A DNA stretch of 64,000 nucleotides. Origin: Actinocatenispora rupis (GTDB taxonomy: Bacteria > Actinomycetota > Actinomycetes > Mycobacteriales > Micromonosporaceae). The DNA lies in assembly GCF_016861975.1 (NCBI RefSeq), contig NZ_BOMB01000017.1, positions 186,001 through 250,000 of the forward strand, given 5' to 3'. The position numbers were made by a program, and so were the translations under genes. This document shows positions 1 through 64,000 of this stretch, one piece after another; position 1 is the stretch's first letter, and every line of letters begins with the position of its first letter. The notes under the pieces were generated by a model that had not been told where the DNA came from, did no database searches, and saw nothing but the letters and a program-made list of their open reading frames with translations.

Positions 1-1
1 C

Positions 2-1192
2 GTCGGTCGTGAGGTTGCCGACGCGGCGAGCCTGGGCCGCGCGTTCGACGACCTGCTCGCCGCGCGGGCCGAGCCGCCGGCCCTGCTCGCGCTCGGCGAA
101 CCGACCCACGGGGTCGAGGCGTTTCCGTTGCTGCGCAACGAACTCCTCGGCCACCTCGTCGAACGCGGGTACCGGTCGATCGTGCTGGAGACCGACGTGT
201 TCGCCGCCTCCGTGGTCGACGCGTACGTGGCGGGGGCGGCCGGGGACCTCGACACGGTGCTCGCGACCGGGTTCAGCCACGGATTCGGCGCCGTGCCGGG
301 CAACCGGGAACTCGTCGAGTGGCTCCGCGAGTACAACGCCGGCCGAGCGGACGGGGACCGCGTACGGTTCCTCGGGTTCGACCCGCCGGTGGAGTTCGCC
401 GCCGCGCCGGGCCCGCGCGAGGCGCTGACCGCGGTCGCCGAGTACCTGCCCGCCGCGCTGCTGCCCCCGTCGGTACGCGGAATGGACGCGCTGCTCGGCG
501 CCGACACCGACTGGACGAACGAGGCCGCCATGTACGATCCGGCCGCGTCGGTCGGCGGCTCCGACCGCGCCCGCGCGTTGCGGGTGGTGGCCGACGACCT
601 CGCCAGCGCCCTGCGCCGCGCGGCACCCACGCTGCGCCAGGCCGACCCGACCGGCCACGACCGCGCCACCGCGTACGCGCGGACCGCGCTCGGGTTGCTG
701 CGCTACCACGCGGCGATGGCGCACCCGGCGCCCGACCGGATCGGTACGCTGCTGAGCCTGCGCGCCGAGATGATGGCCGACAACCTCCTCGCCACCGTCG
801 AACAGGAGCGACACCGCGGCCCGAGCCTCGTGTACGCGGAGAACGTGCACCTGCAACGCACCCCGTCGCGCATGGCGATGGGGCCGGACGAGGTGAGCTG
901 GGGGAGCGCCGGCGCGCTCGCCGCCGCCACCCTCGGCGACCGCTACGTGTTCGTCGCGATGGACGGCAAGGTCGACAGCGATCCGGCCACCCTCCAGGGT
1001 GCGCTCGCCGCCGCGACCGACCGGCGCGCGCTGTTCCCGGCGCGGGCCGTCCGCGCCGCGCTGCCTCCGACGATCGCCGTCGACACCCCGATGGTGCGCA
1101 GCCACATCCCCCTCACTCCGGCGGTACTCGACGGCGCCGACGCGGTCGTCTACGTCACTGACACCGACGGCGTCCAGCACCAGTACTGGTGA
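2..1192 (+). CDS. Erythromycin esterase family protein, 5' end outside window
   Basis: The reading frame is open from base 2 with no start codon near the edge, so the N-terminus is missing; 396 residues are visible. The family hydrolyses macrolide lactone rings, but many actinomycete members have no proven resistance role. The N-terminal motif LGEPTHGVEAF (about residue 31) matches the conserved G-E-x-x-H active-site segment, and a second conserved segment, AENVHLQR, lies at about residue 279. The C-terminus ends VYVTDTDGVQHQYW. No signal peptide can be judged. A short GTG frame overlaps its stop codon. Family membership is well supported by the motifs; the substrate is unknown. Confidence 0.82.
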   Translation, partial: VGREVADAASLGRAFDDLLAARAEPPALLALGEPTHGVEAFPLLRNELLGHLVERGYRSIVLETDVFAASVVDAYVAGAAGDLDTVLATGFSHGFGAVPGNRELVEWLREYNAGRADGDRVRFLGFDPPVEFAAAPGPREALTAVAEYLPAALLPPSVRGMDALLGADTDWTNEAAMYDPAASVGGSDRARALRVVADDLASALRRAAPTLRQADPTGHDRATAYARTALGLLRYHAAMAHPAPDRIGTLLSLRAEMMADNLLATVEQERHRGPSLVYAENVHLQRTPSRMAMGPDEVSWGSAGALAAATLGDRYVFVAMDGKVDSDPATLQGALAAATDRRALFPARAVRAALPPTIAVDTPMVRSHIPLTPAVLDGADAVVYVTDTDGVQHQYW

Positions 1193-1362
1193 CCCGGCAC
1201 CGGGTGTGCCGCGAACGGTTGAGCGCGCACCCGGACGACCGCGACTGCCACGCCGCCGCCGACAGCCCGCTGTCGATGTCCGGGTACAACAACCGTAAGG
1301 CCGCGGCGATCGTCGCGATCCTCCGCCGCGCCGGCCTCCGCCCCGCCGCCGGGTCCACGTAG
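1189..1362 (+). CDS. Possible small hypothetical protein (57 aa)
   Basis: A GTG codon at 1189 overlaps the TGA of the upstream esterase-like gene in a GTGA arrangement, a coupling used repeatedly in this window. The frame runs 57 codons and ends shortly before the convergent gene at 1377. The peptide has two cysteines and an Arg/Ala-rich C-terminal helix and resembles no family I recognise. It could equally be the decayed remnant of a longer gene. Support is the overlap geometry and the uninterrupted frame only. Confidence 0.35.
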   Translation: MTRHRVCRERLSAHPDDRDCHAAADSPLSMSGYNNRKAAAIVAILRRAGLRPAAGST

Positions 1363-1376
1363 CCCACCTGGTGCGG

Positions 1377-2894
1377 TCAGCGGTCGAGGACGGTGACCTG
1401 GGGGAGGTTGCGGTGCCGGTGGTGCGCGTCGGCGATGCCGGCGAGCGCGTCCCGGCCGAGCGCCCGGTACGCGGCGACGAGCAGCGCGTTCGCCCGGCGT
1501 TCGCGGTCGGCGTCGCCCTGGCTGATCCAGTGCAGGTCGCGGCCGAGGGCGAGCGCGCCGGTCGGATCGCCTGCCGCGCAACGCTTCTCGGCCTCGGCGG
1601 TCCAGCCGGCGAGGGTGTCCGGTTCCTCGGTCAGCTGCCGGTACGTGGTGCGGCACCACTCGTACCCGTCGTACGGGCGCTGGTGTCCGCGCGGCACGAC
1701 CGGTTCGCCGTCGGCCAGCGCGCCGCCGCCGTCCAGGGTCTCCCAGCGGGCCGGGTCGCCGTGCGCGAACAGCTCCGCCGCCGGCCGGTACGTGTCGTGG
1801 TAGGCGGCGCCCTGCTCGGGCCGGTCGCCGGTCTCGAACCGGGTCAGCAGCTCGCGCAACGCCCGCAGCCCGAACCGTTGCGCCACAACGTCATCCTCGG
1901 CGGGGGTGGCGCCGTCGCCGGCCTCGCGGTCGAGGTGCACCTGGCTCCACTCGATCTGCTCGCGTACCGCGGCCAGCGGGGTGCCGAACGGCAGTCCGAC
2001 GCCACCGCCGTCGTTGTTGTAGTAGCAGGTGACGCCGGCGCAGGTGCGACCGTCGTCGTACCAGAGGCCGAAGTGCAGTCCGTCGCTGCCGCCGTGCATG
2101 AACGTCAGGAACTCGGGCGGATCGCGGTAGTAGCGGCCGTGCACGCGCACGTCGACGCCGTCGCGCGGCCGGCGTCCCGGATCGTCGAACAGGTCCATGA
2201 TCCCGTACGGCTCCAGGTCCAGGTCGTTGAGCGCGCGCCGCTCGGCCGGGCCGAGCGACAGCTGGAACTGCCAGTACCGGAAGATGCCGTCGGGCAGGTC
2301 GATGCCCCAGTCGTCGGCGAACCGGCGCTCGATCGCGGCGCGGTCCCGGTCGACGCGCGCCGCCGCTGCCGCCAGTACCGCCGGGTCGGGGTGCGGGTGG
2401 GCTTCGCGCCAGGCGGCGTAGTCCCGCTGGTCGGCGGCGTCCCGGGCGGCCTGCCGACGGGCACCGGCGCGGTCGTGCCGGCGGACCGGCCCGGTGCCGT
2501 CGATGGCGTGCGCCAGCCGCTCCTCGGCCGTCGGCTCCTCGTCCGGGTACTGCGCGGCGCGGCGCCGTTCGGCGACGAATCCGGGGGACCATAAGGCGTC
2601 GTCGCCGTACACGACGTCGGCGGCCTCGGCGGGCGGCAACGCGGCCACCTCCCGGTCGAACCGGTCCAGCGCCGCAGACCGGAGCGCGGCCACCCGCTCG
2701 TCGACCTGCGCCGCATGCCGCACGTACCGGTCCCACTCGGCGGCCGGGTCGTCGGCCGGCCCGTCGCCCAGCTCGACGAAGAACGCCAGCTTCTCGCCGT
2801 CCGCCAACCGGTCGTGCTCGCCGTCGACCTGCTCGCGCAGCGCGGCGCGCACGTCCTCGTCCGCCTTGCCCTGCAACCATTCCGGAATCGCCAC
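1377..2894 (-). CDS. HPF1-like (DUF2228) protein of the ADP-ribosylation factor family
   Basis: This 505-residue protein starts at the GTG at 2894; a longer frame to 2978 would overlap the end of the next gene. Its middle resembles eukaryotic HPF1 (DUF2228), the factor that completes the PARP1/2 active site for serine ADP-ribosylation: a D-x-x-Y-x-F/W-W-x-F segment (GIFRYWQFQLSLGP), then PYGIMDLF, then RYYRDPPEF against human RFYYDPPEF. The C-terminal helix region (CAAGDPTGALALGRDL) resembles CDYGMGLELGMDLF of HPF1. The acidic pair just before that Cys in human HPF1 (Asp283/Glu284) reads Lys-Arg here, so the HPF1 catalytic glutamate is not obviously present. The N-terminal 150 residues are charged and helical. 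No PARP or macrodomain gene is visible nearby. The alignment is from memory. Confidence 0.7.
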   Translation of the reverse strand: MAIPEWLQGKADEDVRAALREQVDGEHDRLADGEKLAFFVELGDGPADDPAAEWDRYVRHAAQVDERVAALRSAALDRFDREVAALPPAEAADVVYGDDALWSPGFVAERRRAAQYPDEEPTAEERLAHAIDGTGPVRRHDRAGARRQAARDAADQRDYAAWREAHPHPDPAVLAAAAARVDRDRAAIERRFADDWGIDLPDGIFRYWQFQLSLGPAERRALNDLDLEPYGIMDLFDDPGRRPRDGVDVRVHGRYYRDPPEFLTFMHGGSDGLHFGLWYDDGRTCAGVTCYYNNDGGGVGLPFGTPLAAVREQIEWSQVHLDREAGDGATPAEDDVVAQRFGLRALRELLTRFETGDRPEQGAAYHDTYRPAAELFAHGDPARWETLDGGGALADGEPVVPRGHQRPYDGYEWCRTTYRQLTEEPDTLAGWTAEAEKRCAAGDPTGALALGRDLHWISQGDADRERRANALLVAAYRALGRDALAGIADAHHRHRNLPQVTVLDR

Positions 2895-2931
2895 GCGCCG
2901 AGAGTACTGGCCGCGGTCATCACCAGGGGCG

Positions 2932-4025
2932 TCAGCGGGGCCAGGCGGCGCGCAGCCCGAGCCAGTCGGCGAGATCACTGATCTCCGCGCGGACCGCCGT
3001 GGTCACCGCCCGGCCGAACGGCTCGTCCTGGTGGATCGCCGCGATCCGCAGTACGCCCGCGTCGGTGTCGGCCGCCGCGTCGAGCTTGCCCACCAGCCGG
3101 TCCGCGTACAGGATCGGCAGGGCGTAGTAGCCCCAGCGGCGCTTCGCCACCGGCTTGTACATCTCCAGCTGGTACTCGAAGCCGAACAGCTCGGCGGTGC
3201 GCTTCCGGTCGTGCACCAGCCGGTCGAACGGGGACAGCAGCGCGGCCCGCCCGGTGAACGGCTGACCGAGCTGCGCCGGGTCGACCCGCCACACCCCGCG
3301 TACGCCCTCGACCACGGCCGGCTCGCCCGCGTCGCCGACGCCGACCGGCTCGATCGGGACCGCCGTGCCGCGGGACCGGGCGCGGCCAGCCGCCGTCCGT
3401 CGCGGACCCGCGCCGCCTTTGCCGCGGGCACCACCGGATCGTCCCGGTACACCCGCTCCGCCAGGTCCCACAGGCGTTCCCGGCCCTGCCGGCCGGCCAC
3501 CGCGACCTCGCCGCGCGACACCATCATCTCCAGCAGCAGGGTCACGTTGCGGTCGTTCGTCCAGCCGGTCGACTCCCACGGCACCGCGCAGGTGTCCGGC
3601 AGCTCCCGCGACACCAGCGGACCGTACGCCCCGAGGCGGGCGAGGATGTCGCGCCGGCACGCGTCGTTCGCCGTCACCCAGTCGCGCCGGAACACCTGCC
3701 AGTCGCGCAGCGGCGGAGCGCCGGGCCACGCCGCCATGTCCGCCCGGTACAGCGCCAGGTCCTCCGCCGGCCGCACCGTCGCCCGCAGCTCCACCAGGCT
3801 GCGCGCGGCGAGCGCGTCCGCCAGCTCACTCCGCCGGTACGCCGGGCCGAGCCGGCTGAACGCCACCAGGTCGGCGCTCGGCGCGATCACCGCGGTCGGG
3901 TCCAGTTGCAGCAGCGTCAGCCGCCGTACGACGTCGTGCAGGTCGCCGGGGCGGTCGGCGGTCAACGCCTGCGCCCGCACCGCGATCCGCCGCGCGTCGG
4001 TCCGGGACAGCTGGTGCGCGCTCAT
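2932..4025 (-). pseudogene. Frameshifted winged-helix DNA glycosylase (YcaQ/AlkX-like)
   Basis: The frame opens at ATG 4025 (MSAHQLSRTDARR) and encodes the winged-helix start of the HTH_42/YcaQ family, including LLQLDPTAVIAPSADLV. Its Q-L-D corresponds to the Q-x-D catalytic motif of E. coli YcaQ-type interstrand-crosslink glycosylases. Near 3375-3400 the frame breaks after DGRRLAA, and the homologous C-terminal half (AVPIEPVGVGDAGEP through SPFDRLVHDRKR to the end at 2932) continues in another frame. A one-base indel would restore a protein of about 363 residues. It may be a true pseudogene or an assembly error; no long homopolymer lies at this site. Family known, inactivation inferred. Confidence 0.75.
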
Positions 4026-4083
4026 CGCCCCACCGTACGGGAGGGGTCCGACAGAGCCGGCGGCGCGCGGTGCCGGATCCGCT

Positions 4084-4108
4084 CGTTCCGTTGGTACGGA
4101 ACGGATCC
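4084..4108. repeat. Dispersed 25-bp palindrome, copy 1
   Basis: The core CCGTTG-GTACG-GAACGG is flanked by ATCC and lies 4 nt beyond the stop codon of the minus-strand MFS gene. It belongs to the palindrome family described in the findings. Confidence 0.6.
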
Positions 4109-4111
4109 GGG

Positions 4112-5266
4112 TCAGCGGGGCCGGCGGCGGGCGGCGAGACCCAGCGGTACGAGGAGGACCAGGACGGCGAGCGCGGCGTACCCCCAGGCGAGGGTGGTGG
4201 CGGCGGCGACGCCGGCGACGAGCAGCGGACCGCCGGCGTCGCCGAGCTCGCGGCCGAGTTCGGCGGCGCCCATGGTCTGGCCGATGCGTTCGGCGGGGGT
4301 GGCGGCGGCGAGCGCGGCGAACCCGAGCGGGGTGATCACGCCGGTACCGGCGCCGGTGAGGACGGCGGCGGTGAGCAGTCCGGGCACGCCGGGGAGTACG
4401 GCCGCGGCGGTGAGGCCGGCGGCGGTGACGGTGAGTCCCACCGCCAGCCCGGTACGGGTGGTGAGCCGGCCGGCGTCCAGCGCGCGTCCGGCCCACGGCT
4501 GGGTGAGCGCCGAGCAGAGCGCCAGGACGGCGACGGCGGCCCCGGTGGCCAGCGGCGACAGTCCGTCGGCGGCACCGGACCGGGGCAGGAAGCCGACCCC
4601 GACCGACAGCGCGGCGGTGGCGGCGGCCAGGGCGACGACCGGGCGCAGGAAGCCGCCGTCGGTCAGCCGGCGCGCGAGCCCCAGCAGCGTCTGCCGCGCC
4701 TTCGGCAGCGGCGGTACTGCCGGGACCGCGACCGCCGCCCACACCGCGACGGCCGCGGCGAGCGCCATCAGTACGGTGAACAGCAGCGTCAGCCCGCCGG
4801 CCCAGACCAGTACGCCGCCGAGCAGCGGGCCGGCGGTGTAGCCGATGCTCTTGGTGAACCCGTACGAGCCGAACGCGCGGCCGTGCGAGGTCCGCGGGTT
4901 GAGCCGGGCCACCAGGGCGGACGCGGCGGGGGAGAACGCGGAGGCGGCGGCGCCCTGCCCGAGCCGGGCGGCCCACAGCCAGCCGGGGTCGCGGACCGCG
5001 ACGAACACGGCGGAGGCGGCGGCGAACCCGACCAGCCCGCCCAGCAGTACGGGACGGGCGCCGACCCGGTCGGCGAGCGTACCGAAGACGGGTTTGAGGA
5101 CGACCTCGGCGCCGTCGTACAGGGCGAGCAGAACGCCCAGGTACAGCACCGAACGGACGAGGCCGGGGCCGCCGGCGCCGAGGTTCGCGGCGATGCCGTG
5201 CGCGCCGAACGCGGTGGTGAAGCCGGCGGCGTACAGCGGCCACATCCGGGACCGGGTCGCGTTCAC
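4112..5266 (-). CDS. MFS transporter
   Basis: A 384-residue membrane protein with about twelve hydrophobic helices. The loop after helix 2 carries VLKPVFGTLADRVGARP, the MFS motif A (G-x-L-A-D-R-x-G-x-R). The GTG start at 5266 overlaps the stop of the upstream gene by GTGA, which decides it against longer frames. The gene is the last of a probable three-gene minus-strand operon with a P1B-4 metal ATPase and a hypothetical protein. That context hints at metal or metal-chelate export, but the substrate cannot be read from the sequence. Confidence 0.85.
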   Translation of the reverse strand: MNATRSRMWPLYAAGFTTAFGAHGIAANLGAGGPGLVRSVLYLGVLLALYDGAEVVLKPVFGTLADRVGARPVLLGGLVGFAAASAVFVAVRDPGWLWAARLGQGAAASAFSPAASALVARLNPRTSHGRAFGSYGFTKSIGYTAGPLLGGVLVWAGGLTLLFTVLMALAAAVAVWAAVAVPAVPPLPKARQTLLGLARRLTDGGFLRPVVALAAATAALSVGVGFLPRSGAADGLSPLATGAAVAVLALCSALTQPWAGRALDAGRLTTRTGLAVGLTVTAAGLTAAAVLPGVPGLLTAAVLTGAGTGVITPLGFAALAAATPAERIGQTMGAAELGRELGDAGGPLLVAGVAAATTLAWGYAALAVLVLLVPLGLAARRRPR

Positions 5267-5805
5267 CGCGGGTGCTCGTCGTCGGCGAAGGCGTGCAGGT
5301 GGGCGACGGTGCGCTCGCCGTGGTCCGCACGACGCCGTACGCACTCGGCGTCCCTGCCGCCCGGGGCGCCGAACACGTCGTGCGCCCGGACGCCGCGGTG
5401 CCAGCGCCGCAACCGTTCCTCCGCCAGCTCGGCAGGGGTGAACGTGGCCGTCGCGATCTCCTCGTCCGACTCCGCCGGGTACGTGCCGCAGTCGGCGTCG
5501 AACTCCGCCCAATCCTTCTGGCGGGCCGCGGTGCACAGCGCCCCGAACCGCCCGGCGTCCCGCGGCCGCCGCCCCGTCGCCTGGAGTACCAGGAGGTCGT
5601 CGGCCGCGCGTCCGGCCAGGTCGACAGGGCGCCGGACGCCGTCGGCGAAGACCGGTACGCCCGGTACCGCCCAGATGCCCGGACCGGGCGACGGCGCGTC
5701 GACCCACCCGGCCACCCGGTGCCGGTACGGCTGCGCCCGCACGATCGGCACCACCCACTGCACCCCCGGCCCGTGACCCATCCGCTGAACGTAACAGCCG
5801 CTCAT
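5263..5805 (-). CDS. Hypothetical protein in metal-efflux operon
   Basis: A 180-residue soluble protein of no family I recognise. The ATG at 5805 (MSGCYVQRMGHG) begins 2 nt after the stop of the P1B-type ATPase; an ATG at 5781 (MGHGPGVQW) is an alternative. It is rich in Trp, Arg and acidic residues, has WVVPIVRAQPYRHR near the start, and has a C-terminal His/Asp-rich end (HLHAFADDEHPR) that could bind metal, though no known motif is met. The GTGA overlap with the downstream MFS gene indicates translational coupling. Confidence 0.65.
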   Translation of the reverse strand: MSGCYVQRMGHGPGVQWVVPIVRAQPYRHRVAGWVDAPSPGPGIWAVPGVPVFADGVRRPVDLAGRAADDLLVLQATGRRPRDAGRFGALCTAARQKDWAEFDADCGTYPAESDEEIATATFTPAELAEERLRRWHRGVRAHDVFGAPGGRDAECVRRRADHGERTVAHLHAFADDEHPR

Positions 5806-5807
5806 CG

Positions 5808-7793
5808 TCACGAGTGAGCTCGGACCGCGCGGCGGGTGGCGCGGTTCCAGGCGGCGTCGCGGAGCAGGCGGAGCCCGTTGAGACCGACGATGACGGTGGA
5901 TCCCTCGTGCCCGGCGACGCCGAGCGGCAACGGCAGGTGCCCGGCGAGGTCCCAGGTGACCAGTGCGGCGATGAACGCCGCGGCGACGACCAGGTTGGCG
6001 ACCACGACGCGGCGGGCCCGGCGGGACAGGGCCATCGCCGCGGGTACCGCGGTCAGCTCGTCCCGCACGACCACGGCGTCCGCGGTCTGGAGCGTCAGGT
6101 CGGATCCGGCGCCGCCCATGGCGATACCGGTGTGCGCGGCGGCCAGCGCGGGCGCGTCGTTGATGCCGTCACCGACGACCGTGACCCGGTCACCCGCCCT
6201 CTCGTACGCGCGCACCGCGGCGACCTTGCCGTCGGGCAGCAGCCCGGCCCGTACGTCGTCGATGCCGATCTGGTCGGCGAGATGCCGGGCGGCGTACGGG
6301 TTGTCGCCGGTGAGCAGGACAGGTTGGTGGCCGGTCAGGTCCGTGACGGCGGCGACCGCGTCGCGCGCGTCGGCGCGGAGCTGGTCGGTGATGCCGAGGA
6401 TGCCGGCCGGCCGGTCGTCGACCAGGACCACCACGGCCGTCCATCCGCTCCCTGCCAGGTCGTCGGCGACCGTGCGGGCGTCGACGAAGGCCCCGTCGGT
6501 ACGACCGGGCGGCAGCAGCGCTCCCGGGGATCCGACCTCGACGAGCCGGTCGCCGACCCGGGCCGTGACACCCCGGCCGGGTCGCGCCTCGAAGTCGTCC
6601 GCCGCGGTCGGCGACAGCCCGCGTTCCCGGGCGGCCCGTACGACGGCGGCGCCGAGCGGGTGTTCGCTGGGGTGTTCGGCGCCGGCCGCGAGGCGCAGTA
6701 CGTCGTGCTCGGCGTACCCGGGGAGGGGGTGGATCTCGGCGACCCGGGGCACGCCGCGGGTCAGCGTGCCGGTCTTGTCGAACGCCACGCGGGTGGTGGT
6801 GCCGAGACGTTCCATCACGACGGCGGACTTGACCAGTACGCCGTGCCGGCCGGCGTTGGCGATCGCGGCCAGCAGCGGCGGCATGGTCGCCAGGACCACC
6901 GCGCACGGCGAGGCCACGATCATGAACGTCATCGCGCGCAGCAGCGAGTCCCGTACCGACTCGCCGAAGGCCAGCGGTACGGCGAACAGCAGGACGGTGG
7001 CGAGGACCATGCCCACCGAGTACCGCTGCTCGATCTTCTCGACGAACAGCTGGGTCTTCGCCTTGGTACGCGCGGCCTCCTCGACCAGGGCGGCGATGCG
7101 TGCCACGACCGACCCGCCGGCCGGGCGGTCCACCCGAACGGTCAGGGCGCCGGTGCCGTTGAGGGTGCCGGCGAACACCTCGTCGCCGACCGTACGGTCG
7201 ACCGGCAGGGGTTCACCGGTGATGGTCGCCTGGTCGACGTCGCTGGCGCCGTCCACGACGGAACCGTCGGCGCCGATCCGCTCGCCGGGTCGTACGAGGA
7301 TCACGTCGCCGACGGCGAGCGCGGCCACCGGCACCGTGGTCTCGCCGCCGCCGGGGTCGAGGCGGGTGGCGGTGTCGGGCGCGAGGTCCAGCAGCCCCCG
7401 CACGCTGTCCTCGGTACGCGCCGTCGCCAGTGCCTCCAGCGCGCCCGACGTCGCGAAGATGACGATCAGCAGCGCGCCGTCGAGTACCTGTCCGATGGTC
7501 GCGGCGCCGATCGCGGCCACGACCATCAGCAGGTCCACGTCCAGGGTCCGGCTCGCCAGCGCGCGCAGCCCGGCGAGCGCCGGTTCCCAGCCGCCGGCGA
7601 CGTAGCACGCCAGGTAGAGCGTCCAGTACGCCCAGGTGGGTGCGCCGAGGAACTGCACCGCGAGGCCCAGCAGGAACAGCACCAGCGCGGCGGCGGCCCA
7701 CCGTGCCTCGGGCAGCGCGAACACCCTGGTACGCCGCACCCGCAGCGTGTCGCGTACGGGCGCCGGTGCGGGGATGGTGGTCGGGCCGCTCAC
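5808..7793 (-). CDS. P1B-4-type metal-transporting ATPase (CtpJ/CtpD-like)
   Basis: A 661-residue heavy-metal P-type ATPase without an N-terminal HMA domain. Visible motifs are TGEP (actuator, about residue 220), SPC instead of the usual CPC in the metal-binding helix (MIVASPCAVVLAT), the phosphorylation site DKTGTLT, HP in EHPLGAAV, and GDGINDAPAL. The last helix carries HEGSTVIVGLNGLRLL. SPC together with HEG-S/T is the signature of subgroup P1B-4, which exports Co(II), Ni(II) or Fe(II). GTG at 7793 is chosen because it follows GAGGGAG at good spacing and leaves the divergent operator upstream free. It is divergent from nmtR, the same pairing as mycobacterial nmtR-ctpJ. Confidence 0.93.
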   Translation of the reverse strand: MSGPTTIPAPAPVRDTLRVRRTRVFALPEARWAAAALVLFLLGLAVQFLGAPTWAYWTLYLACYVAGGWEPALAGLRALASRTLDVDLLMVVAAIGAATIGQVLDGALLIVIFATSGALEALATARTEDSVRGLLDLAPDTATRLDPGGGETTVPVAALAVGDVILVRPGERIGADGSVVDGASDVDQATITGEPLPVDRTVGDEVFAGTLNGTGALTVRVDRPAGGSVVARIAALVEEAARTKAKTQLFVEKIEQRYSVGMVLATVLLFAVPLAFGESVRDSLLRAMTFMIVASPCAVVLATMPPLLAAIANAGRHGVLVKSAVVMERLGTTTRVAFDKTGTLTRGVPRVAEIHPLPGYAEHDVLRLAAGAEHPSEHPLGAAVVRAARERGLSPTAADDFEARPGRGVTARVGDRLVEVGSPGALLPPGRTDGAFVDARTVADDLAGSGWTAVVVLVDDRPAGILGITDQLRADARDAVAAVTDLTGHQPVLLTGDNPYAARHLADQIGIDDVRAGLLPDGKVAAVRAYERAGDRVTVVGDGINDAPALAAAHTGIAMGGAGSDLTLQTADAVVVRDELTAVPAAMALSRRARRVVVANLVVAAAFIAALVTWDLAGHLPLPLGVAGHEGSTVIVGLNGLRLLRDAAWNRATRRAVRAHS

Positions 7794-7840
7794 GGCTGCT
7801 CCCTCGGCTGTGTGGGTCGGGCGTGCGGACGGCCACGATA

Positions 7841-7874
7841 CCAGAACACATGAAGATGTATTCATGTGTTCTGG
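7841..7874. promoter_or_regulatory. NmtR/ArsR-type operator between divergent genes
   Basis: Perfect 14-bp arms, CCAGAACACATGAA and TTCATGTGTTCTGG, are separated by 6 bp. The inner TGAA-N6-TTCA layout is that of ArsR/SmtB-family operators. The site lies 48 bp upstream of the ATPase start and 20 bp upstream of nmtR, so one site could repress both directions. Confidence 0.85.
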
Positions 7875-7894
7875 GCACGGCTACGATGGCCGGC

Positions 7895-8260
7895 ATGGGG
7901 CACGGACCACAGGGCAGGGCCGGTACCGCCGGCACCCTCGACGCCGACACCGCGGCCACCGTGGCCGCGACCTTGCAGGCGCTCGCCACCCCCAGCCGCC
8001 TGCTGATCCTCACGCGCCTGCGGGAGAGCCCGTGCCCGGTCGGCGAGCTCGCCGAAGCGGTCGGCATGGAACAGTCCGCGGTCTCCCACCAGCTGCGCCT
8101 GCTGCGCGCACTCGGCCTCGTCGCCGGCACCCGCTCCGGCCGCCGCATCGTCTACGCGCTGTTCGACAACCACGTCGCGCAGCTGCTCGACGAGGCCATC
8201 TACCACGTCGAGCACCTGCGCCTCGGCAAGCGCGACAGCACCGGGACCACCGCCGGCTGA
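7895..8260 (+). CDS. nmtR: NmtR-like Ni/Co-sensing ArsR/SmtB repressor
   Basis: A 121-residue winged-helix protein close to M. tuberculosis NmtR along its length (LQALATPSRLLILTRL, GMEQSAVSHQLRLLR, HVAQLLDEAIYHVEHL). The NmtR alpha-5 metal ligands are conserved in spacing: D-x-H in DNH and the two His of YHVEH. ATG 7895 is preferred over ATG 7886 because it gives the N-terminus MGHG; in NmtR the amino terminus and His3 are metal ligands. By homology it should release the 7841-7874 operator when Ni(II) or Co(II) binds, opening transcription of the divergent P1B-4 ATPase. Confidence 0.92.
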   Translation: MGHGPQGRAGTAGTLDADTAATVAATLQALATPSRLLILTRLRESPCPVGELAEAVGMEQSAVSHQLRLLRALGLVAGTRSGRRIVYALFDNHVAQLLDEAIYHVEHLRLGKRDSTGTTAG

Positions 8261-8261
8261 G

Positions 8262-8298
8262 GCGCCGCGCCCGTCCGTCACGTGGGCGGACGCGGCGC
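8262..8298. terminator. GC-rich hairpin between convergent genes
   Basis: GCGCCGC pairs with GCGGCGC, with a further GTCCG/CGGAC inside. It lies between the nmtR stop and the convergent SDR stop, so it probably serves both. There is no U-tract, which is common in GC-rich actinomycetes. Confidence 0.55.
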
Positions 8299-8303
8299 GG
8301 GGG

Positions 8304-9029
8304 TCACCAGGGCACGACGCCGTCGTCGTCGAAGAAGCCGCCGGTCGGGCCGTCGTCGGGCAGGGTCGCGAGCCGGATCGCGATCGCCGCACCCTGCTCG
8401 GGCGTACGCACGCCGCGGAAGCCGTTGAGGTCGGTCGCGCAGAACCCGGGGCAGCCGGCGTTGATCAGGATGTTCGTGTCGCTCAACTGCTTGGCGTACT
8501 GGAGGGTCACGGCGTTCAGGAACGTCTTCGACGGGGCGTACGCGACGGAGATCGGTCCGGTCTGCGCGCCCGGCGTGCTCTGCCGCATGAGCGACCCGAC
8601 GGTACTGGACATGTTGACGATGCGCGGGGAGCCGGACCGGCGCAGCAGCGGCAGCATCGCGTTGGTGAGGCGGATGACGCCGAGCACGTTGGTCTCCACC
8701 GCGGTCCGTACGGTGTCGAGGTCGGCGCCGATCGGGTCCTGCGGCATGCCACCGGTGACGCCGGCGTTGTTGACGAGTACGTCGAGGTGGCCGGCCCGCC
8801 CGTCGATCAGTTCGGCGGCGGCGGTGACGCTCGCGTCGTCGGTCACGTCCAGCGGTACGCCGAACGCGTCGACGCCCTCGGCGCGCAGCTTCGCCACCGC
8901 GGCCTCCCGGCGCGTGCCGTCCCGGGCGCCGACCCCGACGCTCCAGCCGAGCCGCCCGAGGCCCAGCGCGATCTCGTACCCGATGCCCTTGTTTGCGCCG
9001 CTGACCAGCGCGATCGTCTGTTCGCTCAT
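8304..9029 (-). CDS. SDR family NAD(P)-dependent oxidoreductase
   Basis: A 241-residue classical short-chain dehydrogenase. GANKGIG (about residue 11) is the dinucleotide-binding glycine motif, NNAG is in DVLVNNAG, the serine region is VNMSSTVGS, and the catalytic Y-x-x-x-K is YAPSK. This arrangement resembles carbonyl-reductase-like SDRs that start GANKGIG. It is divergent from a LysR regulator with a T-N11-A box between them, so it is likely that regulator's target. The substrate is unknown. Confidence 0.9.
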   Translation of the reverse strand: MSEQTIALVSGANKGIGYEIALGLGRLGWSVGVGARDGTRREAAVAKLRAEGVDAFGVPLDVTDDASVTAAAELIDGRAGHLDVLVNNAGVTGGMPQDPIGADLDTVRTAVETNVLGVIRLTNAMLPLLRRSGSPRIVNMSSTVGSLMRQSTPGAQTGPISVAYAPSKTFLNAVTLQYAKQLSDTNILINAGCPGFCATDLNGFRGVRTPEQGAAIAIRLATLPDDGPTGGFFDDDGVVPW

Positions 9030-9085
9030 GCCTTCGATGCTGTCCGCCGCGGGGCGCGGGCGCCAACACCGGCTGGGTCGCCGGT

Positions 9086-9102
9086 GATACCCGACAGGTA
9101 TC
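9086..9102. promoter_or_regulatory. LysR box between SDR and LysR genes
   Basis: GATACC-CGACA-GGTATC is a perfect inverted repeat that fits the LysR T-N11-A rule exactly (T-ACCCGACAGGT-A). It is 22 bp upstream of the LysR start and 57 bp from the divergent SDR start. Confidence 0.75.
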
Positions 9103-9124
9103 AGCTCCGCGGTACGGTGGCTCC

Positions 9125-9964
9125 ATGGAGACGCGGGAGCTGCGCTACTTCGTCGCCGTCGCCGAGGAACTGCACTTCGGGCGGGCCGCGCAGCGGTTGG
9201 GGATCGCCCAGCCGCCGCTGTCGCGCGCGATCCGCCAGCTCGAACGGCGCCTCGGCGTCACCCTCTTCGAACGCAGCAGCCGCGCCGTCACCCTCACCGA
9301 CGCCGGCGAGGTACTGCTGCGCGAGGGGCGCGCCGCGCTGGACGCCGTCGCCGCCGCCGACCGCCGTACCCGACGCGCCGCGACCGGCCGCCCCGGGCTG
9401 GTGCTCGTCACGAAGGCCGGCGCCTCCAGCGAACTGCTCGCCAAGCTGCTCGACGCGTACGCCACGGAGCCGGACGCGGTCGCCGTCGACGTCCAGCTGT
9501 GCGGCCCCGCGGAACAGGAACGGCTGCTGCGCGACGGCCGGGCCGACGTGGCGCTGCTGCACCGGCCGTACGACTCGGCGGTCGGGTTCGACACCGAGGA
9601 CCTGCGCACCGAGGGGCAGGTCGTACTGCTGCCGGCCGGGCACCCGCTGACCACCCGCCCGCACGTACGCCTGGCGGAGGTCACCGCGCTGCCCGACCTG
9701 CCGCTGCCGCGCTGGCCCGACCCCGACGGCGGGTACCCGGACGGCCCCGGCCCGCCCGTACGCGACAACGCCCAATTGCTGCAACTGATCGCGCTCGGCC
9801 GCACCGTCGCGGTACTCCCCGAGTCGGTGCGCGTGCACCTGCACGAGGGCCTCGCCGCCGTACCGGTGCTCGACGCGCCCGAGGTGACGACCATGATCGC
9901 GTGGCCGCCGCACAGCCGGTCCCGCGCGCTCGCCGCCCTCGTCCGTACCGCCACGCGTCTCTGA
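9125..9964 (+). CDS. LysR family transcriptional regulator
   Basis: A 279-residue LTTR. The N-terminal helix-turn-helix begins METRELRYFVAVAEELHFGRAAQRL and continues through QPPLSRAIRQLERRLGVTLF, as expected for the family. The remainder is the periplasmic-binding-like effector domain (about residues 90-279). The effector cannot be predicted. Divergence from the SDR gene and the shared palindrome at 9086-9102 suggest autoregulation and control of that gene. Confidence 0.9.
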   Translation: METRELRYFVAVAEELHFGRAAQRLGIAQPPLSRAIRQLERRLGVTLFERSSRAVTLTDAGEVLLREGRAALDAVAAADRRTRRAATGRPGLVLVTKAGASSELLAKLLDAYATEPDAVAVDVQLCGPAEQERLLRDGRADVALLHRPYDSAVGFDTEDLRTEGQVVLLPAGHPLTTRPHVRLAEVTALPDLPLPRWPDPDGGYPDGPGPPVRDNAQLLQLIALGRTVAVLPESVRVHLHEGLAAVPVLDAPEVTTMIAWPPHSRSRALAALVRTATRL

Positions 9965-10101
9965 GCGGCGGCCGTCTCGCGCGGCGAGCGGTCGCGAGGC
10001 GTACCGGCCGGATTCCGGGACGGTGTTGCGGTGGCGGCACGTGCTCCGAAGGATGACCGGGGGCACGTCCGTGTCCCGTTCCTTCACCGAAGGGGAACCG
10101 C

Positions 10102-11991
10102 ATGCGAAGACTCGCGATGCGTCATGTCGGCCGGCTGCTGGCCGGGCTGATGGTGGTGGCGGCCGTGTCGGCGGGTGCGACGGCGGCGTCGGCGACTGAC
10201 GACGGTTCGGGTTCGACCGACGTGGCCCGGGCCCGGGTCGCCGCCGACGTCCTCATGCACTCGTACGATCCGGTCAAGGCGTGGTGGCCGTCGAGTTGGT
10301 GGAACTCCGCGGTCGCCCTGCAGACGATCGGCGACTACATGCAGCGCACGGGCGACCGCCGGTACGTGGGGCAGTTGGACAACACGTTCGAGAAGGACAA
10401 GGGCGTGTTCCCGCCGGGCGTGCTGTCCGGGGATCCGTTGCTGGGCAACTTCACCAGCCGCGCGATCGACGACTCCGAGTGGTGGGGCCTGACCTGGGTC
10501 CAGGCGTACGACCTGACCGGGAACCGGAAGTACCTGGACATGGCCGAGACGATCGCGACGTACGCCTACGGCTACTGGGATCCCGGTACGTGCGGCGGCG
10601 GCGTGTGGTGGGACGCCGAGAAGACGTACAAGAACGCGGTGACCAACGGTCTGTTCATCCGGCTGACGGCGGAGCTGCACAACCGGATCCCGGGCGACCG
10701 TACGTGGTTGTCGCGGGCGACGACGGCGTGGCACTGGTTCACCGCGAGCGGGCTGATCAACTCGTCCGGCCTGGTCAACGACGGGCTCACCAGCGCCTGC
10801 GCGAGCAACGGGCAGACGGTGTGGAGCTACAACCAGGGGCTCGCCATCGGCGCGGGCATGGAGCTGTGGCGGGCGACCCACGACCCGTCCGTACGGGCGA
10901 CCGCGTTGCGTCTCGCGGACGCCGGGATCACCTCGTCGGCGCTCAATGACAACGGTGTCTTGCGCGAGTCGTGCGACCCGCTCGGCAGTACCTGCGACGA
11001 CAACGCGAAGCAGTTCAAGGGCGTGTTCCTGCGGTACCTGATGGACGTCGCGGACACCACGCACGACCCGCGGTACACCGGGTTCGTGGCGCGGCAGGCG
11101 GCGAGCATCTGGGCCACCGACCGGAACGCGGGCGGCCAGCTCGGCGAACGCTGGGCCGGCGCGACCAGTGCCACCTCGCCGAACACGTTCGACTGGCGTA
11201 CCCAGGCGAGCGCGCTCAGCGCCCTGATCGCCGCGGTACCGACGCCCGCGCCGCGCTGGTCGCTGTCGGCCACCCTGTCGCCGGCGACCCCGGTGGTCAT
11301 CCCCGCGAGCGGCGGGCCCACCACGGTGGACCTGGACCTGTCGGTCGCGGCGACCTCGCCCGGCCCGGTACCGATGACCGCGACGGTCGGCGTCACCGGA
11401 CCGGACGGCTGGACGGTGACGGCCGCGCGGCGCTCGGTCTCCTTGCGCCCCAACGGAAGCGCCACCCCCGCCACCGGTACGGTGCCGGTGCGCGTGCAGG
11501 TACCGGCGGACGCGGCGGACGGCCACCACACGGTCAACGCCACCGTCGGCGCGGACCCCGACCTGAGCTTCCAGGCGACGGCGGACATCCTCGTCACGCA
11601 CACGATCGACTTCGACACCGGTACTCCGGCGGAGCAGACGTGGATCGCCGACGCCGACGGGTCGCAGAGCAACGGCGTGCAGAACCGGTTCGCCGACAAC
11701 GACCACTACATCGTCTACCGGTTCCCGTTGCCGGCCGACACCGCGCACGCGAGCGTCACGCTCGCCATCGACAACGAGTTCCTGGTACAGGCCGGCCCCG
11801 ACGGTACGTCGTGGAGCACGGTGCTGCGGGAGGACCGCGAGATCCACGACGGGTCGAACCGCGCCGACCGTACGGTCGACCTGACGCCGTACCTCGGCCC
11901 GGACAAGGCCGTCTACGTACGGGTGGCGGACAGCTTCCCGCAGGACGGCTGGGGTGGCCGCGTCGCGCACGTGTCCGTGAGCTTCGGCTGA
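10102..11991 (+). CDS. Secreted GH76-like alpha-1,6-mannan hydrolase with C-terminal beta domains
   Basis: A 629-residue exported protein: a basic N-terminus, a hydrophobic stretch and a likely cleavage after ATAASA (about residue 31). Residues about 40-390 match GH76 endo-alpha-1,6-mannanases: WWNSAVALQTIGDYM, the catalytic Asp pair in AIDDSEWWGLTW, GGGVWWDAEKTYKNAVTNGL, and WSYNQGLAIGAGMEL. Residues about 395-500 resemble a NEW3/Ig-like domain, and the final 130 residues are a beta-rich domain containing DFDTGTP. The likely substrate is yeast or fungal mannan. RBS GAAGGGG precedes the ATG. It stands alone, with a strong hairpin downstream. Confidence 0.85.
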   Translation: MRRLAMRHVGRLLAGLMVVAAVSAGATAASATDDGSGSTDVARARVAADVLMHSYDPVKAWWPSSWWNSAVALQTIGDYMQRTGDRRYVGQLDNTFEKDKGVFPPGVLSGDPLLGNFTSRAIDDSEWWGLTWVQAYDLTGNRKYLDMAETIATYAYGYWDPGTCGGGVWWDAEKTYKNAVTNGLFIRLTAELHNRIPGDRTWLSRATTAWHWFTASGLINSSGLVNDGLTSACASNGQTVWSYNQGLAIGAGMELWRATHDPSVRATALRLADAGITSSALNDNGVLRESCDPLGSTCDDNAKQFKGVFLRYLMDVADTTHDPRYTGFVARQAASIWATDRNAGGQLGERWAGATSATSPNTFDWRTQASALSALIAAVPTPAPRWSLSATLSPATPVVIPASGGPTTVDLDLSVAATSPGPVPMTATVGVTGPDGWTVTAARRSVSLRPNGSATPATGTVPVRVQVPADAADGHHTVNATVGADPDLSFQATADILVTHTIDFDTGTPAEQTWIADADGSQSNGVQNRFADNDHYIVYRFPLPADTAHASVTLAIDNEFLVQAGPDGTSWSTVLREDREIHDGSNRADRTVDLTPYLGPDKAVYVRVADSFPQDGWGGRVAHVSVSFG

Positions 11992-11997
11992 GTCGTC

Positions 11998-12026
11998 GGT
12001 CCCGGCCACCACCCGTGGCCGGGACC
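11998..12026 (+). terminator. Intrinsic-type hairpin after GH76 gene
   Basis: Perfect 12-bp arms GGTCCCGGCCAC and GTGGCCGGGACC with a 5-nt loop begin 7 nt after the stop codon. No U-tract follows. Confidence 0.75.
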
Positions 12027-12045
12027 GCGACCATACTTCTCCGAC

Positions 12046-12375
12046 ATGGACCTGGACGAGTACCAGCGCGGCGCCCTGCGTACCGCGGCGCCGCGCGACA
12101 AGCACAACGAGCTGATCCACCTGGTACTCGGGCTGGTCGGCGAGTCCGGCGAGATCGCCGAGAAGTTCAAGAAGTGGATCCGGGACCTCGACAGCGACGA
12201 GTCGCGGATCGACCGGGCCGACATCGCCAAGGAACTCGGCGACGTCCTCTGGTACGTGGCGGTCCTCGCCGACCACCTCGACCTGTCGCTGGACGAGGTC
12301 GCGGCGGTCAACCTGGCCAAGCTCGCCAGCCGGCAGCGCCGTGGCGTACTGCGCGGCAGCGGCGACGACCGCTGA
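12046..12375 (+). CDS. MazG-like nucleotide pyrophosphohydrolase
   Basis: A 109-residue all-alpha NTP pyrophosphatase of the MazG superfamily. The metal-binding E-x-x-E in GESGEIAEKFKKW (about residues 36-39) and E-x-x-D in AKELGDVLWYV (about residues 65-68) are both present. One MazG domain only, in contrast to the two in E. coli MazG. Such proteins hydrolyse non-canonical or excess (d)NTPs. No operon partner is apparent; the GH76 terminator lies just upstream. Confidence 0.88.
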   Translation: MDLDEYQRGALRTAAPRDKHNELIHLVLGLVGESGEIAEKFKKWIRDLDSDESRIDRADIAKELGDVLWYVAVLADHLDLSLDEVAAVNLAKLASRQRRGVLRGSGDDR

Positions 12376-12403
12376 ACGCCCGCAACCCGGTGTCGCCAGC
12401 ACG

Positions 12404-13639
12404 TCAGGTACGGTCCGGGCAGGGCTCGCTGGCTGCGGCCGGGTCGGCGGAACCGTTGCGGCGCACGGCATCCAACGCACCACGGGGTACGAGCCAGGCG
12501 ACGAGCGCGGCGCCCGCGTACCCCGCGCCCAGCAGCGCCGACCCCGGCCACCCGGCCACGCCGTACGCGGCGGTCGTGGTGACGGCGCCGAGCGCGGAGC
12601 CGACGGAGTAGAAGACCATGTAGGCGCCGATCGTACGGCTGGCGTGCGCCGGGTGCCGGGCGGTGATGAGGTGCTGGCTGCTGACGTGCACGGCCTGTAC
12701 CGCGAAGTCGAGCAGTACGACGCCGACCACCAGCGGCCACAGGGAGCGGCCGAGCAGTGCGCTCGCCGCCCACGAGACGATCAGGAGCAGGAGCGACCAG
12801 CCGGTGACGGTGTCGGCGCGACCGCGGTCGGCCCAGCGGCCCGCGTGGGCGGCGGCGAGCGCGCCGGCGAGTCCGGCGAGCCCGAGCAGGCCGATCCGGG
12901 CGGGGGACAGGTGCCAGGGTGCGGCGCCGAGCGGCAGCGCGACACCGCTCCACAGCGTCCCGAACGACGCGAACAGCAGCAGCGTGATCAGCGCCCGCCC
13001 GCGGAACACCCGGTCGCCGCGCACCAGGCGCCCCATCGCGACCAGACTCTCCCGGTACCGTGCGGCGCCGCCGGTGGGTCGCGGGTCGGGCGGCAGCGCC
13101 GCCAGGACGACCAGGGCCAGCAGCAGTGACGCGGCGGCGAGCAGCACGTACACGCCGCGCCAGCCGGCGACGCCCGACAGGTAGCCGGCGACCGTACGGG
13201 CACCGAGGATCCCGAGTACGACGCCGGAGGTGACCACGCCGATCGTGCGGCCACGTTCGGCGGGCGGTGCCACGGCCGCGGCGTACGCGACGGCGATCTG
13301 GACGACGACCGCGAACAGCCCCGCGACCCCGAGCCCGACGAGTACCAGGGCGGGGGTGGGCGCGACGGCGACGGCAGCAGTACCGACCGCGCCGAGGGCG
13401 AGGTGGGCGGCGACGAGCCGGCGCCGGTCGGTGAGATCGCCCAGCGGTACCAGGATGAGCAGGCCGACGAGGTAGCCGATCTGGCCGGCGGCGACCAGCC
13501 AGCCGGTCGCGCCGGGCGGCAACCCGAGGTCGGCGCCGGCGGCACGGACGAGGGGTTGGGCGGCGTAGATGCCGGCCACGGCGACCGCGCACACCGTCGC
13601 GAGCAGCAGCCGCCGGGCCGTCCAGGACGCACCGGTCAT
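12404..13639 (-). CDS. MFS transporter, divergent from HxlR regulator
   Basis: A 411-residue twelve-helix transporter. Motif A is seen as LVPLGDLTDRRRL after helix 2, and HLITARHPAHASRTIGAYMVFYS marks the second half. An ATG at 13639 directly follows a GTG at 13642; either could be used. It resembles drug or sugar-efflux MFS proteins commonly placed opposite HxlR regulators. A copy of the dispersed 25-bp palindrome lies inside the last 23 codons and changes the C-terminal tail (VRRNGSADP), which is unusual because other copies are intergenic. Confidence 0.87.
   Translation of the reverse strand: MTGASWTARRLLLATVCAVAVAGIYAAQPLVRAAGADLGLPPGATGWLVAAGQIGYLVGLLILVPLGDLTDRRRLVAAHLALGAVGTAAVAVAPTPALVLVGLGVAGLFAVVVQIAVAYAAAVAPPAERGRTIGVVTSGVVLGILGARTVAGYLSGVAGWRGVYVLLAAASLLLALVVLAALPPDPRPTGGAARYRESLVAMGRLVRGDRVFRGRALITLLLFASFGTLWSGVALPLGAAPWHLSPARIGLLGLAGLAGALAAAHAGRWADRGRADTVTGWSLLLLIVSWAASALLGRSLWPLVVGVVLLDFAVQAVHVSSQHLITARHPAHASRTIGAYMVFYSVGSALGAVTTTAAYGVAGWPGSALLGAGYAGAALVAWLVPRGALDAVRRNGSADPAAASEPCPDRT
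12449..12473. repeat. Dispersed palindrome, copy embedded in a CDS
   Basis: GGAACCGTTG-CGGCG-CACGGCATCC fits the family with one missing base in the right arm. It lies inside the 3' end of the MFS gene and encodes part of its C-terminal tail. Confidence 0.5.
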
Positions 13640-13648
13640 CACGAATCC

Positions 13649-13673
13649 AATCGGTAGCAGTGTGCAACCGATT
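13649..13673. promoter_or_regulatory. Possible HxlR operator
   Basis: AATCGGT and ACCGATT are exact inverted repeats with 11 bp between them, in the 80-bp AT-richer gap separating the divergent MFS and HxlR genes. Confidence 0.45.
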
Positions 13674-13722
13674 CACCGTATGCAAGAATGGTTTCAGATC
13701 GCAACTCATTGGAGGTGTGGCG

Positions 13723-14184
13723 GTGGCGACCGACCGACCCGAGGCGCTCACGGCCGAGCACTGGACCGACCCGACCTGCCCGGTCGCCCGCGCCCTGGAC
13801 CTCGTCGGCGACCGCTGGAGCCTGCTCATCGTCCGCGACGCGATGGACGGTGCGACCGGCTTCACCGACTTCCACCGCCGGCTCGGCATCGCCCGCAACA
13901 TCCTCACCGACCGGCTGCGCCGCCTCGTCGACCACGGCATCCTCACCCGCGACACCGCCCCGTCCGGCAAGCGCCAGACGTACGCGCTCACCGCGGCGGG
14001 TCGCGACCTGTTCACCGCCGTCGTCGCGCTCCGCCAGTGGGGCGAACGGCACGCCTTCGCCGCCGACGAGCCCCGCTCCGTACTCGTCGACCAGCACGGC
14101 GCCGTCGTACCGCCGCTGCGGCCCCGCGACCGCGCCGGCAATCCCTTGCGTAGCACCACGACCCACGTCCAGAAGCCGGACTGA
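13723..14184 (+). CDS. HxlR family transcriptional regulator
   Basis: A 153-residue winged-helix regulator. The HxlR hallmark segment CPVARALDLVGDRWSLLIVRDAMDG, the helix GIARNILTDRLRRLVDHGIL and the wing TYALTAAGRDL are all present; the single Cys sits at the N-terminus of the domain as in redox- or aldehyde-sensing HxlR proteins. GTG 13723 is chosen because GGAG lies 8 nt upstream; GTG 13717 is too close to it. It probably controls the divergent MFS gene. Confidence 0.9.
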   Translation: MATDRPEALTAEHWTDPTCPVARALDLVGDRWSLLIVRDAMDGATGFTDFHRRLGIARNILTDRLRRLVDHGILTRDTAPSGKRQTYALTAAGRDLFTAVVALRQWGERHAFAADEPRSVLVDQHGAVVPPLRPRDRAGNPLRSTTTHVQKPD

Positions 14185-14202
14185 CGCCGGCGTACCCGGG
14201 GG

Positions 14203-14583
14203 TCAGCGGGCGAGCTGCTGGAGGGTCCAGCCGTTGCCGTCCGGGTCCGTGAACGCCGCGTACGAGACGGTCGGCTTGCCCGGCGCGGACATCTCGGTCA
14301 CCTCGGCGACGTCGACGCCGCGGCCGGCGAGTTCGGCGCGCGCGGCGTGGATGTCGTCGACCACGAGGTGCAGTCCCTGTACCGATCCCGGCGCGGTGCC
14401 GACGACGCCGCGGCCGAACGCGACGGAGCAGGCCGACCCCGGCGGCGTCACCTGCACGACCCGGAACTCGTCGGTCGGGCTGAAGTCGACGTCGACGCCG
14501 AAGCCGAGCCGGTCGACGTAGAACGCCTTGGCGCGGTCGACGTCGGTGACGGGCAGCGGTACCAGTTCGAGGCGGAAGTCCAT
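14203..14583 (-). CDS. VOC (glyoxalase/bleomycin-resistance fold) protein
   Basis: A 126-residue protein starting MDFRLELVPLPVTDVDRAKAFYVDRLGF, the classic first beta-alpha-beta unit of a VOC domain; the second unit contains GLHLVVDDIHAARAEL, and the end is FTDPDGNGWTLQQL. The ATG at 14583 is preceded by AAGGGAA. Metal ligands His and Glu are possible but the reaction is unknown. Confidence 0.88.
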   Translation of the reverse strand: MDFRLELVPLPVTDVDRAKAFYVDRLGFGVDVDFSPTDEFRVVQVTPPGSACSVAFGRGVVGTAPGSVQGLHLVVDDIHAARAELAGRGVDVAEVTEMSAPGKPTVSYAAFTDPDGNGWTLQQLAR

Positions 14584-14730
14584 GTCGGCGGTTCCCTTCG
14601 TGAGCCGTACTCGGTCAACCTTCACTGGTAGGTCGAGTGCCGCGGGCCGGAATCGACAACCCGTACGGAGGAGTTCGCCGCGCGATCGGACGGGTGTGCG
14701 CGCCGCGCACAGCGCGCACACCCGCCACGG

Positions 14731-15957
14731 TCAGTCGATCGCCTGGTACAGGGTGGTCCAGAAGTCGTGCATGAGCTGGATCGAGCTCGGCACCGACGCG
14801 CCGACCTGGGTGAGCAGGATGCCGGTGAGCCGGTTCGTCGGGTCGGCGTACGTCGAGGTGCCGCTGCCGCCGTCCCACCCGAACTGGCCGACCGGCGCGT
14901 AGTCGCCCCGGTACGTGCGCACCGCCATGCCGAAGCCCCAGCCGCCGTGCTGCCCCTGCCCGAACGAGATGTGCACGTTGTCGCGGGCCATCGTGTCGCG
15001 GGCGGCCTGCTGCTCCGGCGTGAGCCGGTTGCTGGTCATCAGTTCGACGGCCGGTCGGGACAGGATCCGCTCGCCGCCGTGCGTTCCGCCGTTGAGCAGC
15101 ATCCGGAAGTACGCGTGGTAGTCGTCGGCGGTGGACACGAGCCCGCCGCCGCCACCCTGGAACGCCGGCGGCTGGTGCCACCGCCCGCCCTTCGCCGCGT
15201 CCCACACGTGGAACTCGCCGCTCTGCGGGTCCGGCGCGTACAGGGTGGGCATCCGGTCGATCTTGTGGTCGGGCACGTGGAAGCCGGTGTCGGTCATGCC
15301 CAGCGGCCCGAAGATCCGCTCCTGCAGGAAGTCCCCGAACGGCTGGCCGGTCACCCGCGACACCAGCACGCCCGCCAGGTCACTGGCGATCTGGTACTGC
15401 CAGCGCTCGCCGGGCTGGTGCATCAGCGGCAGTTCGCCGAGGCGCCGCATCCACTCGTCCGGCCCGGGCATCGGCTCGGGCAGGTTCGGCGTGATGCCCT
15501 GCTCGAAGATCCGGTTCATGATCGGCGTACCGATCACGGTCATGTCCATGCCGAGCCCGAACGTGGACGTCAGCACGTCCCGTACGGTGATCGGCCGGCG
15601 CGCCGGGACGGTGTCGTCCAGCGGGCTGTCGATCCGGCGCAGCACCTGCCGGTTCGCCAGCTCCGGCAGCCACGGCTCGACCGGATCGTCCAGCCGCAGC
15701 CGGCACTCGTCGAGCAGGACCATCGCCGCCGCGATCGACACCGGCTTCGACGTGGACGCCATCCGGAAGATGGTGTCCCGGCGCATCGGCGCGCCGCCCT
15801 CGTGCTCCATCGTGCCCACGGTCTCGACGTGCGTCTCGTCGCCCCGGCTGTACAGGGCGACGACGCCGGGGATCCGCCCCGACTCGACGTGCCGCGCCAG
15901 CACCTCGCGTACCCTGCGCTGCCCCGTACCGGAGAAGCCGCCGTCGTCCTGACACAT
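14731..15957 (-). CDS. Serine hydrolase (class C beta-lactamase/esterase family)
   Basis: A 408-residue cytoplasmic-type beta-lactamase-fold hydrolase. The nucleophile motif S-x-x-K is STSK (about residue 68), the Tyr motif is YQIAS (about 188), and the third-strand motif is WDGGSG in place of K-T-G. This pattern fits EstB-like esterases rather than penicillin-binding beta-lactamases; no signal peptide is seen. It is divergent from a GbsR/MarR-type regulator at 16218 with a palindrome at 16005 between them. Confidence 0.88.
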   Translation of the reverse strand: MCQDDGGFSGTGQRRVREVLARHVESGRIPGVVALYSRGDETHVETVGTMEHEGGAPMRRDTIFRMASTSKPVSIAAAMVLLDECRLRLDDPVEPWLPELANRQVLRRIDSPLDDTVPARRPITVRDVLTSTFGLGMDMTVIGTPIMNRIFEQGITPNLPEPMPGPDEWMRRLGELPLMHQPGERWQYQIASDLAGVLVSRVTGQPFGDFLQERIFGPLGMTDTGFHVPDHKIDRMPTLYAPDPQSGEFHVWDAAKGGRWHQPPAFQGGGGGLVSTADDYHAYFRMLLNGGTHGGERILSRPAVELMTSNRLTPEQQAARDTMARDNVHISFGQGQHGGWGFGMAVRTYRGDYAPVGQFGWDGGSGTSTYADPTNRLTGILLTQVGASVPSSIQLMHDFWTTLYQAID

Positions 15958-16004
15958 CCCGCATCTCCCCGCGTCGCAACCTTCGGAAATCCCTGAACGC
16001 CCGC

Positions 16005-16022
16005 GAACGCTACATTGCGTTC
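16005..16022. promoter_or_regulatory. Palindrome in divergent promoter region
   Basis: GAACGC-TACATT-GCGTTC is a perfect 6-bp-arm inverted repeat 48 bp upstream of the serine-hydrolase start. It is a candidate operator for the divergent regulator. The surrounding 260 bp also holds two copies of TTGCAATG. Confidence 0.45.
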
Positions 16023-16217
16023 AGTATCTCGTCAACGTTTCTCGTGCGGCGAGATCCCCAGTACAAACCGGGTTTGCTGGGCTCTTATTGCAATGACAGT
16101 GGAGCTGAACGCAAGGGGTGTCGCCCCGCTCGTTCGTTGCAATGGGCTTGTTCCGCGGCGATACTGGGCGGCAGACGCCGCGGGCCAGGCCCGGCGTACA
16201 GGTGGGGGAGGCGACCG

Positions 16218-16931
16218 GTGCCCGGAGGCAGGCTGACCGACGAGGACCGCCGACACATCGCCGCCGGGCTGGCCGACGGGCTCGGGTACGCGGAGATCGG
16301 CCGGCGGCTCGGTCGCCCCGCCTCGACCGTCCTGCGTGAGGTCACCCGCAACGGCGGCCCCGACGGGTACGCCGCGGACCGGGCGCAGCGCGCCACCCGG
16401 CAGCGTGCCCGCCGCCGTACGCCGGGCCGCCGGCCGGCCGCGCCGCCCGCCGACGCCGGCCACGGGCGCGACCCGCGGGCGGTCGAGGACTTCGCCGAGT
16501 CGTTCACCGGGCTGCTCGTTCAGCAGGGCCTGCCGAGGATGGAAGCCAGGGTCCTGACCTGCCTGTACGTCACGGACGCGGGCGCGCTCACCGCCGCCGA
16601 GCTCGTCGCGCGGCTCCGCGTCAGCCCGGCGTCCGTCTCGCACGCCGTGACGTACCTGGAACGGCAGGGGCTGGTCGAGCGCGAGCGGGTGCCCGGCGAG
16701 CGCCGCGAACGGTACGTCGTCGACAACGAGATCTGGCTCCGGTCCACCCAGGCGGCCCTGGACATGAACCAGGTACTCGCGGACGCCTCCCGGCGCGGCG
16801 CCGAGGTACTCGGGGCCGACACCCGCGCCGGCGCCCGCTTCGGCACGTCCGCCGAGTACCTGGGGCTGATCAGTGCCGCCCTCCGGCACGCGACGGAGCA
16901 GTGGCAGCGGCGCCATCCCGCCGGCTCCTGA
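16218..16931 (+). CDS. GbsR/MarR-like regulator with IS30-type N-terminal HTH
   Basis: A 237-residue protein from the GTG at 16218, which has GGGGGAGG five bases upstream. Residues 1-55 (LTDEDRRHIAAGLADGLG, YAEIGRRLGRPASTVLREV) match the helix-turn-helix found at the N-terminus of IS30-family transposases. An Arg-rich linker follows. Residues about 90-230 are a MarR/GbsR winged helix (LTAAELVARLRVSPASVSHA, VTYLERQGLVERERVPGERRERY). The two-DNA-binding-domain fusion is found in actinomycete regulators. It probably controls the divergent serine hydrolase. Confidence 0.82.
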   Translation: MPGGRLTDEDRRHIAAGLADGLGYAEIGRRLGRPASTVLREVTRNGGPDGYAADRAQRATRQRARRRTPGRRPAAPPADAGHGRDPRAVEDFAESFTGLLVQQGLPRMEARVLTCLYVTDAGALTAAELVARLRVSPASVSHAVTYLERQGLVERERVPGERRERYVVDNEIWLRSTQAALDMNQVLADASRRGAEVLGADTRAGARFGTSAEYLGLISAALRHATEQWQRRHPAGS

Positions 16932-16977
16932 CCGCGGACCGGCCGATCCTGTCGGGGGTTCCGCGTACGCTGCCGGC

Positions 16978-17310
16978 ATGGCCGCACCGAACGCCCCCGA
17001 TCCCGACCCGCTCGGGCAGGTCCTCGCCGGCACCGCCGCGGCGTACCGGCGACGGTTCGAGCTGCGCAACTGCCGCGTCGGCCGGAGTACGGGGGCCGCC
17101 GTGCACGCGGTGCGGCTCGTCCGGTGGGTCGGCGGGGTGGAGGTGCCGGCGCCCGCGTGCCACGTCGGGATCGGCGGCTGGGACCTGTCCGCGCTGGAGC
17201 CGTCCACGCAGCGGGTGACCTGCCGTCGCTGTCTCAGACTCCGCCCGGACGACACCGCCGACGGCGCCGGCCCGGTCCCCGCGCCGCTACAACTTCCCTT
17301 GCCGCTCTAG
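16978..17310 (+). CDS. Hypothetical protein with C-terminal CxxC
   Basis: A 110-residue basic protein of no recognised family, starting at the first ATG after the upstream gene. It has cysteines in NCRVG, PACHVG and TCRRC, so a small structural zinc site is possible. It ends with a proline/leucine-rich tail. It is 46 bp downstream of the GbsR-like gene and may be co-transcribed with it. Confidence 0.6.
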   Translation: MAAPNAPDPDPLGQVLAGTAAAYRRRFELRNCRVGRSTGAAVHAVRLVRWVGGVEVPAPACHVGIGGWDLSALEPSTQRVTCRRCLRLRPDDTADGAGPVPAPLQLPLPL

Positions 17311-17470
17311 GCATCCCGGGCGGCCAATCCGCGGGGCGAGGGCGGACGGTGTGCTCGCGTTCGCGGTCGGCCAGGCGATCATTCGGTTGCGTGTCCCGGA
17401 TCGGCGTTCGCGCGCCGGCACGGTGTGGCCCGCCGATGGGGAACGCGCGGGGCGAACGTACCGGGCGGGT

Positions 17471-17839
17471 TCAGAGCTGGGCGAAGCGGGCGACCGCGAC
17501 GGTCACCGACAACAGGAACAGCAGCGACGTGGCGAGGGTGTTGCGGACCTCGCGCAGGCGTACGTGGGCGGTGACCGCGCCGACCATCACGGCGGCGAAC
17601 CCCACCGCGGCCAACGGCGTCAGCACCCGGGCCACGCCCGTCGCCCAGGGCAGCGTGATCCCGAGTACGCCGAGGAGTTCGGCGACGGCGGTGACGCGTA
17701 CGACGGGGCGGGGGAAGACCGCCACCCCGGTCTGGCCGGACGCGACGAGCCGTTCGCGGGACAGGGTCGACTTCGCCGTACCGGAGACCAGGAACGTCGC
17801 CGCGAGTACGGCCTGGATGAGCCAGAGTGTGATGTTCAT
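17471..17839 (-). CDS. DoxX-like small membrane protein
   Basis: A 122-residue protein with four predicted transmembrane helices, the first MNITLWLIQAVLAATFLVSG followed by TAK, and GITLPWATGVARVLTPLAA in the third. Length and pattern fit the DoxX_2 family. Its ATG lies 74 bp downstream of the epoxide hydrolase stop on the same strand, so co-transcription is likely. Function is unknown. Confidence 0.8.
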   Translation of the reverse strand: MNITLWLIQAVLAATFLVSGTAKSTLSRERLVASGQTGVAVFPRPVVRVTAVAELLGVLGITLPWATGVARVLTPLAAVGFAAVMVGAVTAHVRLREVRNTLATSLLFLLSVTVAVARFAQL

Positions 17840-17913
17840 GCGTACAGGACGATCCGCCGTCGGGGAACGTGACGGCCGGGCGCGGCACCCGGGATGCCGC
17901 GCCCGCCCCGACC

Positions 17914-18993
17914 TCACGCGACGGTACGGAAGAAGTCGCGGACGTCGCGCGCCAGCAGGTCCGGTACCTCCATCGCGGCGAAGTGGCCACCGCGCTCGAA
18001 CTCCGACCAGTGCCGGACGTCGTAGCGCAGCTCGGTGAGCGGCCGTACCGACTGGGTGATGTCGTGCGGGAGCACCGCGACGCCGACGGGCACCGGGCAG
18101 GGCGCGAACCCGCGGGGCGCGTCGTGGTGCAGCCGTGCCGACGACGCCGCGGTCGCGGTCAGCCAGTACAGGGAGATGTCGGTGAGCATCCGGTCGTCGC
18201 CGATCGGTGACCGCGGATCGGTCCACTCCGCGAACCGCTCGGCGATCCAGGCGAGCTGACCGACCGGCGAGTCGGTCAGCGCGTACCCGATGGTCTGCGG
18301 GGTGAGCGCCTGCAACGCCTGGAACGGTGGGCGGTTCGCCATCAGCCGGCGCACCTTCTCCAACCGGGCTTCGTCCACATCGGACAGTACGACGTCGGCG
18401 TCCGGGTCGGGCCGCGTCGGCAGGTAGTTGACGTGGACGCCGACCACGTGCTCGGGTGCCACCGCGCCGAGCGACAGCGAGATGCCCGAGCCGAAGTCGC
18501 CGCCCTGCGCGCCGTAGCGCTCGTACCCGAGGCGGCGCATCAGTTCGGCCCAGGCGCGGGCGATCCGCGTGACGCCCCAGCCGCGCTCGTGGGTCGGCCC
18601 GGAGAAACCGAACCCCGGGATCGACGGGACGACCAGGTGGAAGTCCTGCGACAGCGGCTCGATCACGTCCAGGAACTCCAGGAACGAGCCGGGCCAGCCG
18701 TGCGTGAGCACCAGCGCCAGCGCGTCCGGCTTCGCCGAGCGTACGTGGACGAAGTGGATGTTCTGCCCGTCGATCTCGGTACGGAAGTGCGGCAGCTCGT
18801 TCAGCGCCGCCTCGTGCTTGCGCCAGTCGTACCCGGTGCGCCAGTACTCGGCCAGCTCCTTCAGCCGCGCCAGCGGGAACCCGTAGTCCGACCCGGCGTC
18901 GGCGACCTCGTTGGGCCACCGGGTACGCGCGAGCCGGTCGGCCAGGTCGTCGAGGTCTGCCTGCGGTACGTCGATGCGGAACGGCTCGATCAT
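17914..18993 (-). CDS. Epoxide hydrolase family alpha/beta hydrolase
   Basis: A 359-residue enzyme with the N-terminal epoxide-hydrolase (EHN) domain (RTRWPNEV, YWRTGYDWRKHEAALNELPHF) followed by an alpha/beta-hydrolase core. HGWPGS forms the oxyanion hole and GGDFGS carries the nucleophilic Asp; lid tyrosines that activate the epoxide are expected in the later half. It resembles juvenile-hormone/microsomal-type bacterial epoxide hydrolases. The start has the AGGAGGCAGGACC region just upstream. A 9-bp inverted repeat overlaps its promoter region, suggesting local repression, but no regulator gene adjoins it. Confidence 0.9.
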   Translation of the reverse strand: MIEPFRIDVPQADLDDLADRLARTRWPNEVADAGSDYGFPLARLKELAEYWRTGYDWRKHEAALNELPHFRTEIDGQNIHFVHVRSAKPDALALVLTHGWPGSFLEFLDVIEPLSQDFHLVVPSIPGFGFSGPTHERGWGVTRIARAWAELMRRLGYERYGAQGGDFGSGISLSLGAVAPEHVVGVHVNYLPTRPDPDADVVLSDVDEARLEKVRRLMANRPPFQALQALTPQTIGYALTDSPVGQLAWIAERFAEWTDPRSPIGDDRMLTDISLYWLTATAASSARLHHDAPRGFAPCPVPVGVAVLPHDITQSVRPLTELRYDVRHWSEFERGGHFAAMEVPDLLARDVRDFFRTVA

Positions 18994-19024
18994 GGTCCTG
19001 CCTCCTGCACGATGAACGTTCGAC

Positions 19025-19067
19025 TCACTAACGTTTACTGATCGAACGGTACCACGGTCGTTAGTGA
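19025..19067. promoter_or_regulatory. Inverted repeat upstream of epoxide hydrolase
   Basis: TCACTAACG (19025-19033) and CGTTAGTGA (19059-19067) are exact inverted repeats 25 bp apart, 32 bp upstream of the epoxide hydrolase start, in a locally AT-rich patch that also has GAACGTTC and repeated GAACGGT. TetR-type operators look like this. Confidence 0.5.
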
Positions 19068-19396
19068 TCCGAACGGTTCGTCGCGCTCGTCACACGCGAC
19101 GGACGAGCGGCGTCCAGCGGTTGTCGAGGCGGTCGGTCGCCGGTGCGCCGCGATGCCGCAGGCGGCTCTGTTGAGCGGAGCGGGGGTCGCGCACAGCCCG
19201 GGCATCGCCCGTGGCGCGTCGCTGGGCGCGGCCGACGCATGGTGGATCGCCGGTCCCATTCCGCGTGTTCGGGTGGGCAGGACGGCGGACTCGGGCCAGC
19301 ATGGCGCGCCGGCCCGATCGGTGGCGCGGTTCGCGACCCGAGGCGCTGAGCCTTCGTCCACAGGGGACAGGGTCACTGCTCGGGTGGGGGAGCGGT
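19068..19396. other. Gene-free stretch
   Basis: I see no supported gene here. Open frames across it lack family similarity and ribosome-binding sites. Confidence 0.5.
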
Positions 19397-19423
19397 GGGC
19401 GTGGGCGGGATGCGCCCACGCCC
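19397..19423 (-). terminator. Hairpin after thioester protein gene
   Basis: Perfect 11-bp arms GGGCGTGGGCG and CGCCCACGCCC with a 5-nt loop lie 7 nt beyond the stop of the minus-strand gene. Confidence 0.75.
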
Positions 19424-19429
19424 GGTCGG

Positions 19430-20623
19430 TCACTGGCCGCGGTCGCGGCGGCGCCGAGCCATCAGTACCGTGGCGAGACCGAGTACCAGGAGTCCGGCGG
19501 CAACGGCCGGCAGGACGAACAGTCGGGTACCGGTGACCGGAAGGCTGCCGCCACCGGACGTTCCGCTCGCGCTGGGCGTGGTGCTCGCCGGGCCGCTCGC
19601 GCTCGCCGACGCCGACGCCGACGTGGACGGGCTCGCCGACGGTCCGGTCACGTCGACGTGCGCGACCGCGGTGGTACGGACGTGGCCGGGCTGGGCGAGG
19701 ATGAGCCGCTGCGCGTCGGCCGGGTCGGGGTCGTCGGGATCGGCCGGTGCGTACAGGAAGGCGCGCCCGATGGCGGTGCGCGCGACGGCCGTCGCCTCGA
19801 CCGTGGCGGTGCCGGGATCGTTGCTGCGCAGCCAGAACCGCTGCCCCACCGGGTACGCGGACCCGTCGGCGATCGGCTGCGTGCCCGCCTCGTCGGAGTA
19901 CAGGGAGGCGCCGGTGGCGGTGAGGGTGGCGGTGGTGGCGTTGCCGTGGACCACGAACGGGCCGACGAGCTGCCCGCTGGTACCGGTGCCGGGGCCGGCG
20001 ATCGTCAGGCTGGGTACGGGCTCGGGCAGTGGTCCGGCAGCGAGGACGTCGGTGACGATCCGCGCGGTGAGTGCGTACCGCGCATCGCCCGTGGCGAGTA
20101 CGAAGTCGTCGGTGAAGAACCAGATCGCGGCCTGTACGGCGGCGGCGCGCTGGGCGTCGCTGGTCGCGCTGGTGGGCAGCCCGGTCGCCGGGTAGTAGTC
20201 GGTGAGGATGCGCAGCACGTACCCGAGGTGGGGCACCTTGGTGGCGTCCCACGTGCTCGGGTCGTACGGGATGCCGTTGGAGGTGCTGGTGTGCTGGTCG
20301 ATGCAGTACAGCTGGAGGGTTTCGCCGTCGGGTGTGGTGCCGTGGATGACGCCGCCGAACCCGCTGGCGACCGGGGTGAAGCCGGTCGTGTCGTACCCGG
20401 AGGCGGGGTAGCCGGACAGCGGGTCGAACCCGGCCGGTGCCCGCAACCCGCCGAACGTCTGGCCGGGGCCGGTCGTCGCCGCGATGACCATGCTCGCGTT
20501 CGGGTTCGCCGGCCCGGCCCGTCCGCCGACGTGGAACCGCGCGGCGGCGGGCGCGGCGACGGCGAGCGCGCCGATCAGTACCGCCGCGAACAGTGCGGCG
20601 AGTCGTACCAGGGATGTGCGCAT
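19430..20623 (-). CDS. Thioester-domain (TQXA) cell-wall protein with LPXTG anchor
   Basis: A 397-residue surface protein. The ATG at 20623 gives a signal peptide (MRTSLVRLAALFAAVLIG...AAPAAA). Residues about 60-210 form a Cys-Gln thioester domain: the Cys in LQLYCIDQHTS and the Gln in AAVQAAIWFFTDD are the likely bond partners. A beta-rich middle is followed by a Ser/Ala/Thr stalk (about 330-365), then LPVTG, a hydrophobic helix and a basic RRRRDRG tail: a sortase substrate. Thioester domains form covalent bonds with surface targets in Gram-positive adhesins. No sortase gene lies in the window. Confidence 0.9.
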   Translation of the reverse strand: MRTSLVRLAALFAAVLIGALAVAAPAAARFHVGGRAGPANPNASMVIAATTGPGQTFGGLRAPAGFDPLSGYPASGYDTTGFTPVASGFGGVIHGTTPDGETLQLYCIDQHTSTSNGIPYDPSTWDATKVPHLGYVLRILTDYYPATGLPTSATSDAQRAAAVQAAIWFFTDDFVLATGDARYALTARIVTDVLAAGPLPEPVPSLTIAGPGTGTSGQLVGPFVVHGNATTATLTATGASLYSDEAGTQPIADGSAYPVGQRFWLRSNDPGTATVEATAVARTAIGRAFLYAPADPDDPDPADAQRLILAQPGHVRTTAVAHVDVTGPSASPSTSASASASASGPASTTPSASGTSGGGSLPVTGTRLFVLPAVAAGLLVLGLATVLMARRRRDRGQ

Positions 20624-20748
20624 GGCGTACCACCGAATCGTTCGACCACGGGAGGTCACTTGAGGTTATCAACGCATCACTCTCCGCTGTCATCCGGGGT
20701 GTGCGGGCACGCGGGCGGCGGCGGTCGTGCCCGGGTCGTCGGGGCGCG

Positions 20749-20773
20749 GGATTCGTTGCGCGACAACGGATCC
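20749..20773. repeat. Dispersed 25-bp palindrome
   Basis: GGATTCGTTG-CGCGA-CAACGGATCC: ten-base arms with one mismatch, 8 nt beyond the stop of the minus-strand MFS gene. Confidence 0.65.
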
Positions 20774-20780
20774 GCCGCAA

Positions 20781-22055
20781 TCAGGGTACGAGGTCGGTCA
20801 CCGTACGCAGGCGGATCACGGGGGACGCGGCCAGCCACAGCAGCGACAGCGAACCGAGCAGTGCGGCGGCGACGAGCACCGGGGTGATGCAGGTGCGGGC
20901 CGCGACGACACCGCCGACGAGCGCGCCGAGCGGGCGTACCCCGTAGTTGACCGTCGAGTACGCGCCGGAGACGCGGGCGCGCATGTCGTCGCGGGTGGCC
21001 GCCGCGCGCATCGCGTTGTTGTTGATGTCGAACAGCATCACGCCGAAACCGGACAGTGCCTCGACACTGGCGAGTACGACCATGCCGGGGTGGCCGGGGG
21101 TGGCGAGCGCGAGGCCGGCGGACGGCAGGCAGTAGAGCACCGCGCCGGCGGCGATCGTACGGCCGGTGCCGATCAGCCGCGCGATCCGGCCGGCGACCGT
21201 CGCGCCGACCAGCCCGCCGACGGCGCCGACGCCCAGCGCCACGCCGATCTGGCCGGCGCCGAGGCGCAGCTCGCGCGTCGCGTACAGGACGAGCAGGGCC
21301 TGCACCATGAACGCGGCGAGGTTCATCGTCGTGGAGCAGCCGAGGCTGGCCCGCAGGTACCGGTGGCCGCGCAGGTAGCGCACCCCGGAGCGGAGCCGGA
21401 GCAGGTACGGTTCGGCCGCGGCGCCGTCGGCCGGATCGACTGGTACGGAACGGATCGCGGCCGCGGACACCAGGAACGTCAGCGCGTCGGCGAGCATCGC
21501 GACCGGCGCGGTCAGCAGCTGGATCAGCGCACCGCCGAGCGCCGGCCCGGCGATGTTCGACGCCGACGTCGTCGTCGACAGCAGCGAGTTGGCCGCCACG
21601 TACTGCGCGCGCGGCACGATCCGTACGAAGAAGCGGGGGTAGGAGGTGCCGTAGAGCACCTCGCCGACGCCGAGCACGAGACCCACCGCGTACAGCAGGG
21701 GCATCGACAGCGCGCCGAACACCGCGGCGACCGGTACGACGGCGACGGCCAGGCACTGGACGAGGTTCGCGACGATCAGCGGGGGACGTACCCGGTGGAG
21801 GCGGTCGACGCCGGTGCCGACCAGCAGGGACAGCAGCTGCGGCGTCCACAGGACCGCGGTGAGCAGGCCGAGCTGCCCGGGGCCGGCGTGCAGCGTGGTC
21901 GCGGCGATCAGCGGCATCGCCAGAGTGGAGACCTGGTCGCCGAACGCCGAGGTCGCGTGGCCGAACCAGTACCGGAGGAAGCGGCCGTTGCGTCGGACCG
22001 GCTGGTCGGCGCGGACCGCTTTCGCCGTGCCCGCAACGCTTCCGTGGCCGCTCAC
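20781..22055 (-). CDS. MFS transporter coupled to ArsR-type regulator
   Basis: A 424-residue MFS_3/enterobactin-exporter-like permease. It opens RNGRFLRYWFGHATSAFGDQVSTLAMP, typical for this group, with SPRFFVRIVPR-like loops (YPRFFVRIVPRAQYVAANSLL). GTG 22055 overlaps the stop of the upstream regulator by GTGA, so the two are translated together. Regulators of this kind paired with MFS_3 pumps usually control export of a drug-like compound; the actual substrate is unknown. Confidence 0.88.
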   Translation of the reverse strand: MSGHGSVAGTAKAVRADQPVRRNGRFLRYWFGHATSAFGDQVSTLAMPLIAATTLHAGPGQLGLLTAVLWTPQLLSLLVGTGVDRLHRVRPPLIVANLVQCLAVAVVPVAAVFGALSMPLLYAVGLVLGVGEVLYGTSYPRFFVRIVPRAQYVAANSLLSTTTSASNIAGPALGGALIQLLTAPVAMLADALTFLVSAAAIRSVPVDPADGAAAEPYLLRLRSGVRYLRGHRYLRASLGCSTTMNLAAFMVQALLVLYATRELRLGAGQIGVALGVGAVGGLVGATVAGRIARLIGTGRTIAAGAVLYCLPSAGLALATPGHPGMVVLASVEALSGFGVMLFDINNNAMRAAATRDDMRARVSGAYSTVNYGVRPLGALVGGVVAARTCITPVLVAAALLGSLSLLWLAASPVIRLRTVTDLVP

Positions 22056-22627
22056 GGCCGGTCGGCGGGGTCGGCGGAGGGCATCAGGTAGAGCAGCAGC
22101 CGGGTCCTGCGCGCGTCCGGCGGCGCCTCGTCCGCGGGCCGGTTGACGAGCGGGACGAGCAGCCGTTCGATCGCGTCGTCCAGCGCGCGCAACTCCTCCG
22201 GCGTCGCCACCACCCCGGTACTCCGCCGGGTGGCGGTGGCGAGCCAGGTGGTGTCCAGGCGCGGGCGTACCTCCCGGGTCCACCTGCCGACGACGTCGCC
22301 CTCGGCCGCCTCCATCGCGTCGCGCAACTGGTTGGACGCCTCCGGGTCGGCCGGGTCGACCTCGAACCGTACGCCGCGGCCGACCATCCGCCACCACCGG
22401 CTGCGTCCGCCGCCCTCGTGCGGGGCGTCCTCGACGAGCCCGTGTTCGGCGAGGTGGCGCAGGTGCCAGCTGGTGACCGACGGGGTGGCGCCCACCCGCG
22501 GCGCGAGCCGGGTCGCCGTGGACGGCCCCTGCTCCCGCAGCTCCCGCATGATCGCCAGCCGCACCGGATGCGCCAGCGCCCGCATGCCCCGCGCGTCGAG
22601 TTCGACGTCGCCCAACCGGTTCGCCAC
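22052..22627 (-). CDS. ArsR-type winged-helix regulator
   Basis: A 191-residue regulator whose GTG start (22627) follows CGGAGG. The HTH spans LDARGMRALAHPVRLAIM, STATRLAPRVGATPSVTSWHLRHLAEHGLVED. The remaining 110 residues (WTREVRPRLDTTWLATATRR, then an acidic helix ALDDAIERLLVPL) form the extended C-terminal domain of ArsR proteins that accompany MFS pumps. A near-perfect 32-bp palindrome immediately upstream indicates autoregulation of this two-gene operon. Confidence 0.88.
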   Translation of the reverse strand: MANRLGDVELDARGMRALAHPVRLAIMRELREQGPSTATRLAPRVGATPSVTSWHLRHLAEHGLVEDAPHEGGGRSRWWRMVGRGVRFEVDPADPEASNQLRDAMEAAEGDVVGRWTREVRPRLDTTWLATATRRSTGVVATPEELRALDDAIERLLVPLVNRPADEAPPDARRTRLLLYLMPSADPADRP

Positions 22628-22637
22628 GGCACCTCCG

Positions 22638-22669
22638 TTGAGAGAACTGTATTGATACAGTCCTCTCAA
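22638..22669. promoter_or_regulatory. Operator of ArsR-MFS operon
   Basis: TTGAGAGAACTGTAT and ATACAGTCCTCTCAA are 15-bp arms with one mismatch and a 2-bp centre, 11 bp upstream of the regulator's GTG. The core ACTGTAT-TG-ATACAGT is exact. Confidence 0.85.
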
Positions 22670-22730
22670 TAGGTGTCGCCGTCAAGTCCGCCAACCCCGT
22701 CCGCGTCGAACCGGCACCCGGTGTTCGGGC

Positions 22731-22757
22731 GGAATGCCTTGCGCGGCAAGGACTTCC
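22731..22757. repeat. Dispersed palindrome at a pseudogene breakpoint
   Basis: GGAATGCCTTG-CGCGG-CAAGGACTTCC has eleven-base arms with two mismatches. It sits where recognisable oxidoreductase coding sequence begins without its N-terminus. Confidence 0.5.
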
Positions 22758-23403
22758 GGCGACACGAGGCGTGCGGTGCGGTTGGTGGTGGACGGCGCCA
22801 CCCGCATCGACACCAGCACCCGGCAGGTACTGCTGGCGTCCGGGCGCGCGCTCGCGTACGACCACGTGATCTACGCGGTGGGGAGCACCGCGGCGGCGGC
22901 GCCGGCGGTGCCCGGGGTGGCCGAGCACGCGCACGACATCGCCGAGTACGAGTCGGCGCAACGGTTGCGGGCCCGGCTGGACGAGCTGCCGGCCGACGCG
23001 CCGGTCACCGTCGTCGGCGGCGGGTTCACCGGCATCGAGACCGCCGCCGAACTCGCCGAACGCGGCCGCGCCGTCACCCTCGTCTGCGGCCGCGGCTGGG
23101 CCGCTCGGCGCGCAGGCCGCCGACACCGTACTGGACCGCATCGCCGGGACGGCGCCGGCGCCGATCGACCTGGCCTTCACCGGGGCGTACGTCAGCCTCG
23201 GCCGCCGCGCCGGCGTACGGCAGCTCGCGCGCAAGGACGACACCGCGGTCCGCGCGTACGTCGGTGGTCGGCTCGGCGCCGTGATCAAGGAGGTGACCGG
23301 CCGGTTCGTGGTGGCGAAGCGGATCAGGCTGGAGGCGCGGGAGCCGGGCACGATGGGCTGGGTCCGGGGCCGCACCGACCGGCCCACCGCGGTGACCGGG
23401 TGA
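22758..23403 (+). pseudogene. Decayed NAD(P)/FAD-dependent oxidoreductase
   Basis: The frame from about 22775 encodes a central NDH-like flavoprotein segment (VRLVVDGATRIDTSTRQVLLA, YDHVIYAVGS, then the NAD-binding APVTVVGGGFTGIETAAELAERG). The N-terminal FAD-binding GxGxxG is absent. After VTLVCG the coding moves to another frame: LGAQAADTVLDRI to the end at 23403 (RFVVAKRIRLEAREPGTMGW), with much of the intervening protein lost. 5' truncation plus internal deletion and frame change make a pseudogene. Its stop is 4 bp from the convergent MerR gene. Confidence 0.75.
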
Positions 23404-23406
23404 CCG

Positions 23407-24183
23407 TCACGGCCGCGGGATCGGTACGCCCGCCGCCCGCAGCCTCGCCTCGGTGAGCGCGGTCAGCCGGGCCGAGTTCGGCGCCCGTTCCCCGCGGTGG
23501 TTGTTGATCAGCCGGTACTGCGCCGCCGCGTTCGCCCAGGCCCGCGTACTCGCCGGGTTCCCCAACAGTTCCGGGTGTGCGAGGTAGTGGTCGGCCATCG
23601 CGGTCGCCAGCTCCTCGATCCGCGGGTCGTCCGGCGCCCAGGACTCGGCCGCCCAGCCGCGCTTCGCCAACTCGACGTACCCCGGATCGTCGAGCCGCCG
23701 GTCGAGCTGCGCGACGAAACCGTCGAAGCCGTCCGGTACGAGCGCGCGGGCCAGTACCAGGGCCTCGCGTTGCGCGGCGACGTAGTCGGGGCCGAAACCG
23801 AGGCCGGGCATCCGGTCCAGGATCGCGCAGGCCTGGTCCGGCAGCAGCGCCCGGTCGCCGTCGGTCAGGCGGTGGAGCGTGTCGCGGCGGGCGGTCAGGT
23901 CGGCGATCCGTGCGGTGAGCCGCCGCTCGCCGTCCGCGAGGGCGGCGGCGAACCGCCCCGCGTCGGCGTCGAGCAGCGGCCCGATCTCGGCCAGCGGAAC
24001 CCCGGCTGCGGCCAGCGTCCGGGCCTGCACGAGCCGCAGCAGCTCGTCCGACCCGTACCGCCGGTAGCCGGAGGGGTCGCGGTGCGGCTCGGCCACCAGC
24101 CCGAGCTTGTGGTAGTGCCGCACCGTCTTCACGGTGACGCCGACGAACGCCGCCGCCTCGCCGATCGTGACTCCGTTGGTCAT
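23407..24183 (-). CDS. MerR family transcriptional regulator
   Basis: A 258-residue MerR protein starting at ATG 24183. The HTH and first wing are TIGEAAAFVGVTVKTVRHYHKLGLV and DPSGYRRYGSDELLRLVQARTL. The long C-terminal part (about residues 110-258, PGLGFGPDYVAAQREAL, GWAAESWAPDDPRIEELA) is like the effector domain of larger MerR proteins that bind hydrophobic or drug-like ligands. No Cys-based metal site is seen. Its natural target may have been the neighbouring oxidoreductase, now decayed. Confidence 0.88.
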   Translation of the reverse strand: MTNGVTIGEAAAFVGVTVKTVRHYHKLGLVAEPHRDPSGYRRYGSDELLRLVQARTLAAAGVPLAEIGPLLDADAGRFAAALADGERRLTARIADLTARRDTLHRLTDGDRALLPDQACAILDRMPGLGFGPDYVAAQREALVLARALVPDGFDGFVAQLDRRLDDPGYVELAKRGWAAESWAPDDPRIEELATAMADHYLAHPELLGNPASTRAWANAAAQYRLINNHRGERAPNSARLTALTEARLRAAGVPIPRP

Positions 24184-24349
24184 CCGCCCAGCCTGCCCAG
24201 TCCCCGCGTACGGTGTGCGCCCGGCCTCCCGATCGTGGTGCCGCGGGCGCCGCATGCCCGGGGCCGCGCCGAGCGGACCAACCGCGGGCCCGGCCCCGCC
24301 AACGAGGCCCGCACCTGCCTTCTCTGCGCCGATCGGCTCGCATCCGGCT

Positions 24350-25451
24350 TCACTGCGGCGATCGGGTCGGCGCCGGGGCGAACACGGCGTCGACGAGCCG
24401 CTGCTGCGCGCGCTGGAACGCCGCCGCGACGGTCATCTCGGCGTCGTCCACGTGGTTCAGGCCGGCGGTCAGTGTCGTACCGCCGCCGGGCGTGCCGTAC
24501 ATCAGGGCTGCGGAGCCGATCGTGGCGCCGTTGTGGTGCAGCAGGATGCCGTGCGGCCCCGCGTCCTGGACGAAGATGCCGAGGCCGTACCCCGTCCCGG
24601 GGATGCCTGTCGGGTGCGGCGTGCACATCTCGGCGAGCAGGTCGGCCGGCAGGAGCGCGCCGCCGAGCAGCGCGGCGAAGTACGTCTGCAGGTCGCGGGT
24701 TGTCGAGATCATGTCGCCGCCGGCGGACACCCAGGACGGGTCGTGCCGCGTCACGTCGACCGTGCGTTCCGTCGTGCCGTCGGCGTACCGGTAGTAGCCG
24801 TGGTGGTGCGGTTCCGGGACCTCCGCGGACGTACCGGGGGGCGACGGTGCCGGTGAGTCCCAGCGGCGCCAGGATCCCCCGCCGCAACTCCGCCGCGTAC
24901 GGGCGGCCCGCGACCCGCTCGACCACCAGCCGGGCGAGGACGAAGTTGGTGTTGGCGTAGCTCCAGCCCGTGCCCGGCTCGAACCGCGGCGGCCGCGACA
25001 ACGACAGCCGCACCAGCTCCTCCGGCCGGTACGTGCGGAACCGGTTGTCGACCCATTCCCTTCCCTGCCACGGGATCCCGGGCACGACCGTGCCGTCCGG
25101 GTACATCTCGCCGGTGTGGCTGAAGATCCCGCTGGTGTGCTGCAACAGCATCCGTACCGTGATCCGCCGGTCCAGCCCGAACTCCGGCAGGAACCCGTCG
25201 ACCGGCGCGTCCAGGCCGATCCGGCCGTCGGCCACCAGCAGCAGCACCGACGTCGCCACGAAACTCTTGGTACTGCTGCCGATGCGGAAGTGCCCGTCGC
25301 GCAACGCCGGTGCACCGCCCAGCTCGCGTACGCCGGCGGAGCCGACCCAATCGCCGTGCTCGTCGTGCACCCGCAGCTGTACGCCGAGGAAGCCGGACGC
25401 GGCCGTCTCCTCGATCGCCCGCTGCAACTCCGGCCTGTCGGTGGTGGTCAT
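24350..25451 (-). pseudogene. Frameshifted serine hydrolase (beta-lactamase family)
   Basis: The start is ATG 25451 (MTTTDRPELQRAIEE) with GAGGAG upstream. The first frame contains the S-x-x-K nucleophile STKS, YANTN (the Y-x-N motif) and LAPLGLTGTVAP. At the run of six C (minus strand, 24836-24841) the frame breaks; with one C fewer it continues GTSAEVPEPHHHGYYRYADG to HHNGATIGS and the stop at 24350, giving a full-length enzyme of about 366 residues. All catalytic motifs survive, so a homopolymer miscount is as likely as true inactivation. Confidence 0.8.
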
Positions 25452-25905
25452 CGTCGCTCCTCGCGGCCCCGCCGCGCCCCGGTGGGCGTCGGTCGCTGCG
25501 AGGAGGCTCCACCCTGCCCCTGGGGCAACCTCAAGCGTGATCCGGCCGACAGCGATCGGCCGGAGTCTCCCCCCGTCGCGACGGTCGGTGCCCGCTCGAA
25601 CCGTCGGCGTCCGCCACGCACGCCGCGAGCGGCGCGGCACCCTCGCTCCGGTACGCCCGCGGACGGCACCGTTGCCGCACACCCGAGAATCCGGGTAGCC
25701 GCAACGGGTTCAGTACCGTCCACAGTGGACTGTCGGGCGACGGCGCTCGGCCGGAACGCGCGCCGTACGCCACGTGGACCGGACGCGTACCGGCTGGCCG
25801 GGCAACGCCGGCACCCCGCCGGACGTGCGGTCGGAGGTCGGCCTGATCGCCCGTCCGCATCCGCCGGGCTAGGGTTGGCGGGCCGGATGAGAAAGGCGGT
25901 GAGTC
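25452..25905. other. Gene-free stretch
   Basis: No supported gene in about 450 bp. It holds the divergent promoter region for the serine hydrolase and the PHP phosphatase; I found no clear operator. Confidence 0.5.
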
Positions 25906-26739
25906 GTGTCGTTGCCCGCCGACAGTCACGTACACAGCGAGTGGTCCTGGGACGCGCCGCTGGCGTCGATGGAGCGTACGTGCGCGCAGGCAGTGCGGAT
26001 CGGGCTGCCGGCGGTCGCCTTCACCGAGCATCTCGACCACACCGTGTGGCCGGTCGCGGTCGACGGCCCGTACGCCACCGAGCACCTGACCGCCATGGCG
26101 TCGCCGGACGGGTTGCTGGTGCCGCCGCCGTTCGACGCGGCGGGCTACCTCGCGGCGATCGAGACCTGCCGCGACCGCTTCCCCGACCTCCGCGTACTCA
26201 GCGGGCTGGAGTTGGGCGAACCGCACTGGCACGCCGACGCCTGCGCGACCGTACTCGGTGCGGGCACGTTCGACCGGGTGCTGGGGTCGCTGCACTGCCT
26301 GCCGGACGGGGACGGGTTCGCCGAGCCGTGGGGGATCTACCCGCACCGGCCGGCGGACGAGGTCGTCCGGGAGTACCTGGGGGAGGTGGTGCGGTTGGTG
26401 GCCGCCGACGGCGCGTTCGCGGTGCTGGCGCACATCGACTACCCGGTGCGTACGTGGCCGGACGGGCGGTTCGAGCCGGCGGCGTTCGAGGAGGAGTTCC
26501 GGGTGGCGCTGCGGTCGACGGCGCGGTCCGGCCGGGCGCTGGAGATCAACACCCGGCTGCCGCTCGACCCGACCATCGTCACCTGGTGGTACGAGGAGGG
26601 CGGAGAGGCGGTGACGTTCGGCAGTGACGCGCACGTACCGGCGGTGGTGGGCCGCGGGTTCCGGGAGGCGGCGGCGATGGCCGAGGCGCACGGGTTCCGG
26701 CCGGGCCGCCACCCGTACGACTTCTGGCTCCGCGACTGA
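25906..26739 (+). CDS. PHP-domain phosphoesterase (histidinol-phosphatase-like)
   Basis: A 277-residue PHP protein. Metal-ligand motifs are in order: DSHVHSEWS (residue 6), FTEHLDH (about 43), GLELGEPHWH (about 105), LGSLHCLP (about 129), LAHIDYP (about 176) and FGSDAHVP (about 243). This is the histidinol-phosphatase (HisK-type) arrangement, but no his genes are nearby, so another phosphate ester is possible. GTG start at 25906, with a purine-rich GAGAAAGG upstream. A strong bidirectional terminator separates it from the convergent gene. Confidence 0.85.
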   Translation: MSLPADSHVHSEWSWDAPLASMERTCAQAVRIGLPAVAFTEHLDHTVWPVAVDGPYATEHLTAMASPDGLLVPPPFDAAGYLAAIETCRDRFPDLRVLSGLELGEPHWHADACATVLGAGTFDRVLGSLHCLPDGDGFAEPWGIYPHRPADEVVREYLGEVVRLVAADGAFAVLAHIDYPVRTWPDGRFEPAAFEEEFRVALRSTARSGRALEINTRLPLDPTIVTWWYEEGGEAVTFGSDAHVPAVVGRGFREAAAMAEAHGFRPGRHPYDFWLRD

Positions 26740-26748
26740 CGACACGAA

Positions 26749-26787
26749 CCCCGCGCGTGGCACCGGCGGACGGCACCACGCGCGGGG
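26749..26787. terminator. Bidirectional terminator hairpin
   Basis: Perfect 12-bp arms CCCCGCGCGTGG and CCACGCGCGGGG lie between convergent stops at 26739 and 26795. Confidence 0.8.
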
Positions 26788-26794
26788 CGCGCGG

Positions 26795-27571
26795 TCAGTG
26801 GTTGGCCTTGAACCAGGGCTGCGTCCACCCCAGGTACGGCTTGCCCCACTTCGACTTGATCTCGCCGATGGTGGTGACGGTCAGGGTGCCGTTGCCGTGG
26901 ATGTCGTTCGAGACGAACTTGCCGCCGCCGATCGAGATCATCACGTGCCCCGCGCCGCCCGAGAAGAACGCCAGCCCACCGGCCGGCACGCTCGTACTGC
27001 CCGCGTGCTTGAACCTGGCCGGCACCTGCTTCCAGTGCACGTACGCGGTCTCCGAGCCCGACGCGCCGAACCCGTACGCCAGGCCCATGATGTGGTCGCA
27101 CCGGCGGTAGTAGTCCTTGTGGTACGTCCTCGTCTCGTGCGACTTCGCCCACGCCACGGCCTTCGCGCAGGAGCGCGGGTCACCGGTACCGGCGGTCGAG
27201 CACGCGGTCGCCGACGACGTCGCGCACGCCGGCGCGACCCGCTTGTCCGAGCCGGTGTAGACGTACGTGTCGGTGATGTAGCCGGCGGGGATCCGGTCCC
27301 ACAGCCTGCTCGTGCCGTACTTGCCGGTGACCGTGTCACCCGACGTCTGGCAGCGGATCGTCACCGCGGCGCCGCTGCGCACCGACCCCACGACCTTCGA
27401 GCTGGTGTGCGGTCCGGCGTGCACCGCCAACGAGGCACCCGAACTGGTGTGGACGGTCGCCGTCGCCGCCATCGCCTGGGTGGCGAACAGCGCGGAGACG
27501 ACCGTCACCGCGACGGCAATGCCGCCGAACAGCGCGACCCGACGTCGGCCGGTCCGGTGCGTTCTGCCCAT
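26795..27571 (-). CDS. Secreted SH3 plus NlpC/P60-like protein
   Basis: A 258-residue exported protein. ATG 27571 follows GAGGAGG and gives a signal peptide ending ATQAMA. Residues about 40-115 are a bacterial SH3 domain (SLAVHAGPHTSSKVVGSVRSG). Residues about 135-258 look like a papain-fold amidase: Cys in YYRRCDHIMGLAYGFG and His in GGAGHVMISIGGG could be the catalytic pair. The pattern fits NlpC/P60-like wall hydrolases, but the usual D-C-S-G-x-V motif is replaced by R-C-D-H-I-M, so activity is uncertain. Confidence 0.75.
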   Translation of the reverse strand: MGRTHRTGRRRVALFGGIAVAVTVVSALFATQAMAATATVHTSSGASLAVHAGPHTSSKVVGSVRSGAAVTIRCQTSGDTVTGKYGTSRLWDRIPAGYITDTYVYTGSDKRVAPACATSSATACSTAGTGDPRSCAKAVAWAKSHETRTYHKDYYRRCDHIMGLAYGFGASGSETAYVHWKQVPARFKHAGSTSVPAGGLAFFSGGAGHVMISIGGGKFVSNDIHGNGTLTVTTIGEIKSKWGKPYLGWTQPWFKANH

Positions 27572-27840
27572 GGAACCTCCTCGCATCGTCGTGATCTCAG
27601 GCGGCCCGCCCACACGCCGCGTGGGTACGGCCGGCACCGGCCGCAGTTCGCGCCCGACCGGTACGGGCACAGATCCTTCCCTGCGCCGCCACACGGCCGC
27701 TACATCCCGGGCCCGCGACCCGCTTCCGGTACGCATCGGCCCCGGTCAGGCGGCCGCGCGCGGGTCCGCCGGGGGATTCGTACGGCAGGAGCCCGACTCC
27801 GACGGCGCCAGCGTGCCGGGCTGACCCGTACCGTGGTGTT

Positions 27841-28608
27841 GTGAGCCAGGACGAGCAGGGACTGTTGCGGTCGTCGTTCGGTGCGGCGGCGGTGGAGTAC
27901 GCCGCGCACCGCCCGGACTATGCGGAGGCCGCGGTGCGCTGGGCACTGGACCCCGCCCCCGGCCCCCGCGTACTCGATCTGGGTGCCGGCACGGGCAAGC
28001 TCACCGGCGTGCTGGCCGCGTCGGGTGTCGAGGTCGTCGCGGTCGAGCCGGACCCGGCGATGCTGGCCGAACTGCGCCGTACGCTGCCGGCCGTCCGGGC
28101 CCTGCCGGGCAGCGCCGAGGGCATCCCGCTGCCGGACGGTACGGTCGACGCGGTGCTGTCCGGCAACGCCATGCACTGGTTCGACATGGCCGTGGCAGGC
28201 CCCGAGATCGCCCGCGTACTCGCGCCGGGCGGCGTCCTGGCGGGCCTGTGGAACGTGCTGGACGACCGGGTCGACTGGGTCGCCGGCCTCGCCGAGGTCA
28301 GCGGCAGCGAGGCGATCGGCCCGCGCGACACTCCCGCCGGCTGGCGCGCGCAGACCGCCGACCTGCTCGACCCGGGCCTGCCGTTCGGTATGCCGCGGCG
28401 CGCGGAGTTCCCGCACGGCCAGCGGCGTACGGCGAAGTCGCTCGTCGCGACGCTGGCCACGAAGGCGGGGATGCTGGTACTGCCCGAGCGGGAGCGGGAC
28501 GCGGCGCTGGACCGCAGCCGCGCGTACCTGGCGGGCCGGGCGGAGACCGCGGTCGGCGAGTTCGTCCTGCCGATGCGGACGTGTGTGCTGCGTACCGTGC
28601 GGCGCTGA
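27841..28608 (+). CDS. Class I SAM-dependent methyltransferase
   Basis: A 255-residue Methyltransf_11-type enzyme with GTG start at 27841. The SAM-binding motif I is VLDLGAGTGKLTGVLA (about residue 43), motif II is VVAVEPDP, and AVLSGNAMHWFD is the motif IV/post-I region, typical of the Trans-aconitate/SmtA-like group. The substrate is unknown. A hairpin begins over its last codons. Confidence 0.9.
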   Translation: MSQDEQGLLRSSFGAAAVEYAAHRPDYAEAAVRWALDPAPGPRVLDLGAGTGKLTGVLAASGVEVVAVEPDPAMLAELRRTLPAVRALPGSAEGIPLPDGTVDAVLSGNAMHWFDMAVAGPEIARVLAPGGVLAGLWNVLDDRVDWVAGLAEVSGSEAIGPRDTPAGWRAQTADLLDPGLPFGMPRRAEFPHGQRRTAKSLVATLATKAGMLVLPERERDAALDRSRAYLAGRAETAVGEFVLPMRTCVLRTVRR

Positions 28609-28630
28609 CGGGGGATCGGTGACCGTCAGC
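28604..28630 (+). terminator. Hairpin at methyltransferase stop
   Basis: GCTGACGG and CCGTCAGC are exact 8-bp arms spanning the stop codon, also at the end of the convergent pseudogene. Confidence 0.5.
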
Positions 28631-29305
28631 GGTGTTGCAGCCCGCGGACGAAGCAGAGTGCCGCGAAGCCGGCGATCCCGGCCGCTGTGGACACGGCGAC
28701 CGTCAGGCTGCGGCGCCGCGGATGGGTGATGGTGCGGCCGTCCACGACCACCGTCAGCCGGTTCCGGGGCGTACGCCAGCAGCGTGCCGATCGGAACGCC
28801 GCCGACCCAGCCGCGGCTTGAACGGCTGGCTGCCGGACTGCCCGGCACCGCCCAGCCGCGTCAGGAACTGCGATCCGCTCGCCGCGGGTGCGCCGCGGCG
28901 GCGAGCCTGTGCGGTCCGGCCCCGATGGTCGCCACATCCGTGTACTCCGACACTGCCGAGTCGGCGGCGTCGGCGGCCACCCCGACGTGCGCGGCGTTCA
29001 CCACCACGTCGCCGGTGCCGTCGACGATCAGGTCGTTCGACCCGTCCCGTACGACCGCGGCCGCGTCGCCGGGCTCGGTCGGCAGGCCGCTGCCCCGCGC
29101 GACGTCGTGCCCGGCAACCAGCGGGATCGGCCCGACCCGACGCGTACCCAGCTCGTCGCGGTGGTGCAGCGCGTGCAGCGAACCGTCACCACCGGCGACG
29201 ACCACGTCCCGGTCGTCACGGGTTCCCGCTCCAGGAGCGTCGCACCGACGAGCGCGGCGGCCCGTCGTCCGCGGATCCGGCGTCCTGATCGAGAACGAAC
29301 AGCAT
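28626..29305 (-). pseudogene. Fossil diacylglycerol kinase-like lipid kinase
   Basis: Pieces of a YegS/DagK-type lipid kinase are spread over several minus-strand frames. Upstream: LVGATLLEREPV. Then VVAGGDGSLHALHHRDELG, which carries the GGDGS nucleotide-binding motif, and GHDVARGSGLPTEP in place of the usual G-T-G-N-D. Then GDVVVNAAHVGVAADAADS. The C-terminal end has GVPIGTLLAYAP in one frame and LTVVVDGRTITHPRRRSL in another. At least three frame changes and a large loss of the central portion are needed to explain this, so it is a genuine pseudogene rather than a single sequencing error. Confidence 0.7.
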
Positions 29306-29331
29306 GGGGATCGTCGTCGGTGGGCGCCCGC

Positions 29332-29490
29332 TCAGAGCAGCGCGGCGAGCCGCCCGACCAGCAGCGTGGCCACGAAGCACGCGATGCCGAGCCATTCCCA
29401 CCGGACCGTCCGCGACTTGCCATGGTTGACCGCGGCGAGTACCAGGAACAGGACGGACGCGACCAGCAGCACCACGATGACTGAGTTCAT
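29332..29490 (-). CDS. Small two-helix membrane protein (52 aa)
   Basis: ATG at 29490 (MNSVIVVLLVASVLFLVLAA) opens a 52-residue frame with two hydrophobic helices joined by a polar loop VNHGKSRTVRWEWLG and a second helix ACFVATLLVGRLAALL. The hydrophobic pattern and clean stop support a real small membrane protein; no family is recognised. It sits within a decayed region, downstream in the same strand order of nothing obvious. Confidence 0.55.
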   Translation of the reverse strand: MNSVIVVLLVASVLFLVLAAVNHGKSRTVRWEWLGIACFVATLLVGRLAALL

Positions 29491-30134
29491 GCGGCACCGG
29501 ATACCCACTTCGCCCGCGCATCACACCCGCCGATGCCCGTCACCGCAGGCGTTCGCGCCCCCGGTGCCGGCGGTCCACTGTGGACGTTCATCGACCTTTC
29601 CGGTACGCCGGCCCGGATCGCACGCGGTCGCCGCGGGGTGCGGAAACCCTTGCCGCGACGCCTGTCTCACGGGAGCCGCTGAAGGTGGCCGCGCCGAAGC
29701 GCGACCGCCAGGCGCGGTACGAGGAGGAGGCCAAGGCTGCCGGTGGCCTGACGGACGCCGGCAAGCCCGAGGCGAAGACCGAGAAGAAGAGGTGTCGGAG
29801 GTCCACCGGACGCGGGTAGCGGGTCGCGGTCGGATGCGGGTCGCGGCCGCACGACCGCCGAGGAGCTGTCGCCCGTCGCGCGCACGGGGTGCGGGGGGTC
29901 GGCCGCGCGATCGAGCTTCTCCAGCTGGCTGGTCACGTCCGCCAGGCCGGCCTTGCTGGCGGAGTCTCGCCACCGCACCGACGTGGTTCGCCGAGAACCG
30001 GTTGGCCCAACCCCGGGAACCACGACCGCGGCCCGGTGCGCAGGACAGCGGCCGCGTTGCCGCCCGCAGCGCCCGCTCCGGTTGGAGAATGGTGCCCGGC
30101 GTCGATGACGACGCCCCGACGAACGGAGCGGCCG
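29491..30134. other. Gene-poor, possibly decayed stretch
   Basis: No intact gene is supported. A plus-strand frame at about 29684-29819 ends in a coherent charged peptide (PKRDRQARYEEEAKAAGG, then LTDAGKPEAKTEKKR) and a minus-strand segment near 29960 reads ASKAGLADVTSQLEKLDRAA; both look like fragments. A half copy of the dispersed palindrome (GGAAACCCTTG) is at 29642. Confidence 0.4.
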
Positions 30135-30653
30135 ATGGCCAGCGAACTGACCGGGATCGGCCCCGGCGTACCGGGTGGCATGAGCGCGATGTGGGCCGTC
30201 GTACCGCGGCTGCTCGCCGCCAACCGCTACCTCGTGCTCGGCACCGCCGACGCCGACGGCCACCCATGGGCCACCCCCGTGTACTACGCGGCCGATGGTA
30301 CCGACCGGGTCGTGTGGGTGTCCGCGCCCGACAGCCGGCACTCGCGCAACATCGCCGCGCGCCCGGAGGTGGCGATCACCGTCTTCGACTCGCACGCCCC
30401 AGTCGGTGGCGCCGAGGCGCTGTACCTGGAGGCGACCGCCGGACATGTGCCGGCCGACGCGTGCGCCGCCGCCCTTGCCGTACTGAACGGGGATCTGCCG
30501 GAACGCCAGCGCCTGGAGCCCGCGGACCTCCACCCGGACGGCCCGCTGGTCGTGTACCAGGCGACGGTCACGAAGCACTACGTCCTCGTCCGCGGTGGCG
30601 ACGCCCGCTTCGACAACGTGACCGACGCCCGGCTCGCCGTCACCCCGCCCTGA
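30135..30653 (+). CDS. Pyridoxamine 5'-phosphate oxidase-like flavin-binding protein
   Basis: A 172-residue split-barrel protein. RYLVLGTADADGHPWATPVYYAADG (about residue 30), VVWVSAPDSRHSRNIAARPEVAI and LYLEATAGHV follow the PNPOx-like/F420-or-FMN-binding pattern. It ends with a domain VVYQATVTKHYVLV typical of these proteins. ATG 30135 is the first in frame near the conserved start. Actual cofactor and substrate are unknown. Confidence 0.85.
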   Translation: MASELTGIGPGVPGGMSAMWAVVPRLLAANRYLVLGTADADGHPWATPVYYAADGTDRVVWVSAPDSRHSRNIAARPEVAITVFDSHAPVGGAEALYLEATAGHVPADACAAALAVLNGDLPERQRLEPADLHPDGPLVVYQATVTKHYVLVRGGDARFDNVTDARLAVTPP

Positions 30654-30748
30654 CCCTGCCGGGCGCGCGAAAGTCGGTGCCGGTCGGCGGCGGGGCGCGA
30701 TACGGTGACGGGCCTCGGCCGGATCGCGTGCAGGGAGACGACACGACG

Positions 30749-31597
30749 ATGAACGCGTCAGACATTCCCCGTGCCGTGGCGGCGGCCGTCGCCACCGCCA
30801 CCGAGGCCGGCCTCGCCGTCGACGACACGGTCGTCCTGCAGGACTCGAACCGGATCACGATGCGCCTGCTGCCCTGCGACGTACTCGTCCGGGTGGCGCA
30901 CGTGCGGCACGAGGCCGCACCGTTCGAGATCGAGCTGGCGCAACGGCTCGCCGCGGCCGGCAGTCCGGTCGCGCTCCTCGACCCGCGCGTCGAGCCCCTC
31001 GCGTACGAGCGGGACGGCTTCGTCGTCACCTTCTGGACCTACTACGAGCCGGCGACCGCGCCGCTGACGCCCGGCGCGTACGCCAACGCGCTGGAACGGT
31101 TGCACGCCGGCATGCGCACCGTGCACGTGCCCACGCCGCACTTCACCGAGCGCGTCGCGTCCGCGCAGCACCTCATCGCGCGGCCCGAGCTGACGCCCGA
31201 CCTCGCCGACCCCGAGCGGGACCTGCTCGGCGCCCTCCTGCGTACGCTTCGGGACAGGATCACCGGGCGCGGCGCCGCCGAGCAGCTGCTGCACGGCGAA
31301 CCGCACCCCGGCAACCTGCTCGCCACGACCGACGGGCCGCTGTTCATCGACCTCGAAACGTGCTGCCGCGGCCCGGTCGAGTTCGACGTCGCGCACGCGC
31401 CCGAGGGGGTCGGCGACCACTACCCGGGCCTGGACCAGGAGCTGCTGCGCGACTGCCGGACCCTCGTCCTGGCGATCGTCACGACCTGGCGCTGGGATCG
31501 CGACGACCAGCTCCCCGACGGTCGCCGGCTCGCCGCGGGGTGGCTCGACCAGATCCGCACCGCACTCGACCGGCACCCCCTCGACCTCCACCACTGA
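30749..31597 (+). CDS. Aminoglycoside phosphotransferase-family kinase
   Basis: A 282-residue APH/choline-kinase-fold protein. The catalytic loop reads LLHGEPHPGNLL (about residue 188), where the usual H-G-D has Glu for Asp, and the metal-binding motif is LFIDLETCCRGPVEFDVA (D-x-E). The N-terminal lobe has NRITMRLLPCDVLVRVAHV with a plausible nucleotide-binding Arg rather than Lys. The substrate may be a small metabolite; resistance cannot be inferred. GGGAGACGAC lies upstream of the ATG. Confidence 0.83.
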   Translation: MNASDIPRAVAAAVATATEAGLAVDDTVVLQDSNRITMRLLPCDVLVRVAHVRHEAAPFEIELAQRLAAAGSPVALLDPRVEPLAYERDGFVVTFWTYYEPATAPLTPGAYANALERLHAGMRTVHVPTPHFTERVASAQHLIARPELTPDLADPERDLLGALLRTLRDRITGRGAAEQLLHGEPHPGNLLATTDGPLFIDLETCCRGPVEFDVAHAPEGVGDHYPGLDQELLRDCRTLVLAIVTTWRWDRDDQLPDGRRLAAGWLDQIRTALDRHPLDLHH

Positions 31598-31603
31598 CAC
31601 CCA

Positions 31604-31627
31604 AATCCCTTGGTACGTCAGCGATCG
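31604..31627. repeat. Degenerate copy of dispersed palindrome
   Basis: AATCCCTTG-GTACG-TCAGCGATC retains the left arm and part of the right arm, 7 nt after the APH-family stop codon. Confidence 0.35.
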
Positions 31628-32090
31628 GCCCGCGATCGTACCGGCCGCCGGCGTCGTACCCGAGGGGGCCGAGGTGCGCGCGGGGAAAGAAACCGGCGGC
31701 GTCCTCGCGCTCCGACCCCCAGAGGTGGCCGATCAGGTGGCCGTCCCGCAGCGCCCGACGTACTCGGTCCGCTCCAGTGTCCACGGGCCGAGCGGGCCGA
31801 CGTTGCCGGGCCGCCCCGTCGGTTCCCAGTCGTACCCGGGCATCGCTTCCCCCACAACGCATCGCGGACCGTCCCACCATCGTACGGCGGATAATCCGTT
31901 GCCACCGAACGGAACCAGGTCCACCATCGATGCGGTACGACACCGACGGCGAAGGACGGCACCGTGCACTCGTGGCAGAAAACGCAGCATGTGGACCGCG
32001 TCAGCGGCGCCACGGCGCGCGCCTGCCCGGACGGGCGGAGCGGGAAGCCCGGCGGCGGTGGTACTTCGACGTAGCGCACGACGCGTACCC
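31628..32090. other. Decayed stretch before the tRNA array
   Basis: No intact gene. On the minus strand, MPGYDWEPTGRPGN and ERTEYVG (from ATG 31843) followed in another frame by ALRDGHLIGHLWGSERED look like two parts of one broken small protein of unknown family. The rest holds nothing I recognise. Confidence 0.35.
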
Positions 32091-32135
32091 GTCGAAGGGC
32101 CGCCTCCACCGGACTCCGGGAGGCGGCCCTTCGAC
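32091..32135. terminator. Very strong hairpin upstream of tRNA array
   Basis: Perfect 16-bp arms GTCGAAGGGCCGCCTC and GAGGCGGCCCTTCGAC with a 13-nt loop, followed by GTTTCCC. It likely insulates the array from upstream transcription or ends a plus-strand transcript. Confidence 0.75.
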
Positions 32136-32158
32136 GTTTCCCGGCAACCACAACACAT

Positions 32159-32227
32159 GCGGGCGAGCTGCGGCAGCGGCCCGGACTCGAAACCCGAGAC
32201 CAGGGGGTTCGACTCCTCCCGCCCGTG
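32159..32227 (+). pseudogene. tRNA-like element A (degenerate)
   Basis: GCGGGCG pairs with CGCCCGT as an acceptor stem (one G-T pair). The T arm is GGGGG-TTCGACT-CCTCC. The D arm is a tight hairpin GCTG-CGG-CAGC. The anticodon arm does not fold cleanly: one register gives loop CTCGAAA (anticodon CGA) with two stem mismatches and no long variable arm, inconsistent with a serine tRNA. It looks like a decayed or non-canonical tRNA. Confidence 0.45.
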
Positions 32228-32316
32228 CGAGCACCCGACGGTGCCCGATCCATGAGAACTCCACAGTGGACGCGAAACCCAGGCGACCGGCCGCGTGCCG
32301 GCGCCTGACGACACAC

Positions 32317-32390
32317 GCCTCCGTAGCTCAGATGGTCAGAGCTGCCGTCTCTTAAACGGAAGGCCGCTGGTTCGAATCCAGCCGGGGGCA
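32317..32390 (+). tRNA. tRNA-Lys(CTT)-like
   Basis: Acceptor GCCTCCG/CGGGGGC (one U-G pair), D arm TAGCTC...GAGC with GG in the loop, anticodon loop CTCTTAA with anticodon CTT at 32351-32353, U33 and A37, and T arm GCTGG-TTCGAAT-CCAGC. One mismatch (27-43) in the anticodon stem. Discriminator A; CCA is not encoded. It could be functional. Confidence 0.8.
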
Positions 32391-32459
32391 CGGCCGGTGT
32401 CCGGGGACACTGCCCCGGTTCCGCCCGCATGGGGGTGCGGTGCGGCGACCGGCATGGAG

Positions 32460-32533
32460 GGCGCGTCGGTCCAGAAGGACAGGACGCCGGAGGTTCGCTC
32501 CGGCGGCCGCGGGTTCGGCTCCCGCGCGCGCCA
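32460..32533 (+). tRNA. tRNA-Glu(TTC)-like with aberrant anticodon loop
   Basis: Acceptor GGCGCGT/GCGCGCC, D stem GTCC/GGAC with GG in a 9-nt loop, anticodon stem CCGGA/TCCGG, T arm GCGGG-TTCGGCT-CCCGC. The loop GGTTCGC puts TTC at 34-36 (32494-32496), but position 33 is G instead of the near-universal U and 37 is G. All stems pair, so the fold is kept while decoding-loop identity is lost. Confidence 0.6.
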
Positions 32534-32534
32534 C

Positions 32535-32606
32535 GGCCCCGTCGGCTATGGGTTAGGCCGCCAGGTTTTCACCCTGGCAGAGCGGGTTCGAGTCCCGTCG
32601 GGGCTG
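32535..32606 (+). tRNA. tRNA-Glu(TTC)
   Basis: Starts one base after the preceding element. Acceptor GGCCCCG/CGGGGCT (one G-T), D stem GGCT/GGCC, perfect anticodon stem CCAGG/CCTGG with loop TTTTCAC (anticodon TTC at 32568-32570, U33, A37), T arm GCGGG-TTCGAGT-CCCGT. Discriminator G; CCA not encoded. A canonical fold. Confidence 0.85.
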
Positions 32607-32610
32607 CAAC

Positions 32611-32629
32611 ACGGGCCACACCGGCCCGT
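32611..32629 (+). promoter_or_regulatory. Hairpin between tRNA-Glu and tRNA-His
   Basis: ACGGGCC-ACACC-GGCCCGT is an exact 7-bp hairpin in the 27-nt spacer; it might be a processing signal or terminator. Confidence 0.4.
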
Positions 32630-32633
32630 ACAT

Positions 32634-32708
32634 GGTGTCCGTGGTGTACCGGTCGTGCACACCAGACTGTGACTCTGGAGGAGACGGGTTCGACTCCCTC
32701 CGGACACC
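32634..32708 (+). tRNA. tRNA-His(GTG)
   Basis: Perfect acceptor GTGTCCG/CGGACAC with the histidine-specific extra G(-1) opposite C73. D stem GTGT/GCAC, perfect anticodon stem CCAGA/TCTGG with loop CTGTGAC (anticodon GTG at 32669-32671). The T stem pairs only with a bulged C (GA-C-GGG/CCC-TC), an oddity. Its 3' acceptor strand overlaps the next element. Confidence 0.8.
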
Positions 32709-32761
32709 CGATGAGTCGGAAGGGTACGGCAGGCATGCAGGTTCGAGTCCTGCCGTCCGGA
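32700..32761 (+). pseudogene. tRNA-like element F, 62 nt, overlaps tRNA-His
   Basis: CCGGACA pairs with CGTCCGG (6 of 7), T arm GCAGG-TTCGAGT-CCTGC is perfect, and CCGA-TGAG-TCGG makes a D-like hairpin. Only about 17 nt remain between D and T arms, with no 5-bp/7-nt anticodon arm. The 5' strand is shared with the 3' acceptor strand of tRNA-His, so both cannot be cut from one transcript. Confidence 0.45.
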
Positions 32762-32785
32762 CGAGGCCGCGACACGGCGGCCGAT

Positions 32786-32857
32786 GCGGACATGGTGTCA
32801 ACGGCAGCATGCGAGCCTTCCACGCTCAGGGTGCGGGTTCGAGTCCCGCTGTCCGCT
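32786..32857 (+). tRNA. tRNA-Gly(TCC)-like
   Basis: Perfect acceptor GCGGACA/TGTCCGC, D arm GTGT...GCAT with wobble pairs, anticodon loop CTTCCAC (anticodon TCC at 32819-32821, U33, A37) on a stem with one mismatch (27-43), and T arm GCGGG-TTCGAGT-CCCGC. Discriminator T. Confidence 0.75.
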
Positions 32858-32887
32858 CGACGACTCCGGCCACGGCTGCGGTCGGAT

Positions 32888-32945
32888 GCACACGTAGCTC
32901 AGCGGACAGAGTACCGCCGTGCGGGTTCGATCCACGTTGCGTGCG
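32888..32945 (+). pseudogene. tRNA-like element H lacking an anticodon arm
   Basis: GCACACG/TGCGTGC acceptor (one mismatch), canonical TAGCTC...GAGT D arm with GG, and T arm GCGGG-TTCGATC-CACGT. Just seven nucleotides (CCGCCGT) separate D and T arms, so the anticodon arm is precisely missing. The element is 58 nt long. Confidence 0.5.
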
Positions 32946-32961
32946 CTGATGTCCGTGACGC

Positions 32962-32987
32962 GGAAACCTTTGGTACGCAACGGTTCC
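32962..32987. repeat. Dispersed palindrome inside the tRNA array
   Basis: GGAAACCTTTG-GTACG-CAACGGTTCC, between two tRNA-like elements. Confidence 0.55.
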
Positions 32988-33018
32988 GTTCCGCCGGTCC
33001 GGTCCGCGGCGTACGACC

Positions 33019-33094
33019 TGGCTGGATGGCGCAGTGTGGAGTGTTCGTGGGACTCATGGCCGGCGTGCTCTCCGGTTTCGAACCCCTGCCACCA
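33019..33094 (+). pseudogene. tRNA-like element I (CAT loop, strongly degenerate)
   Basis: TGGCTGG can pair with CCTGCCA (one mismatch), followed by CCA in the DNA. A D-like arm GCGC...GTGT is possible and CTCATGG carries CAT after U33, but anticodon and T stems do not pair well (T loop TTCGAAC). Probably a decayed methionine-type tRNA. Confidence 0.35.
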
Positions 33095-33171
33095 GACGTT
33101 CGCGAACCGAGTTGTGGGTCGGACCGTGAGCTGGCAGGCTCGCACGCCGGTCGGCAGACGGGAGACGCATC

Positions 33172-33753
33172 GTGGACGTGGCACTGACGGAATGGCAACC
33201 GCACTGGGCGACGGACTTCGCCGCACTCGCGGAGCGCATCACGAACGCCGCCGGCGCGCGCATCGTACGGGTCGACCACATCGGGTCGACGTCCGTACCG
33301 GGGATGGCCGCGAAGGACGTCATCGACGTGCAGGTGATCGTGCGCAACCTGCCCGACCCGGAACTCGCGGACGGCCTGCTGGCGGCGGGATTCACGCGGT
33401 CGCCGGGCGCGCACGAGCTGCGCGACCACGTACCGGAGAGTTGGCGGGGTGATCCGGGTGCGTGGGACAAGGCCGTGTTCCGTCCGCCGGCGGGTACCCG
33501 GCCGGGCAACGTGCACGTGCGGGTCGCCGGTCGTCCGAACGAGCGGTACGCCCTGCTGTTCCGGGACTTCCTGACCGACGACCGTGGCGCGTGCGCGTCG
33601 TGGGCACTGTTCAAGCGGCGACTCGCGCTCGCGGCCCCGGACCTGCCCACGTACGGCCAGATCAAGGATCCGGCCAGCGACATCCTGATGGCCGCCGCCG
33701 AACGGTGGGCGACGGCGACCGGGTGGCAGCCGCCGGATCCGTTGCCCGCCTGA
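33172..33753 (+). CDS. GrpB family (UPF0157) nucleotidyltransferase-fold protein
   Basis: A 193-residue GrpB protein: VDHIGSTSVPGMAAKDVIDVQVIV carries the nucleotidyltransferase G-S plus D-x-D motif (about residues 30-52), followed by LRDHVPESWRGDPGAWDK, NVHVRVAGRPNERYALLFRDFL, and FKRRLA. The family has a polymerase-beta-type fold of unclear biochemical role. GTG at 33172 follows GACGGGAGACGC. It starts 78 bp after the last tRNA-like element, on the same strand, so joint transcription is possible. Confidence 0.88.
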   Translation: MDVALTEWQPHWATDFAALAERITNAAGARIVRVDHIGSTSVPGMAAKDVIDVQVIVRNLPDPELADGLLAAGFTRSPGAHELRDHVPESWRGDPGAWDKAVFRPPAGTRPGNVHVRVAGRPNERYALLFRDFLTDDRGACASWALFKRRLALAAPDLPTYGQIKDPASDILMAAAERWATATGWQPPDPLPA

Positions 33754-33857
33754 GGTTCCAGTGCCCGGGCTGGGAGGACTCCCGACTCGAGGACTGGGCG
33801 CCGTACGCGGCCGTGCGGTCGGGCCCTGAGTTCGAGTGCCGATTTTCCGCGCAATCG

Positions 33858-33918
33858 ATTGTCCAATTGTCTCATTGTTCAACAGTTCAACAATTGGACA
33901 ATGAGACAATTGAACAAT
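33858..33918. repeat. AT-rich nested palindrome
   Basis: In otherwise very GC-rich DNA, about 65 bp consist mainly of A and T. CAATTGTCTCATTGTTCAA (33864-33882) pairs with 33894-33912 over 19 positions with one G-U. An alternative 12-bp exact pairing joins ATTGTCCAATTG (33858-33869) to CAATTGGACAAT (33891-33902), and ATTGTTCAA pairs with TTGAACAAT (33910-33918). It lies between convergent genes and may act as a bidirectional terminator or a foreign insertion. Confidence 0.8.
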
Positions 33919-34017
33919 AATTGGTCGGACCGCTCGCCTGGCTGGCGGTGCGCCCGTGTCTGGCCACCGGGCCGGCGGTACGCCAACGGCGCGCCGCCGG
34001 CCGTCGCGTCCACTGTG

Positions 34018-34042
34018 GAGTCCGTTGCGGCGCAACGGATCC
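34018..34042. repeat. Dispersed 25-bp palindrome
   Basis: Core TCCGTTG-CGGCG-CAACGGA, extended by TCC on the right; 4 nt beyond the stop of the minus-strand M15 gene. Confidence 0.65.
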
Positions 34043-34045
34043 GGG

Positions 34046-34807
34046 TCAGATGACGCCGGACTCCCACCACCAGTTCCGGCCGAACTCGGCCTGGCAGTCC
34101 ACGTGTTGGTGGTCGATGGTGTAGCGCTCCAGTCCGGAGAAGCCGCAGGTTTCGGCGTGCTGGTAGATGACGCGGTTGGCGAGGCCGGAGACGTACATGT
34201 CGGCGGCGGCGCCGTACAGGTGCATGCTGTTGGGGATGCCGCCGACGTCGGCGTTGTGCTGGGTGCCGCGGAACGCGGAGGTGATGTGGATCGGCCGGTT
34301 GCCGATCTTCACACGCAGGGCCTCCAGCTTGTACATGAGGCGGCGGACGTTCTCCTGGGCGGCGGCCGCGGTGACGGCGCCGCCGCCGAAGCCGCCGGTG
34401 TAGCTGTCCCACATCTCGCTCCACGCGAAGTGCGCGGTGGAGCCGTCGCTCTTGGTCAGCGCGTCGAGTGCGGCCTGCGTGTTGGGGCCGGCGATGCCGT
34501 CGGCGGCCAGCCCGTACGCGCCCTGGAACCGTTGTACCGCACCGAATGTGCCCGGTCCGAACACGCCGTCGATCGTGACGTACACCTGCTGTGCGTGCGA
34601 GGCGGCCCAGCCGGCGACGCGGATCTGGAGTTCCCGGACGGCGTTGCCGGTGGCACCCGTGCGCAGGGTGCCGCCCCACGGGTACGCCTGCGCGGGGGCG
34701 GCGAGCGCGCTGCCCGCGACGGCGCCGACGCCGACGGCGAGTGCTCCGACGGCGGCGCCCCGCAGGAATCTCCGGCGATCCGGGGCGAACGATGATCCAT
34801 CGACCAT
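34046..34807 (-). CDS. Tat-exported peptidoglycan-binding M15-like peptidase
   Basis: A 253-residue protein with a twin-arginine signal (DRRRFLRGAAVGALAVG, cleavage near APAQA). Residues about 48-115 are a PG_binding_1 domain (VRELQIRVAGWA, DGVFGPGTFGAVQRFQ, GLAADGIAGPNTQAAL). Residues about 125-253 are a peptidase M15_3-like domain: ITSAFRGTQHNADVGG, SMHLYGAAADMYV (H-x6-D metal motif) and DHQHVDC (second His). Likely a D,D-carboxypeptidase or wall-remodelling enzyme acting outside the membrane. Monocistronic. Confidence 0.9.
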   Translation of the reverse strand: MVDGSSFAPDRRRFLRGAAVGALAVGVGAVAGSALAAPAQAYPWGGTLRTGATGNAVRELQIRVAGWAASHAQQVYVTIDGVFGPGTFGAVQRFQGAYGLAADGIAGPNTQAALDALTKSDGSTAHFAWSEMWDSYTGGFGGGAVTAAAAQENVRRLMYKLEALRVKIGNRPIHITSAFRGTQHNADVGGIPNSMHLYGAAADMYVSGLANRVIYQHAETCGFSGLERYTIDHQHVDCQAEFGRNWWWESGVI

Positions 34808-34929
34808 GACGGTCTCCTTGGGACAGGGGATCTGTAGGGAGGCCCATCGTTACCCATCGGTACGAATCGCGCCACCCGCGTCGTCGGCGCTCCAGTTCGC
34901 GGGGTGACGTTCGCGACGGAGCGGCAGCC

Positions 34930-35470
34930 ATCCGCCCGGCGCCGCCGCGGCCGGGCAGGTGGGTACCGGTGGAGGAGGGTGGCGAGCAGTCGGCTGCCCA
35001 GGACCATCAGGCCCACCCCCACACCCGTCCGCGTACTCCCGCAGCCCCTTCTGGTACGCGGGGAACGCGGACGCGGTGGCCGCCGCGGGCGGCGGCGAGT
35101 TCACCGGCGAGCACGTACGCGCAGACGAGGACGAGTCCGGTGCCATGTCGGACGGCGACGACGGGCAGTACGCGGCGTCGCCGAGGAGCGCGACCCGGCC
35201 CCGCGACCACGTGCCGACCCGCCCCGCGACCACCTGCGACCCGGCTCCACGGCCACGTGCCGATCCGCCCCGCGACCACGTGCCGAACCCGACCCCCGAC
35301 CACGTGCCGACCCTGCCCCGCGACCACGTGTCGAGCCGATCAGTTCGTCGAACAACCGGTCCACCGCGCCGTCCGTACCGAAGCGGGCGGCGACGGTGAA
35401 CGCCCAACCGCCTTGATCCGCCGTACGGTCGCCGACTCCTCGTTCCCCCGTCGTGCACGGCGACCAGCGC
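34930..35470 (-). pseudogene. Decayed FAD-dependent monooxygenase
   Basis: Remnants of a PHBH-type flavin monooxygenase lie in several minus-strand frames: QGGWAFTVAARFGTDGAV and LFDELIGS, then DTWSRGRVALLGDAAYCPS (the conserved G-D-A FAD-ribityl motif), then GTGLVLVCAYVLAGELAAARG in a second frame and AYQKGLREYADGC in the first. The segment before GDA is expanded into a 21-22-bp tandem repeat (35197-35337). Several frame changes and no intact N-terminus. Confidence 0.7.
35197..35337. repeat. 21-22-bp minisatellite, about six units
   Basis: Units resemble CCCCGCGACCACGTGCCGAC; most contain the palindrome CACGTG. Read on the minus strand the unit encodes T-W-S-R-G-R-V, i.e. a duplication of the D-W-S-R-G-R-V segment preceding the GDA motif of the host monooxygenase fossil. 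Units differ from each other by several substitutions. Confidence 0.8.
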
Positions 35471-35492
35471 ACCGTTGGCCGCGAGCCGCCTG

Positions 35493-35900
35493 TCACCTGT
35501 GGCGTCCTGCCGTGGTCGGGTCGGTGGGGGTCAGTTCGGAGCAGTGGGTCTGACCGATGCGGATGGCCTCGCCGGCGCGCCGGCAGTCCTTCTGCGCCGA
35601 GTCGAGCGCGGCCGTGGTGGCGCTGACGGCGCCGACCGGGTCGCCGGCGTGCTGGCCGGTGTCGACCGACAGCCGCCCGTCGAGCAGGTCGGTTTCGAGG
35701 GTTCCGGCGAGCGCCGCGGTGATCCGGGCGATCTCGGTCGTGGCGGCGCGCAGTTCGCCCAGGATGGTCCAGATGTCGCCCGGCCCGATTCCCGCCGGGT
35801 ACGCGGCGGCGATAGTGTGCCCGAGCCGCTGCGTGGACTCCTCGACGGTCCGTGCGGCGCGTACCGCGGTGAGGGGTCTGCGTGCCCGCGCGTCGTTCAT
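35493..35900 (-). CDS. Hypothetical helical protein
   Basis: A 135-residue protein from ATG 35900. It is almost all helical and Ala/Thr-rich with regularly spaced hydrophobics (TVEESTQRLGHTIAAAYP, DIWTILGELRAATTEIARI, AALDSAQKDCRRAGEAI), similar in general character to small actinomycete helical-bundle proteins encoded beside WXG100 or phage-like genes, but no family is recognised. The intact frame in a decayed area argues that it is real. Confidence 0.55.
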   Translation of the reverse strand: MNDARARRPLTAVRAARTVEESTQRLGHTIAAAYPAGIGPGDIWTILGELRAATTEIARITAALAGTLETDLLDGRLSVDTGQHAGDPVGAVSATTAALDSAQKDCRRAGEAIRIGQTHCSELTPTDPTTAGRHR

Positions 35901-35945
35901 GACGCCGCCTCCCGCCGGTCGGCAGCACCGGTACTGCGCCGCCAC

Positions 35946-36255
35946 GTCCCGGGCCGTCGGATACCCGACGTGCTCCGCCGTCGTGCGACGCCGTGGTGTG
36001 CCTACAGCCTGGCACCCGGGCGGGTGGTTGTCCGGTGCCGTTCGCCCCGGACATGCCGTGCCGTCGGTCCCGACCCGAGCGGCCGGCGAACCGTTGGTGC
36101 ACCGAGGGCCACCGCAGGGCGGCGCGGATCCGGCGTACGGCGATCGGTGTGCAGCGGATCCCGGGGGCTGGACGAACCGGTGGAGCCGTACGCCCGCGGC
36201 TGGCGTACCGGGCGCCGGGCAGCGGGTGTGCGGGATGCGTTGGTGGGCAAGGGGG
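35946..36255. other. Gene-free stretch
   Basis: About 310 bp between the helical hypothetical gene and the end of the psp operon. Nothing recognised. Confidence 0.5.
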
Positions 36256-36822
36256 TCAGGGGGTGGGCGCCCCCCAGATGGGGAACCAGCGGCTCAGGTC
36301 GGCCTCGACGGGCAGCTCGCCGGTCAGCTGCGCGCGTACCTGCATCTCCAGTGCGGTGTCGCGGGTCTGCCCGCCGGTCGGCGCGAACGGGTAGAGCGTG
36401 CCGCGCTTGAACAGGTACACCAGCCCGAGCCGCCGTACGCCGCTGCTGAAGCCGATGACGGTGCACAGCAGCGCGGAGCCGAGTCCGGCGTCGACCAGGG
36501 TGGTGTTGACCGCGTGCAGGTCGGTGACGAGCGCGGCGACGTCGGCGTCGGGCCGCCGCCGGGTGATCCACGTGTACCCGTACTCGTCCCGGCTGACGGT
36601 CGTGTCGGCCGTGTTCTCGGTACGCAGCAGGGCCAGCGCGTCGGTCTGCGCTCGCGCCCCGGCGGACCCCTCGGCGGTACTGAAGCACACCGAACCGGTG
36701 CCGGTGGGTACCAGGTCGAGCGCGGCGTCCAGCGTGGTCGCCGCGGCCGGTACGGCGAAGAGCACGTCGAGGTTCGGCGTGGCCGGCCTGCTCCGCCCGA
36801 GCAGTACGTCGAGGAATCTCAT
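36256..36822 (-). CDS. PspA-associated protein PspAB
   Basis: A 188-residue soluble protein beginning MRFLDVLLGRSRPATPNLDVLF, the usual opening of PspAB. Conserved segments include ALDLVPTGTGSVCFS, DEYGYTWITRRRPDADVAALV and LVYLFKRGTLYPFAP. Function is not established; it is tied to PspA/HtpX modules. Its ATG overlaps the htpX stop by ATGA, making it the last gene of the operon. Confidence 0.87.
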   Translation of the reverse strand: MRFLDVLLGRSRPATPNLDVLFAVPAAATTLDAALDLVPTGTGSVCFSTAEGSAGARAQTDALALLRTENTADTTVSRDEYGYTWITRRRPDADVAALVTDLHAVNTTLVDAGLGSALLCTVIGFSSGVRRLGLVYLFKRGTLYPFAPTGGQTRDTALEMQVRAQLTGELPVEADLSRWFPIWGAPTP

Positions 36823-37727
36823 CGGCCGGCCGTCCCGAGCTGCTGGGAGAGCTGGGCGAGCTGGTCGAGCCGGCGTTCCAGGGTGGGGTGGGTGGAGAGG
36901 ATCGCGGCGAGGCCGGAGCCGGAGCGTACCGCCGGGGTGAAGAAGAACGCGTTGAACGCCTGCGCCGTCCGCAGGTCGTCCTTGGGGATGCGGCTCATGT
37001 CGCCGCTGATCTTGGTCAGCGCGGACGCGAGCGCTGACGGCTGACCGGTCAGCATCACGCCGGCGCGGTCGGCGGCCAGCTCCCGGTAGCGGGACAGGGC
37101 CCGGATCAGCAGGAAGCTCACCGCGTACACGACCGCGGACACCAGCATCACGAGCGCCAGTACGAGGGCGGTGTTCTGGTCGGTGCGCCGGCGGCCGCCG
37201 AACAGTTCGGAGTAGAACGCGAAGCGGGTGACCAGACCGGCGAGTACGCCGAGGAAGGACGCGACGGTCATGACGACGACGTCGCGGTGCGCGATGTGCG
37301 AGAGTTCGTGGGAGAGCACGCCTTCGAGTTCGGTGGTGTCGAGGCGCCGGGTGAGTCCGGTGGTCACGCAGACGACCGCGTGCCGGGTGTTGCGGCCGGT
37401 GGCGAACGCGTTGGGCAGGTCGGTGTCGGCGACCGCCAGCCGCGGCTTGGCCATGTCGGCGTTGGCGCACAACCGATCCAGGATCCCGTGCAGCCGCGGC
37501 TCCTGCTCGGGAGTGACGACCTGGGCGCGCATCGCCAGCAGGGCGATCCGGTCGGAGAAGAAGAACTGCGCGACGAGCAGTCCGCCGGCGATCAGTACGA
37601 TCACCACGACGGACCGGATGAGAACGACCAGGACCGCGACGAACGCCACGTACAGCAGGCCGAGCAGGAACGCGGTCAGGACCATGCGGGCGGTCAACTG
37701 CCGATCGGGCCGGAACCGGGTGCGCAT
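36819..37727 (-). CDS. htpX: HtpX-like membrane zinc metalloprotease
   Basis: A 302-residue M48 protease. Two N-terminal helices (residues about 15-55) precede the zinc motif SHELSHIAHRD (H-E-x-x-H, about residue 140); two further helices follow, and the third ligand is the Glu in RYRELAADRAG. The family degrades damaged membrane proteins. Here it is the third gene of a pspA-pspAA-htpX-pspAB operon, so it probably acts in envelope-stress response. Confidence 0.92.
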   Translation of the reverse strand: MRTRFRPDRQLTARMVLTAFLLGLLYVAFVAVLVVLIRSVVVIVLIAGGLLVAQFFFSDRIALLAMRAQVVTPEQEPRLHGILDRLCANADMAKPRLAVADTDLPNAFATGRNTRHAVVCVTTGLTRRLDTTELEGVLSHELSHIAHRDVVVMTVASFLGVLAGLVTRFAFYSELFGGRRRTDQNTALVLALVMLVSAVVYAVSFLLIRALSRYRELAADRAGVMLTGQPSALASALTKISGDMSRIPKDDLRTAQAFNAFFFTPAVRSGSGLAAILSTHPTLERRLDQLAQLSQQLGTAGR

Positions 37728-37731
37728 CGGA

Positions 37732-38010
37732 TCAACCCGGGATGAGGCCCTCGTCGCCGAGCATGGCCTGGACTTCGGCCATCGGGGCGTCCGGGGCGGG
37801 CAGGATCAGTTCCGACGGTACGAGCGCCGACGCGTCGAGCGCGGTGCCCCGGGCGCGGACCGTGTCGAGCAGGCTGGCCAGCGCGGCGGTGAACGCGCCC
37901 TCGTCGCCCGCGTCCGCAGCCTCCTGTACGGCGTCGTCGTGCACGTTCAGCTCGTCCAGCGCCACCGGCGGCACATCGTACTGGCCCTCGCCGAGGATAC
38001 GGACGATCAT
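37732..38010 (-). CDS. PspA-associated protein PspAA
   Basis: A 92-residue acidic protein starting MIVRILGEGQYDVP, typical of PspAA, with LDELNVHDDAVQEA and a C-terminal acidic tail. It is believed to bind PspA-family proteins. Its ATG overlaps the pspA stop by 4 bp. Confidence 0.9.
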   Translation of the reverse strand: MIVRILGEGQYDVPPVALDELNVHDDAVQEAADAGDEGAFTAALASLLDTVRARGTALDASALVPSELILPAPDAPMAEVQAMLGDEGLIPG

Positions 38011-38771
38011 GACGGGCGCTCCCGGCGGTCGGCGCGGTCGGTGATGGCCTTCGGCTCGGGCGGAGCGGGCAGCGCCGTACCGGCCTTCAGCGCGGCCAGG
38101 TCGCGCTCCACCGAGTCGCCGGTCGTCAGTGCGTCCAGCCGGGCCTGGATGTCGTCGCGGCCGGCGGGCCGGGTCGCGTCCTCCAGCGCGCCGGAGGCGA
38201 GCAGGTCGTCGAGGGCGCCGGCGCGGGCGGTCATCTGCGCGGTCCTGTCCTCCGCGCGCTGCATCGCCATGCCCACGTCGCCCATCTCCTCCGAGATGCC
38301 GGAGACCGCCTCGTTGATCCGGGTCTGCGCCTCCGCCGCCGTGTACGTGGCCTTGATCGTCTCCTTGCGCGTCCGGAACACCTCGATCTTGGCCTCCAGC
38401 CGCTGCGCGCCGAGCGTCAGCTTGTCCTGCTCGGCGATCAGGGATTCGCGCTGTTGAGCCAGATCCGCGAGCTGCGCCTGGGCGGCCTGCCGCCGGGTGA
38501 GCGCCTCCCGCGCCAACCCGTCCGAACCGGCCGCCACCGCCTGCCGCGCCTGGTCACCGAGCCGGTCGACGGAGTCCTGCAACTGCGTCGCCTGCAGATC
38601 GAGCCGCTTGCGGCTGGTGGCCACGTCGGCCAGGCCGCGGCGAAGCTGCGTCAACATCTCCATCTGCCGCTCGTACGAGTAGTCCAGGACCTCGCGCGGA
38701 TCCTCGGCCCTGTCGAGCATCTTGTTCGTCTTGATGTGGAACAGCATCGCCAGTCGGCGGGTGATACTCAC
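38007..38771 (-). CDS. pspA: PspA/IM30 (ESCRT-III-like) envelope stress protein
   Basis: A 254-residue coiled-coil protein. The N-terminal amphipathic helix (ITRRLAMLFHIKTNKMLDRAEDPREVLDYSYERQ, in parts) is followed by long heptad helices (residues about 35-190) and a C-terminal extension. PspA oligomers bind stressed inner membrane. GTG 38771 is favoured by GGAAAGGAAG upstream. It heads the four-gene operon; a promoter is expected in 38772-38900 but I cannot define it. Confidence 0.92.
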   Translation of the reverse strand: MSITRRLAMLFHIKTNKMLDRAEDPREVLDYSYERQMEMLTQLRRGLADVATSRKRLDLQATQLQDSVDRLGDQARQAVAAGSDGLAREALTRRQAAQAQLADLAQQRESLIAEQDKLTLGAQRLEAKIEVFRTRKETIKATYTAAEAQTRINEAVSGISEEMGDVGMAMQRAEDRTAQMTARAGALDDLLASGALEDATRPAGRDDIQARLDALTTGDSVERDLAALKAGTALPAPPEPKAITDRADRRERPS

Positions 38772-39044
38772 GACCGCCCACTTCCTTTCCCCGCGGACGA
38801 TTCGCGAAGCCCCGGTACGCATCCGGCACGGCGGTGACGGTCGCCTGTCGGACCCAGCGGCTCCTCGCGGCATCGTGGCCGAGTCCCTGCATCCAGTCTA
38901 GGTCGGCGATCGCGCCCCCGGCCCGCTGCGCACGGTGCCGCCGGTGGCCGGGAGTCCGCCGTACCGTCGGCATTCGCCCGCACCGTTCGGCTCTACGGCG
39001 CGGTTTCCGCAAGGCCCGGCTCGTACTTCTCGGCGATGCTCGGG

Positions 39045-39845
39045 TCAGCCCTCTCCCGGCGTGGCGCGGTCCGGGGACGCCTGGTAGGTCACGGCGACGA
39101 CGTCCCGCCGGCGTTGCCCGAGGTACCAGTCCCCGGCCTCGGTCAGGTCCAGCGTGTGCCGCAGCAGACCGGGTCGGCCGGCGGGCAGCTCACCGAGTAC
39201 CTCGCCGCGGGGGGAGAGTACGAGGCTGGGGCAGTGCTGGTCGGGGTGTGCGATGTTCGCGGACACCAGGAACCGCTGGTTCTCCGCCGCGCGGCTGATC
39301 AGGTGGCTGCGCCAGACACCGGCCGGTTCGCGGCTGTTGGCCGCGTTCGTCAGGTAGACGAACAGCTGCGCGCCGGCCGCGGCCAGGTGCTGCCACTGCT
39401 CCGGGAAGCGGATCTCCCGGCACAGCTGCATTCCGACCGTGCCGGCGCCGGCCACGTCGTACGTCGGCAGCCGGTCGCCGGCGACCAACCGGCCGCGCTC
39501 GTGCACCGCCAGGTTCACCTTCCGGTACTCCTGGTACGCGCCGCGCGCGGGGAAGTACAGGCCGGCGTTGCACCAGCCACCCGGTACGGGCAGCAGCGTG
39601 CCGCAGAAGACGTCCACCTGCTTCCGCTCCGCCAACCCGGCCGCGTACCGGACCGCGTCGGTCACCTCGTCAGGGTCGAGCGAGTCGAGCGGCGACAGGT
39701 CGTCCCCGTACCCCGACAACAGACCCTCGGGCAGGACGACGACCTCACCCGGGCGGGTCTCGTCGAGTACCTCCCGGAACGTGGTCCGGTTGGTGGCGGT
39801 GTCCCAGCTGACGGGGACCTGGGCGACGACGACGGAGGTTGGCAT
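39045..39845 (-). CDS. Carbon-nitrogen hydrolase (nitrilase superfamily)
   Basis: A 266-residue enzyme. The catalytic triad is visible: Glu in VVLPEGLLSGYG (about residue 40), Lys in YRKVNLAVHERGR (about 117) and Cys in MQLCREIRFPEQW (about 150). Length and motif spacing suit an omega-amidase- or carbamoyl-putrescine-type amidase; the substrate is unknown. The start ATG is at 39845; no operon partner. Confidence 0.9.
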   Translation of the reverse strand: MPTSVVVAQVPVSWDTATNRTTFREVLDETRPGEVVVLPEGLLSGYGDDLSPLDSLDPDEVTDAVRYAAGLAERKQVDVFCGTLLPVPGGWCNAGLYFPARGAYQEYRKVNLAVHERGRLVAGDRLPTYDVAGAGTVGMQLCREIRFPEQWQHLAAAGAQLFVYLTNAANSREPAGVWRSHLISRAAENQRFLVSANIAHPDQHCPSLVLSPRGEVLGELPAGRPGLLRHTLDLTEAGDWYLGQRRRDVVAVTYQASPDRATPGEG

Positions 39846-39969
39846 CTCCCCATCCTCCGTGACGCCGTGGCCGCGGGTCCGGGCGCCCACACCGCAGGCG
39901 ACGCACGGCACTGCCGGACGGGCTGCGGGTATCCGCGGCGCGGCCGCCGTGAAGGTCCCGGTACTCGCC

Positions 39970-39993
39970 GGAACCCTTGCAGCGCAGGGATTC
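39970..39993. repeat. Dispersed palindrome
   Basis: GGAACCCTTG-CAGCG-CAGGGATTC, in the gap between the nitrilase gene and the NmrA-like gene. Confidence 0.55.
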
Positions 39994-40103
39994 TCGTGCC
40001 CTCGCGCCACTCCGCGACGAACTCGCGGAGGAGCACGGCGGGGAATCCATCGAGCAGCACGATCTCACGGGCCTGCGCCGTCCGTGTCGAGACGGTCGGC
40101 ATC

Positions 40104-40985
40104 TCACACCGCAGGCACGGCGCCGGTTCGTGCCGGTCCGGTACGGAACGCGTCGGTGTGGTCGGCGACCCAGTCGGCGAACGTCCGGGCCGGCCGCCCG
40201 AGCGCCCGTCGTACGTCGTCGGTCGGCAGCTGCCGCGGCGCCTGCGCGTACCGACGGAGGAGCGCGGCCACGAACGGCTCCGGCAGCCCGGCCGCGACCA
40301 TCCCGCGCAGGGCCAGATCGGGCGGCACCTCCTCGTACCGCAGCGGTCGGCCGAGCGCGGCGCCGATCGTGGCGACCATGTCCGCGTGCGTGATCGACGC
40401 CGGCCCGGTCAGCGACAACCGCCGCCCCACCAGCTCGTCGGTCAGCAGCGCGCGGGCCGCCACCTCCGCCAGGTCCCGCTCGTCGACCGGACACTCCTCG
40501 AATCCCGCGTACGGATAGCGCACCACGTCACCGGCGCGGATCTGCGCACCCCACGCCTGCGCCGCGTTGCTCGCGAACGCCCCGGCCCGCAGGCTCGTCC
40601 ACGCCAGCCCGCTGCCGGCCGCGGCCTCCTCGGCCTCCCGGTTCCGATCCCCGCGGTACCGCGACGGCTGCTCGGCATCGTCGTCGTCGACGTTGATCGC
40701 CGACAGCGCCACCACCTTCGCCACCCCGTACTTCCGCGCCGCCGCAACGATCCCGTACGCCGCGTCGCCGACCGCGCGCGGGTGCAGGAACATCCCGGTG
40801 ACGCCCGCGAGCGCACCGTCCATCGTGTCCGGACGCGACGGGTCCGCCGCCACGACCTCGACCCCGGCCGGCAACCGCGCCGCCGCGGGATCCCGTGACA
40901 CGGCACGGATCTCGGCCCCGCCGGTCAACAGCGTGTCGACCAGGTGGCGCCCCAGCGCCCCGGTCGCACCGGTGATCAACAACAT
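40104..40985 (-). CDS. NmrA-like NAD(P)H-binding protein
   Basis: A 293-residue atypical SDR. LLITGATGALGRHLVDTLL is the Rossmann glycine motif; there is no Y-x-x-x-K, as in NmrA/QOR2-like proteins. ATG 40985 follows GAGGAG. Similar actinomycete proteins act as quinone reductases or redox sensors. A palindrome (CGTATCATACG) lies 68 bp upstream in an AT-rich promoter region. Confidence 0.87.
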   Translation of the reverse strand: MLLITGATGALGRHLVDTLLTGGAEIRAVSRDPAAARLPAGVEVVAADPSRPDTMDGALAGVTGMFLHPRAVGDAAYGIVAAARKYGVAKVVALSAINVDDDDAEQPSRYRGDRNREAEEAAAGSGLAWTSLRAGAFASNAAQAWGAQIRAGDVVRYPYAGFEECPVDERDLAEVAARALLTDELVGRRLSLTGPASITHADMVATIGAALGRPLRYEEVPPDLALRGMVAAGLPEPFVAALLRRYAQAPRQLPTDDVRRALGRPARTFADWVADHTDAFRTGPARTGAVPAV

Positions 40986-41052
40986 CACGACTCCTCGTCG
41001 TCCACGCGCCGAGCGGTACCGACACTCGACGAAACCCGTACAACATCTGAAC

Positions 41053-41063
41053 CGTATCATACG
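41053..41063. promoter_or_regulatory. Palindrome upstream of NmrA-like gene
   Basis: CGTATCATACG within an AT-rich patch (41040-41080), a candidate operator for an unlinked HxlR/TetR regulator. Confidence 0.4.
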
Positions 41064-41080
41064 AATTTCAAAATAAACCG

Positions 41081-41502
41081 AAGTCGGCGGATCCCGGCGG
41101 GTGGTGGCGGACGGCGTGCGGTTCGACCCCGTTCGGGGATCCCGGGCGCCGTCCGCGTTCCGCTCCCGTCACCGCCGCCGGCCCGGCTGTGCGGCTCGAT
41201 CGCCGGGACGCGCCGTCCGCGACCCCTGCCTCGGGTCGAACGGCGAGACCCCTGGTCGCGTATCAGGCGTGGCGCGGTCAGGGTGCGAGCTGGCGGCGGG
41301 AGCGGCTGTCACGGAGCCGTGCCGGCTGCCGGCGGGCAACGGTGCGGAGGGGTGGGCGGCGCGCGACCGCCGGCGCGACGGTCGGTCGTGTCCCTTGGTA
41401 CAGGGGCGATTGCGATCGCCGCGGAGTCGGCGCGAGCCTCGTCCCGGATCGCGGCGGCCTCGGTGCGCGCCTCCGCGAGCTGCTCACGGGGGAGAGCGGC
41501 GG
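41081..41502. other. Gene-free stretch
   Basis: About 420 bp without a supported gene. A weak half-copy of the dispersed palindrome (TCCCTTGGTAC) is at 41391. Confidence 0.45.
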
Positions 41503-42191
41503 TCAGAGCCAGCCGTCGAGTACGGCGAGGAAGGCGTCGGCGTCGTCGTTGTGGACGACGTGGCCGGTGCCCGGAACCCGCCGTACGTCGAAGCCTTCGC
41601 CGGACAGTCGGTCGGCCAGGGTGTCGTCGACCATCGGCATGGTGTCGCCGACGACCACGAGCGACGGTACGGTCGGCGGCGCCGTCCGCGGCCCCGGGTA
41701 CTCGCGGACGAGGTCCAGGGTGCGCGGATCCCAGCGGGACAGCGCCGCGTGCTTCTCGGGTACCGACTCGGGGGCCACCGCGGATGGAACGCCGCGAGCC
41801 GCTCGACCGGCCACTCCCGTTGCGTACGAAGGAAAGCCGCCACCTCCGGGCCCGGCGGCACACCCCACGGCGGATCCACGTAGACGGCGCGGTCGGGCCG
41901 GAGCGTGTCGACGATCGTGGCCAGGACGAGACCGCCCAGCGAGTGCCTGACCGCCAGCGCGGGCCGGACGCCGGTCACGCCGGCCACGGCACTGCCCAGG
42001 TCCGCCAGCGTGTATCGGTCGCGGCGTTCGCTCCGGCCATGCCCGGGCAGGTCGGGCGCGAGGACGCGGTACCCGCGCGCGGCCAGCGCCGGCCCGACCC
42101 GCCAGTACGAGCCGGAGTCGGTGGTCATCCCGTGCACCAGCACCGCGACGCGGTCCCCGTCGCCCCACTCCCGCACGTGCACCCCGGTCAT
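41503..42191 (-). pseudogene. Frameshifted alpha/beta hydrolase
   Basis: ATG 42191 (MTGVHVREWGDGDRVAVLVHG) follows GGAGGTGGGC. The first frame has HGMTTDSGSYW (oxyanion region), and RHSLGG carrying the nucleophile Ser, with Arg where most relatives have Gly. It breaks at a run of five C (minus strand, 41770-41774); the second frame gives AVAPESVPEKHAAL to VPGTGHVVHNDDADAF with the catalytic His and ends at 41503. One indel would restore about 229 residues. Either a homopolymer error or a recent inactivation. Confidence 0.78.
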
Positions 42192-42210
42192 GCCCACCTC
42201 CACCGACAGA

Positions 42211-42226
42211 TTCGACAATAATCGAA
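42211..42226. promoter_or_regulatory. Small palindrome upstream of alpha/beta hydrolase
   Basis: TTCGA-CAATAA-TCGAA in an AT-rich promoter patch, 20 bp upstream of the hydrolase ATG. Confidence 0.4.
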
Positions 42227-42663
42227 CATATCCGGTGATGTGGCCGCGCCTGTCCGGACTCTGGCTGGTGTACCCGCCCGCGCGGGACGGGTGCGCGGAC
42301 GCTGGCAGCACCGGGCGGCGCACCCGACCGACTGGACGAGACGGTGACCGGTCGATGGTCGAACACCTCACCGCGCTCACGTGGAGCGTGAACGGCGGGG
42401 CACCGCCACCCGCGTCGCCGGCGAGTTCCCCGGGTACGCCAGCGTCCGCTCCGACTCGCCGCACCGCCGCGCCGCCTCCCTGCCCGATGCGCGTCCGCGA
42501 CGGCGTGACCCCAGCAGACCGCGCGTCCGCCGACATCGAGTGCCCGACCCCGGGCCGTGGCTGACCGCGCGGCGGCCGATCGTGCCCAGGTACTCGGCGC
42601 AGGCGTCCGCGCGCGACAGGGGAGTACCCGACCGGATCGGCGTGCTGGCGGGGGATCGCGGGG
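42227..42663. other. Gene-free stretch
   Basis: About 440 bp. No supported gene or recognised element. Confidence 0.45.
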
Positions 42664-42930
42664 TCAGGACGGCAGGGATACGGCGAGGGCGAGGGTGCCG
42701 TGCAGGTCCAGGTGCACCCGCGTCGGGGTACGCGCCAGCCGTACCATCACGGCCTGGCAGCCGGGGCAGCGGGCGACGAGTCCGGGCGCCTTCTGGTACA
42801 CGTGGAGTCCGGCGAGCGGTCCGGTGCGGCCGCAGCCGGCGCAGCGCAGTACGGCGGTCGTGAGGTCGACGGCGAACAGGTCGGCGAGCGGGCCGGCGAG
42901 CGCGTTGCCGTCGACGTACGTGTGGGTCAT
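42664..42930 (-). CDS. DUF6510 zinc-ribbon-like protein
   Basis: An 88-residue protein starting MTHTYVDGNALAGPLADLFAVDLT with paired CxxC motifs (RCAGCGR and RCPGCQA), suggesting one zinc ribbon. It is regularly found beside molybdopterin oxidoreductase and ferredoxin-reductase genes, as here; its function is not known. Separated from the reductase stop by 1 bp. Confidence 0.82.
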   Translation of the reverse strand: MTHTYVDGNALAGPLADLFAVDLTTAVLRCAGCGRTGPLAGLHVYQKAPGLVARCPGCQAVMVRLARTPTRVHLDLHGTLALAVSLPS

Positions 42931-42931
42931 G

Positions 42932-43681
42932 TCAGCCTCCGGTGGGGCCGAAGCGTTCGGTCTTGATCCGGCGGGGGTCGTGGCCGAGCGCGACGAGGAT
43001 GTCCGCGACGGCCTCGACGAAGCCGGTCGGCCCGCACACGAAGCATTCCGGCGCGAGGTCCGCGGGCCAGCCGTGGGTGTTGACGTCGGCCACCCCGATC
43101 CGTCCCGGCGGCCGTGGCCACCCGTCCGGCACCGCCCTCGTGTACGCGTAGGTCACGTCGACGCCGTCGAGCGGTCCGGCGAGATCGGCGCTGTAGTACC
43201 GGTCGGCGGGGGTGCGGACGGAGTAGAGCAGCCGGAACGGGACGCGGCTGCCGGCGGCGCGGCGCGCCCGGATCATCGCCGCGAGCGGGACGACGCCGGA
43301 GCCGCCGGCGACCAGGAGTACCGGTGCCGTGGAGTCGGGGCGCCAGACGAACCAGCCGCCGACCGGTCCGCGTACCTCGACGGGGTCGCCGGGTTTCATC
43401 GTGTCCGTCAGGTACGGCGAGACCTCGCCGTCCGGTACCCGCTGGATCGTGAGGGTGATGCGGTCGGCGTCGGCGGGTGCGGCGAGCGAGTAGCTGCGCT
43501 GGGCCTGGTACCCGTCCTCGGCGGTGAGGCGCAGGTCGACGTGCTGCCCGGCGAGGTGCCCCGGCCAGTCCGGTACGTGGAACGTCATCGTCCGGGCCGA
43601 CGCGGTCTCGGGCGTGCCGTCGACGAGCGTGGCGACGCGCCAGGCGAGGCGCCGGACCGTCCCGCCGGCCACGTCAGTCAC
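42932..43681 (-). CDS. Ferredoxin-reductase-type FAD/NAD(P) oxidoreductase
   Basis: A 249-residue flavoprotein. R-x-Y-S is RSYSLAAP (about residue 64, FAD binding), GGSGVVPLAAMI is the NAD(P) pyrophosphate loop (about 127), and CGPTGFVEAV is the C-terminal C-G-P motif. There is no 2Fe-2S domain. It overlaps the molybdopterin oxidoreductase gene by 8 bp, so it is the probable electron partner of that enzyme. Confidence 0.9.
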   Translation of the reverse strand: MTDVAGGTVRRLAWRVATLVDGTPETASARTMTFHVPDWPGHLAGQHVDLRLTAEDGYQAQRSYSLAAPADADRITLTIQRVPDGEVSPYLTDTMKPGDPVEVRGPVGGWFVWRPDSTAPVLLVAGGSGVVPLAAMIRARRAAGSRVPFRLLYSVRTPADRYYSADLAGPLDGVDVTYAYTRAVPDGWPRPPGRIGVADVNTHGWPADLAPECFVCGPTGFVEAVADILVALGHDPRRIKTERFGPTGG

Positions 43682-44270
43682 CCTGGTAGCGCTGCTCGCG
43701 CCACGGGTCGCCGTACTCGTGGTAGCCGAGCGTCTCCCAGAAGCCCGGCTCGTCGTCGTGCGACAGCCGGATTCCGCTGACCCACTTCGCCGACTTCCAC
43801 AGGTACAGGTGGGGGACGAGCAGTCGCGCCGGTCCGCCGTGCTCGGCCGTGAGGTCCTCGCCCTCGTAGGAGTAGGCGATCCAGGCCTGGCCGTCGAGCA
43901 GGTCGGCCAGCGGCAGGTTCGTCGTGTACCCGCCGTACGACTCGGCGACGGCGAAGTCGGCGGCCGTCTCGACGTCGGCCAGCAGCGTGTCCAGCGGTAC
44001 GCCGCGCCAGGTGGTGCGCAGCTTCGACCACTTCGTCACGCAGTGCAGGTCGACGGTGACCGTCTCGGCGGGCAGTGCGAGCAGCTCCGCCCACGTCCAC
44101 CGGTACTCCCGCCCCGTCTCCGTGGTCACCGTGAACGTCCACGAACCGGTCGGTACGCGCGGTGTCGGTCCCGCCGACAGCACCGGAAAGTCCTCCGTCA
44201 GGTACTGGCCCGGCGGCAGGTCCGCCGCGGGTCGGCCGCGCCCGTGGAAGCCGGGCGTCACGATGCTCAT
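43674..44270 (-). CDS. Sulfite-oxidase-family molybdopterin oxidoreductase
   Basis: A 198-residue cytoplasmic protein with the MoCo-binding fold: TVDLHCVTKWSKLRTTWRGVPLDTLL holds the Cys expected to ligate molybdenum, and YEGEDLTAEHGGPARLLVPHLYLWKSAKWV is the second conserved block. ATG 44270 follows GGAGGTG. No Tat signal, unlike MsrP/YedY. It heads an operon with the ferredoxin reductase and DUF6510; substrate unknown (a sulfoxide or similar oxo-transfer is plausible). Confidence 0.88.
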   Translation of the reverse strand: MSIVTPGFHGRGRPAADLPPGQYLTEDFPVLSAGPTPRVPTGSWTFTVTTETGREYRWTWAELLALPAETVTVDLHCVTKWSKLRTTWRGVPLDTLLADVETAADFAVAESYGGYTTNLPLADLLDGQAWIAYSYEGEDLTAEHGGPARLLVPHLYLWKSAKWVSGIRLSHDDEPGFWETLGYHEYGDPWREQRYQGD

Positions 44271-44498
44271 CTCGACACCTCCCTGCCCATCGTGCGGGAC
44301 CGGCGCGGTGGCCATCAGCCGATCGCGCGAACTGCGTCCGCCGGGTCGTGTGTTCGAGTTCCGCTCGGCGCGGTACGACGGTTCCGGCTCGGCCCGCGGA
44401 GTTGGTGTGGCCTTCAGGAGTCAGACGACGAGCGCCAGCCGTGTCGTGTCGTGCGTGAGCTCACACGGTCGGTCGCGCAGATTGGTCCCGCCATGGAG

Positions 44499-44526
44499 TT
44501 GTCTACCAATCCGATAGGGATAGTAT
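44499..44526 (+). promoter_or_regulatory. Promoter of organosulfur operon
   Basis: TTGTCT (44499-44504) and TAGTAT (44521-44526) with a 16-bp spacer form a sigma-70-like promoter; the spacer contains ACCAATCCGATAGG, a likely regulator contact. The expected start point is 44532-44534, at the GTG of the leader ORF. Confidence 0.65.
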
Positions 44527-44532
44527 GGATGG

Positions 44533-44607
44533 GTGCCGACGATGATCACGCCCCTCTGCGGTCCGACCTCGGACCTGGCGTGTCCCGGCGCGTCCTGCTG
44601 TCGCTGA
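44533..44607 (+). CDS. Cys-rich leader peptide (putative sulfur attenuator uORF)
   Basis: GTG at 44533 (or the in-frame ATG at 44542) opens a 24-codon frame whose peptide contains single Cys residues in TPLCG and LACPG and ends G-A-S-C-C-R-stop. The GTG falls at the predicted transcription start, so translation may be leaderless. Cys-rich leaderless uORFs ahead of sulfur operons act as cysteine-responsive attenuators in mycobacteria, and 'putative leader peptides' of this kind occur across actinomycetes. A GC-rich region able to form hairpins follows before the operon start at 44732. Confidence 0.65.
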   Translation: MPTMITPLCGPTSDLACPGASCCR

Positions 44608-44731
44608 CACCGTCGCCGCTGTCACCGCACCCGTCGCCTGCCGCGCCCGTCGGCACCCGTCGACGCCGCCCGCCGTACGGCCGGGCCCCTCCGGCGCATC
44701 CGCCCCCAGAATCCCGCGAGGAACGAGGGTC

Positions 44732-45805
44732 ATGACCACAACCACCCCCAGAACACACCGTCGTCGTACCGCGGTGCTCGCCGCCGTCCTGCTGCCCGTA
44801 CTCGCGGGCTGCGGTGGCGGGTCGGGCGAGTCCCTGAAGCTGAGCGCTCCGCTGCCGGACACCGTGCCGAGCGGCACGCAGATCCGGATCGGTGACCCGT
44901 CCGTGCAGGCGATCCTCGACGCCTCGGGGCTGGGCAAGCAGCTCACCGATGCGGGCGTGGACGTCCAGTGGGCCAACATCACCGGCGGCCCGCAGAGCAT
45001 CCAGGCGTTCCGCGGCGACCAGCTCGACTGCTCGTCCGTCGCCGACATCCCGTCGCTGTTCGCCGCCTGGACCGGTACGTCGACCAGGATCGTGTTCCAG
45101 TCCGTGACGGTGGATCCGTTGCGGCACCCCACGTACGAGCTGGGCACGGCGCCCGGCACGACGGTCCGGTCGCTGGCGGACCTGCGGGGCAAGCGCATCG
45201 CGTACAGCGCCGGGCAGGCGCAGGGCGCGCTCGTCCTGCGGGTACTGCAGAAGGCCGGGTTGTCCCGCAAGGACGTCACGCTGGTCGACCTGACAAGTAC
45301 GGGCGACTCGTACGTGACGGCGCTGGGCAGCGGGGCCGTGGACGTGGCGCCGCTGGGCGCGTCCAACGTCCGGATCTACCGGGCGAAGTACCCGCGGGGC
45401 GGTGCGGTGCCGACCGGCATCCGCGACGACGCCGCCACCCTGTACTGCCTGACCAGCGCGGTGCGCGACGCCGGGAAGGCCGCCGCGCTCAAGGTGTACG
45501 TGGCGGTCCGGGCGCGCGCGTTGCTGTGGAAGAACACCCACCCCGACCAGTACGCGAAGGCGTACCTGGAGGGGACGCAGGGGCTCAGCGCCGCGGACGC
45601 GCGGGCCGTCATCGCCGACGACGGGACGACGGGCATCCCGGCGAACTGGGACAACGCCGTCACCCGGCTGCAGCGGACCGCCGACCTGCTGGCTCGGGAG
45701 CAGCATCACCCGAAGCTCGACGTGTCCACGCTCGTCGACCGCCGGTACGAGAAGGTCGAGGCCGCGGCCGCCGGGTCGCGCGCGGTCACCGGTGACGCGT
45801 CATGA
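44732..45805 (+). CDS. Sulfonate-type ABC transporter substrate-binding lipoprotein
   Basis: A 357-residue lipoprotein: basic start, hydrophobic helix, lipobox LAGC (about residue 27). The SsuA/TauA-like fold is seen in IRIGDPSVQAIL, DCSSVADIPSLFAAW, LADLRGKRIAYSAGQAQGALVLRVL and YVTALGSGAVDVAPLG. It should deliver an organosulfur compound to the downstream permease. RBS GAGGAACGAGGG precedes the ATG. First gene of the five-gene operon; ATGA overlap with the permease. Confidence 0.9.
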   Translation: MTTTTPRTHRRRTAVLAAVLLPVLAGCGGGSGESLKLSAPLPDTVPSGTQIRIGDPSVQAILDASGLGKQLTDAGVDVQWANITGGPQSIQAFRGDQLDCSSVADIPSLFAAWTGTSTRIVFQSVTVDPLRHPTYELGTAPGTTVRSLADLRGKRIAYSAGQAQGALVLRVLQKAGLSRKDVTLVDLTSTGDSYVTALGSGAVDVAPLGASNVRIYRAKYPRGGAVPTGIRDDAATLYCLTSAVRDAGKAAALKVYVAVRARALLWKNTHPDQYAKAYLEGTQGLSAADARAVIADDGTTGIPANWDNAVTRLQRTADLLAREQHHPKLDVSTLVDRRYEKVEAAAAGSRAVTGDAS

Positions 45806-46608
45806 CCGCCGCGGTCGACACCCGGGTCGTACGACGGCGGCTGGGGCCGGGCCGGCGGATCAGGCTGGCGTTCTGGGTCGGTCCGGTGCTGCTGCTGGCG
45901 GTCTGGGCACTCGGCTCGGCGTTCGGCGTGATCAGCCCGGCGATCCTGACGGCGCCGTGGGACGTGCTGACGGCGTTCCGGGACCAGTGGGTCGAGCACG
46001 ACCTGCTCGGCAACGTCCTCGCCTCGCTGGCGCGCGCCGGCCTCGGGCTGGCGTTCGGCGCGCTCGCCGGAACCGTACTCGCGGTGGTCTCCGGGCTGTC
46101 GCGCTGGGGCGAGTCGCTGATCGACGGGCCGATCCAGATCAAGCGTTCGGTACCGACGCTCGCGCTGATCCCGCTGTTCATCGCCTGGTTCGGGATCGGC
46201 CAGGAGATGAAGGTCGTGACCATCGCGCTGATCAGCATGATCCCGATCTACGTCAACACCCACAACGGCCTGCGCGGCATCGACGGCAGGTACGCCGAAC
46301 TGGCGGAGACGCTGGCGATCGGGCGCGGCGAGTTCGTCCGCCACGTGGTACTGCCGGGCGCGCTGCCGGGATTCCTGCTCGGGCTGCGGTTCGCGGTGAC
46401 CTCGTCGCTGCTCGGACTCGTGGTGGTGGAGCAGTACAACGCGACGAGCGGCGTCGGGCACATGATGACGCTCGCCGAGCAGTACGGCCAGACCGACGTG
46501 CTCGTGGTCGGGCTGGTGATCTACGGCGTCTTCGGCTTCCTCGCCGACGCCACGGTACGGCTCACGGAAAGGAAGGTGCTGACATGGCGGCGGACACTGG
46601 ACGGCTGA
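45802..46608 (+). CDS. Sulfonate-type ABC transporter permease
   Basis: A 268-residue SsuC-like inner-membrane permease with about six helices. The EAA-type loop that contacts the ATPase is YAELAETLAIGRGEFVRHVVLPGALPGFL (in part), about residues 160-190. It opens with RLAFWVGPVLLLAVWALGS. It is translationally coupled to the binding protein and overlaps the ATPase start. Confidence 0.92.
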   Translation: MTAAVDTRVVRRRLGPGRRIRLAFWVGPVLLLAVWALGSAFGVISPAILTAPWDVLTAFRDQWVEHDLLGNVLASLARAGLGLAFGALAGTVLAVVSGLSRWGESLIDGPIQIKRSVPTLALIPLFIAWFGIGQEMKVVTIALISMIPIYVNTHNGLRGIDGRYAELAETLAIGRGEFVRHVVLPGALPGFLLGLRFAVTSSLLGLVVVEQYNATSGVGHMMTLAEQYGQTDVLVVGLVIYGVFGFLADATVRLTERKVLTWRRTLDG

Positions 46609-47348
46609 CCGGCACACCCCCGGCGGTACGCGTGCGGGACCTGTACCGGGACTTCGGCCCGGGCCGTACCGTGTTGCGGGGGTTGGACCTGGACGTCGCG
46701 CCCGGCGAGTTCGTGGCGCTGATCGGGCGCTCCGGTACGGGAAAGAGCACGCTGCTGCGGGCGCTCGCCGGCCTCGACCGGGACGTGGCGGGGCACGGCG
46801 AGGTGACGGTCCCGGACTCCGTCTCGGTGGTGTTCCAGGACTCCAGACTGTTGCCGTGGAAGCGGATCCTGCCGAACGTCGTGTTCGGGTCGCGCGCACC
46901 CGACGCGGTCGTACGCGGGGAGCGGGCGCTGGCGGAGGTCGGTCTGGCCGGCCGCGAACGTGCCTGGCCGCACGAACTGTCCGGCGGTGAACAGCAGCGC
47001 GCCTCGCTGGCCCGTTCCCTGGTACGCCAGCCGGAGCTGCTACTGGCGGACGAACCGTTCGGCGCGCTCGACGCGCTGACCCGCATCCGGATGCACGCCC
47101 TGCTGCGCCGGCTGTGCGAGACCCACCGCCCCGCGGTACTGCTGGTCACGCACGACGTGGACGAGGCGATCGTGCTCGCCGACCGGGTGATCCTGCTCGA
47201 CGACGGTGTCGTGCACACCGACGTACGGGTCGAGCTGCCGCACCGGTCACCCGCCGACCCGGCCTTCGCCGAGCTGCGGGCGTACCTGCTCGACCGGCTC
47301 GGCGTGCACGACGAGGACGTACCGGCGGGCCGGCGGGCGGCGGCGTGA
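46584..47348 (+). CDS. Sulfonate-type ABC transporter ATP-binding protein
   Basis: A 254-residue SsuB-like ATPase. Walker A GRSGTGKST (about residue 41), Q-loop VVFQDSRLLPW, signature LSGGEQQRASLARSL, Walker B LLLADEPFGALD and switch VTHDVDEA are complete. The start overlaps the permease gene by 25 bp. The stop overlaps a GTG of the next gene by GTGA. Confidence 0.93.
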   Translation: MAADTGRLTGTPPAVRVRDLYRDFGPGRTVLRGLDLDVAPGEFVALIGRSGTGKSTLLRALAGLDRDVAGHGEVTVPDSVSVVFQDSRLLPWKRILPNVVFGSRAPDAVVRGERALAEVGLAGRERAWPHELSGGEQQRASLARSLVRQPELLLADEPFGALDALTRIRMHALLRRLCETHRPAVLLVTHDVDEAIVLADRVILLDDGVVHTDVRVELPHRSPADPAFAELRAYLLDRLGVHDEDVPAGRRAAA

Positions 47349-47350
47349 CC

Positions 47351-48700
47351 ATGAGCCGAAACCCGAAACCGTTGCACCTCAACGCATTCCTGATGAGCGT
47401 GGGGCACCACGAGGCGTCCTGGCGGCTGCCGGAGAGCGATCCGTACGCCGGGTGGGACGTCGCGCACTACCGCAACCTGGCGCGTATCGCCGAGCGCGGC
47501 AAGCTCGACTCGCTGTTTCTCGCCGACAGTCCCGTCCAGCAGGGAGACCCGGGGCAGCGGCCCACCGGCAAGCTGGAGCCGACCGTACTGCTCACCGCGC
47601 TGGCCGGCGTCACCGAGCACATCGGACTGATCGCCACCGCGTCCACGTCGTACAACGAGCCGTACAACCTGGCGCGGCGGTTCGCGTCGCTGGACCATGT
47701 CAGCGGCGGGCGCGCCGGGTGGAACATCGTGACGACCGCGGGCGCCGACGCGGCCCGCAACTTCGGCCTCGACGACGTGCCGCCGCACCACGAGCGGTAC
47801 GAGCGGGCCGCGGAGTTCGTCGAGGTGTCCAGGAAGCTGTGGGACAGCTGGGCCGACGACGCCGTCGTCGCCGACAAGGCGGCCGGCGTCCACGCCGACC
47901 CGGCGAAGGTCCGCGCGATCCACCACCGCGGCCGGTACTTCCGGGTCGACGGGCCGCTGAACGTGCCGCGCTCGCCGCAGGGGTACCCGCTGCTGGTACA
48001 GGCGGGGTCCTCGGAGGACGGCAGGCGGTTCGCGGCGCGCCACGCCGAGGCGGTGTTCACCGCGCAGCAGACGCTGGCGGAGGCGCAGGCGTTCTACCGC
48101 GACCTGAAGCGGCGGGCGGCCGCGCTGGGCCGCGACCCGGACGGGATCAAGGTCCTGCCCGGCATCGTCCCGATCCTCGGCGACACCGAGGCCGAGGCGC
48201 GCGAACTGGACGCGGAGCTGGAACGGCTGATCCTGCCCGAGTACGCCAAGCGGCAGTTGGCCGCGCGGTTCCGGCTCGACCCCGACACCCTCGACCTGGA
48301 CGGGCCGCTGCCGGACGACCTGCCGGCGGAGGCCGAGATCGAGGGCGCGAAGAGCCGCTACACCCTCATCGTCGACCTGGCCCGCCGCGAGCACCTGACC
48401 GTACGGCAGCTGATCGCGCGGCTGGGCGGCGGTCGCGGGCACCGCACGTTCACCGGTACGCCGGTGCAGGTCGCCGACGCGATCGAGGACTGGTTCGACC
48501 ACGGCGCCGCCGACGGCTTCAACATCATGCCGGCCGTGCTGCCGTCCGGGCTGACCGCGTTCGTCGACCGGGTCGTGCCGATCCTGCAGGAACGCGGCCG
48601 GTTCCGGACCGGGTACCGGGGGCGGACGCTGCGCGAGCACTACGGCCTGGCCCGGCCGGCCGACCAGTACGCCGACGTGACAGATCGGGAGACGGCATGA
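47351..48700 (+). CDS. FMN-dependent monooxygenase, NtaA/SnaA/DszA family
   Basis: A 449-residue class C flavin monooxygenase of the NtaA/SnaA/DszA group: PLHLNAFLMSVGHHEASWR at the start, FLADSPVQQG, then SLDHVSGGRAGWNIVTT and the nucleotide region PLLVQAGSSEDGRRFAA. Relatives oxidise sulfones, nitrilotriacetate or pristinamycin precursors using FMNH2 from a separate reductase; none lies in the window. ATG 47351 is used; GTG 47345 is an alternative. The stop overlaps the next gene. Confidence 0.9.
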   Translation: MSRNPKPLHLNAFLMSVGHHEASWRLPESDPYAGWDVAHYRNLARIAERGKLDSLFLADSPVQQGDPGQRPTGKLEPTVLLTALAGVTEHIGLIATASTSYNEPYNLARRFASLDHVSGGRAGWNIVTTAGADAARNFGLDDVPPHHERYERAAEFVEVSRKLWDSWADDAVVADKAAGVHADPAKVRAIHHRGRYFRVDGPLNVPRSPQGYPLLVQAGSSEDGRRFAARHAEAVFTAQQTLAEAQAFYRDLKRRAAALGRDPDGIKVLPGIVPILGDTEAEARELDAELERLILPEYAKRQLAARFRLDPDTLDLDGPLPDDLPAEAEIEGAKSRYTLIVDLARREHLTVRQLIARLGGGRGHRTFTGTPVQVADAIEDWFDHGAADGFNIMPAVLPSGLTAFVDRVVPILQERGRFRTGYRGRTLREHYGLARPADQYADVTDRETA

Positions 48701-49764
48701 GCCTGACATTCCTGTGGTACCTGCCGAACACCGTCGAGCCGGGGCACCGCGGTGACGACGCCGTCGCGGGCTACGGCACGCTCGACCACCTCACCGACCT
48801 GGCGCGTACCGCGGAGGGGCACGGGTGGTCCGGCGCGCTGATCGGCACCGGCTGGGGGCGCCCGGACACGCTGACCGTCGCGACCGCCGTCGCGGCCCGT
48901 ACCACCAGTTTCCGGCCGCTGGCCGCGATCCGCCCCGGGTACTGGCAGCCCGCGCACTTCGCCAGCGCGGCCGCCACGCTCGACCAGCTCAGCGGCGGCC
49001 GGCTGCTGGTCAACATCGTCAGCGGGCAGGACAACCTCGCCGCGTACGGCGACGTCGAGGGCGACCAGGCCCAGCGGTACGCACGGACCAAGGAGTTCAT
49101 GCGCATCACCCGGCGGCTGTGGACCGAGGAGCGCGTCACCCACACCGGCGAGTACTTCCGCGTCACCGACTCCACCGTCACGCCACGCCCGTACACCACC
49201 GGCCCCCTCCTGTACTTCGGCGGCGCCTCGCCGGCCGCGGAACGCGTCTCCGCCACCGAGGCGGACGTCCAGCTGTTCTGGGGCGAACCGCTGTCCGGCA
49301 TCGCCGAACGCGTCGAGCGGCTCCGCCGGCTCAGCGCCGAGCTGGACCGGGACCTGCCGCCGCTGGAGTTCGGGTTGCGCATCACCACGCTGGTCCGTGA
49401 CACGACCGAGGAGGCGTGGCGCGACGCCGAGGCGAAGGTCGCCGCGATGGCTCAACAGCACCGGACCGACCGGCTCCGCGGCCCCGCCGTCGGCCAGCAG
49501 CGCCTCCTCGACCTGGCCACCCGCGCCGACGTACTCGACAGCTGCCTCTACACCGCGCCCGGCCGGTACGGGGGCGGCGGCGCCGGTACGACGTGGTTGG
49601 TCGGCTCGCCCGACGACGTCAGCGCCGCCCTGCACGCGTACGCGGAGCTGGGCGTCCGGCACTTCATCCTGTCCGACACGCCGTACCGGAGGGAGACGGC
49701 CCGGGTCGGTGACGCGCTGATCGGCCGGCTCCGCGACGCCGTCGCCGCGGGAACGCCAGCCTGA
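48697..49764 (+). CDS. SsuD-like alkanesulfonate monooxygenase
   Basis: A 355-residue LLM-type enzyme. LTFLWYLPNTVEPGHRG at the N-terminus, SGALIGTGWGRPDTLTVATAVAA, ATLDQLSGGRLLVNIVSG and YFGGASPAAERV follow the FMNH2-dependent SsuD pattern. It would desulfonate an alkanesulfonate to aldehyde plus sulfite. ATGA overlap makes it the last of the co-transcribed genes. Together with the DszA-like enzyme it suggests successive sulfone and sulfonate oxidation. Confidence 0.9.
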   Translation: MSLTFLWYLPNTVEPGHRGDDAVAGYGTLDHLTDLARTAEGHGWSGALIGTGWGRPDTLTVATAVAARTTSFRPLAAIRPGYWQPAHFASAAATLDQLSGGRLLVNIVSGQDNLAAYGDVEGDQAQRYARTKEFMRITRRLWTEERVTHTGEYFRVTDSTVTPRPYTTGPLLYFGGASPAAERVSATEADVQLFWGEPLSGIAERVERLRRLSAELDRDLPPLEFGLRITTLVRDTTEEAWRDAEAKVAAMAQQHRTDRLRGPAVGQQRLLDLATRADVLDSCLYTAPGRYGGGGAGTTWLVGSPDDVSAALHAYAELGVRHFILSDTPYRRETARVGDALIGRLRDAVAAGTPA

Positions 49765-49855
49765 CGGCCGGATCCGCCCGCGGGAGCCCGTGTGGGCCTT
49801 GCGCGGGCCCGTAAGCTGCGCTCACCCGACAGACCGACGAACTGGACGGTGAGCG

Positions 49856-50917
49856 TTGAGCATCCCCACCCCCCGCACGCGGTTCCGTACCCGGACGCTG
49901 CGGCGTCTCGCCGTCCTGGCGACCGCCGTCGCGTCCGTACTCCCGGCCACGGCCGGCGCCGCGCACGCGACCACCCCGGTCGTACCCGCGGCGTCGGCCA
50001 CCCCGCCCGGATCCATCGCCGCGGCGCCGTACTACTACCTCGATTCGTACAACCGGCCGGATCCGGTGGACATCATGCGGCGGACGGGCGCGCGCTGGTT
50101 CACGCTGGCGTTCGTGGTCGCGCCGGACGCCGACACCTGCGCCCCGCAATGGGACGGCGGCGGCACGCTCGACGCGGATTCGGCTCCCAGCAAGGCGATC
50201 GGCGCGATCCGCGCGGCCGGCGGCGACGTGATCCCGTCCCTCGGCGGCGGTGGCGTGACCAAGCTGGGGCAGGTCTGCGGCAGCGCCGACGCCCTGGCCG
50301 GCGCGTACCAGAAGGTGGTGGACGCGTACCGGTTGACGGCCGTGGACCTCGACATCGAGGGTGCCGAGTTCGCCGACGCGGCGGCCCGGCAACGCAACGT
50401 CGCCGCGCTGAAGCTGTTGCAGGACAACAACCCCGGCCTCAAGGTGTATGTCACCGTGCCGGTGCTCGACACCGGCTTCAGCAGCAAGGGCGTCGCCCTG
50501 GTGAACGAGGCGGAGGCGGCCGGGCTGGACGTGACCGCGTGGGCGGGCATGGCGTTCTGGTTCGGCAAGGGCGCCATCGACATGGGCGACGCGTCGATCC
50601 GGGCGATGAACGGGATGCAGACCGTCGTCCGCGACGCGTACGGGATGAGCGACCGCGACGCGTACCGGCACGTCGGGCTGTCCAGTCTCGCCGGGGTCAA
50701 CGAGGACCCGGGGGAGGTCATCACGCTCCAGGACTTCCAGCAGGTGCTCACGTACGCCCACCAGCACCGGATCGGGCGGCTCACGTTCTGGAACGTCAAC
50801 CGCGACCGGCAGTGCCAGGCCGACGGTTCCGACCCGGCCGACACGTGCAGCGGCGTCCCGCAGTCGCTGTACGAGTACACGGGGATGGTGGCGAAGTACC
50901 GCCAGCCGGCGGCGTGA
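49856..50917 (+). CDS. Secreted GH18 chitinase-like hydrolase
   Basis: A 353-residue exported protein with a long signal peptide (cleavage near AAHA, about residue 38). The GH18 catalytic motif D-x-D-x-E is AVDLDIEGAE (about residue 165), preceded by IPSLGGGGVTKLG; WAGMAFWFGKG and LTFWNVNRDRQC are later barrel strands. It is similar to bacterial small chitinases of the family-18 carbohydrate-binding-free type. TTG at 49856 is the only start that fits the signal peptide, an unusual choice. Downstream genes are convergent. Confidence 0.85.
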   Translation: MSIPTPRTRFRTRTLRRLAVLATAVASVLPATAGAAHATTPVVPAASATPPGSIAAAPYYYLDSYNRPDPVDIMRRTGARWFTLAFVVAPDADTCAPQWDGGGTLDADSAPSKAIGAIRAAGGDVIPSLGGGGVTKLGQVCGSADALAGAYQKVVDAYRLTAVDLDIEGAEFADAAARQRNVAALKLLQDNNPGLKVYVTVPVLDTGFSSKGVALVNEAEAAGLDVTAWAGMAFWFGKGAIDMGDASIRAMNGMQTVVRDAYGMSDRDAYRHVGLSSLAGVNEDPGEVITLQDFQQVLTYAHQHRIGRLTFWNVNRDRQCQADGSDPADTCSGVPQSLYEYTGMVAKYRQPAA

Positions 50918-51091
50918 CCGGCGGGGGCGGGCGGTGTCAAGGTGCGTCGGCGCGGTGGCCGGCCGCGAGGGTGGTGACACAGAGGCCGGCACCGAGACGC
51001 GGGAGTTGGGCGCTGTGCAGACCTTCGACACCCCCGCCCCGACCGTTCCCGACATCCGCGCCGGCGACGTGCGGGTCGTGGCTGGCGCTCG

Positions 51092-51877
51092 TCACGACGC
51101 GAGCGGGAGCCGGTAGCAGCGCTCCTGACCGTACGCGGTGAAGCCGAGGCGTTGCAGGATCGGTGAACTGGTGCTGATGCGGCCCTGGGTGAACGCCATC
51201 GTGGCGCCGTGCCGGGCGGCGTACGCGGCGCGGTGGGCGACCAGCGCGCGGTAGAGCCCACGCCCCCGGTACTCGGGCAGTACGGTGCCGCCCCACAGCC
51301 GGGCCACGCGGTCGACGATCTCCAGCCCGGCGACGGCGACCGGCGTGCCGTCGAGGTACGCGACGGCCACGCCACCGGTGCCCGCGGCGACCGTGTCGCG
51401 GTCGGCCGCCACCCGGCCGGTGAGTACCTCGTCGGAGGCCGGTTCCCCGCCGAACGCGGCGATCCCGATGGTGTTGGCGTCGCGCGCGGTCGCCAGCGTG
51501 GTCCGCCACCGTACGTCGAGGCCGGACAGGTCGGGCGCGGCGAGGTCCGCCGGCAACGCCAGGGCGAGTACGTCGCAGGTGTCGACGAGCTGGGCGCCCC
51601 GTCGCAGCAGCGCGTCGTCGAAGCCGTCGGGCGCGCTGAGCTTCGCGTAGACGTACGCCTCCGGCAGGCCGAAGGCGGCGGCCCGCGCGACCACGTCCGC
51701 GAGTACTGCCTCGGCCGGGCGGGTGGAGCGCACCCACTGGAGTTGCAGCGGATCCGGGAACGCCTCCGGGAACCGCACCAGCCGGTACTCCGCGGTCTCC
51801 ACGACCTCCGAGCCGTCCGGCTCCAACACCCACCCGTCGTTCGCGGCCGTGACCGCCGCCAGGTCGAGCCCACTCAT
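51092..51877 (-). CDS. GNAT family acetyltransferase
   Basis: A 261-residue protein whose C-terminal half is a GNAT domain: VAVAYLDGTPVAVAGLEIV, acetyl-CoA loop LPEYRGRGLYRALVAHR (Q/R-x-x-G-x-G/A) and AFTQGRISTSSPILQRLGF. The N-terminal 110 residues look like a degenerate second GNAT unit. Substrate unknown. ATG 51877; monocistronic. Confidence 0.88.
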   Translation of the reverse strand: MSGLDLAAVTAANDGWVLEPDGSEVVETAEYRLVRFPEAFPDPLQLQWVRSTRPAEAVLADVVARAAAFGLPEAYVYAKLSAPDGFDDALLRRGAQLVDTCDVLALALPADLAAPDLSGLDVRWRTTLATARDANTIGIAAFGGEPASDEVLTGRVAADRDTVAAGTGGVAVAYLDGTPVAVAGLEIVDRVARLWGGTVLPEYRGRGLYRALVAHRAAYAARHGATMAFTQGRISTSSPILQRLGFTAYGQERCYRLPLAS

Positions 51878-51964
51878 GCGGCGGACCCTACCGTGCACGC
51901 GTCGTACGCCGGTCGTGGTCGTACGGGGCCGGTGAGAGTTGTCTCCCACCGCAACCGGTACGCC

Positions 51965-52729
51965 TCAGACGCGGGGGCCGAGGAACAGGCCGCCGCTGGC
52001 GTCGACGACCTGACCGGTGATCCAGCGCCCGGCGTCCGAGGCGAGGAACGCGACGATCTCGGCGACGTCGTCCGCGTCGCCGAGCCGGTCCAGCGCGGTC
52101 AGTCCCGCGATCTGCTCGGCGAGCCCGGGTACGTCGAACACCGCCCCGTTGGCCGCCGTACGGGTGGCGCCAGGCGCGACCGCGTTCACCGTGATCGCGC
52201 GCGGGCCGAGCTGGACGGCCAGGGTCCGGCTCATCGTCTCGACCGCGCCCTTGGTCATCGCGAACGACGTCTGCGCCGGGTTGGCCATCCGGGTCGCCAC
52301 CGACGAGACCGTGACGATGCGGCCGCCGTCGCGCAGCAGCGGCAGCGCCCGCTGGACGATGAAGTACGGCGCGCGCACGTTCACGGCGTACAGGTGGTCG
52401 AACTCGGCGGGGGTGGTGGTGCCGAGCGGTCCGGCGGGCGCGGCCGCGGCGTTGTTGACGAGGATGTCGAGCGGGCGCCCGTCGAGTACGGCCTCGACGC
52501 CGGCGAACAGCGTCTCGACGTCGCCGTCCACCCCCAGCTCCGCCCGTACGGCGTGGGCGGTGCCGCCGGCGCGTCCGATCCGCTCGACGGTCGCCGCCGC
52601 GCCGGCCCGGTCCGTACCGAAGTGGACGAGGAGGGCGGCGCCGCGCTCGGCGAGCCGTACCGCGATGGCCTGTCCGATGCCGCGGGACGCTCCGGTCACC
52701 AGGGCCGTTCGTCCGGTCAGGTCGGTCAT
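51965..52729 (-). CDS. SDR family protein with catalytic Tyr replaced by Phe
   Basis: A 254-residue classical SDR: LVTGASRGIGQAIAVRL, NNAA, VTVSSVATRM, and the proton-relay position reads SFAMTKGAVE, i.e. F-x-x-x-K instead of Y-x-x-x-K. Otherwise it looks complete, ending VDASGGLFLGPRV. Loss of the Tyr hydroxyl should abolish normal dehydrogenase chemistry, so a non-enzymatic or altered role is possible. ATG 52729; divergent from a TetR gene with operator repeats between. Confidence 0.88.
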   Translation of the reverse strand: MTDLTGRTALVTGASRGIGQAIAVRLAERGAALLVHFGTDRAGAAATVERIGRAGGTAHAVRAELGVDGDVETLFAGVEAVLDGRPLDILVNNAAAAPAGPLGTTTPAEFDHLYAVNVRAPYFIVQRALPLLRDGGRIVTVSSVATRMANPAQTSFAMTKGAVETMSRTLAVQLGPRAITVNAVAPGATRTAANGAVFDVPGLAEQIAGLTALDRLGDADDVAEIVAFLASDAGRWITGQVVDASGGLFLGPRV

Positions 52730-52743
52730 GTCCCGCTCCAAAT

Positions 52744-52792
52744 GTTAGTGACTACCAAGTTGGTAGACGCTAACACACTGGTAGTGTCTACC
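52744..52792. promoter_or_regulatory. TetR operator pair between divergent genes
   Basis: CTACCAA-G-TTGGTAG (52752-52766) lies inside a longer palindrome bounded by GTTAG and CTAAC (52744-52774). A second, smaller repeat GGTAG-TGT-CTACC is at 52780-52792, just before the TetR start. Confidence 0.85.
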
Positions 52793-52794
52793 GC

Positions 52795-53412
52795 ATGGCC
52801 GGTCAGCAGCCGACGCTGCGCGCGCAACGGCGAGCCGAGACGCAGCACGCGATCCAGACCCACGCGGTCCGCCTGTTCCGCGAGCGCGGGTACGACGCCA
52901 CGACCGTCGCCGACGTCGCCGACGCCGCCGGCGTGTCGCCGATGACGGTGTACCGGCACTTCCCGACGAAGGAGGACCTCGTCCTCGTCGACCAGATCGG
53001 CGCGCTCGTCGCCGACCGGATCGCCGCCTCGCCCGCGACCCGTACGCTGGTCGGTCGCATCGGCGGCGCCCTCGTCGACGCGGCCACCGCGCTGACCGGC
53101 GAGGACCCCGAGTCGGAGGGGAAGTTCCTGCTGGCGCGTACCCAGCTGATGATCTCGACGCCGGCGCTCCGGGCGCGGCACCTCGACAACCAGTACCTGT
53201 TGCAGCGGGCCGTGGTCGACGCGCTCGGCGACGACGTGGCCGATCCGGACGCGGTGTTCCGCGCGCAGGCGGCCACCAGCGCCTGCCTGGCCGCCCTGCA
53301 CACGGCGCTCGTCCGCTGGGCGGAGGACGACGGCCGCAGCGCGCTGCCCGAGCTGATCGCGCAGGCGCTCACCGCGTCCTTCGGCGACGACGTCCTCGAC
53401 CACCGCCGCTGA
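52795..53412 (+). CDS. TetR family regulator
   Basis: A 205-residue regulator. The HTH is TIAD-like: AIQTHAVRLFRERGYDATTVADVADAAGVSPMTVYRHFPTKEDLV (in parts), residues about 15-60. The C-terminal ligand-binding part is MftR/C-terminal-TetR-like. ATG 52795 lies 3 bp after the operator, so repression is autoregulatory and should also cover the divergent SDR. Confidence 0.92.
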   Translation: MAGQQPTLRAQRRAETQHAIQTHAVRLFRERGYDATTVADVADAAGVSPMTVYRHFPTKEDLVLVDQIGALVADRIAASPATRTLVGRIGGALVDAATALTGEDPESEGKFLLARTQLMISTPALRARHLDNQYLLQRAVVDALGDDVADPDAVFRAQAATSACLAALHTALVRWAEDDGRSALPELIAQALTASFGDDVLDHRR

Positions 53413-53495
53413 GCCCGCCTTCCACTCGTACGGGCGGCGCCGGTGGCGCGCAGCGGGCAGACTGTTCTCCTCGTCCGACACGAGGGGGAACGGAC

Positions 53496-54008
53496 ATGAC
53501 CGAGCAGGAACCTCCCGGCGTACTCGACGCGCGGTACAGCGCGCCCGACGCGACCGCCGCCGACTGGGCGCAGGCCCGGGAACGGCTCAGCCAAGCCGAA
53601 CTGTACTGGTTGACGACGGTCCGGCCGGACGGTCGGCCGCACGTGACGCCGCTGATCGGCGTGTGGCTGGACGGCGCACTGCACGTGTGCACCGGCGCGC
53701 ACGAGCAGAAGGCGCGCAACATCGCCGCCGACCCGCGCTGCGCCGTGACCACCGGCACCAACACCCTCAACTCCGGGTACGACGTGGTCGTCGAGGGGGT
53801 GGCGCGGCGGGTCGTCGACGACGCCGAGCTGGCCCGGATCGCCGCGGCGTACCACGACAAGTACGGGGAGGACTGGAGCTTCACCGCGCGCGACGGGCAG
53901 CTGCACCACGCCGGCGGTGGCGCCGCGGTCGCGTTCCGCATCGCGCCGGAGACCGCGTACGGGTTCGGCAAGAGTACGCCCAGCCACACCCGCTGGACCT
54001 TCACCTGA
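53496..54008 (+). CDS. PNPOx-like flavin/F420-binding protein
   Basis: A 170-residue split-barrel protein with AELYWLTTVRPDGRPHVTPLIG (about residue 42), VCTGAHEQKARNIAADPRCAV and GYDVVVEGVARRV. Pattern is that of pyridoxamine-phosphate-oxidase-related proteins that bind FMN or F420; catalysis unknown. Different subgroup from the 30135 gene. Its ATG follows GAGGGGGAACGGAC. Confidence 0.87.
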   Translation: MTEQEPPGVLDARYSAPDATAADWAQARERLSQAELYWLTTVRPDGRPHVTPLIGVWLDGALHVCTGAHEQKARNIAADPRCAVTTGTNTLNSGYDVVVEGVARRVVDDAELARIAAAYHDKYGEDWSFTARDGQLHHAGGGAAVAFRIAPETAYGFGKSTPSHTRWTFT

Positions 54009-54102
54009 GCTGTCGGCCCTGTCTCTGTCCACAAGGGACACACGGCCGGAGGCGTATGCTGGCGCCTCCCGTCGAGCGCCGAGCAGGACGCCGGAGGCCA
54101 GC

Positions 54103-54804
54103 GTGACCGACACCGGACCGCGGAGGTACGAGGGCCTGCGGTGGCCGGACTGCCGCAACGTACGGGACGTCGGCGGCCTGCCCACCGTCGACGGGCGTAC
54201 CACGAGGAGCGGACGTCTGGTACGCGCGGACGCGCTCGATCGGCTCAACGACACCGGAGTGGCCGCCGTCCGTGCCGCCGGGACCGGTCTGGTCGTCGAC
54301 CTGCGCTCGCCGTGGGAGCTGCCCGGCGCGGCGCCGCACCCGTTCGCCGACGACCCCTGTTTCCGGTGGATCCCGTTCATCGACGCGGACCGCGACCACG
54401 AACGCGACCGCGCCAGCGAACGTACCCGGGCGGATCTCTACCGTGGCAGCCTCGACCGGAACGGCCGGTGCGTCGCCGCCGTGGTGCGCGCGATCGCCGG
54501 TGCGCCACCGGGTGTCGTGGTCGTGCACTGCCTGTCCGGGGTCGACCGGACCGGCATGCTGGTGGCGCTGCTGCTGGACACGCTCGGCGTCCGGCGCCCC
54601 GCCATCGTGCGCGACTACGACCGCAGCCACGACCACCTCGACGGCGTGGACCCCGCCACCGTTTCCGTACCCGAACCGGGGACGATGGCGGACACCCTGC
54701 GGCACCTGGACCGCCGGTGGGGTGGGTCGCGCGCGTACCTGGAGCGGCACGGGGTCACCCCGGACCAGCTCGCCGCTCTCGCCGACCGACTGCTGACACC
54801 GTGA
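54103..54804 (+). CDS. Protein-tyrosine-phosphatase-like protein (Tyr/Ser family)
   Basis: A 233-residue Y_phosphatase3-type enzyme. The N-terminus NVRDVGGLPT is characteristic; the active-site P-loop is HCLSGVDRTG (C-x5-R, about residue 142). It acts on phosphotyrosine or phosphoserine or on phosphoinositide in relatives. GTG 54103 follows CCGGAGG. A copy of the 25-bp palindrome begins 2 nt after its stop, between it and the convergent sulfatase. Confidence 0.9.
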   Translation: MTDTGPRRYEGLRWPDCRNVRDVGGLPTVDGRTTRSGRLVRADALDRLNDTGVAAVRAAGTGLVVDLRSPWELPGAAPHPFADDPCFRWIPFIDADRDHERDRASERTRADLYRGSLDRNGRCVAAVVRAIAGAPPGVVVVHCLSGVDRTGMLVALLLDTLGVRRPAIVRDYDRSHDHLDGVDPATVSVPEPGTMADTLRHLDRRWGGSRAYLERHGVTPDQLAALADRLLTP

Positions 54805-54805
54805 C

Positions 54806-54830
54806 GGAACCGTTGCGGTACAAGGGGATC
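54806..54830. repeat. Dispersed palindrome between convergent genes
   Basis: GGAACCGTTG-CGGTA-CAAGGGGATC fills the 24-bp gap between the phosphatase stop and the sulfatase stop and touches both. Confidence 0.65.
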
Positions 54831-56295
54831 AGGTCTCGAAGGAGCTGAGGGTGGTGTCGTAGTCGGCGCCGCCGACGTCGAACATCGACGTCATCCAGTG
54901 GTGGAAGTTGTCGCCGCGGGCGCGGAGTTGGCGGTGCAGCTCGGTGGTCAGGGCGCGCTGGACGCCGGCGAGGGCGGGGTCGTCGATCCGGTTGGTCAGC
55001 TCGTACGGATCGGCGCGCAGGTCGTACAACTCGTTGACGGACTCGGGGTTGACGACGAGCTTGTGCGTGGCGGTGCGCAGCATCCGTTGCGGGTACGGGA
55101 AGTGGTGCCCGTGGAACTCGGCGAGCATCGTCGTACGCCACGGTGGCGTGTCGCCGGCGACCAGCGGCAACAGGCTGTGGCCGTCGACGGCGTCGGTGGT
55201 GGGCAGCCCGGCGAGGTCGAGGATGCTCGCGGTGAGGTCCATCAAGGTCACGAACTCGTCCCGCCGCTGCCCCGCCGGCATCCCCGGCACCCGGACCAGC
55301 GCCGGGATGCGGTAGATGTCGTCGTACATGGCGGGCCCCTTGTCGTGGAGCCGGTGCGCGCCGGTGAACTCGCCGTGGTCGGCGGTCATCACCACGGCCG
55401 TGTCGTCCGCCAACCCGAGCCGTGCCATCGCTTCCAGGATGCGGCCGGCCTCCTGGTCGATCAGCTCCACGTACCCCCAGTACGCGGCGACGAGCCGGCG
55501 ACTGGTGCGCTCGTCGAGCGTGTCGTACGCCCAGTGCGCGCTGTAGTTCCGTTGCACCGGTGGCTTTCCGTCGAACGTCTCGGCCACCGACGGCGGCAGC
55601 GGCACCGTCGCCGGGTCGTACCGGTCGAGGTGGGTGTCGGGCAGGATGTAGGGCAGGTGCGGGCCGAAGAAGTGGGTCGCCAGGAAGAACGGGCGCCGCG
55701 CGGGGTCGGCCGCGAAGCGTTCCATCATCTCGATCGTGCGGGTCGCCAGGTAGTGCTCGAACGTGGCCTCGACCGGCTGGTGCAGCCGCGCCGCCATCAG
55801 GTTGCCCGGCCCGCCGTTCGGCGCCGTCCCGCGCACCTTGTCGCTGATCCGGTACCCGGGCAGGTCGTGTTCGCGCAGGTAGGCCAGGTAGTCGGGGTGG
55901 TCGACGGGGTTGTGCCAGCCGCCCAGCGTCGGCCCCTCGAAGCCGTAGCTGGCCGCCGTCCGGCGCACGCCGCCGTGCCACTTGCCGACCAGCCCGAGCC
56001 GCCAGCCGGCCGCCGCCAGCGCCTCGGCGAACGTGAACTGGCCGTCGGGGAGGTCCTCCTGGTACCCGACGTTGCGCTCGTAGTTCGCCAGCAACCTGTG
56101 CCGGAACGGTGCCGCGCCGGTCAGCAGGCTCGCCCGCGCGGGAGTGCAGATCGCCGTCGGTGTGAACGCGTTCGTGAACCGGGTGCCGCTGGCCGCGAGC
56201 CCGTCGAGTACGGGGGTGGACACGGTCGGGTTGCCGTAGCAACCGAGTGTCGACACCGAGTGCTGGTCGGTCATCAGGAACAGGATGTTGGTCAT
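54829..56295 (-). CDS. Arylsulfatase-type sulfatase (FGly-dependent)
   Basis: A 488-residue cytoplasmic-type sulfatase. The formylglycine signature is ICTPARASLLTG (C-x-P-x-R, about residue 52); TNILFLMTDQH at the N-terminus gives the first metal-ligand Asp, GKWH the Lys, and TADHGEFTG the Asp-His metal pair. ATG 56295. It needs an FGE or anSME enzyme encoded elsewhere. It belongs to the LacI-controlled sulfated-glycan locus. Confidence 0.92.
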   Translation of the reverse strand: MTNILFLMTDQHSVSTLGCYGNPTVSTPVLDGLAASGTRFTNAFTPTAICTPARASLLTGAAPFRHRLLANYERNVGYQEDLPDGQFTFAEALAAAGWRLGLVGKWHGGVRRTAASYGFEGPTLGGWHNPVDHPDYLAYLREHDLPGYRISDKVRGTAPNGGPGNLMAARLHQPVEATFEHYLATRTIEMMERFAADPARRPFFLATHFFGPHLPYILPDTHLDRYDPATVPLPPSVAETFDGKPPVQRNYSAHWAYDTLDERTSRRLVAAYWGYVELIDQEAGRILEAMARLGLADDTAVVMTADHGEFTGAHRLHDKGPAMYDDIYRIPALVRVPGMPAGQRRDEFVTLMDLTASILDLAGLPTTDAVDGHSLLPLVAGDTPPWRTTMLAEFHGHHFPYPQRMLRTATHKLVVNPESVNELYDLRADPYELTNRIDDPALAGVQRALTTELHRQLRARGDNFHHWMTSMFDVGGADYDTTLSSFET

Positions 56296-56647
56296 CGCCC
56301 ACCCTCGGATCGGGATCGCTGGCCGGCCGGTGCTGCGCCGCGGCGACCAGGGGGTAGCGGGCGACCGCGCCGGCGAGGCGTATGGGTGCTCGGAGCCTGC
56401 TCTGCTTACCGACACGCATCACCGGTCATGATGCGCACAGGTGCTCGGAGCAGGTGCGCCCGGGCCCACGGCCCGTGAGCTGTTGTAGCAAGCGAAAGCG
56501 GCGCTGTCGACCACCGCGCGCGAGACTCCGCCGCCGGGAGCGGCCGGTCACCGGCGCCGGACGAGAAGTTTCCGCGACACCCTTGGCAGCAAATTTCCAG
56601 CGCTGTAAGTTGACGGCCGCGCACACCGACCCGATCGAGGTGACCCG
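56296..56647. promoter_or_regulatory. Divergent promoter region with LacI operator copy
   Basis: About 350 bp between the sulfatase and the decayed GH2 gene. CCAGCGCTGTAA at 56597-56608 matches the LacI operator core (CAGCGCTG) seen at 58969 and 60221. The rest is unassigned. Confidence 0.6.
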
Positions 56648-57202
56648 ATGGCCGAGCCCGACCCGTCCCGGAACGGCTCCATCGGGCCGACCCCGCGCCC
56701 GGAGTACCCGCGCCCTAGCTTCGTGCGGGACGAGTGGCTCACCCTCAACGGGAGCTGGCAGTTCGCGTTCGACCCCGGCGACAGCGGGCGGGAACGCGGG
56801 CTGGTCGAGGCCGAGCTGCCCGACCGCATCACCGTGCCGTTCTGCCCCGAGTCCGAGCTGTCCGGCATCGGCGACACCGACTTCCACCCGGCCGTCTGGT
56901 ACCGCCGTGCGGTGGACCACGACGCGACCGTCTGGGTCGACGGGCGGGAGGTCGCGCGGCACAGCGGTGGTTTCACGCCGTTCACCGCCGACCTGACCGA
57001 CGTGGAACGCCCCGGCGAGGAGTCGGTCGTGGTGGTGCGCATCCGGGACAACCCGCGCGGTCCGCAGGCGCGCGGCAAGCAGTCGACGGAGTACGCGAAC
57101 CACGGGTGCGTGTACCGGCTGCGGGCGAGGCTGCGCGACACCGACGGCGAGGGCGCCGCAGTGACCGTACCGGCCGATCTGGCGCCGCGGCTGCACCTAT
57201 GA
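56648..57202 (+). pseudogene. Truncated GH2 glycoside hydrolase
   Basis: Only the N-terminal sugar-binding domain of a GH2 enzyme is left: EYPRPSFVRDEWLTLNGSWQF, ITVPFCPESELSGIG, then WYRRAV joined directly to DHDATVWVDGREVARHSGGF, omitting about 25 residues that should lie between. After QARGKQSTEYANHGCVY the sequence becomes low-complexity and stops; the catalytic barrel is missing. A remnant of what was probably a beta-galactosidase-type enzyme in this sugar locus. Confidence 0.7.
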
Positions 57203-57294
57203 CCGGATGGCGTGGACGGTCGACCCGCTGCCGTCGCGCGAGGCGAGCCACTGACCACCGCCGACCGGCGGCGTCCACCAGCGAGGGGGAGTCC

Positions 57295-58932
57295 GTGACC
57301 ACCACCGATGCCGAGATCGCGATCGGCAGCCGCCCGTCGGCGCGGATCGATCCGTTGGTGTACGGCCACTTCCTGGAGTCGGCGTTCTTCGGCAACATCG
57401 AGGGCGGGGTGTTCGACGAGGGGTCGCCGCTCGCGGTGTCCGGGGCGGGCGCGCTCGACGGGTGCCGCCGCGACGTGATCGACGCCTGCCGCGAGCTGGG
57501 CCTGCCCGTCGTACGGTGGCCCGGCGGCAACTTCGCCTCCGCGTACTGGTGGCGGGACGGGACGGGGCCGCGAGACGAACGGCCGCGCCGGCTGGAACTG
57601 GCGTGGGGTTCGGAGGAGAGCAACCGGTTCGGTACCCCGGAGTTCCTGGCGTGGATCGGGGCGGTGCGCACCGACGCGGTCCGGACCGAGGCGTACCTGT
57701 GTCACGGCGCGCGCAGCGTGGAGGACGCGGTGCGGTGGGTCGAGTACACGAACTACGCGGGCGACACGACGCTGACCCGGCAGCGCGCCGCCGACGGCCA
57801 CGCCGAGCCGTACCGGGTGCGGTGGTGGGGTGTCGGCAACGAGGTGTACGGCCCGTGGCAGATGGGACACCGGCCGGTGGAGCGGTACGTGGCCGACGCG
57901 CGCGAGCACGTCCGGTTCATGCGCCAGGTCGATCCCGGCCTGCGGTTCGTGGCGTGCGGATCGCCGCGGCAGCAGTGGACGGAGGCGGTGGTGGCCGGGC
58001 TCGGTGACCGCGTCGACGCGTTCTCCCTGCACCTGTACGGCGTCGACCACCACCTGACGACACCCACGGTCGACGAGTACGACGCGGTGGTGTCGCAGTC
58101 GGTGTACTTCGAGCACGCGATCGGCGAGTACGCGGACGAGATCGCCGCGGTGGCAACGGCGTCGCACCTGGACCGGCCGCCTGGCATCGCGCTGGACGAG
58201 TGGAACAACCGGCACCTGGAACCGTCGGGCTGGCCCGAGCCGCGGCCCGGCGACGACGGCGGCACCGCGGCCCGCGACACGCCGGCGGGGGAGCGGACCC
58301 GGGTGCGCGTCAACCGGCACAGCACGCGCACCCTGGCCGACGCGCTGATGTACGCGGGGGTGTTCCACGCGATCCACCGGGCCGCCGGTCACGAGGTGCC
58401 GGTGACCATGGCGAACACGGTGAACCTGGTCAACGCCAACGGAATCCTCCAGGTACGCCCGGGCGGCGTGCTGCGCACCCCCGTCTTCCACGTCTGGGAC
58501 CTGTACCAGAACCACTTCGGCCGGCGCGCCCTCCCGGTACGGGTGTCGACGCCGGCGGTGGTGCGGGCCGTACGGCTCGGCGCGGAACGTACCGACCGGT
58601 TCGGGGTGGGGACGACGCGGACCACGGCGGTCGGCCTGCTCGACGCCAGCGCCGCCGGTACCGACGACGGCGGTCTCACGCTCGCGGTCATCAACCGTTC
58701 CGCGGACCGTACGGTGCGGGCGGCGATCCGGTTGGACGACAGTACGGGGAGCCTGCCGCCGGTCGCGCGGGTGTGGTCTTTCGGCGCGGACGCCACCGAC
58801 CTGTTCGCGACGAACACGCTGAGCACAGCGGACACGGTTGCCCCGCGGACGCCCGACCCGACGGGCACCGAGCCGGGCCGGTACGACTTCCCGCCGCACA
58901 GCGTCACGATGCTGCGCTTCGACCCGCGCTGA
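57295..58932 (+). CDS. GH51 alpha-L-arabinofuranosidase
   Basis: A 545-residue (beta/alpha)8 glycosidase without signal peptide. DPLVYGHFLESAFFGNIEGGVF, RWPGGNFASAYWWRDGTGPR, and WGVGNEVYGPW (acid/base Glu, about residue 182) are diagnostic; the nucleophile is the Glu in IALDEWNNRH (about 302). It removes arabinofuranosyl units from arabinan, arabinoxylan or arabinogalactan oligosaccharides in the cytoplasm. GTG 57295 follows CGAGGGGGAG. Confidence 0.93.
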   Translation: MTTTDAEIAIGSRPSARIDPLVYGHFLESAFFGNIEGGVFDEGSPLAVSGAGALDGCRRDVIDACRELGLPVVRWPGGNFASAYWWRDGTGPRDERPRRLELAWGSEESNRFGTPEFLAWIGAVRTDAVRTEAYLCHGARSVEDAVRWVEYTNYAGDTTLTRQRAADGHAEPYRVRWWGVGNEVYGPWQMGHRPVERYVADAREHVRFMRQVDPGLRFVACGSPRQQWTEAVVAGLGDRVDAFSLHLYGVDHHLTTPTVDEYDAVVSQSVYFEHAIGEYADEIAAVATASHLDRPPGIALDEWNNRHLEPSGWPEPRPGDDGGTAARDTPAGERTRVRVNRHSTRTLADALMYAGVFHAIHRAAGHEVPVTMANTVNLVNANGILQVRPGGVLRTPVFHVWDLYQNHFGRRALPVRVSTPAVVRAVRLGAERTDRFGVGTTRTTAVGLLDASAAGTDDGGLTLAVINRSADRTVRAAIRLDDSTGSLPPVARVWSFGADATDLFATNTLSTADTVAPRTPDPTGTEPGRYDFPPHSVTMLRFDPR

Positions 58933-58968
58933 GCGTGGCCGGGCCGTACCGGTGAGGGGGCACAGCGT

Positions 58969-58980
58969 TACAGCGCTGTA
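58969..58980. promoter_or_regulatory. LacI-type operator upstream of regulator
   Basis: TACAGCGCTGTA is a perfect 12-bp palindrome, 79 bp upstream of the LacI start and just beyond the GH51 stop; it implies autoregulation. Confidence 0.8.
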
Positions 58981-59058
58981 CGCTGCGGCTCCCGACGATG
59001 GCCGGGTGCGCCGCCGTGGCGCCCCGTAGGCTGTCGTCACACGGTGTCAGGAGGAACG

Positions 59059-60111
59059 GTGGACCGACCTCGCCTCAAGGACGTGGCGGAACGGGCGGGC
59101 GTGTCGCTCAAGACGGCGTCCAACGTCGTGAACGACTTCCCGCACGTCAGCGACGCGACGCGGCAGCGCGTCCAGGAGGCGATCGACGCGCTCGGCTACC
59201 GCCCCAACGTGTCCGCGCGCAACCTGGCCCGCGGGCGTACCGGGATCATCGCGCTCGCCGTACCGCGGCTGGACATGCCGTACGTCGCGGAGATGGCCCG
59301 GTACGTCATCGAGGCGGCCGACGCGCACTCGTGGATCGTGCTGGTCGAGCAGACCGCCGGCCGCCCCGAGTGGCAGAACGGCGCCGTGCTCGACGACCTG
59401 TTCCGGCGCATCGACGGGCTGATCTACAGTCCGGGCCTGGCGGGGGAGAGTTCGCTGGAGCAGGTCGCCGCGGACACCCCCATCGTGCTGCTCGGCGAGA
59501 ACCTGTACGACGAGCGCTTCGACCACGTGTCGATCGACAACGTGGCGGCGGCCCGTACCGCGACCGAACACCTGGTGGCGGTCGGCAAGCGGCGCATCGC
59601 GGCCGTCGGCGTGCGGCGCGAGCGGCAGTCCGGCACGACCCGGGAGCGGCTCACCGGCTACCGGCAGGCGTTGCGCGCCGCCGGCCTGCCCGTCGAGCCG
59701 AAGCTCGTCCGGCCGGCGGGCTCGTTCCGCGGCGAGGAGGGCGAACGGGCCGCGGAAGCGTTGCTGCGACTGCCAAAGCCGCCCGACGGCATCTTCTGTT
59801 TCACCGACTGGGTGGCGCTCGGCGTCCTGCGCGCGCTGCACAACCACGGCGTACGGGTGCCCGAGGACATCGCCGTGGTCGGCTTCGACGACATCCCGTA
59901 CGGCCGGGTCGCGACGCCGTCCATCACCACGATCGCGCCGGACAAACGGGAGATCGCCCGCATCGCCGTGGACCTGCTCGCGCAGCGCCTGAGCGCCCGC
60001 GGCCGGCCGTCCCCGCGCAGCACGCTCGTCGACTTCGACCTCGTCGTACGCGAGAGCACGAGTGGTCGGACGGTGGACCCGGGGGGCACCGCACGCCGCC
60101 CGCGGCACTGA
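59059..60111 (+). CDS. LacI family regulator of glycan locus
   Basis: A 350-residue regulator. RPRLKDVAERAGVSLKTASNVVNDFPHVSDATRQRVQEAI (in parts) is the HTH; LGYRPNVSARNLARGRTGIIAL is the hinge. The rest is a periplasmic-binding-like effector domain (VSIDNVAAARTATEHLVAVG, VPEDIAVVGFDD). GTG 59059 is selected because AGGAGG is located 4 nt upstream; an upstream GTG at 59044 would put the RBS inside the gene. Operators are at 58969-58980 and 60221-60250. Confidence 0.93.
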   Translation: MDRPRLKDVAERAGVSLKTASNVVNDFPHVSDATRQRVQEAIDALGYRPNVSARNLARGRTGIIALAVPRLDMPYVAEMARYVIEAADAHSWIVLVEQTAGRPEWQNGAVLDDLFRRIDGLIYSPGLAGESSLEQVAADTPIVLLGENLYDERFDHVSIDNVAAARTATEHLVAVGKRRIAAVGVRRERQSGTTRERLTGYRQALRAAGLPVEPKLVRPAGSFRGEEGERAAEALLRLPKPPDGIFCFTDWVALGVLRALHNHGVRVPEDIAVVGFDDIPYGRVATPSITTIAPDKREIARIAVDLLAQRLSARGRPSPRSTLVDFDLVVRESTSGRTVDPGGTARRPRH

Positions 60112-60133
60112 CGACGGCCTGCGGGCCGCGCGC

Positions 60134-60158
60134 GATTTCCTTGTCGTACAAGGGATCC
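60134..60158. repeat. Dispersed palindrome
   Basis: GATTTCCTTG-TCGTA-CAAGGGATCC, 22 nt after the LacI stop. Confidence 0.6.
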
Positions 60159-60220
60159 GGCTGTCGAACCGCGCCGTGACGTCGCTCGGTCGGCGCTGTC
60201 CGGGTGCCGGGACGGGACGA

Positions 60221-60250
60221 TTGACAGCGCTGAATACAGCGCTGTAACCT
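60221..60250 (+). promoter_or_regulatory. LacI-controlled promoter of sugar ABC operon
   Basis: TTGACA (60221-60226), an 18-bp spacer and TAACCT (60245-60250) form a sigma-70-like promoter. The spacer holds ACAGCGCTGA and the perfect operator TACAGCGCTGTA (60235-60246), so LacI binding would block RNA polymerase directly. Confidence 0.85.
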
Positions 60251-60345
60251 CCGTCAAACGCCATCGCCATGGACAGGTCAGACGACGCCGGGCGAGCCCC
60301 TCGCCCGGGTCTGTGACAAGCAGCCGACGAGGAATGGTGTCAGCC

Positions 60346-61794
60346 ATGGTCGAGTTGAACCGCCGTCGTTTCCTGCAGGTGTCCGGCTCGCTGGCCGGGC
60401 TCGCGGCCCTCGGTGCGTGCGGAAGCTCGGGCGACTCCGCCGCGCGCAACTACCTGACCTGGTGGGACCACCAGGGCAACCAGAAGTCCCTGCACAACAA
60501 GATCTTCACCGCGTTCGCCCGGTCGTCCGGCGGGATGAAGGTGCAGTACACCCCGCGCAACGCGGAGAAGATGGGGCAGGCGCTGCAACTGGCGAAGCAG
60601 TCCAACCAGCTGCCCGACGTGCACACCAACGCCGGCCTGGCCATCCCGGTACCCGAACTGATCAAGGCGGGCTGGGTCGCGCCGCTCGACCTCGACGACG
60701 CCGCCACGGCGCGCATCAGGTCGAGCCTGCTCGACGGCGTGCACGTGTTCGACGGCAAGGTCTACAGCTTCCCCCAGTTCAACTTCCGCACGTACTCGGC
60801 GGCCACCTGGTTCAACAGAAAGCTGGTGGCGAAGGCGGGCCTCGACCCGGACCAGCCGCCGACCACGTACGACGAGTTCCGTGCCGCGGTAAGGAAAGTG
60901 GGCCGGTCCGGCGGCGGCGTGTACGGCTGGGTGTGGAACGGCGGCATGACCGAGCGGATGGAGGACCAGGTCAACATGCTCGCCCAGGCCGCCGGGTTCG
61001 AGGGCGGCGGCGGGACGCTGTACCGCACCGGCGAGATCGCCTACCACGCCGACCCGTACGTGACGGCGATCGAGTTCCTGGTGGCCATGTCCCGCGACAG
61101 AATGCTCATGCCCGGCGCCACGACGCTGAACGACGAGATCGCGCGGTCCCGCTGGGCGGCCGGATCCGCCGGCTACTTCATCGACGGGCCGTGGTGCCCC
61201 GGCGTCATCCGGCAGAGCTTCCCGACGTTCGCCGACTCGCTCGGGGTCGGCCCGATCCTGTTGCCGCAGAAGGGAACCATCCGCTGCTACGCGCCGCCGC
61301 AGGGCGGCACGTTCTGGCTGTCGCCGACCGCCGCGCCCAAGCAGCGGAAGGCGGCCAACACGCTGCTCGGCGACTACTTCACCACGAAGGAGTACTTCGT
61401 GGACCTGGCGGGGTGGATGCCGCAGCCGCCGCTCGACCTGTCCGCGGTGGACAAGTCCACGGCGTACCCGTCGTGGAAGAAGCTGGTGGGCTGGATGGCG
61501 AAGCAGGTGTTCCTCGCGCCGAGCCCGGTGGTGGGTAACATCGAGGTCACCAAGGCCGAGGCGGAGAGCAACGACGTCAAGCCCGGGCTCGGCGACATCG
61601 TGCAGGGCGCGCTGTCCGGCGACGTCACGAACGTCCGGCGCGCGCTCAAGGACCTGTCCGACAAGGCCAGCGCCGCCCGGGAGAACGCGGTGCGGACCGC
61701 CAGGGCGCGGGGCGCCAAGGTGAGCCTCGACGACTACGCCTTCCCGAACTGGCGGCCCGGCACGGACTTCACGAGCGACCGGTACCACGGGTGA
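60346..61794 (+). CDS. Sugar ABC transporter substrate-binding lipoprotein
   Basis: A 482-residue family-1 solute-binding protein. ELNRRRFLQVSGSLAGLAAL followed by GAC gives a twin-arginine-like lipoprotein signal with lipobox L-G-A-C. NYLTWWDHQGNQKSLHNKIF, PDVHTNAGLAIPV and GVYGWVWNGGMTERMED are typical SBP_bac_1 segments. ATG 60346 is chosen for the signal; GTG 60337 has closer RBS spacing (GAGGA). Expressed from the LacI-controlled promoter upstream and followed by a sulfatase and permease. Confidence 0.9.
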   Translation: MVELNRRRFLQVSGSLAGLAALGACGSSGDSAARNYLTWWDHQGNQKSLHNKIFTAFARSSGGMKVQYTPRNAEKMGQALQLAKQSNQLPDVHTNAGLAIPVPELIKAGWVAPLDLDDAATARIRSSLLDGVHVFDGKVYSFPQFNFRTYSAATWFNRKLVAKAGLDPDQPPTTYDEFRAAVRKVGRSGGGVYGWVWNGGMTERMEDQVNMLAQAAGFEGGGGTLYRTGEIAYHADPYVTAIEFLVAMSRDRMLMPGATTLNDEIARSRWAAGSAGYFIDGPWCPGVIRQSFPTFADSLGVGPILLPQKGTIRCYAPPQGGTFWLSPTAAPKQRKAANTLLGDYFTTKEYFVDLAGWMPQPPLDLSAVDKSTAYPSWKKLVGWMAKQVFLAPSPVVGNIEVTKAEAESNDVKPGLGDIVQGALSGDVTNVRRALKDLSDKASAARENAVRTARARGAKVSLDDYAFPNWRPGTDFTSDRYHG

Positions 61795-61800
61795 GGTGTG

Positions 61801-61827
61801 GGCATCGATTGCGCCACAACGGAATCC
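61801..61827. repeat. Dispersed palindrome
   Basis: GGCATCGATTG-CGCCA-CAACGGAATCC, 7 nt after the binding-protein stop and within the operon. Confidence 0.55.
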
Positions 61828-61854
61828 GCCCGCCGGACCGACGAGACGAGGACC

Positions 61855-63333
61855 ATGAGCAGGCTGCCGAACATCGTGCTGGTGATGACCGATCAGCAGC
61901 GGGCCGGCTTCACCGCCGGTTCCGGATTCGCGCTGGACACCATGCCGTTCCTCGACTCGGTCGCGCGCACCGGCGCACGCTTCCACCGCGCGTACACGAC
62001 CGCGCCGCAGTGCGTACCCGCGCGGTGCAGCCTGCTCACCGGCCGCTTCCCGAGCGCCACCCGGGTCCGGCAGAACAGCGCGGCCCGGCACGTACTCCGC
62101 GGTGACGACCTGATCGACGTGGTCCGCGCCGCCGGGTACTCGGTGCACATGGCTGGCAAGACGCACTTCTACCGGTCCGCCGCGGACTTCGACACGTTCG
62201 CCGCGCCGTACGGGCACCTCAGCGGCCCGGACGGGCTGGCGACGGGCGAGGAGGCGGAGTTCGAGGAGTGGCTGACGCGGTTCGGGCACGAGGTGGCGGA
62301 CCGGCCGACGCCGTTCGGGGTCGAGTGCCAATTCCCGTACCGGATCGTGTCGGGCGCGATCGACGCGGTGGACTCCGCGCCGCGCGACCGGCCGTTCTGC
62401 ACGTGGCTGTCGTTCCCCGAGCCGCACAACCCGTACCAGGTGCCGGAGCCGTACTTCGGGATGTTCGGCGAGGACGACGTGCCGGAGCGGATGTGCGGGC
62501 CGGAGGCCGCGGAGGCCAAGGGCGGCGCCTGGCGGTGGCTGCGGCGGCTCGTCGAGGAGAAGCGCCCCGGGTACGACGACGAATGGCGGCGCTACCGCGC
62601 CAACTACTGCGGGATGCTGCGGCTGATCGACGACCAGCTCCGGCGGTTCGTGACGCACCTGCGCGAGCGCGGGCACGCCGACGACACGCTGTTCGTGTTC
62701 CTCGCCGACCACGGCGACTACGTCGGGGACTACGGCCTCCAGCGCAAGGGCGCGGGGATGCCGGAGTGCCTGATGCGCATCCCGTTCGTACTGGCGGGTC
62801 CGGGCATCGGTGTCGCCGACAACGACCGGGACTTCGTCTCGCTGGTCGACGTGCTGCCGACGCTGTGCGAGGCGATCGGCGCGCCGATCCCGCTCGGCGT
62901 GCAGGGGCGGAGCCTGTGGCCGCTGCTCACCGGCGCGGAGTACCCGGCGGAGCAGTTCGCCAGCATGTACGGCGAGTCCGGCTTCGGCGGGCTGTTCTAC
63001 GGCGCCGACGAGCGCCCGCCGCTGCACTTCCCGTACGAGGGGCGGCAGTTCGACGAACTCAACACCGTGACGCAGAGCGGGAACACCAGGATGCTGCGGC
63101 GCGATCGCTGGAAGCTGCTGTACGACTCGCAGGACCGCGGCGAACTGTACGACCTCGCCACCGACCCCGCCGAACTCACCAACCGGTACGACGATCCGGC
63201 CCTCGCCGACGTGCGCGCCGCGCTGCTCGCCGAACTCCTCGGCTGGTGCGTGCGTACCGCGGACGACCTGCCGGTGGCGCACTACACGCCGAAACGCGCG
63301 CCGCACAACTGGACCGTCGGGGCGCCGCGATGA
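61855..63333 (+). CDS. Second FGly-dependent sulfatase
   Basis: A 492-residue cytoplasmic sulfatase. C-x-P-x-R is QCVPARCSLLTG (about residue 60); NIVLVMTDQQR, MAGKTHFYR and FLADHGDYVGDYGL supply the remaining conserved active-site residues. It is different in sequence from the minus-strand sulfatase (54829), so the two probably remove sulfate from different positions. ATG 61855 follows GAGGACC. Its stop overlaps the permease start (ATGA). Confidence 0.92.
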   Translation: MSRLPNIVLVMTDQQRAGFTAGSGFALDTMPFLDSVARTGARFHRAYTTAPQCVPARCSLLTGRFPSATRVRQNSAARHVLRGDDLIDVVRAAGYSVHMAGKTHFYRSAADFDTFAAPYGHLSGPDGLATGEEAEFEEWLTRFGHEVADRPTPFGVECQFPYRIVSGAIDAVDSAPRDRPFCTWLSFPEPHNPYQVPEPYFGMFGEDDVPERMCGPEAAEAKGGAWRWLRRLVEEKRPGYDDEWRRYRANYCGMLRLIDDQLRRFVTHLRERGHADDTLFVFLADHGDYVGDYGLQRKGAGMPECLMRIPFVLAGPGIGVADNDRDFVSLVDVLPTLCEAIGAPIPLGVQGRSLWPLLTGAEYPAEQFASMYGESGFGGLFYGADERPPLHFPYEGRQFDELNTVTQSGNTRMLRRDRWKLLYDSQDRGELYDLATDPAELTNRYDDPALADVRAALLAELLGWCVRTADDLPVAHYTPKRAPHNWTVGAPR

Positions 63334-64000
63334 CCGGCGCCGTTCTCACCGAGGCCGCGACGACCGCGCGACCGCCACGCCGCCGCGGTGGCCGACGCCG
63401 GCGTACCACGATGTGGGTGTGGCTGTTCCTCGCCCCGACCGTGGTGCTCTACGGCGTGTTCACCGTCTACCCGATCGTCGGCAGCTACTGGTACTCGCTG
63501 CTCGACTGGGACGGCTTCACGACGACGAAGACGTTCGTCGGCCTCGCCAACTACCGCGAGGTGTGGCACGATCCGCTGTTCTGGCAGGCGTTCTGGCACA
63601 CGTTGCTGTTCATGCTGGTGACCGTGCCGGCGCAGGTGATCCTGTCGCTGCTCGCCGCGATCCTGCTGAACTCGCCGAAGATGCCGCTGTCGCGGGTGTT
63701 CCGGACCGCGCTGTTCCTGCCGGTCGCGACGACCACGGCGATCGTCGGCATCGTCATGCAGTCGATCTTCGACCCCGCGAACGGCCCGGTGAACCTGTTC
63801 GTGCAGAAGCTGGGGTTCGACGGCGGCATCAACTTCCTCGGCTCCTCGCACACGTCCCTCTGGACCGCGATGGCCGTGTACGTCTGGAAGTGGCTCGGCA
63901 TCACCCTCATCTACTGGCTCGCCGCGCTCCAGACCGTACCCAGGGACCTGTACGAGGCGGGCAGCATCGACGGCGCCGGCCCCGTGCAGCTGTTCCGGCA
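63330..64000 (+). CDS. Sugar ABC transporter permease, 3' end outside window
   Basis: The first 223 residues of a MalF/UgpA-type permease: MWVWLFLAPTVVLYGVFTVYP as the first helix, FVGLANYREVWHDPLFWQAF, and the start of the EAA loop (LYEAGSIDGAGPVQLF) at the edge. It begins in ATGA overlap with the sulfatase stop, so both belong to the same transcript. A second permease is expected beyond the window. Confidence 0.93.
   Translation, partial: MTGAVLTEAATTARPPRRRGGRRRRTTMWVWLFLAPTVVLYGVFTVYPIVGSYWYSLLDWDGFTTTKTFVGLANYREVWHDPLFWQAFWHTLLFMLVTVPAQVILSLLAAILLNSPKMPLSRVFRTALFLPVATTTAIVGIVMQSIFDPANGPVNLFVQKLGFDGGINFLGSSHTSLWTAMAVYVWKWLGITLIYWLAALQTVPRDLYEAGSIDGAGPVQLFR

Follow-up and report, generated by a model that had tools for sequence, protein, structure and literature searches.

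The window, by which we mean the whole 64,000-nucleotide stretch of DNA analysed here, contains within about 0.94 kb a compact array of tRNA-like elements, the number of which depends upon the means of detection: four by Rfam, six by ARAGORN, and nine when fragments are counted (Table 1). The six tRNA genes called by ARAGORN span 32159-32858, all on the + strand, and four of them (Lys, the Glu at 32535, His and Gly) pass the gathering score of RF00005. Two of the calls, those of the first element and of the first Glu, were made by ARAGORN only; at E up to 10 these two gave tRNA-Sec matches alone, both weak (22.9 and 17.7 bits, respectively, with lower-scoring members of the clan hidden), and the three further elements, which are fragments, have no tRNA-family match in the Rfam listing at that threshold. 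When scored against the array tRNAs of the family, all nine elements exceed each of their own 20 shuffles, the segments 32885-32950 (36 against at most 20), 33017-33096 (31 against 20) and 32701-32765 (29 against 17) included, and by the same test none of the gaps at 32229-32316, 32392-32459 and 32951-33017 beats its shuffles.

Table 1. Features of the tRNA array and its immediate surroundings in the window. Ancestry was judged from the 15 nearest among 1642 tRNAs; bit scores are those of Rfam.
Feature	Position	Strand	Remarks
Candidate leader small ORF, GTG start, 36 aa	31964..32074	+	Sits where relatives have the leader ORF
Terminator-like hairpin	32090..32136	+	Then only TTT; relatives have a GCCGCC..GGCGG-type hairpin with T-run here
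Degenerate tRNA-Trp	32159..32226	+	Ser-CGA by ARAGORN; D arm broken; anticodon loop CTCGAAA; Trp is 11/15 nearest
Leader palindrome AACTCCACAGTGGACGCGAA	32257..32276	+	4 mismatches to the family 20-mer; 30 nt past the Trp element
tRNA-Lys(CTT), intact fold	32317..32390	+	66.3 bits; ancestry ambiguous, Arg-CCG is 6/15 nearest
Degenerate Glu-like element	32460..32533	+	Anticodon letters TTC, G33, G58; nearest are Asp-GTC 8, Glu-CTC 4, Glu-TTC 2, His 1 of 15
tRNA-Glu(TTC), intact	32535..32606	+	53.8 bits; array Glu-TTC is 12/15 nearest
tRNA-His(GTG), intact	32635..32708	+	44.0 bits; G at -1 (32634), C73; array His-GTG is 9/15 nearest
tRNA fragment, T arm intact, anticodon arm unrecognised	32701..32765	+	Would overlap His; ancestry ambiguous
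tRNA-Gly(TCC), intact	32786..32857	+	52.4 bits; array Gly-TCC is 7/15 nearest; housekeeping Thr and Gly also close
Dead tRNA-Arg(CCG)-like element, without anticodon arm	32888..32947	+	Arg-CCG is 10/15 nearest
Dead tRNA-Met(CAT)-like element	33018..33094	+	Met-CAT is 12/15 nearest
GrpB-family protein gene, neighbour	33172..33753	+	Pfam GrpB 2e-33; not claimed as a member of the array

These results bear out the initial annotation, made from the sequence alone, in its description of nine tRNA-like elements on one strand in under 1 kb and in its expectation that the canonical members would score under a covariance model. What it listed as one Glu(TTC) is actually two elements, of which the second is canonical and the first carries G33 and G58. 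The overlap that it reported between two elements is present in their coordinates, which cross at the end of the His gene, but it depends on the weakest element of the array (32701-32765) and is not firm. The Lys gene is closest to Arg-CCG array tRNAs and therefore is possibly a re-labelled tRNA. All three fragments have T arms that are better preserved than their anticodon arms.

The hairpin noted previously ahead of the array is confirmed (the fold of 32060-32140 has an MFE of -51.8 kcal/mol, z -7.2), and the array is indeed followed by a genuine GrpB gene, with its start at about 33172. The candidate ORF upstream of the hairpin begins (M)HSWQ, resembling the M.WQ start of many leaders, and the RW end common in relatives is absent in frame; by comparison with those leaders it is probably degenerate. 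The position of the family TTGACA is occupied by a -35-like ATGAGA at 32252-32257, and the -10 is unrecognisable. A strict promoter scan returned no promoter in the window, nor did it do so in the fuller-array locus L039, and the 11-bp core of the palindrome is by itself common in this genome. Both the promoter and the T-run of the window look decayed.

The origin of this arrangement is apparent from relatives, where fuller arrays of 20-36 tRNAs in a conserved order (20-28 in each of the first six relatives read) stand behind a leader comprising a small ORF, a terminator-like hairpin, tRNA-Trp, and TTGACA with the palindrome AACTCCACAGTGGATGGCAT. The window retains this layout as ORF, hairpin, degenerate Trp, palindrome and then Lys-Glu-His-Gly-(Arg)-(Met); its Trp, leader, Lys, Glu-TTC, His, Arg-CCG and Met follow the family order, and Gly-TCC comes late, as it does in the relative locus L170. 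Excepting Lys and the two elements of mixed or ambiguous ancestry, the elements are in turn closest to the array Trp, Glu-TTC, His, Gly-TCC, Arg-CCG and Met. The same genome has a second array on contig C48, with 15 tRNAs and an HNH gene inside; that gene is the genome's single match to the array HNH at E 1e-50, and the window array has none. The intact tRNAs of the window are 68-79% identical to the nearest array tRNAs, those of its own genome included, and those of C48 are 74-100% identical to theirs (at least 85% in 8 of 15). Identities as low as those of the window tRNAs give no sign of a recent duplication from C48. Many arrays of relatives are likewise shrunken, with survivors that differ between them. 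Among the readings offered initially, that of an eroding array is therefore upheld by order, leader and sequence alike: the window holds an eroding relic of a tRNA array unit, which is a known kind of element.

Further arrays were sought by means of the leader. With at most 2 mismatches allowed, 128 of 300 family genomes, in 25 of 44 genera, have the 20-mer palindrome, as compared with 3 of 300 genomes for the reversed pattern, which in 5 kb of 22 loci never came below 7 mismatches. tRNAs are present at 52 of the 59 leader loci read: a first set has at least 2 at 26 of 27 (L118 has none), and a further set at least 4 at 26 of 32, the other six (L157, L158, L160, L166, L183 and L185) having none. 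A GC-rich hairpin with T-run was found at 33 of 33 leader loci examined, and the -35 columns of 33 loci count T30 T31 G31 A24 C21 A33; L118 and L141 (an inverted 3' copy) are excluded from the hairpin, pairing and -35 counts, and at L116, L040 and L138 one of two hairpin scans chose another hairpin, the GCCGCC type being found by the other scan. Rfam, run on six array loci for a known leader RNA, returned tRNA only. The HNH gene was rejected as a marker. At E 1e-50 or better it has matches in 218 of the 300 family genomes; of nine HNH loci typed, four are without a tRNA in the surrounding 1.5 kb and a fifth has three, and seven of eight loci fetched by HNH alone lack tRNAs. The leader was chosen because HNH loci are so often without tRNAs.

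The module extends beyond chromosomes. tRNAs occur on 22 of 22 IMG/VR contigs with the array HNH (6-36 each, at least 22 in 20 of them), the motif lies directly after Trp in 18 of the 22 (with at most 3 mismatches in 12 of the 18), and on one contig phage replication genes and a polynucleotide kinase adjoin the array. A Nonomuraea plasmid has the leader at its 23-tRNA array, and two mycobacterial plasmids have it, one base shorter, at theirs. Restriction of the leader to this family had been suggested by searches covering the best 20 of 68, 20 of 940 and 10 of 340 records, and was abandoned because the Nonomuraea plasmid match H2 extends into the motif. Among nine named records read, the element is present in three with arrays (L216, L219 and L220), L218 has a 4-mismatch copy ahead of a Trp gene, and L217 and L221-L224 (a housekeeping Trp, lone Trp genes and a small phage cluster) have no such element. 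Aligned without gaps, L219 and L220 have 6-7 mismatches against 7-8 for the reversed control, so that their case depends on one missing base and on the position just before the first tRNA. The piece of pS2b examined, which has 2 tRNAs and is not the main array, contains a motif with 4 mismatches at a distance of 143 nt ahead of a Trp gene. Judged by these sequence matches, the module is of a mobile type.

In the surroundings of the array in the window, matches to Pfam were found for 6 of 22 ORFs at 25-41 kb (GrpB, peptidase M15, PspAB, PspA, CN_hydrolase and a weak SH3_3), none of the six being an integrase or transposase. The initial placement of the array outside any mobile element is to that extent supported, but the module itself is of a type found on phage-like contigs and plasmids. 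In PHROGs 2 of 10 ORFs have matches, the M15 peptidase to phage endolysins (1.7e-22) and GrpB to an unnamed phage family (8.5e-14). All three genus mates have the M15 gene, at 82-84% conservation, and for this reason it is probably a host gene. GrpB and the array as a conserved pair were considered and rejected: the best GrpB match in G001 is 52% identical, with no tRNA within its 3.5-kb piece, and those in G002 and G003 are 38% identical, with the array more than 2 Mb distant. An empty-site comparison in G001 for the array of G002 and G003 reached a contig end on its left flank.

Large tRNA arrays are already known from phages, plasmids and chromosomes. Array units of Mycobacterium have 20 or more tRNAs at 2-9 per kb (Morgado and Vicente 2018, PMC5966550), in dense one-strand clusters, as here, with an isotype order shared by chromosome, plasmid and phage and with HNH as their most widespread protein gene. 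Against their 20 or more tRNAs the window has four intact and five broken, and thus matches them in density but not in number. The main text of that report mentions no promoter, leader, attenuation or terminator, although in the arrays of two mycobacterial plasmids the first tRNA is preceded by a leader-like element. Giant linear plasmids of Mycobacterium avium have a unit of 26-27 tRNAs that encloses one HNH gene (Yano et al. 2026, PMC12803027), whose anticodons are redundant with the chromosome and whose sequences are unlike housekeeping tRNAs; unlike the window array it is intact and plasmid-borne, and no leader is described for it. C1 mycobacteriophages have large tRNA sets, proposed to replace cleaved host tRNAs (van den Berg et al. 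2023, PMC10264068), with no chromosomal relic described. An anticodon-nuclease countermeasure is thus a published proposal for such arrays, and the window copy is too decayed to argue for it by itself. The nearest tested model for the running of such an array is the trn operon of Anabaena, with 26 spare tRNAs that are silent in growth and induced by translation-blocking drugs via the repressor TrcR (PMC10272220), although it belongs to another phylum and has another repressor site, as compared with the leader ORF, hairpin and different palindrome here.

Taken together, we consider it probable (roughly 0.8) that this array derives from a tRNA-array module of the mobile type, of which it is a second chromosomal copy, now eroded. 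What the host has made of it is less easily deciphered. The four anticodons intact in the window (Lys-CTT, Glu-TTC, His-GTG and Gly-TCC) are all absent from C48, as is ARAGORN's Ser-CGA, and Arg-CCG and Met, dead in the window, are intact there. Since its four anticodons are all among those that C48 lost, the window copy may survive as a complement, and the two copies may have divided the tRNA set between them; the complement is incomplete because the broken Trp is absent from C48 too. In six genomes with two partial arrays, the survivors are interleaved along the array order and 5 anticodons are shared, where about 14 would be expected (P 0.0004, or 0.0025 without this genome). This count, into which the window entered with its four Rfam-passing anticodons only, omits the G135 pair, pairs with a near-complete array (G013, G128 and G202) and places without tRNA, and has as its null pool 23 arrays selected by us. 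Its 19 genomes were selected among the matches listed, others with two HNH or leader matches (e.g. G093, G111, G152, G153 and G240) being outside the sample.

A neutral origin, in which an array introduced by a phage or plasmid went unused by the host and decayed at random, with the complement to C48 arising by chance, comes close to an even bet. The decayed promoter and T-run, the differing survivors in the shrunken arrays of relatives, and the presence elsewhere in the genome of housekeeping tRNAs for all four anticodons are each as expected from such decay, and the complement in this genome alone is weak (C(13,4)/C(28,4) = 0.035, or 0.07 against the arrays of other genomes). The prediction that small single arrays would have a complementary partner failed in G126 and G209, each of which keeps a 6-tRNA array: their 56 and 52 tRNA matches, respectively, include no further cluster of array size (a group of four on G126 C13 being untyped). 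This also accords with neutral decay. Random loss does not, however, readily account for four full cloverleaves of 44-66 bits, nor for a deficit of overlap that recurs in six genomes.

That deficit, the interleaving and the reciprocal losses of window and C48 would instead be explained if the two arrays lost different members and are jointly one working spare set under selection, with the window as the minor half. We regard this as plausible, though we would bet against it. Any such selection is something we infer from a small sample drawn from the matches listed, into which this genome came on account of the window. The signal is lost (P 0.32) once G135 is included, whose two arrays are identical over 4500 of 4500 nt; in addition, a third and complete array accompanies the two complementary ones of G127, the broken Trp is in neither array, and the window promoter looks dead. 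Should reciprocal retention be upheld by a full survey of two-array genomes, it would constitute evidence, from sequence, that the set is maintained by hosts as a whole.

Complementarity would come free, with no selection, had a single array been cut by rearrangement and its segments moved, and the inverted copies of the palindrome at the array 3' end in C48, L038 and L039 could aid such events. This is improbable: in five of the six pairs (window/C48, G079, G088, G097 and G127; L193 of G130 was found via HNH only) both partial arrays have a leader of their own, interleaved survivors require many cuts, and the window tRNAs are less like their nearest array tRNAs than are those of C48. Decoys such as anticodon nuclease bait, or RNAs with another role, as had also been raised initially, find no support and are very improbable, for despite the better-kept T arms the damage differs in each fragment and those that can be assigned are intact in relatives.

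We infer the regulation and expression of these arrays, attenuation and function included, from sequence. The fuller module would run from a short leader ORF through a terminator-like hairpin and tRNA-Trp to a probable promoter with the palindromic site between -35 and -10, and then to 20-36 tRNA genes for nearly all amino acids, with the HNH gene following Gly-GCC. Presumably silent during growth, it might be activated by a stall in translation of the leader ORF or by release of the palindrome, and would yield spare tRNAs distinct from those used for housekeeping. In the window the promoter, T-run, HNH gene and most tRNAs appear decayed or gone and four tRNAs still fold; this copy may persist as part of the complement of C48. 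It is tempting to go further and postulate an attenuator-controlled spare set common to phages, plasmids and chromosomes, in which a stall in the leader opens the terminator and releases a second set when the normal tRNAs are cut or starved, and which two-copy chromosomal arrays split, with the window as the minor half; taken as a whole this is tentative, and we think it rather unlikely. In any case, a leader shared by over half of the sampled genera of one family, by phage-like contigs and by plasmids of other orders offers a handle on what switches such arrays on.

In ribosome-mediated attenuators of the trp type, a terminator follows a short leader ORF and its 5' arm can pair with the last codons of that ORF; the modules described here may resemble them in this respect. 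The modules differ in that no run of one regulatory codon is seen and in that tRNAs, not enzymes, would be controlled. Across 13 pairs, the leader ORFs of relatives have substitutions of 76/52/88 by codon position, with 61 synonymous and 115 other codon changes. Among 34 loci (median z -2.0) there are 19 in which at most 10 of 200 shuffles equal the pairing of terminator with antiterminator; in the window 16 of 200 do so.

The array in the window is a second, eroded copy of a tRNA array of the mobile, leader-linked type; the kind is already known, and its details are new. The initial annotation's claim of a tRNA-like array was borne out by ARAGORN, which called six tRNA genes, and its count of nine elements stands with members of unequal quality: the four canonical ones pass the Rfam model RF00005, ARAGORN alone recognises two more, and the remaining three are fragments recognised by their T arm. 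When compared with array tRNAs, all nine outscored every one of 20 shuffles, which the three longer gaps between them failed to do in the same test. As read from the sequence, the His-GTG element carries C at 73 and G at -1.

Features by position in the window, unless a locus piece (L number) is named. For the tRNA elements, nearest relatives are the closest 15 among 1642 tRNAs, near-duplicates included, which come from array loci, from IMG/VR loci and, 47 of them, from elsewhere in the genome.
Feature	Position	Reading	Nearest relatives	RF00005 (bits)
GTCCACWGTGGAC copies	25719; 29574			
Leader ORF (36 aa)	31964-32074			
Leader hairpin	32090-32136			
ARAGORN tRNA genes	32159-32858, + strand			
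Element 1 (called Ser-CGA)		broken Trp	11/15 Trp	
Leader palindrome	32257			
Element 2, Lys-CTT		ambiguous ancestry	6/15 Arg-CCG	66.3
Element 3		Glu- or Asp-like		
Element 4, Glu-TTC	32535		12/15 Glu-TTC	53.8
Element 5, His-GTG			9/15 His	44.0
Element 6		fragment without assigned isotype		
Element 7, Gly-TCC			7/15 Gly-TCC	52.4
Element 8		dead Arg-CCG	10/15 Arg-CCG	
Element 9		dead Met	12/15 Met	
Inverted palindrome, past GrpB	34009			
Inverted palindrome, directly behind last tRNA of same-genus arrays	L006 11201; L038 7088; L039 9275			
C48 array, homologous to G003 array	L006 8723-11211			
Gene behind array of a phage-like contig	L152 9543-10019	polynucleotide kinase-like	phrog_505 (1.8e-17)	

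Arrays of relatives follow a fixed order, which in the 28 tRNAs of the genus mate G002 runs Trp, Pro, Ala, Phe, Glu-CTC, Gly-TCC, Leu-CAA, Thr, Gly-GCC, an HNH endonuclease gene, and then Gln, Leu, Thr, Ala, Leu, Asp, Ser, Ile, Arg-ACG, Pro, Lys, Met, Glu-TTC, Asn, Val, His, Tyr, Arg-CCG and Cys. The window elements keep this order with the exception of Gly-TCC, which lies late, as it also does in piece L170. Shrunken arrays are common, with 6 or 7 tRNAs per 3-kb piece in 6 of 27 leader loci and 2 in one. Array-type HNH genes are solitary in genus g4 (L061, L064, L065, L066; no tRNA within 1.5 kb).

The element common to these arrays is AACTCCACAGTGGATGGCAT, situated between Trp and the next tRNA. 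When at most 2 mismatches are allowed, 128 of the 300 genomes of the family, and 25 of the 44 genera, contain it (reversed pattern, 3/300). At least two tRNAs accompany it in 26 of the first 27 loci read, and at least four in 26 of the next 32, with none in six. The tRNA-free matches, in 9-kb pieces (L157, L158, L160, L166, L183, L185), may be chance, solo leaders after array loss, or another use of the site. Just 5' of the palindrome lies a -35-like TTGACA (base counts in 33 loci: T30 T31 G31 A24 C21 A33), with a weaker -10 in the same loci; the promoter is a putative one, since a strict promoter scan returned nothing in L039 or the window. All 33 loci carry a GC-rich hairpin and T-run 5' of Trp. 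Ahead of the hairpin comes a small ORF, in which RW is often followed by just one or two final residues and which has, in 20 loci picked by eye, a purine-rich stretch ahead of its start. Substitutions by codon position (76, 52 and 88 in 13 comparable pairs) weakly suggest coding among these related sequences. Pairing is possible between the ORF end and the hairpin's 5' arm (median z -2.0; for 19 of 34 loci, at most 10 of 200 shuffles equal it), which has the shape of an attenuator and is not proof of one.

The window keeps this layout, and its leader is decayed: ATGAGA stands in place of TTGACA, there is no -10, just TTT follows the hairpin, and the ORF frame lacks the RW end. Morgado and Vicente 2018 (PMC5966550) and Yano 2026 (PMC12803027) describe arrays of this kind, and the words promoter, leader, attenuat and terminator are absent from both main texts. 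Our search by title and abstract opening, with the subscription literature mostly outside its scope, found no published tRNA-array leader or divided arrays.

The 7.83-Mb genome (G000) has 65 tRNA matches; the window lies within contig C17, and contig C48 bears a second array of 15 tRNAs and an HNH endonuclease gene. As Lys-CTT, Glu-TTC, His-GTG and Gly-TCC also occur among its other 47 tRNA genes (our own count), the window array is redundant. A Phe-GAA gene was not found among those 47 (L067-L108), and may have fallen into a gap of the assembly, since the Glu-Asp pair L087 lies at the end of contig C30. Of the genus mates, G002 has 69 tRNA matches, G003 67 and G001 48; G002 and G003 each gave one leader match, and in G001 neither an array-type HNH nor a leader match was found. 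Homology between the C48 and G003 arrays ends on one side at the palindrome behind the last tRNA and on the other about 215 bp 5' of Trp; the flanks outside these limits are different, as would be expected had the whole array moved together. Inverted copies of the leader palindrome, which also occur as pairs about 1-4 kb apart in several other genomes, may mark a module end.

The tRNA-array module is common to phages and plasmids. A leader scan of viral contigs gave three, all with tRNAs; IMGVR_UViG_3300044712_000982 has a complete leader and 32 tRNAs, and 5 of its 8 scanned proteins match phage families, including HNH, DnaB-like helicase, polynucleotide kinase and DNA polymerase exonuclease (two proteins of L153 were also scanned). 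An HNH-protein search of IMG/VR returned 22 contigs, including those three and not all independent since L201 and L202 resemble one array; all 22 carry tRNAs (6 to 36 each; 22 or more in 20), and the leader motif lies directly 3' of Trp in 18 (at most 3 mismatches in 12) and is absent from four. The polynucleotide kinase-like gene of L152 is reminiscent of phage tRNA repair enzymes. The leader also reaches plasmids of other orders: one linear plasmid, from Nonomuraea sp. NBC_00507, has a 23-tRNA stretch, the motif with 3 mismatches, TTGACA ahead and, 5' of Trp, a hairpin followed by a T-run as well as a short ORF that is open. In two mycobacterial plasmids, from Mycobacterium intracellulare (28 tRNAs) and from Mycolicibacterium sp. 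TY66 (27), the first tRNA is directly preceded by TTTGAGAACT.CACAGTGGTGGCAT, one base shorter; no leader-like element was found in five further named records that have a tRNA-Trp match. Transfer may have run from phages to hosts or from hosts to phages. Work on Anabaena TrcR (PMC10272220) shows that translation stress induces an operon of spare tRNAs, and Van den Berg 2023 (PMC10264068) puts forward nuclease evasion as an idea for phage tRNAs.

Partial arrays within one genome tend to keep different anticodons. C48 lacks 13 of the 28 G002 slots, and the four intact window anticodons all fall among these 13 (chance 0.035, by arithmetic). Among 19 genomes whose arrays were read, from among the leader or HNH matches listed, six have two partial arrays; the six pairs share 5 anticodons, where matched arrays from other genomes give 14.3 (P 0.0003) and a weighted draw 13.9 (P 0.0005). 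The deficit gives P <=0.0025 with any one genome removed, 0.0094 without G000 and G127, and 0.32 once the identical G135 pair is included. Against reciprocal retention stand a complete third array in G127, two genomes with six array tRNAs that show no second array-sized cluster, and the loss of Trp from both G000 arrays; we rate the pattern as real and its cause as uncertain. The G135 arrays (L173 and L174, identical over 4500/4500 nt, on 8.7-Mb and 131-kb contigs) may reflect a recent duplication, a plasmid copy or an assembly artefact.

The 13-bp palindrome GTCCACWGTGGAC is patchy and highly iterated, with 318 copies in G000 and 81-139 in each of the three genomes of its genus; G028, which belongs to another family, has 237, and 26 of 41 genomes have 0-1 copies, as does every genome for the reversed control.
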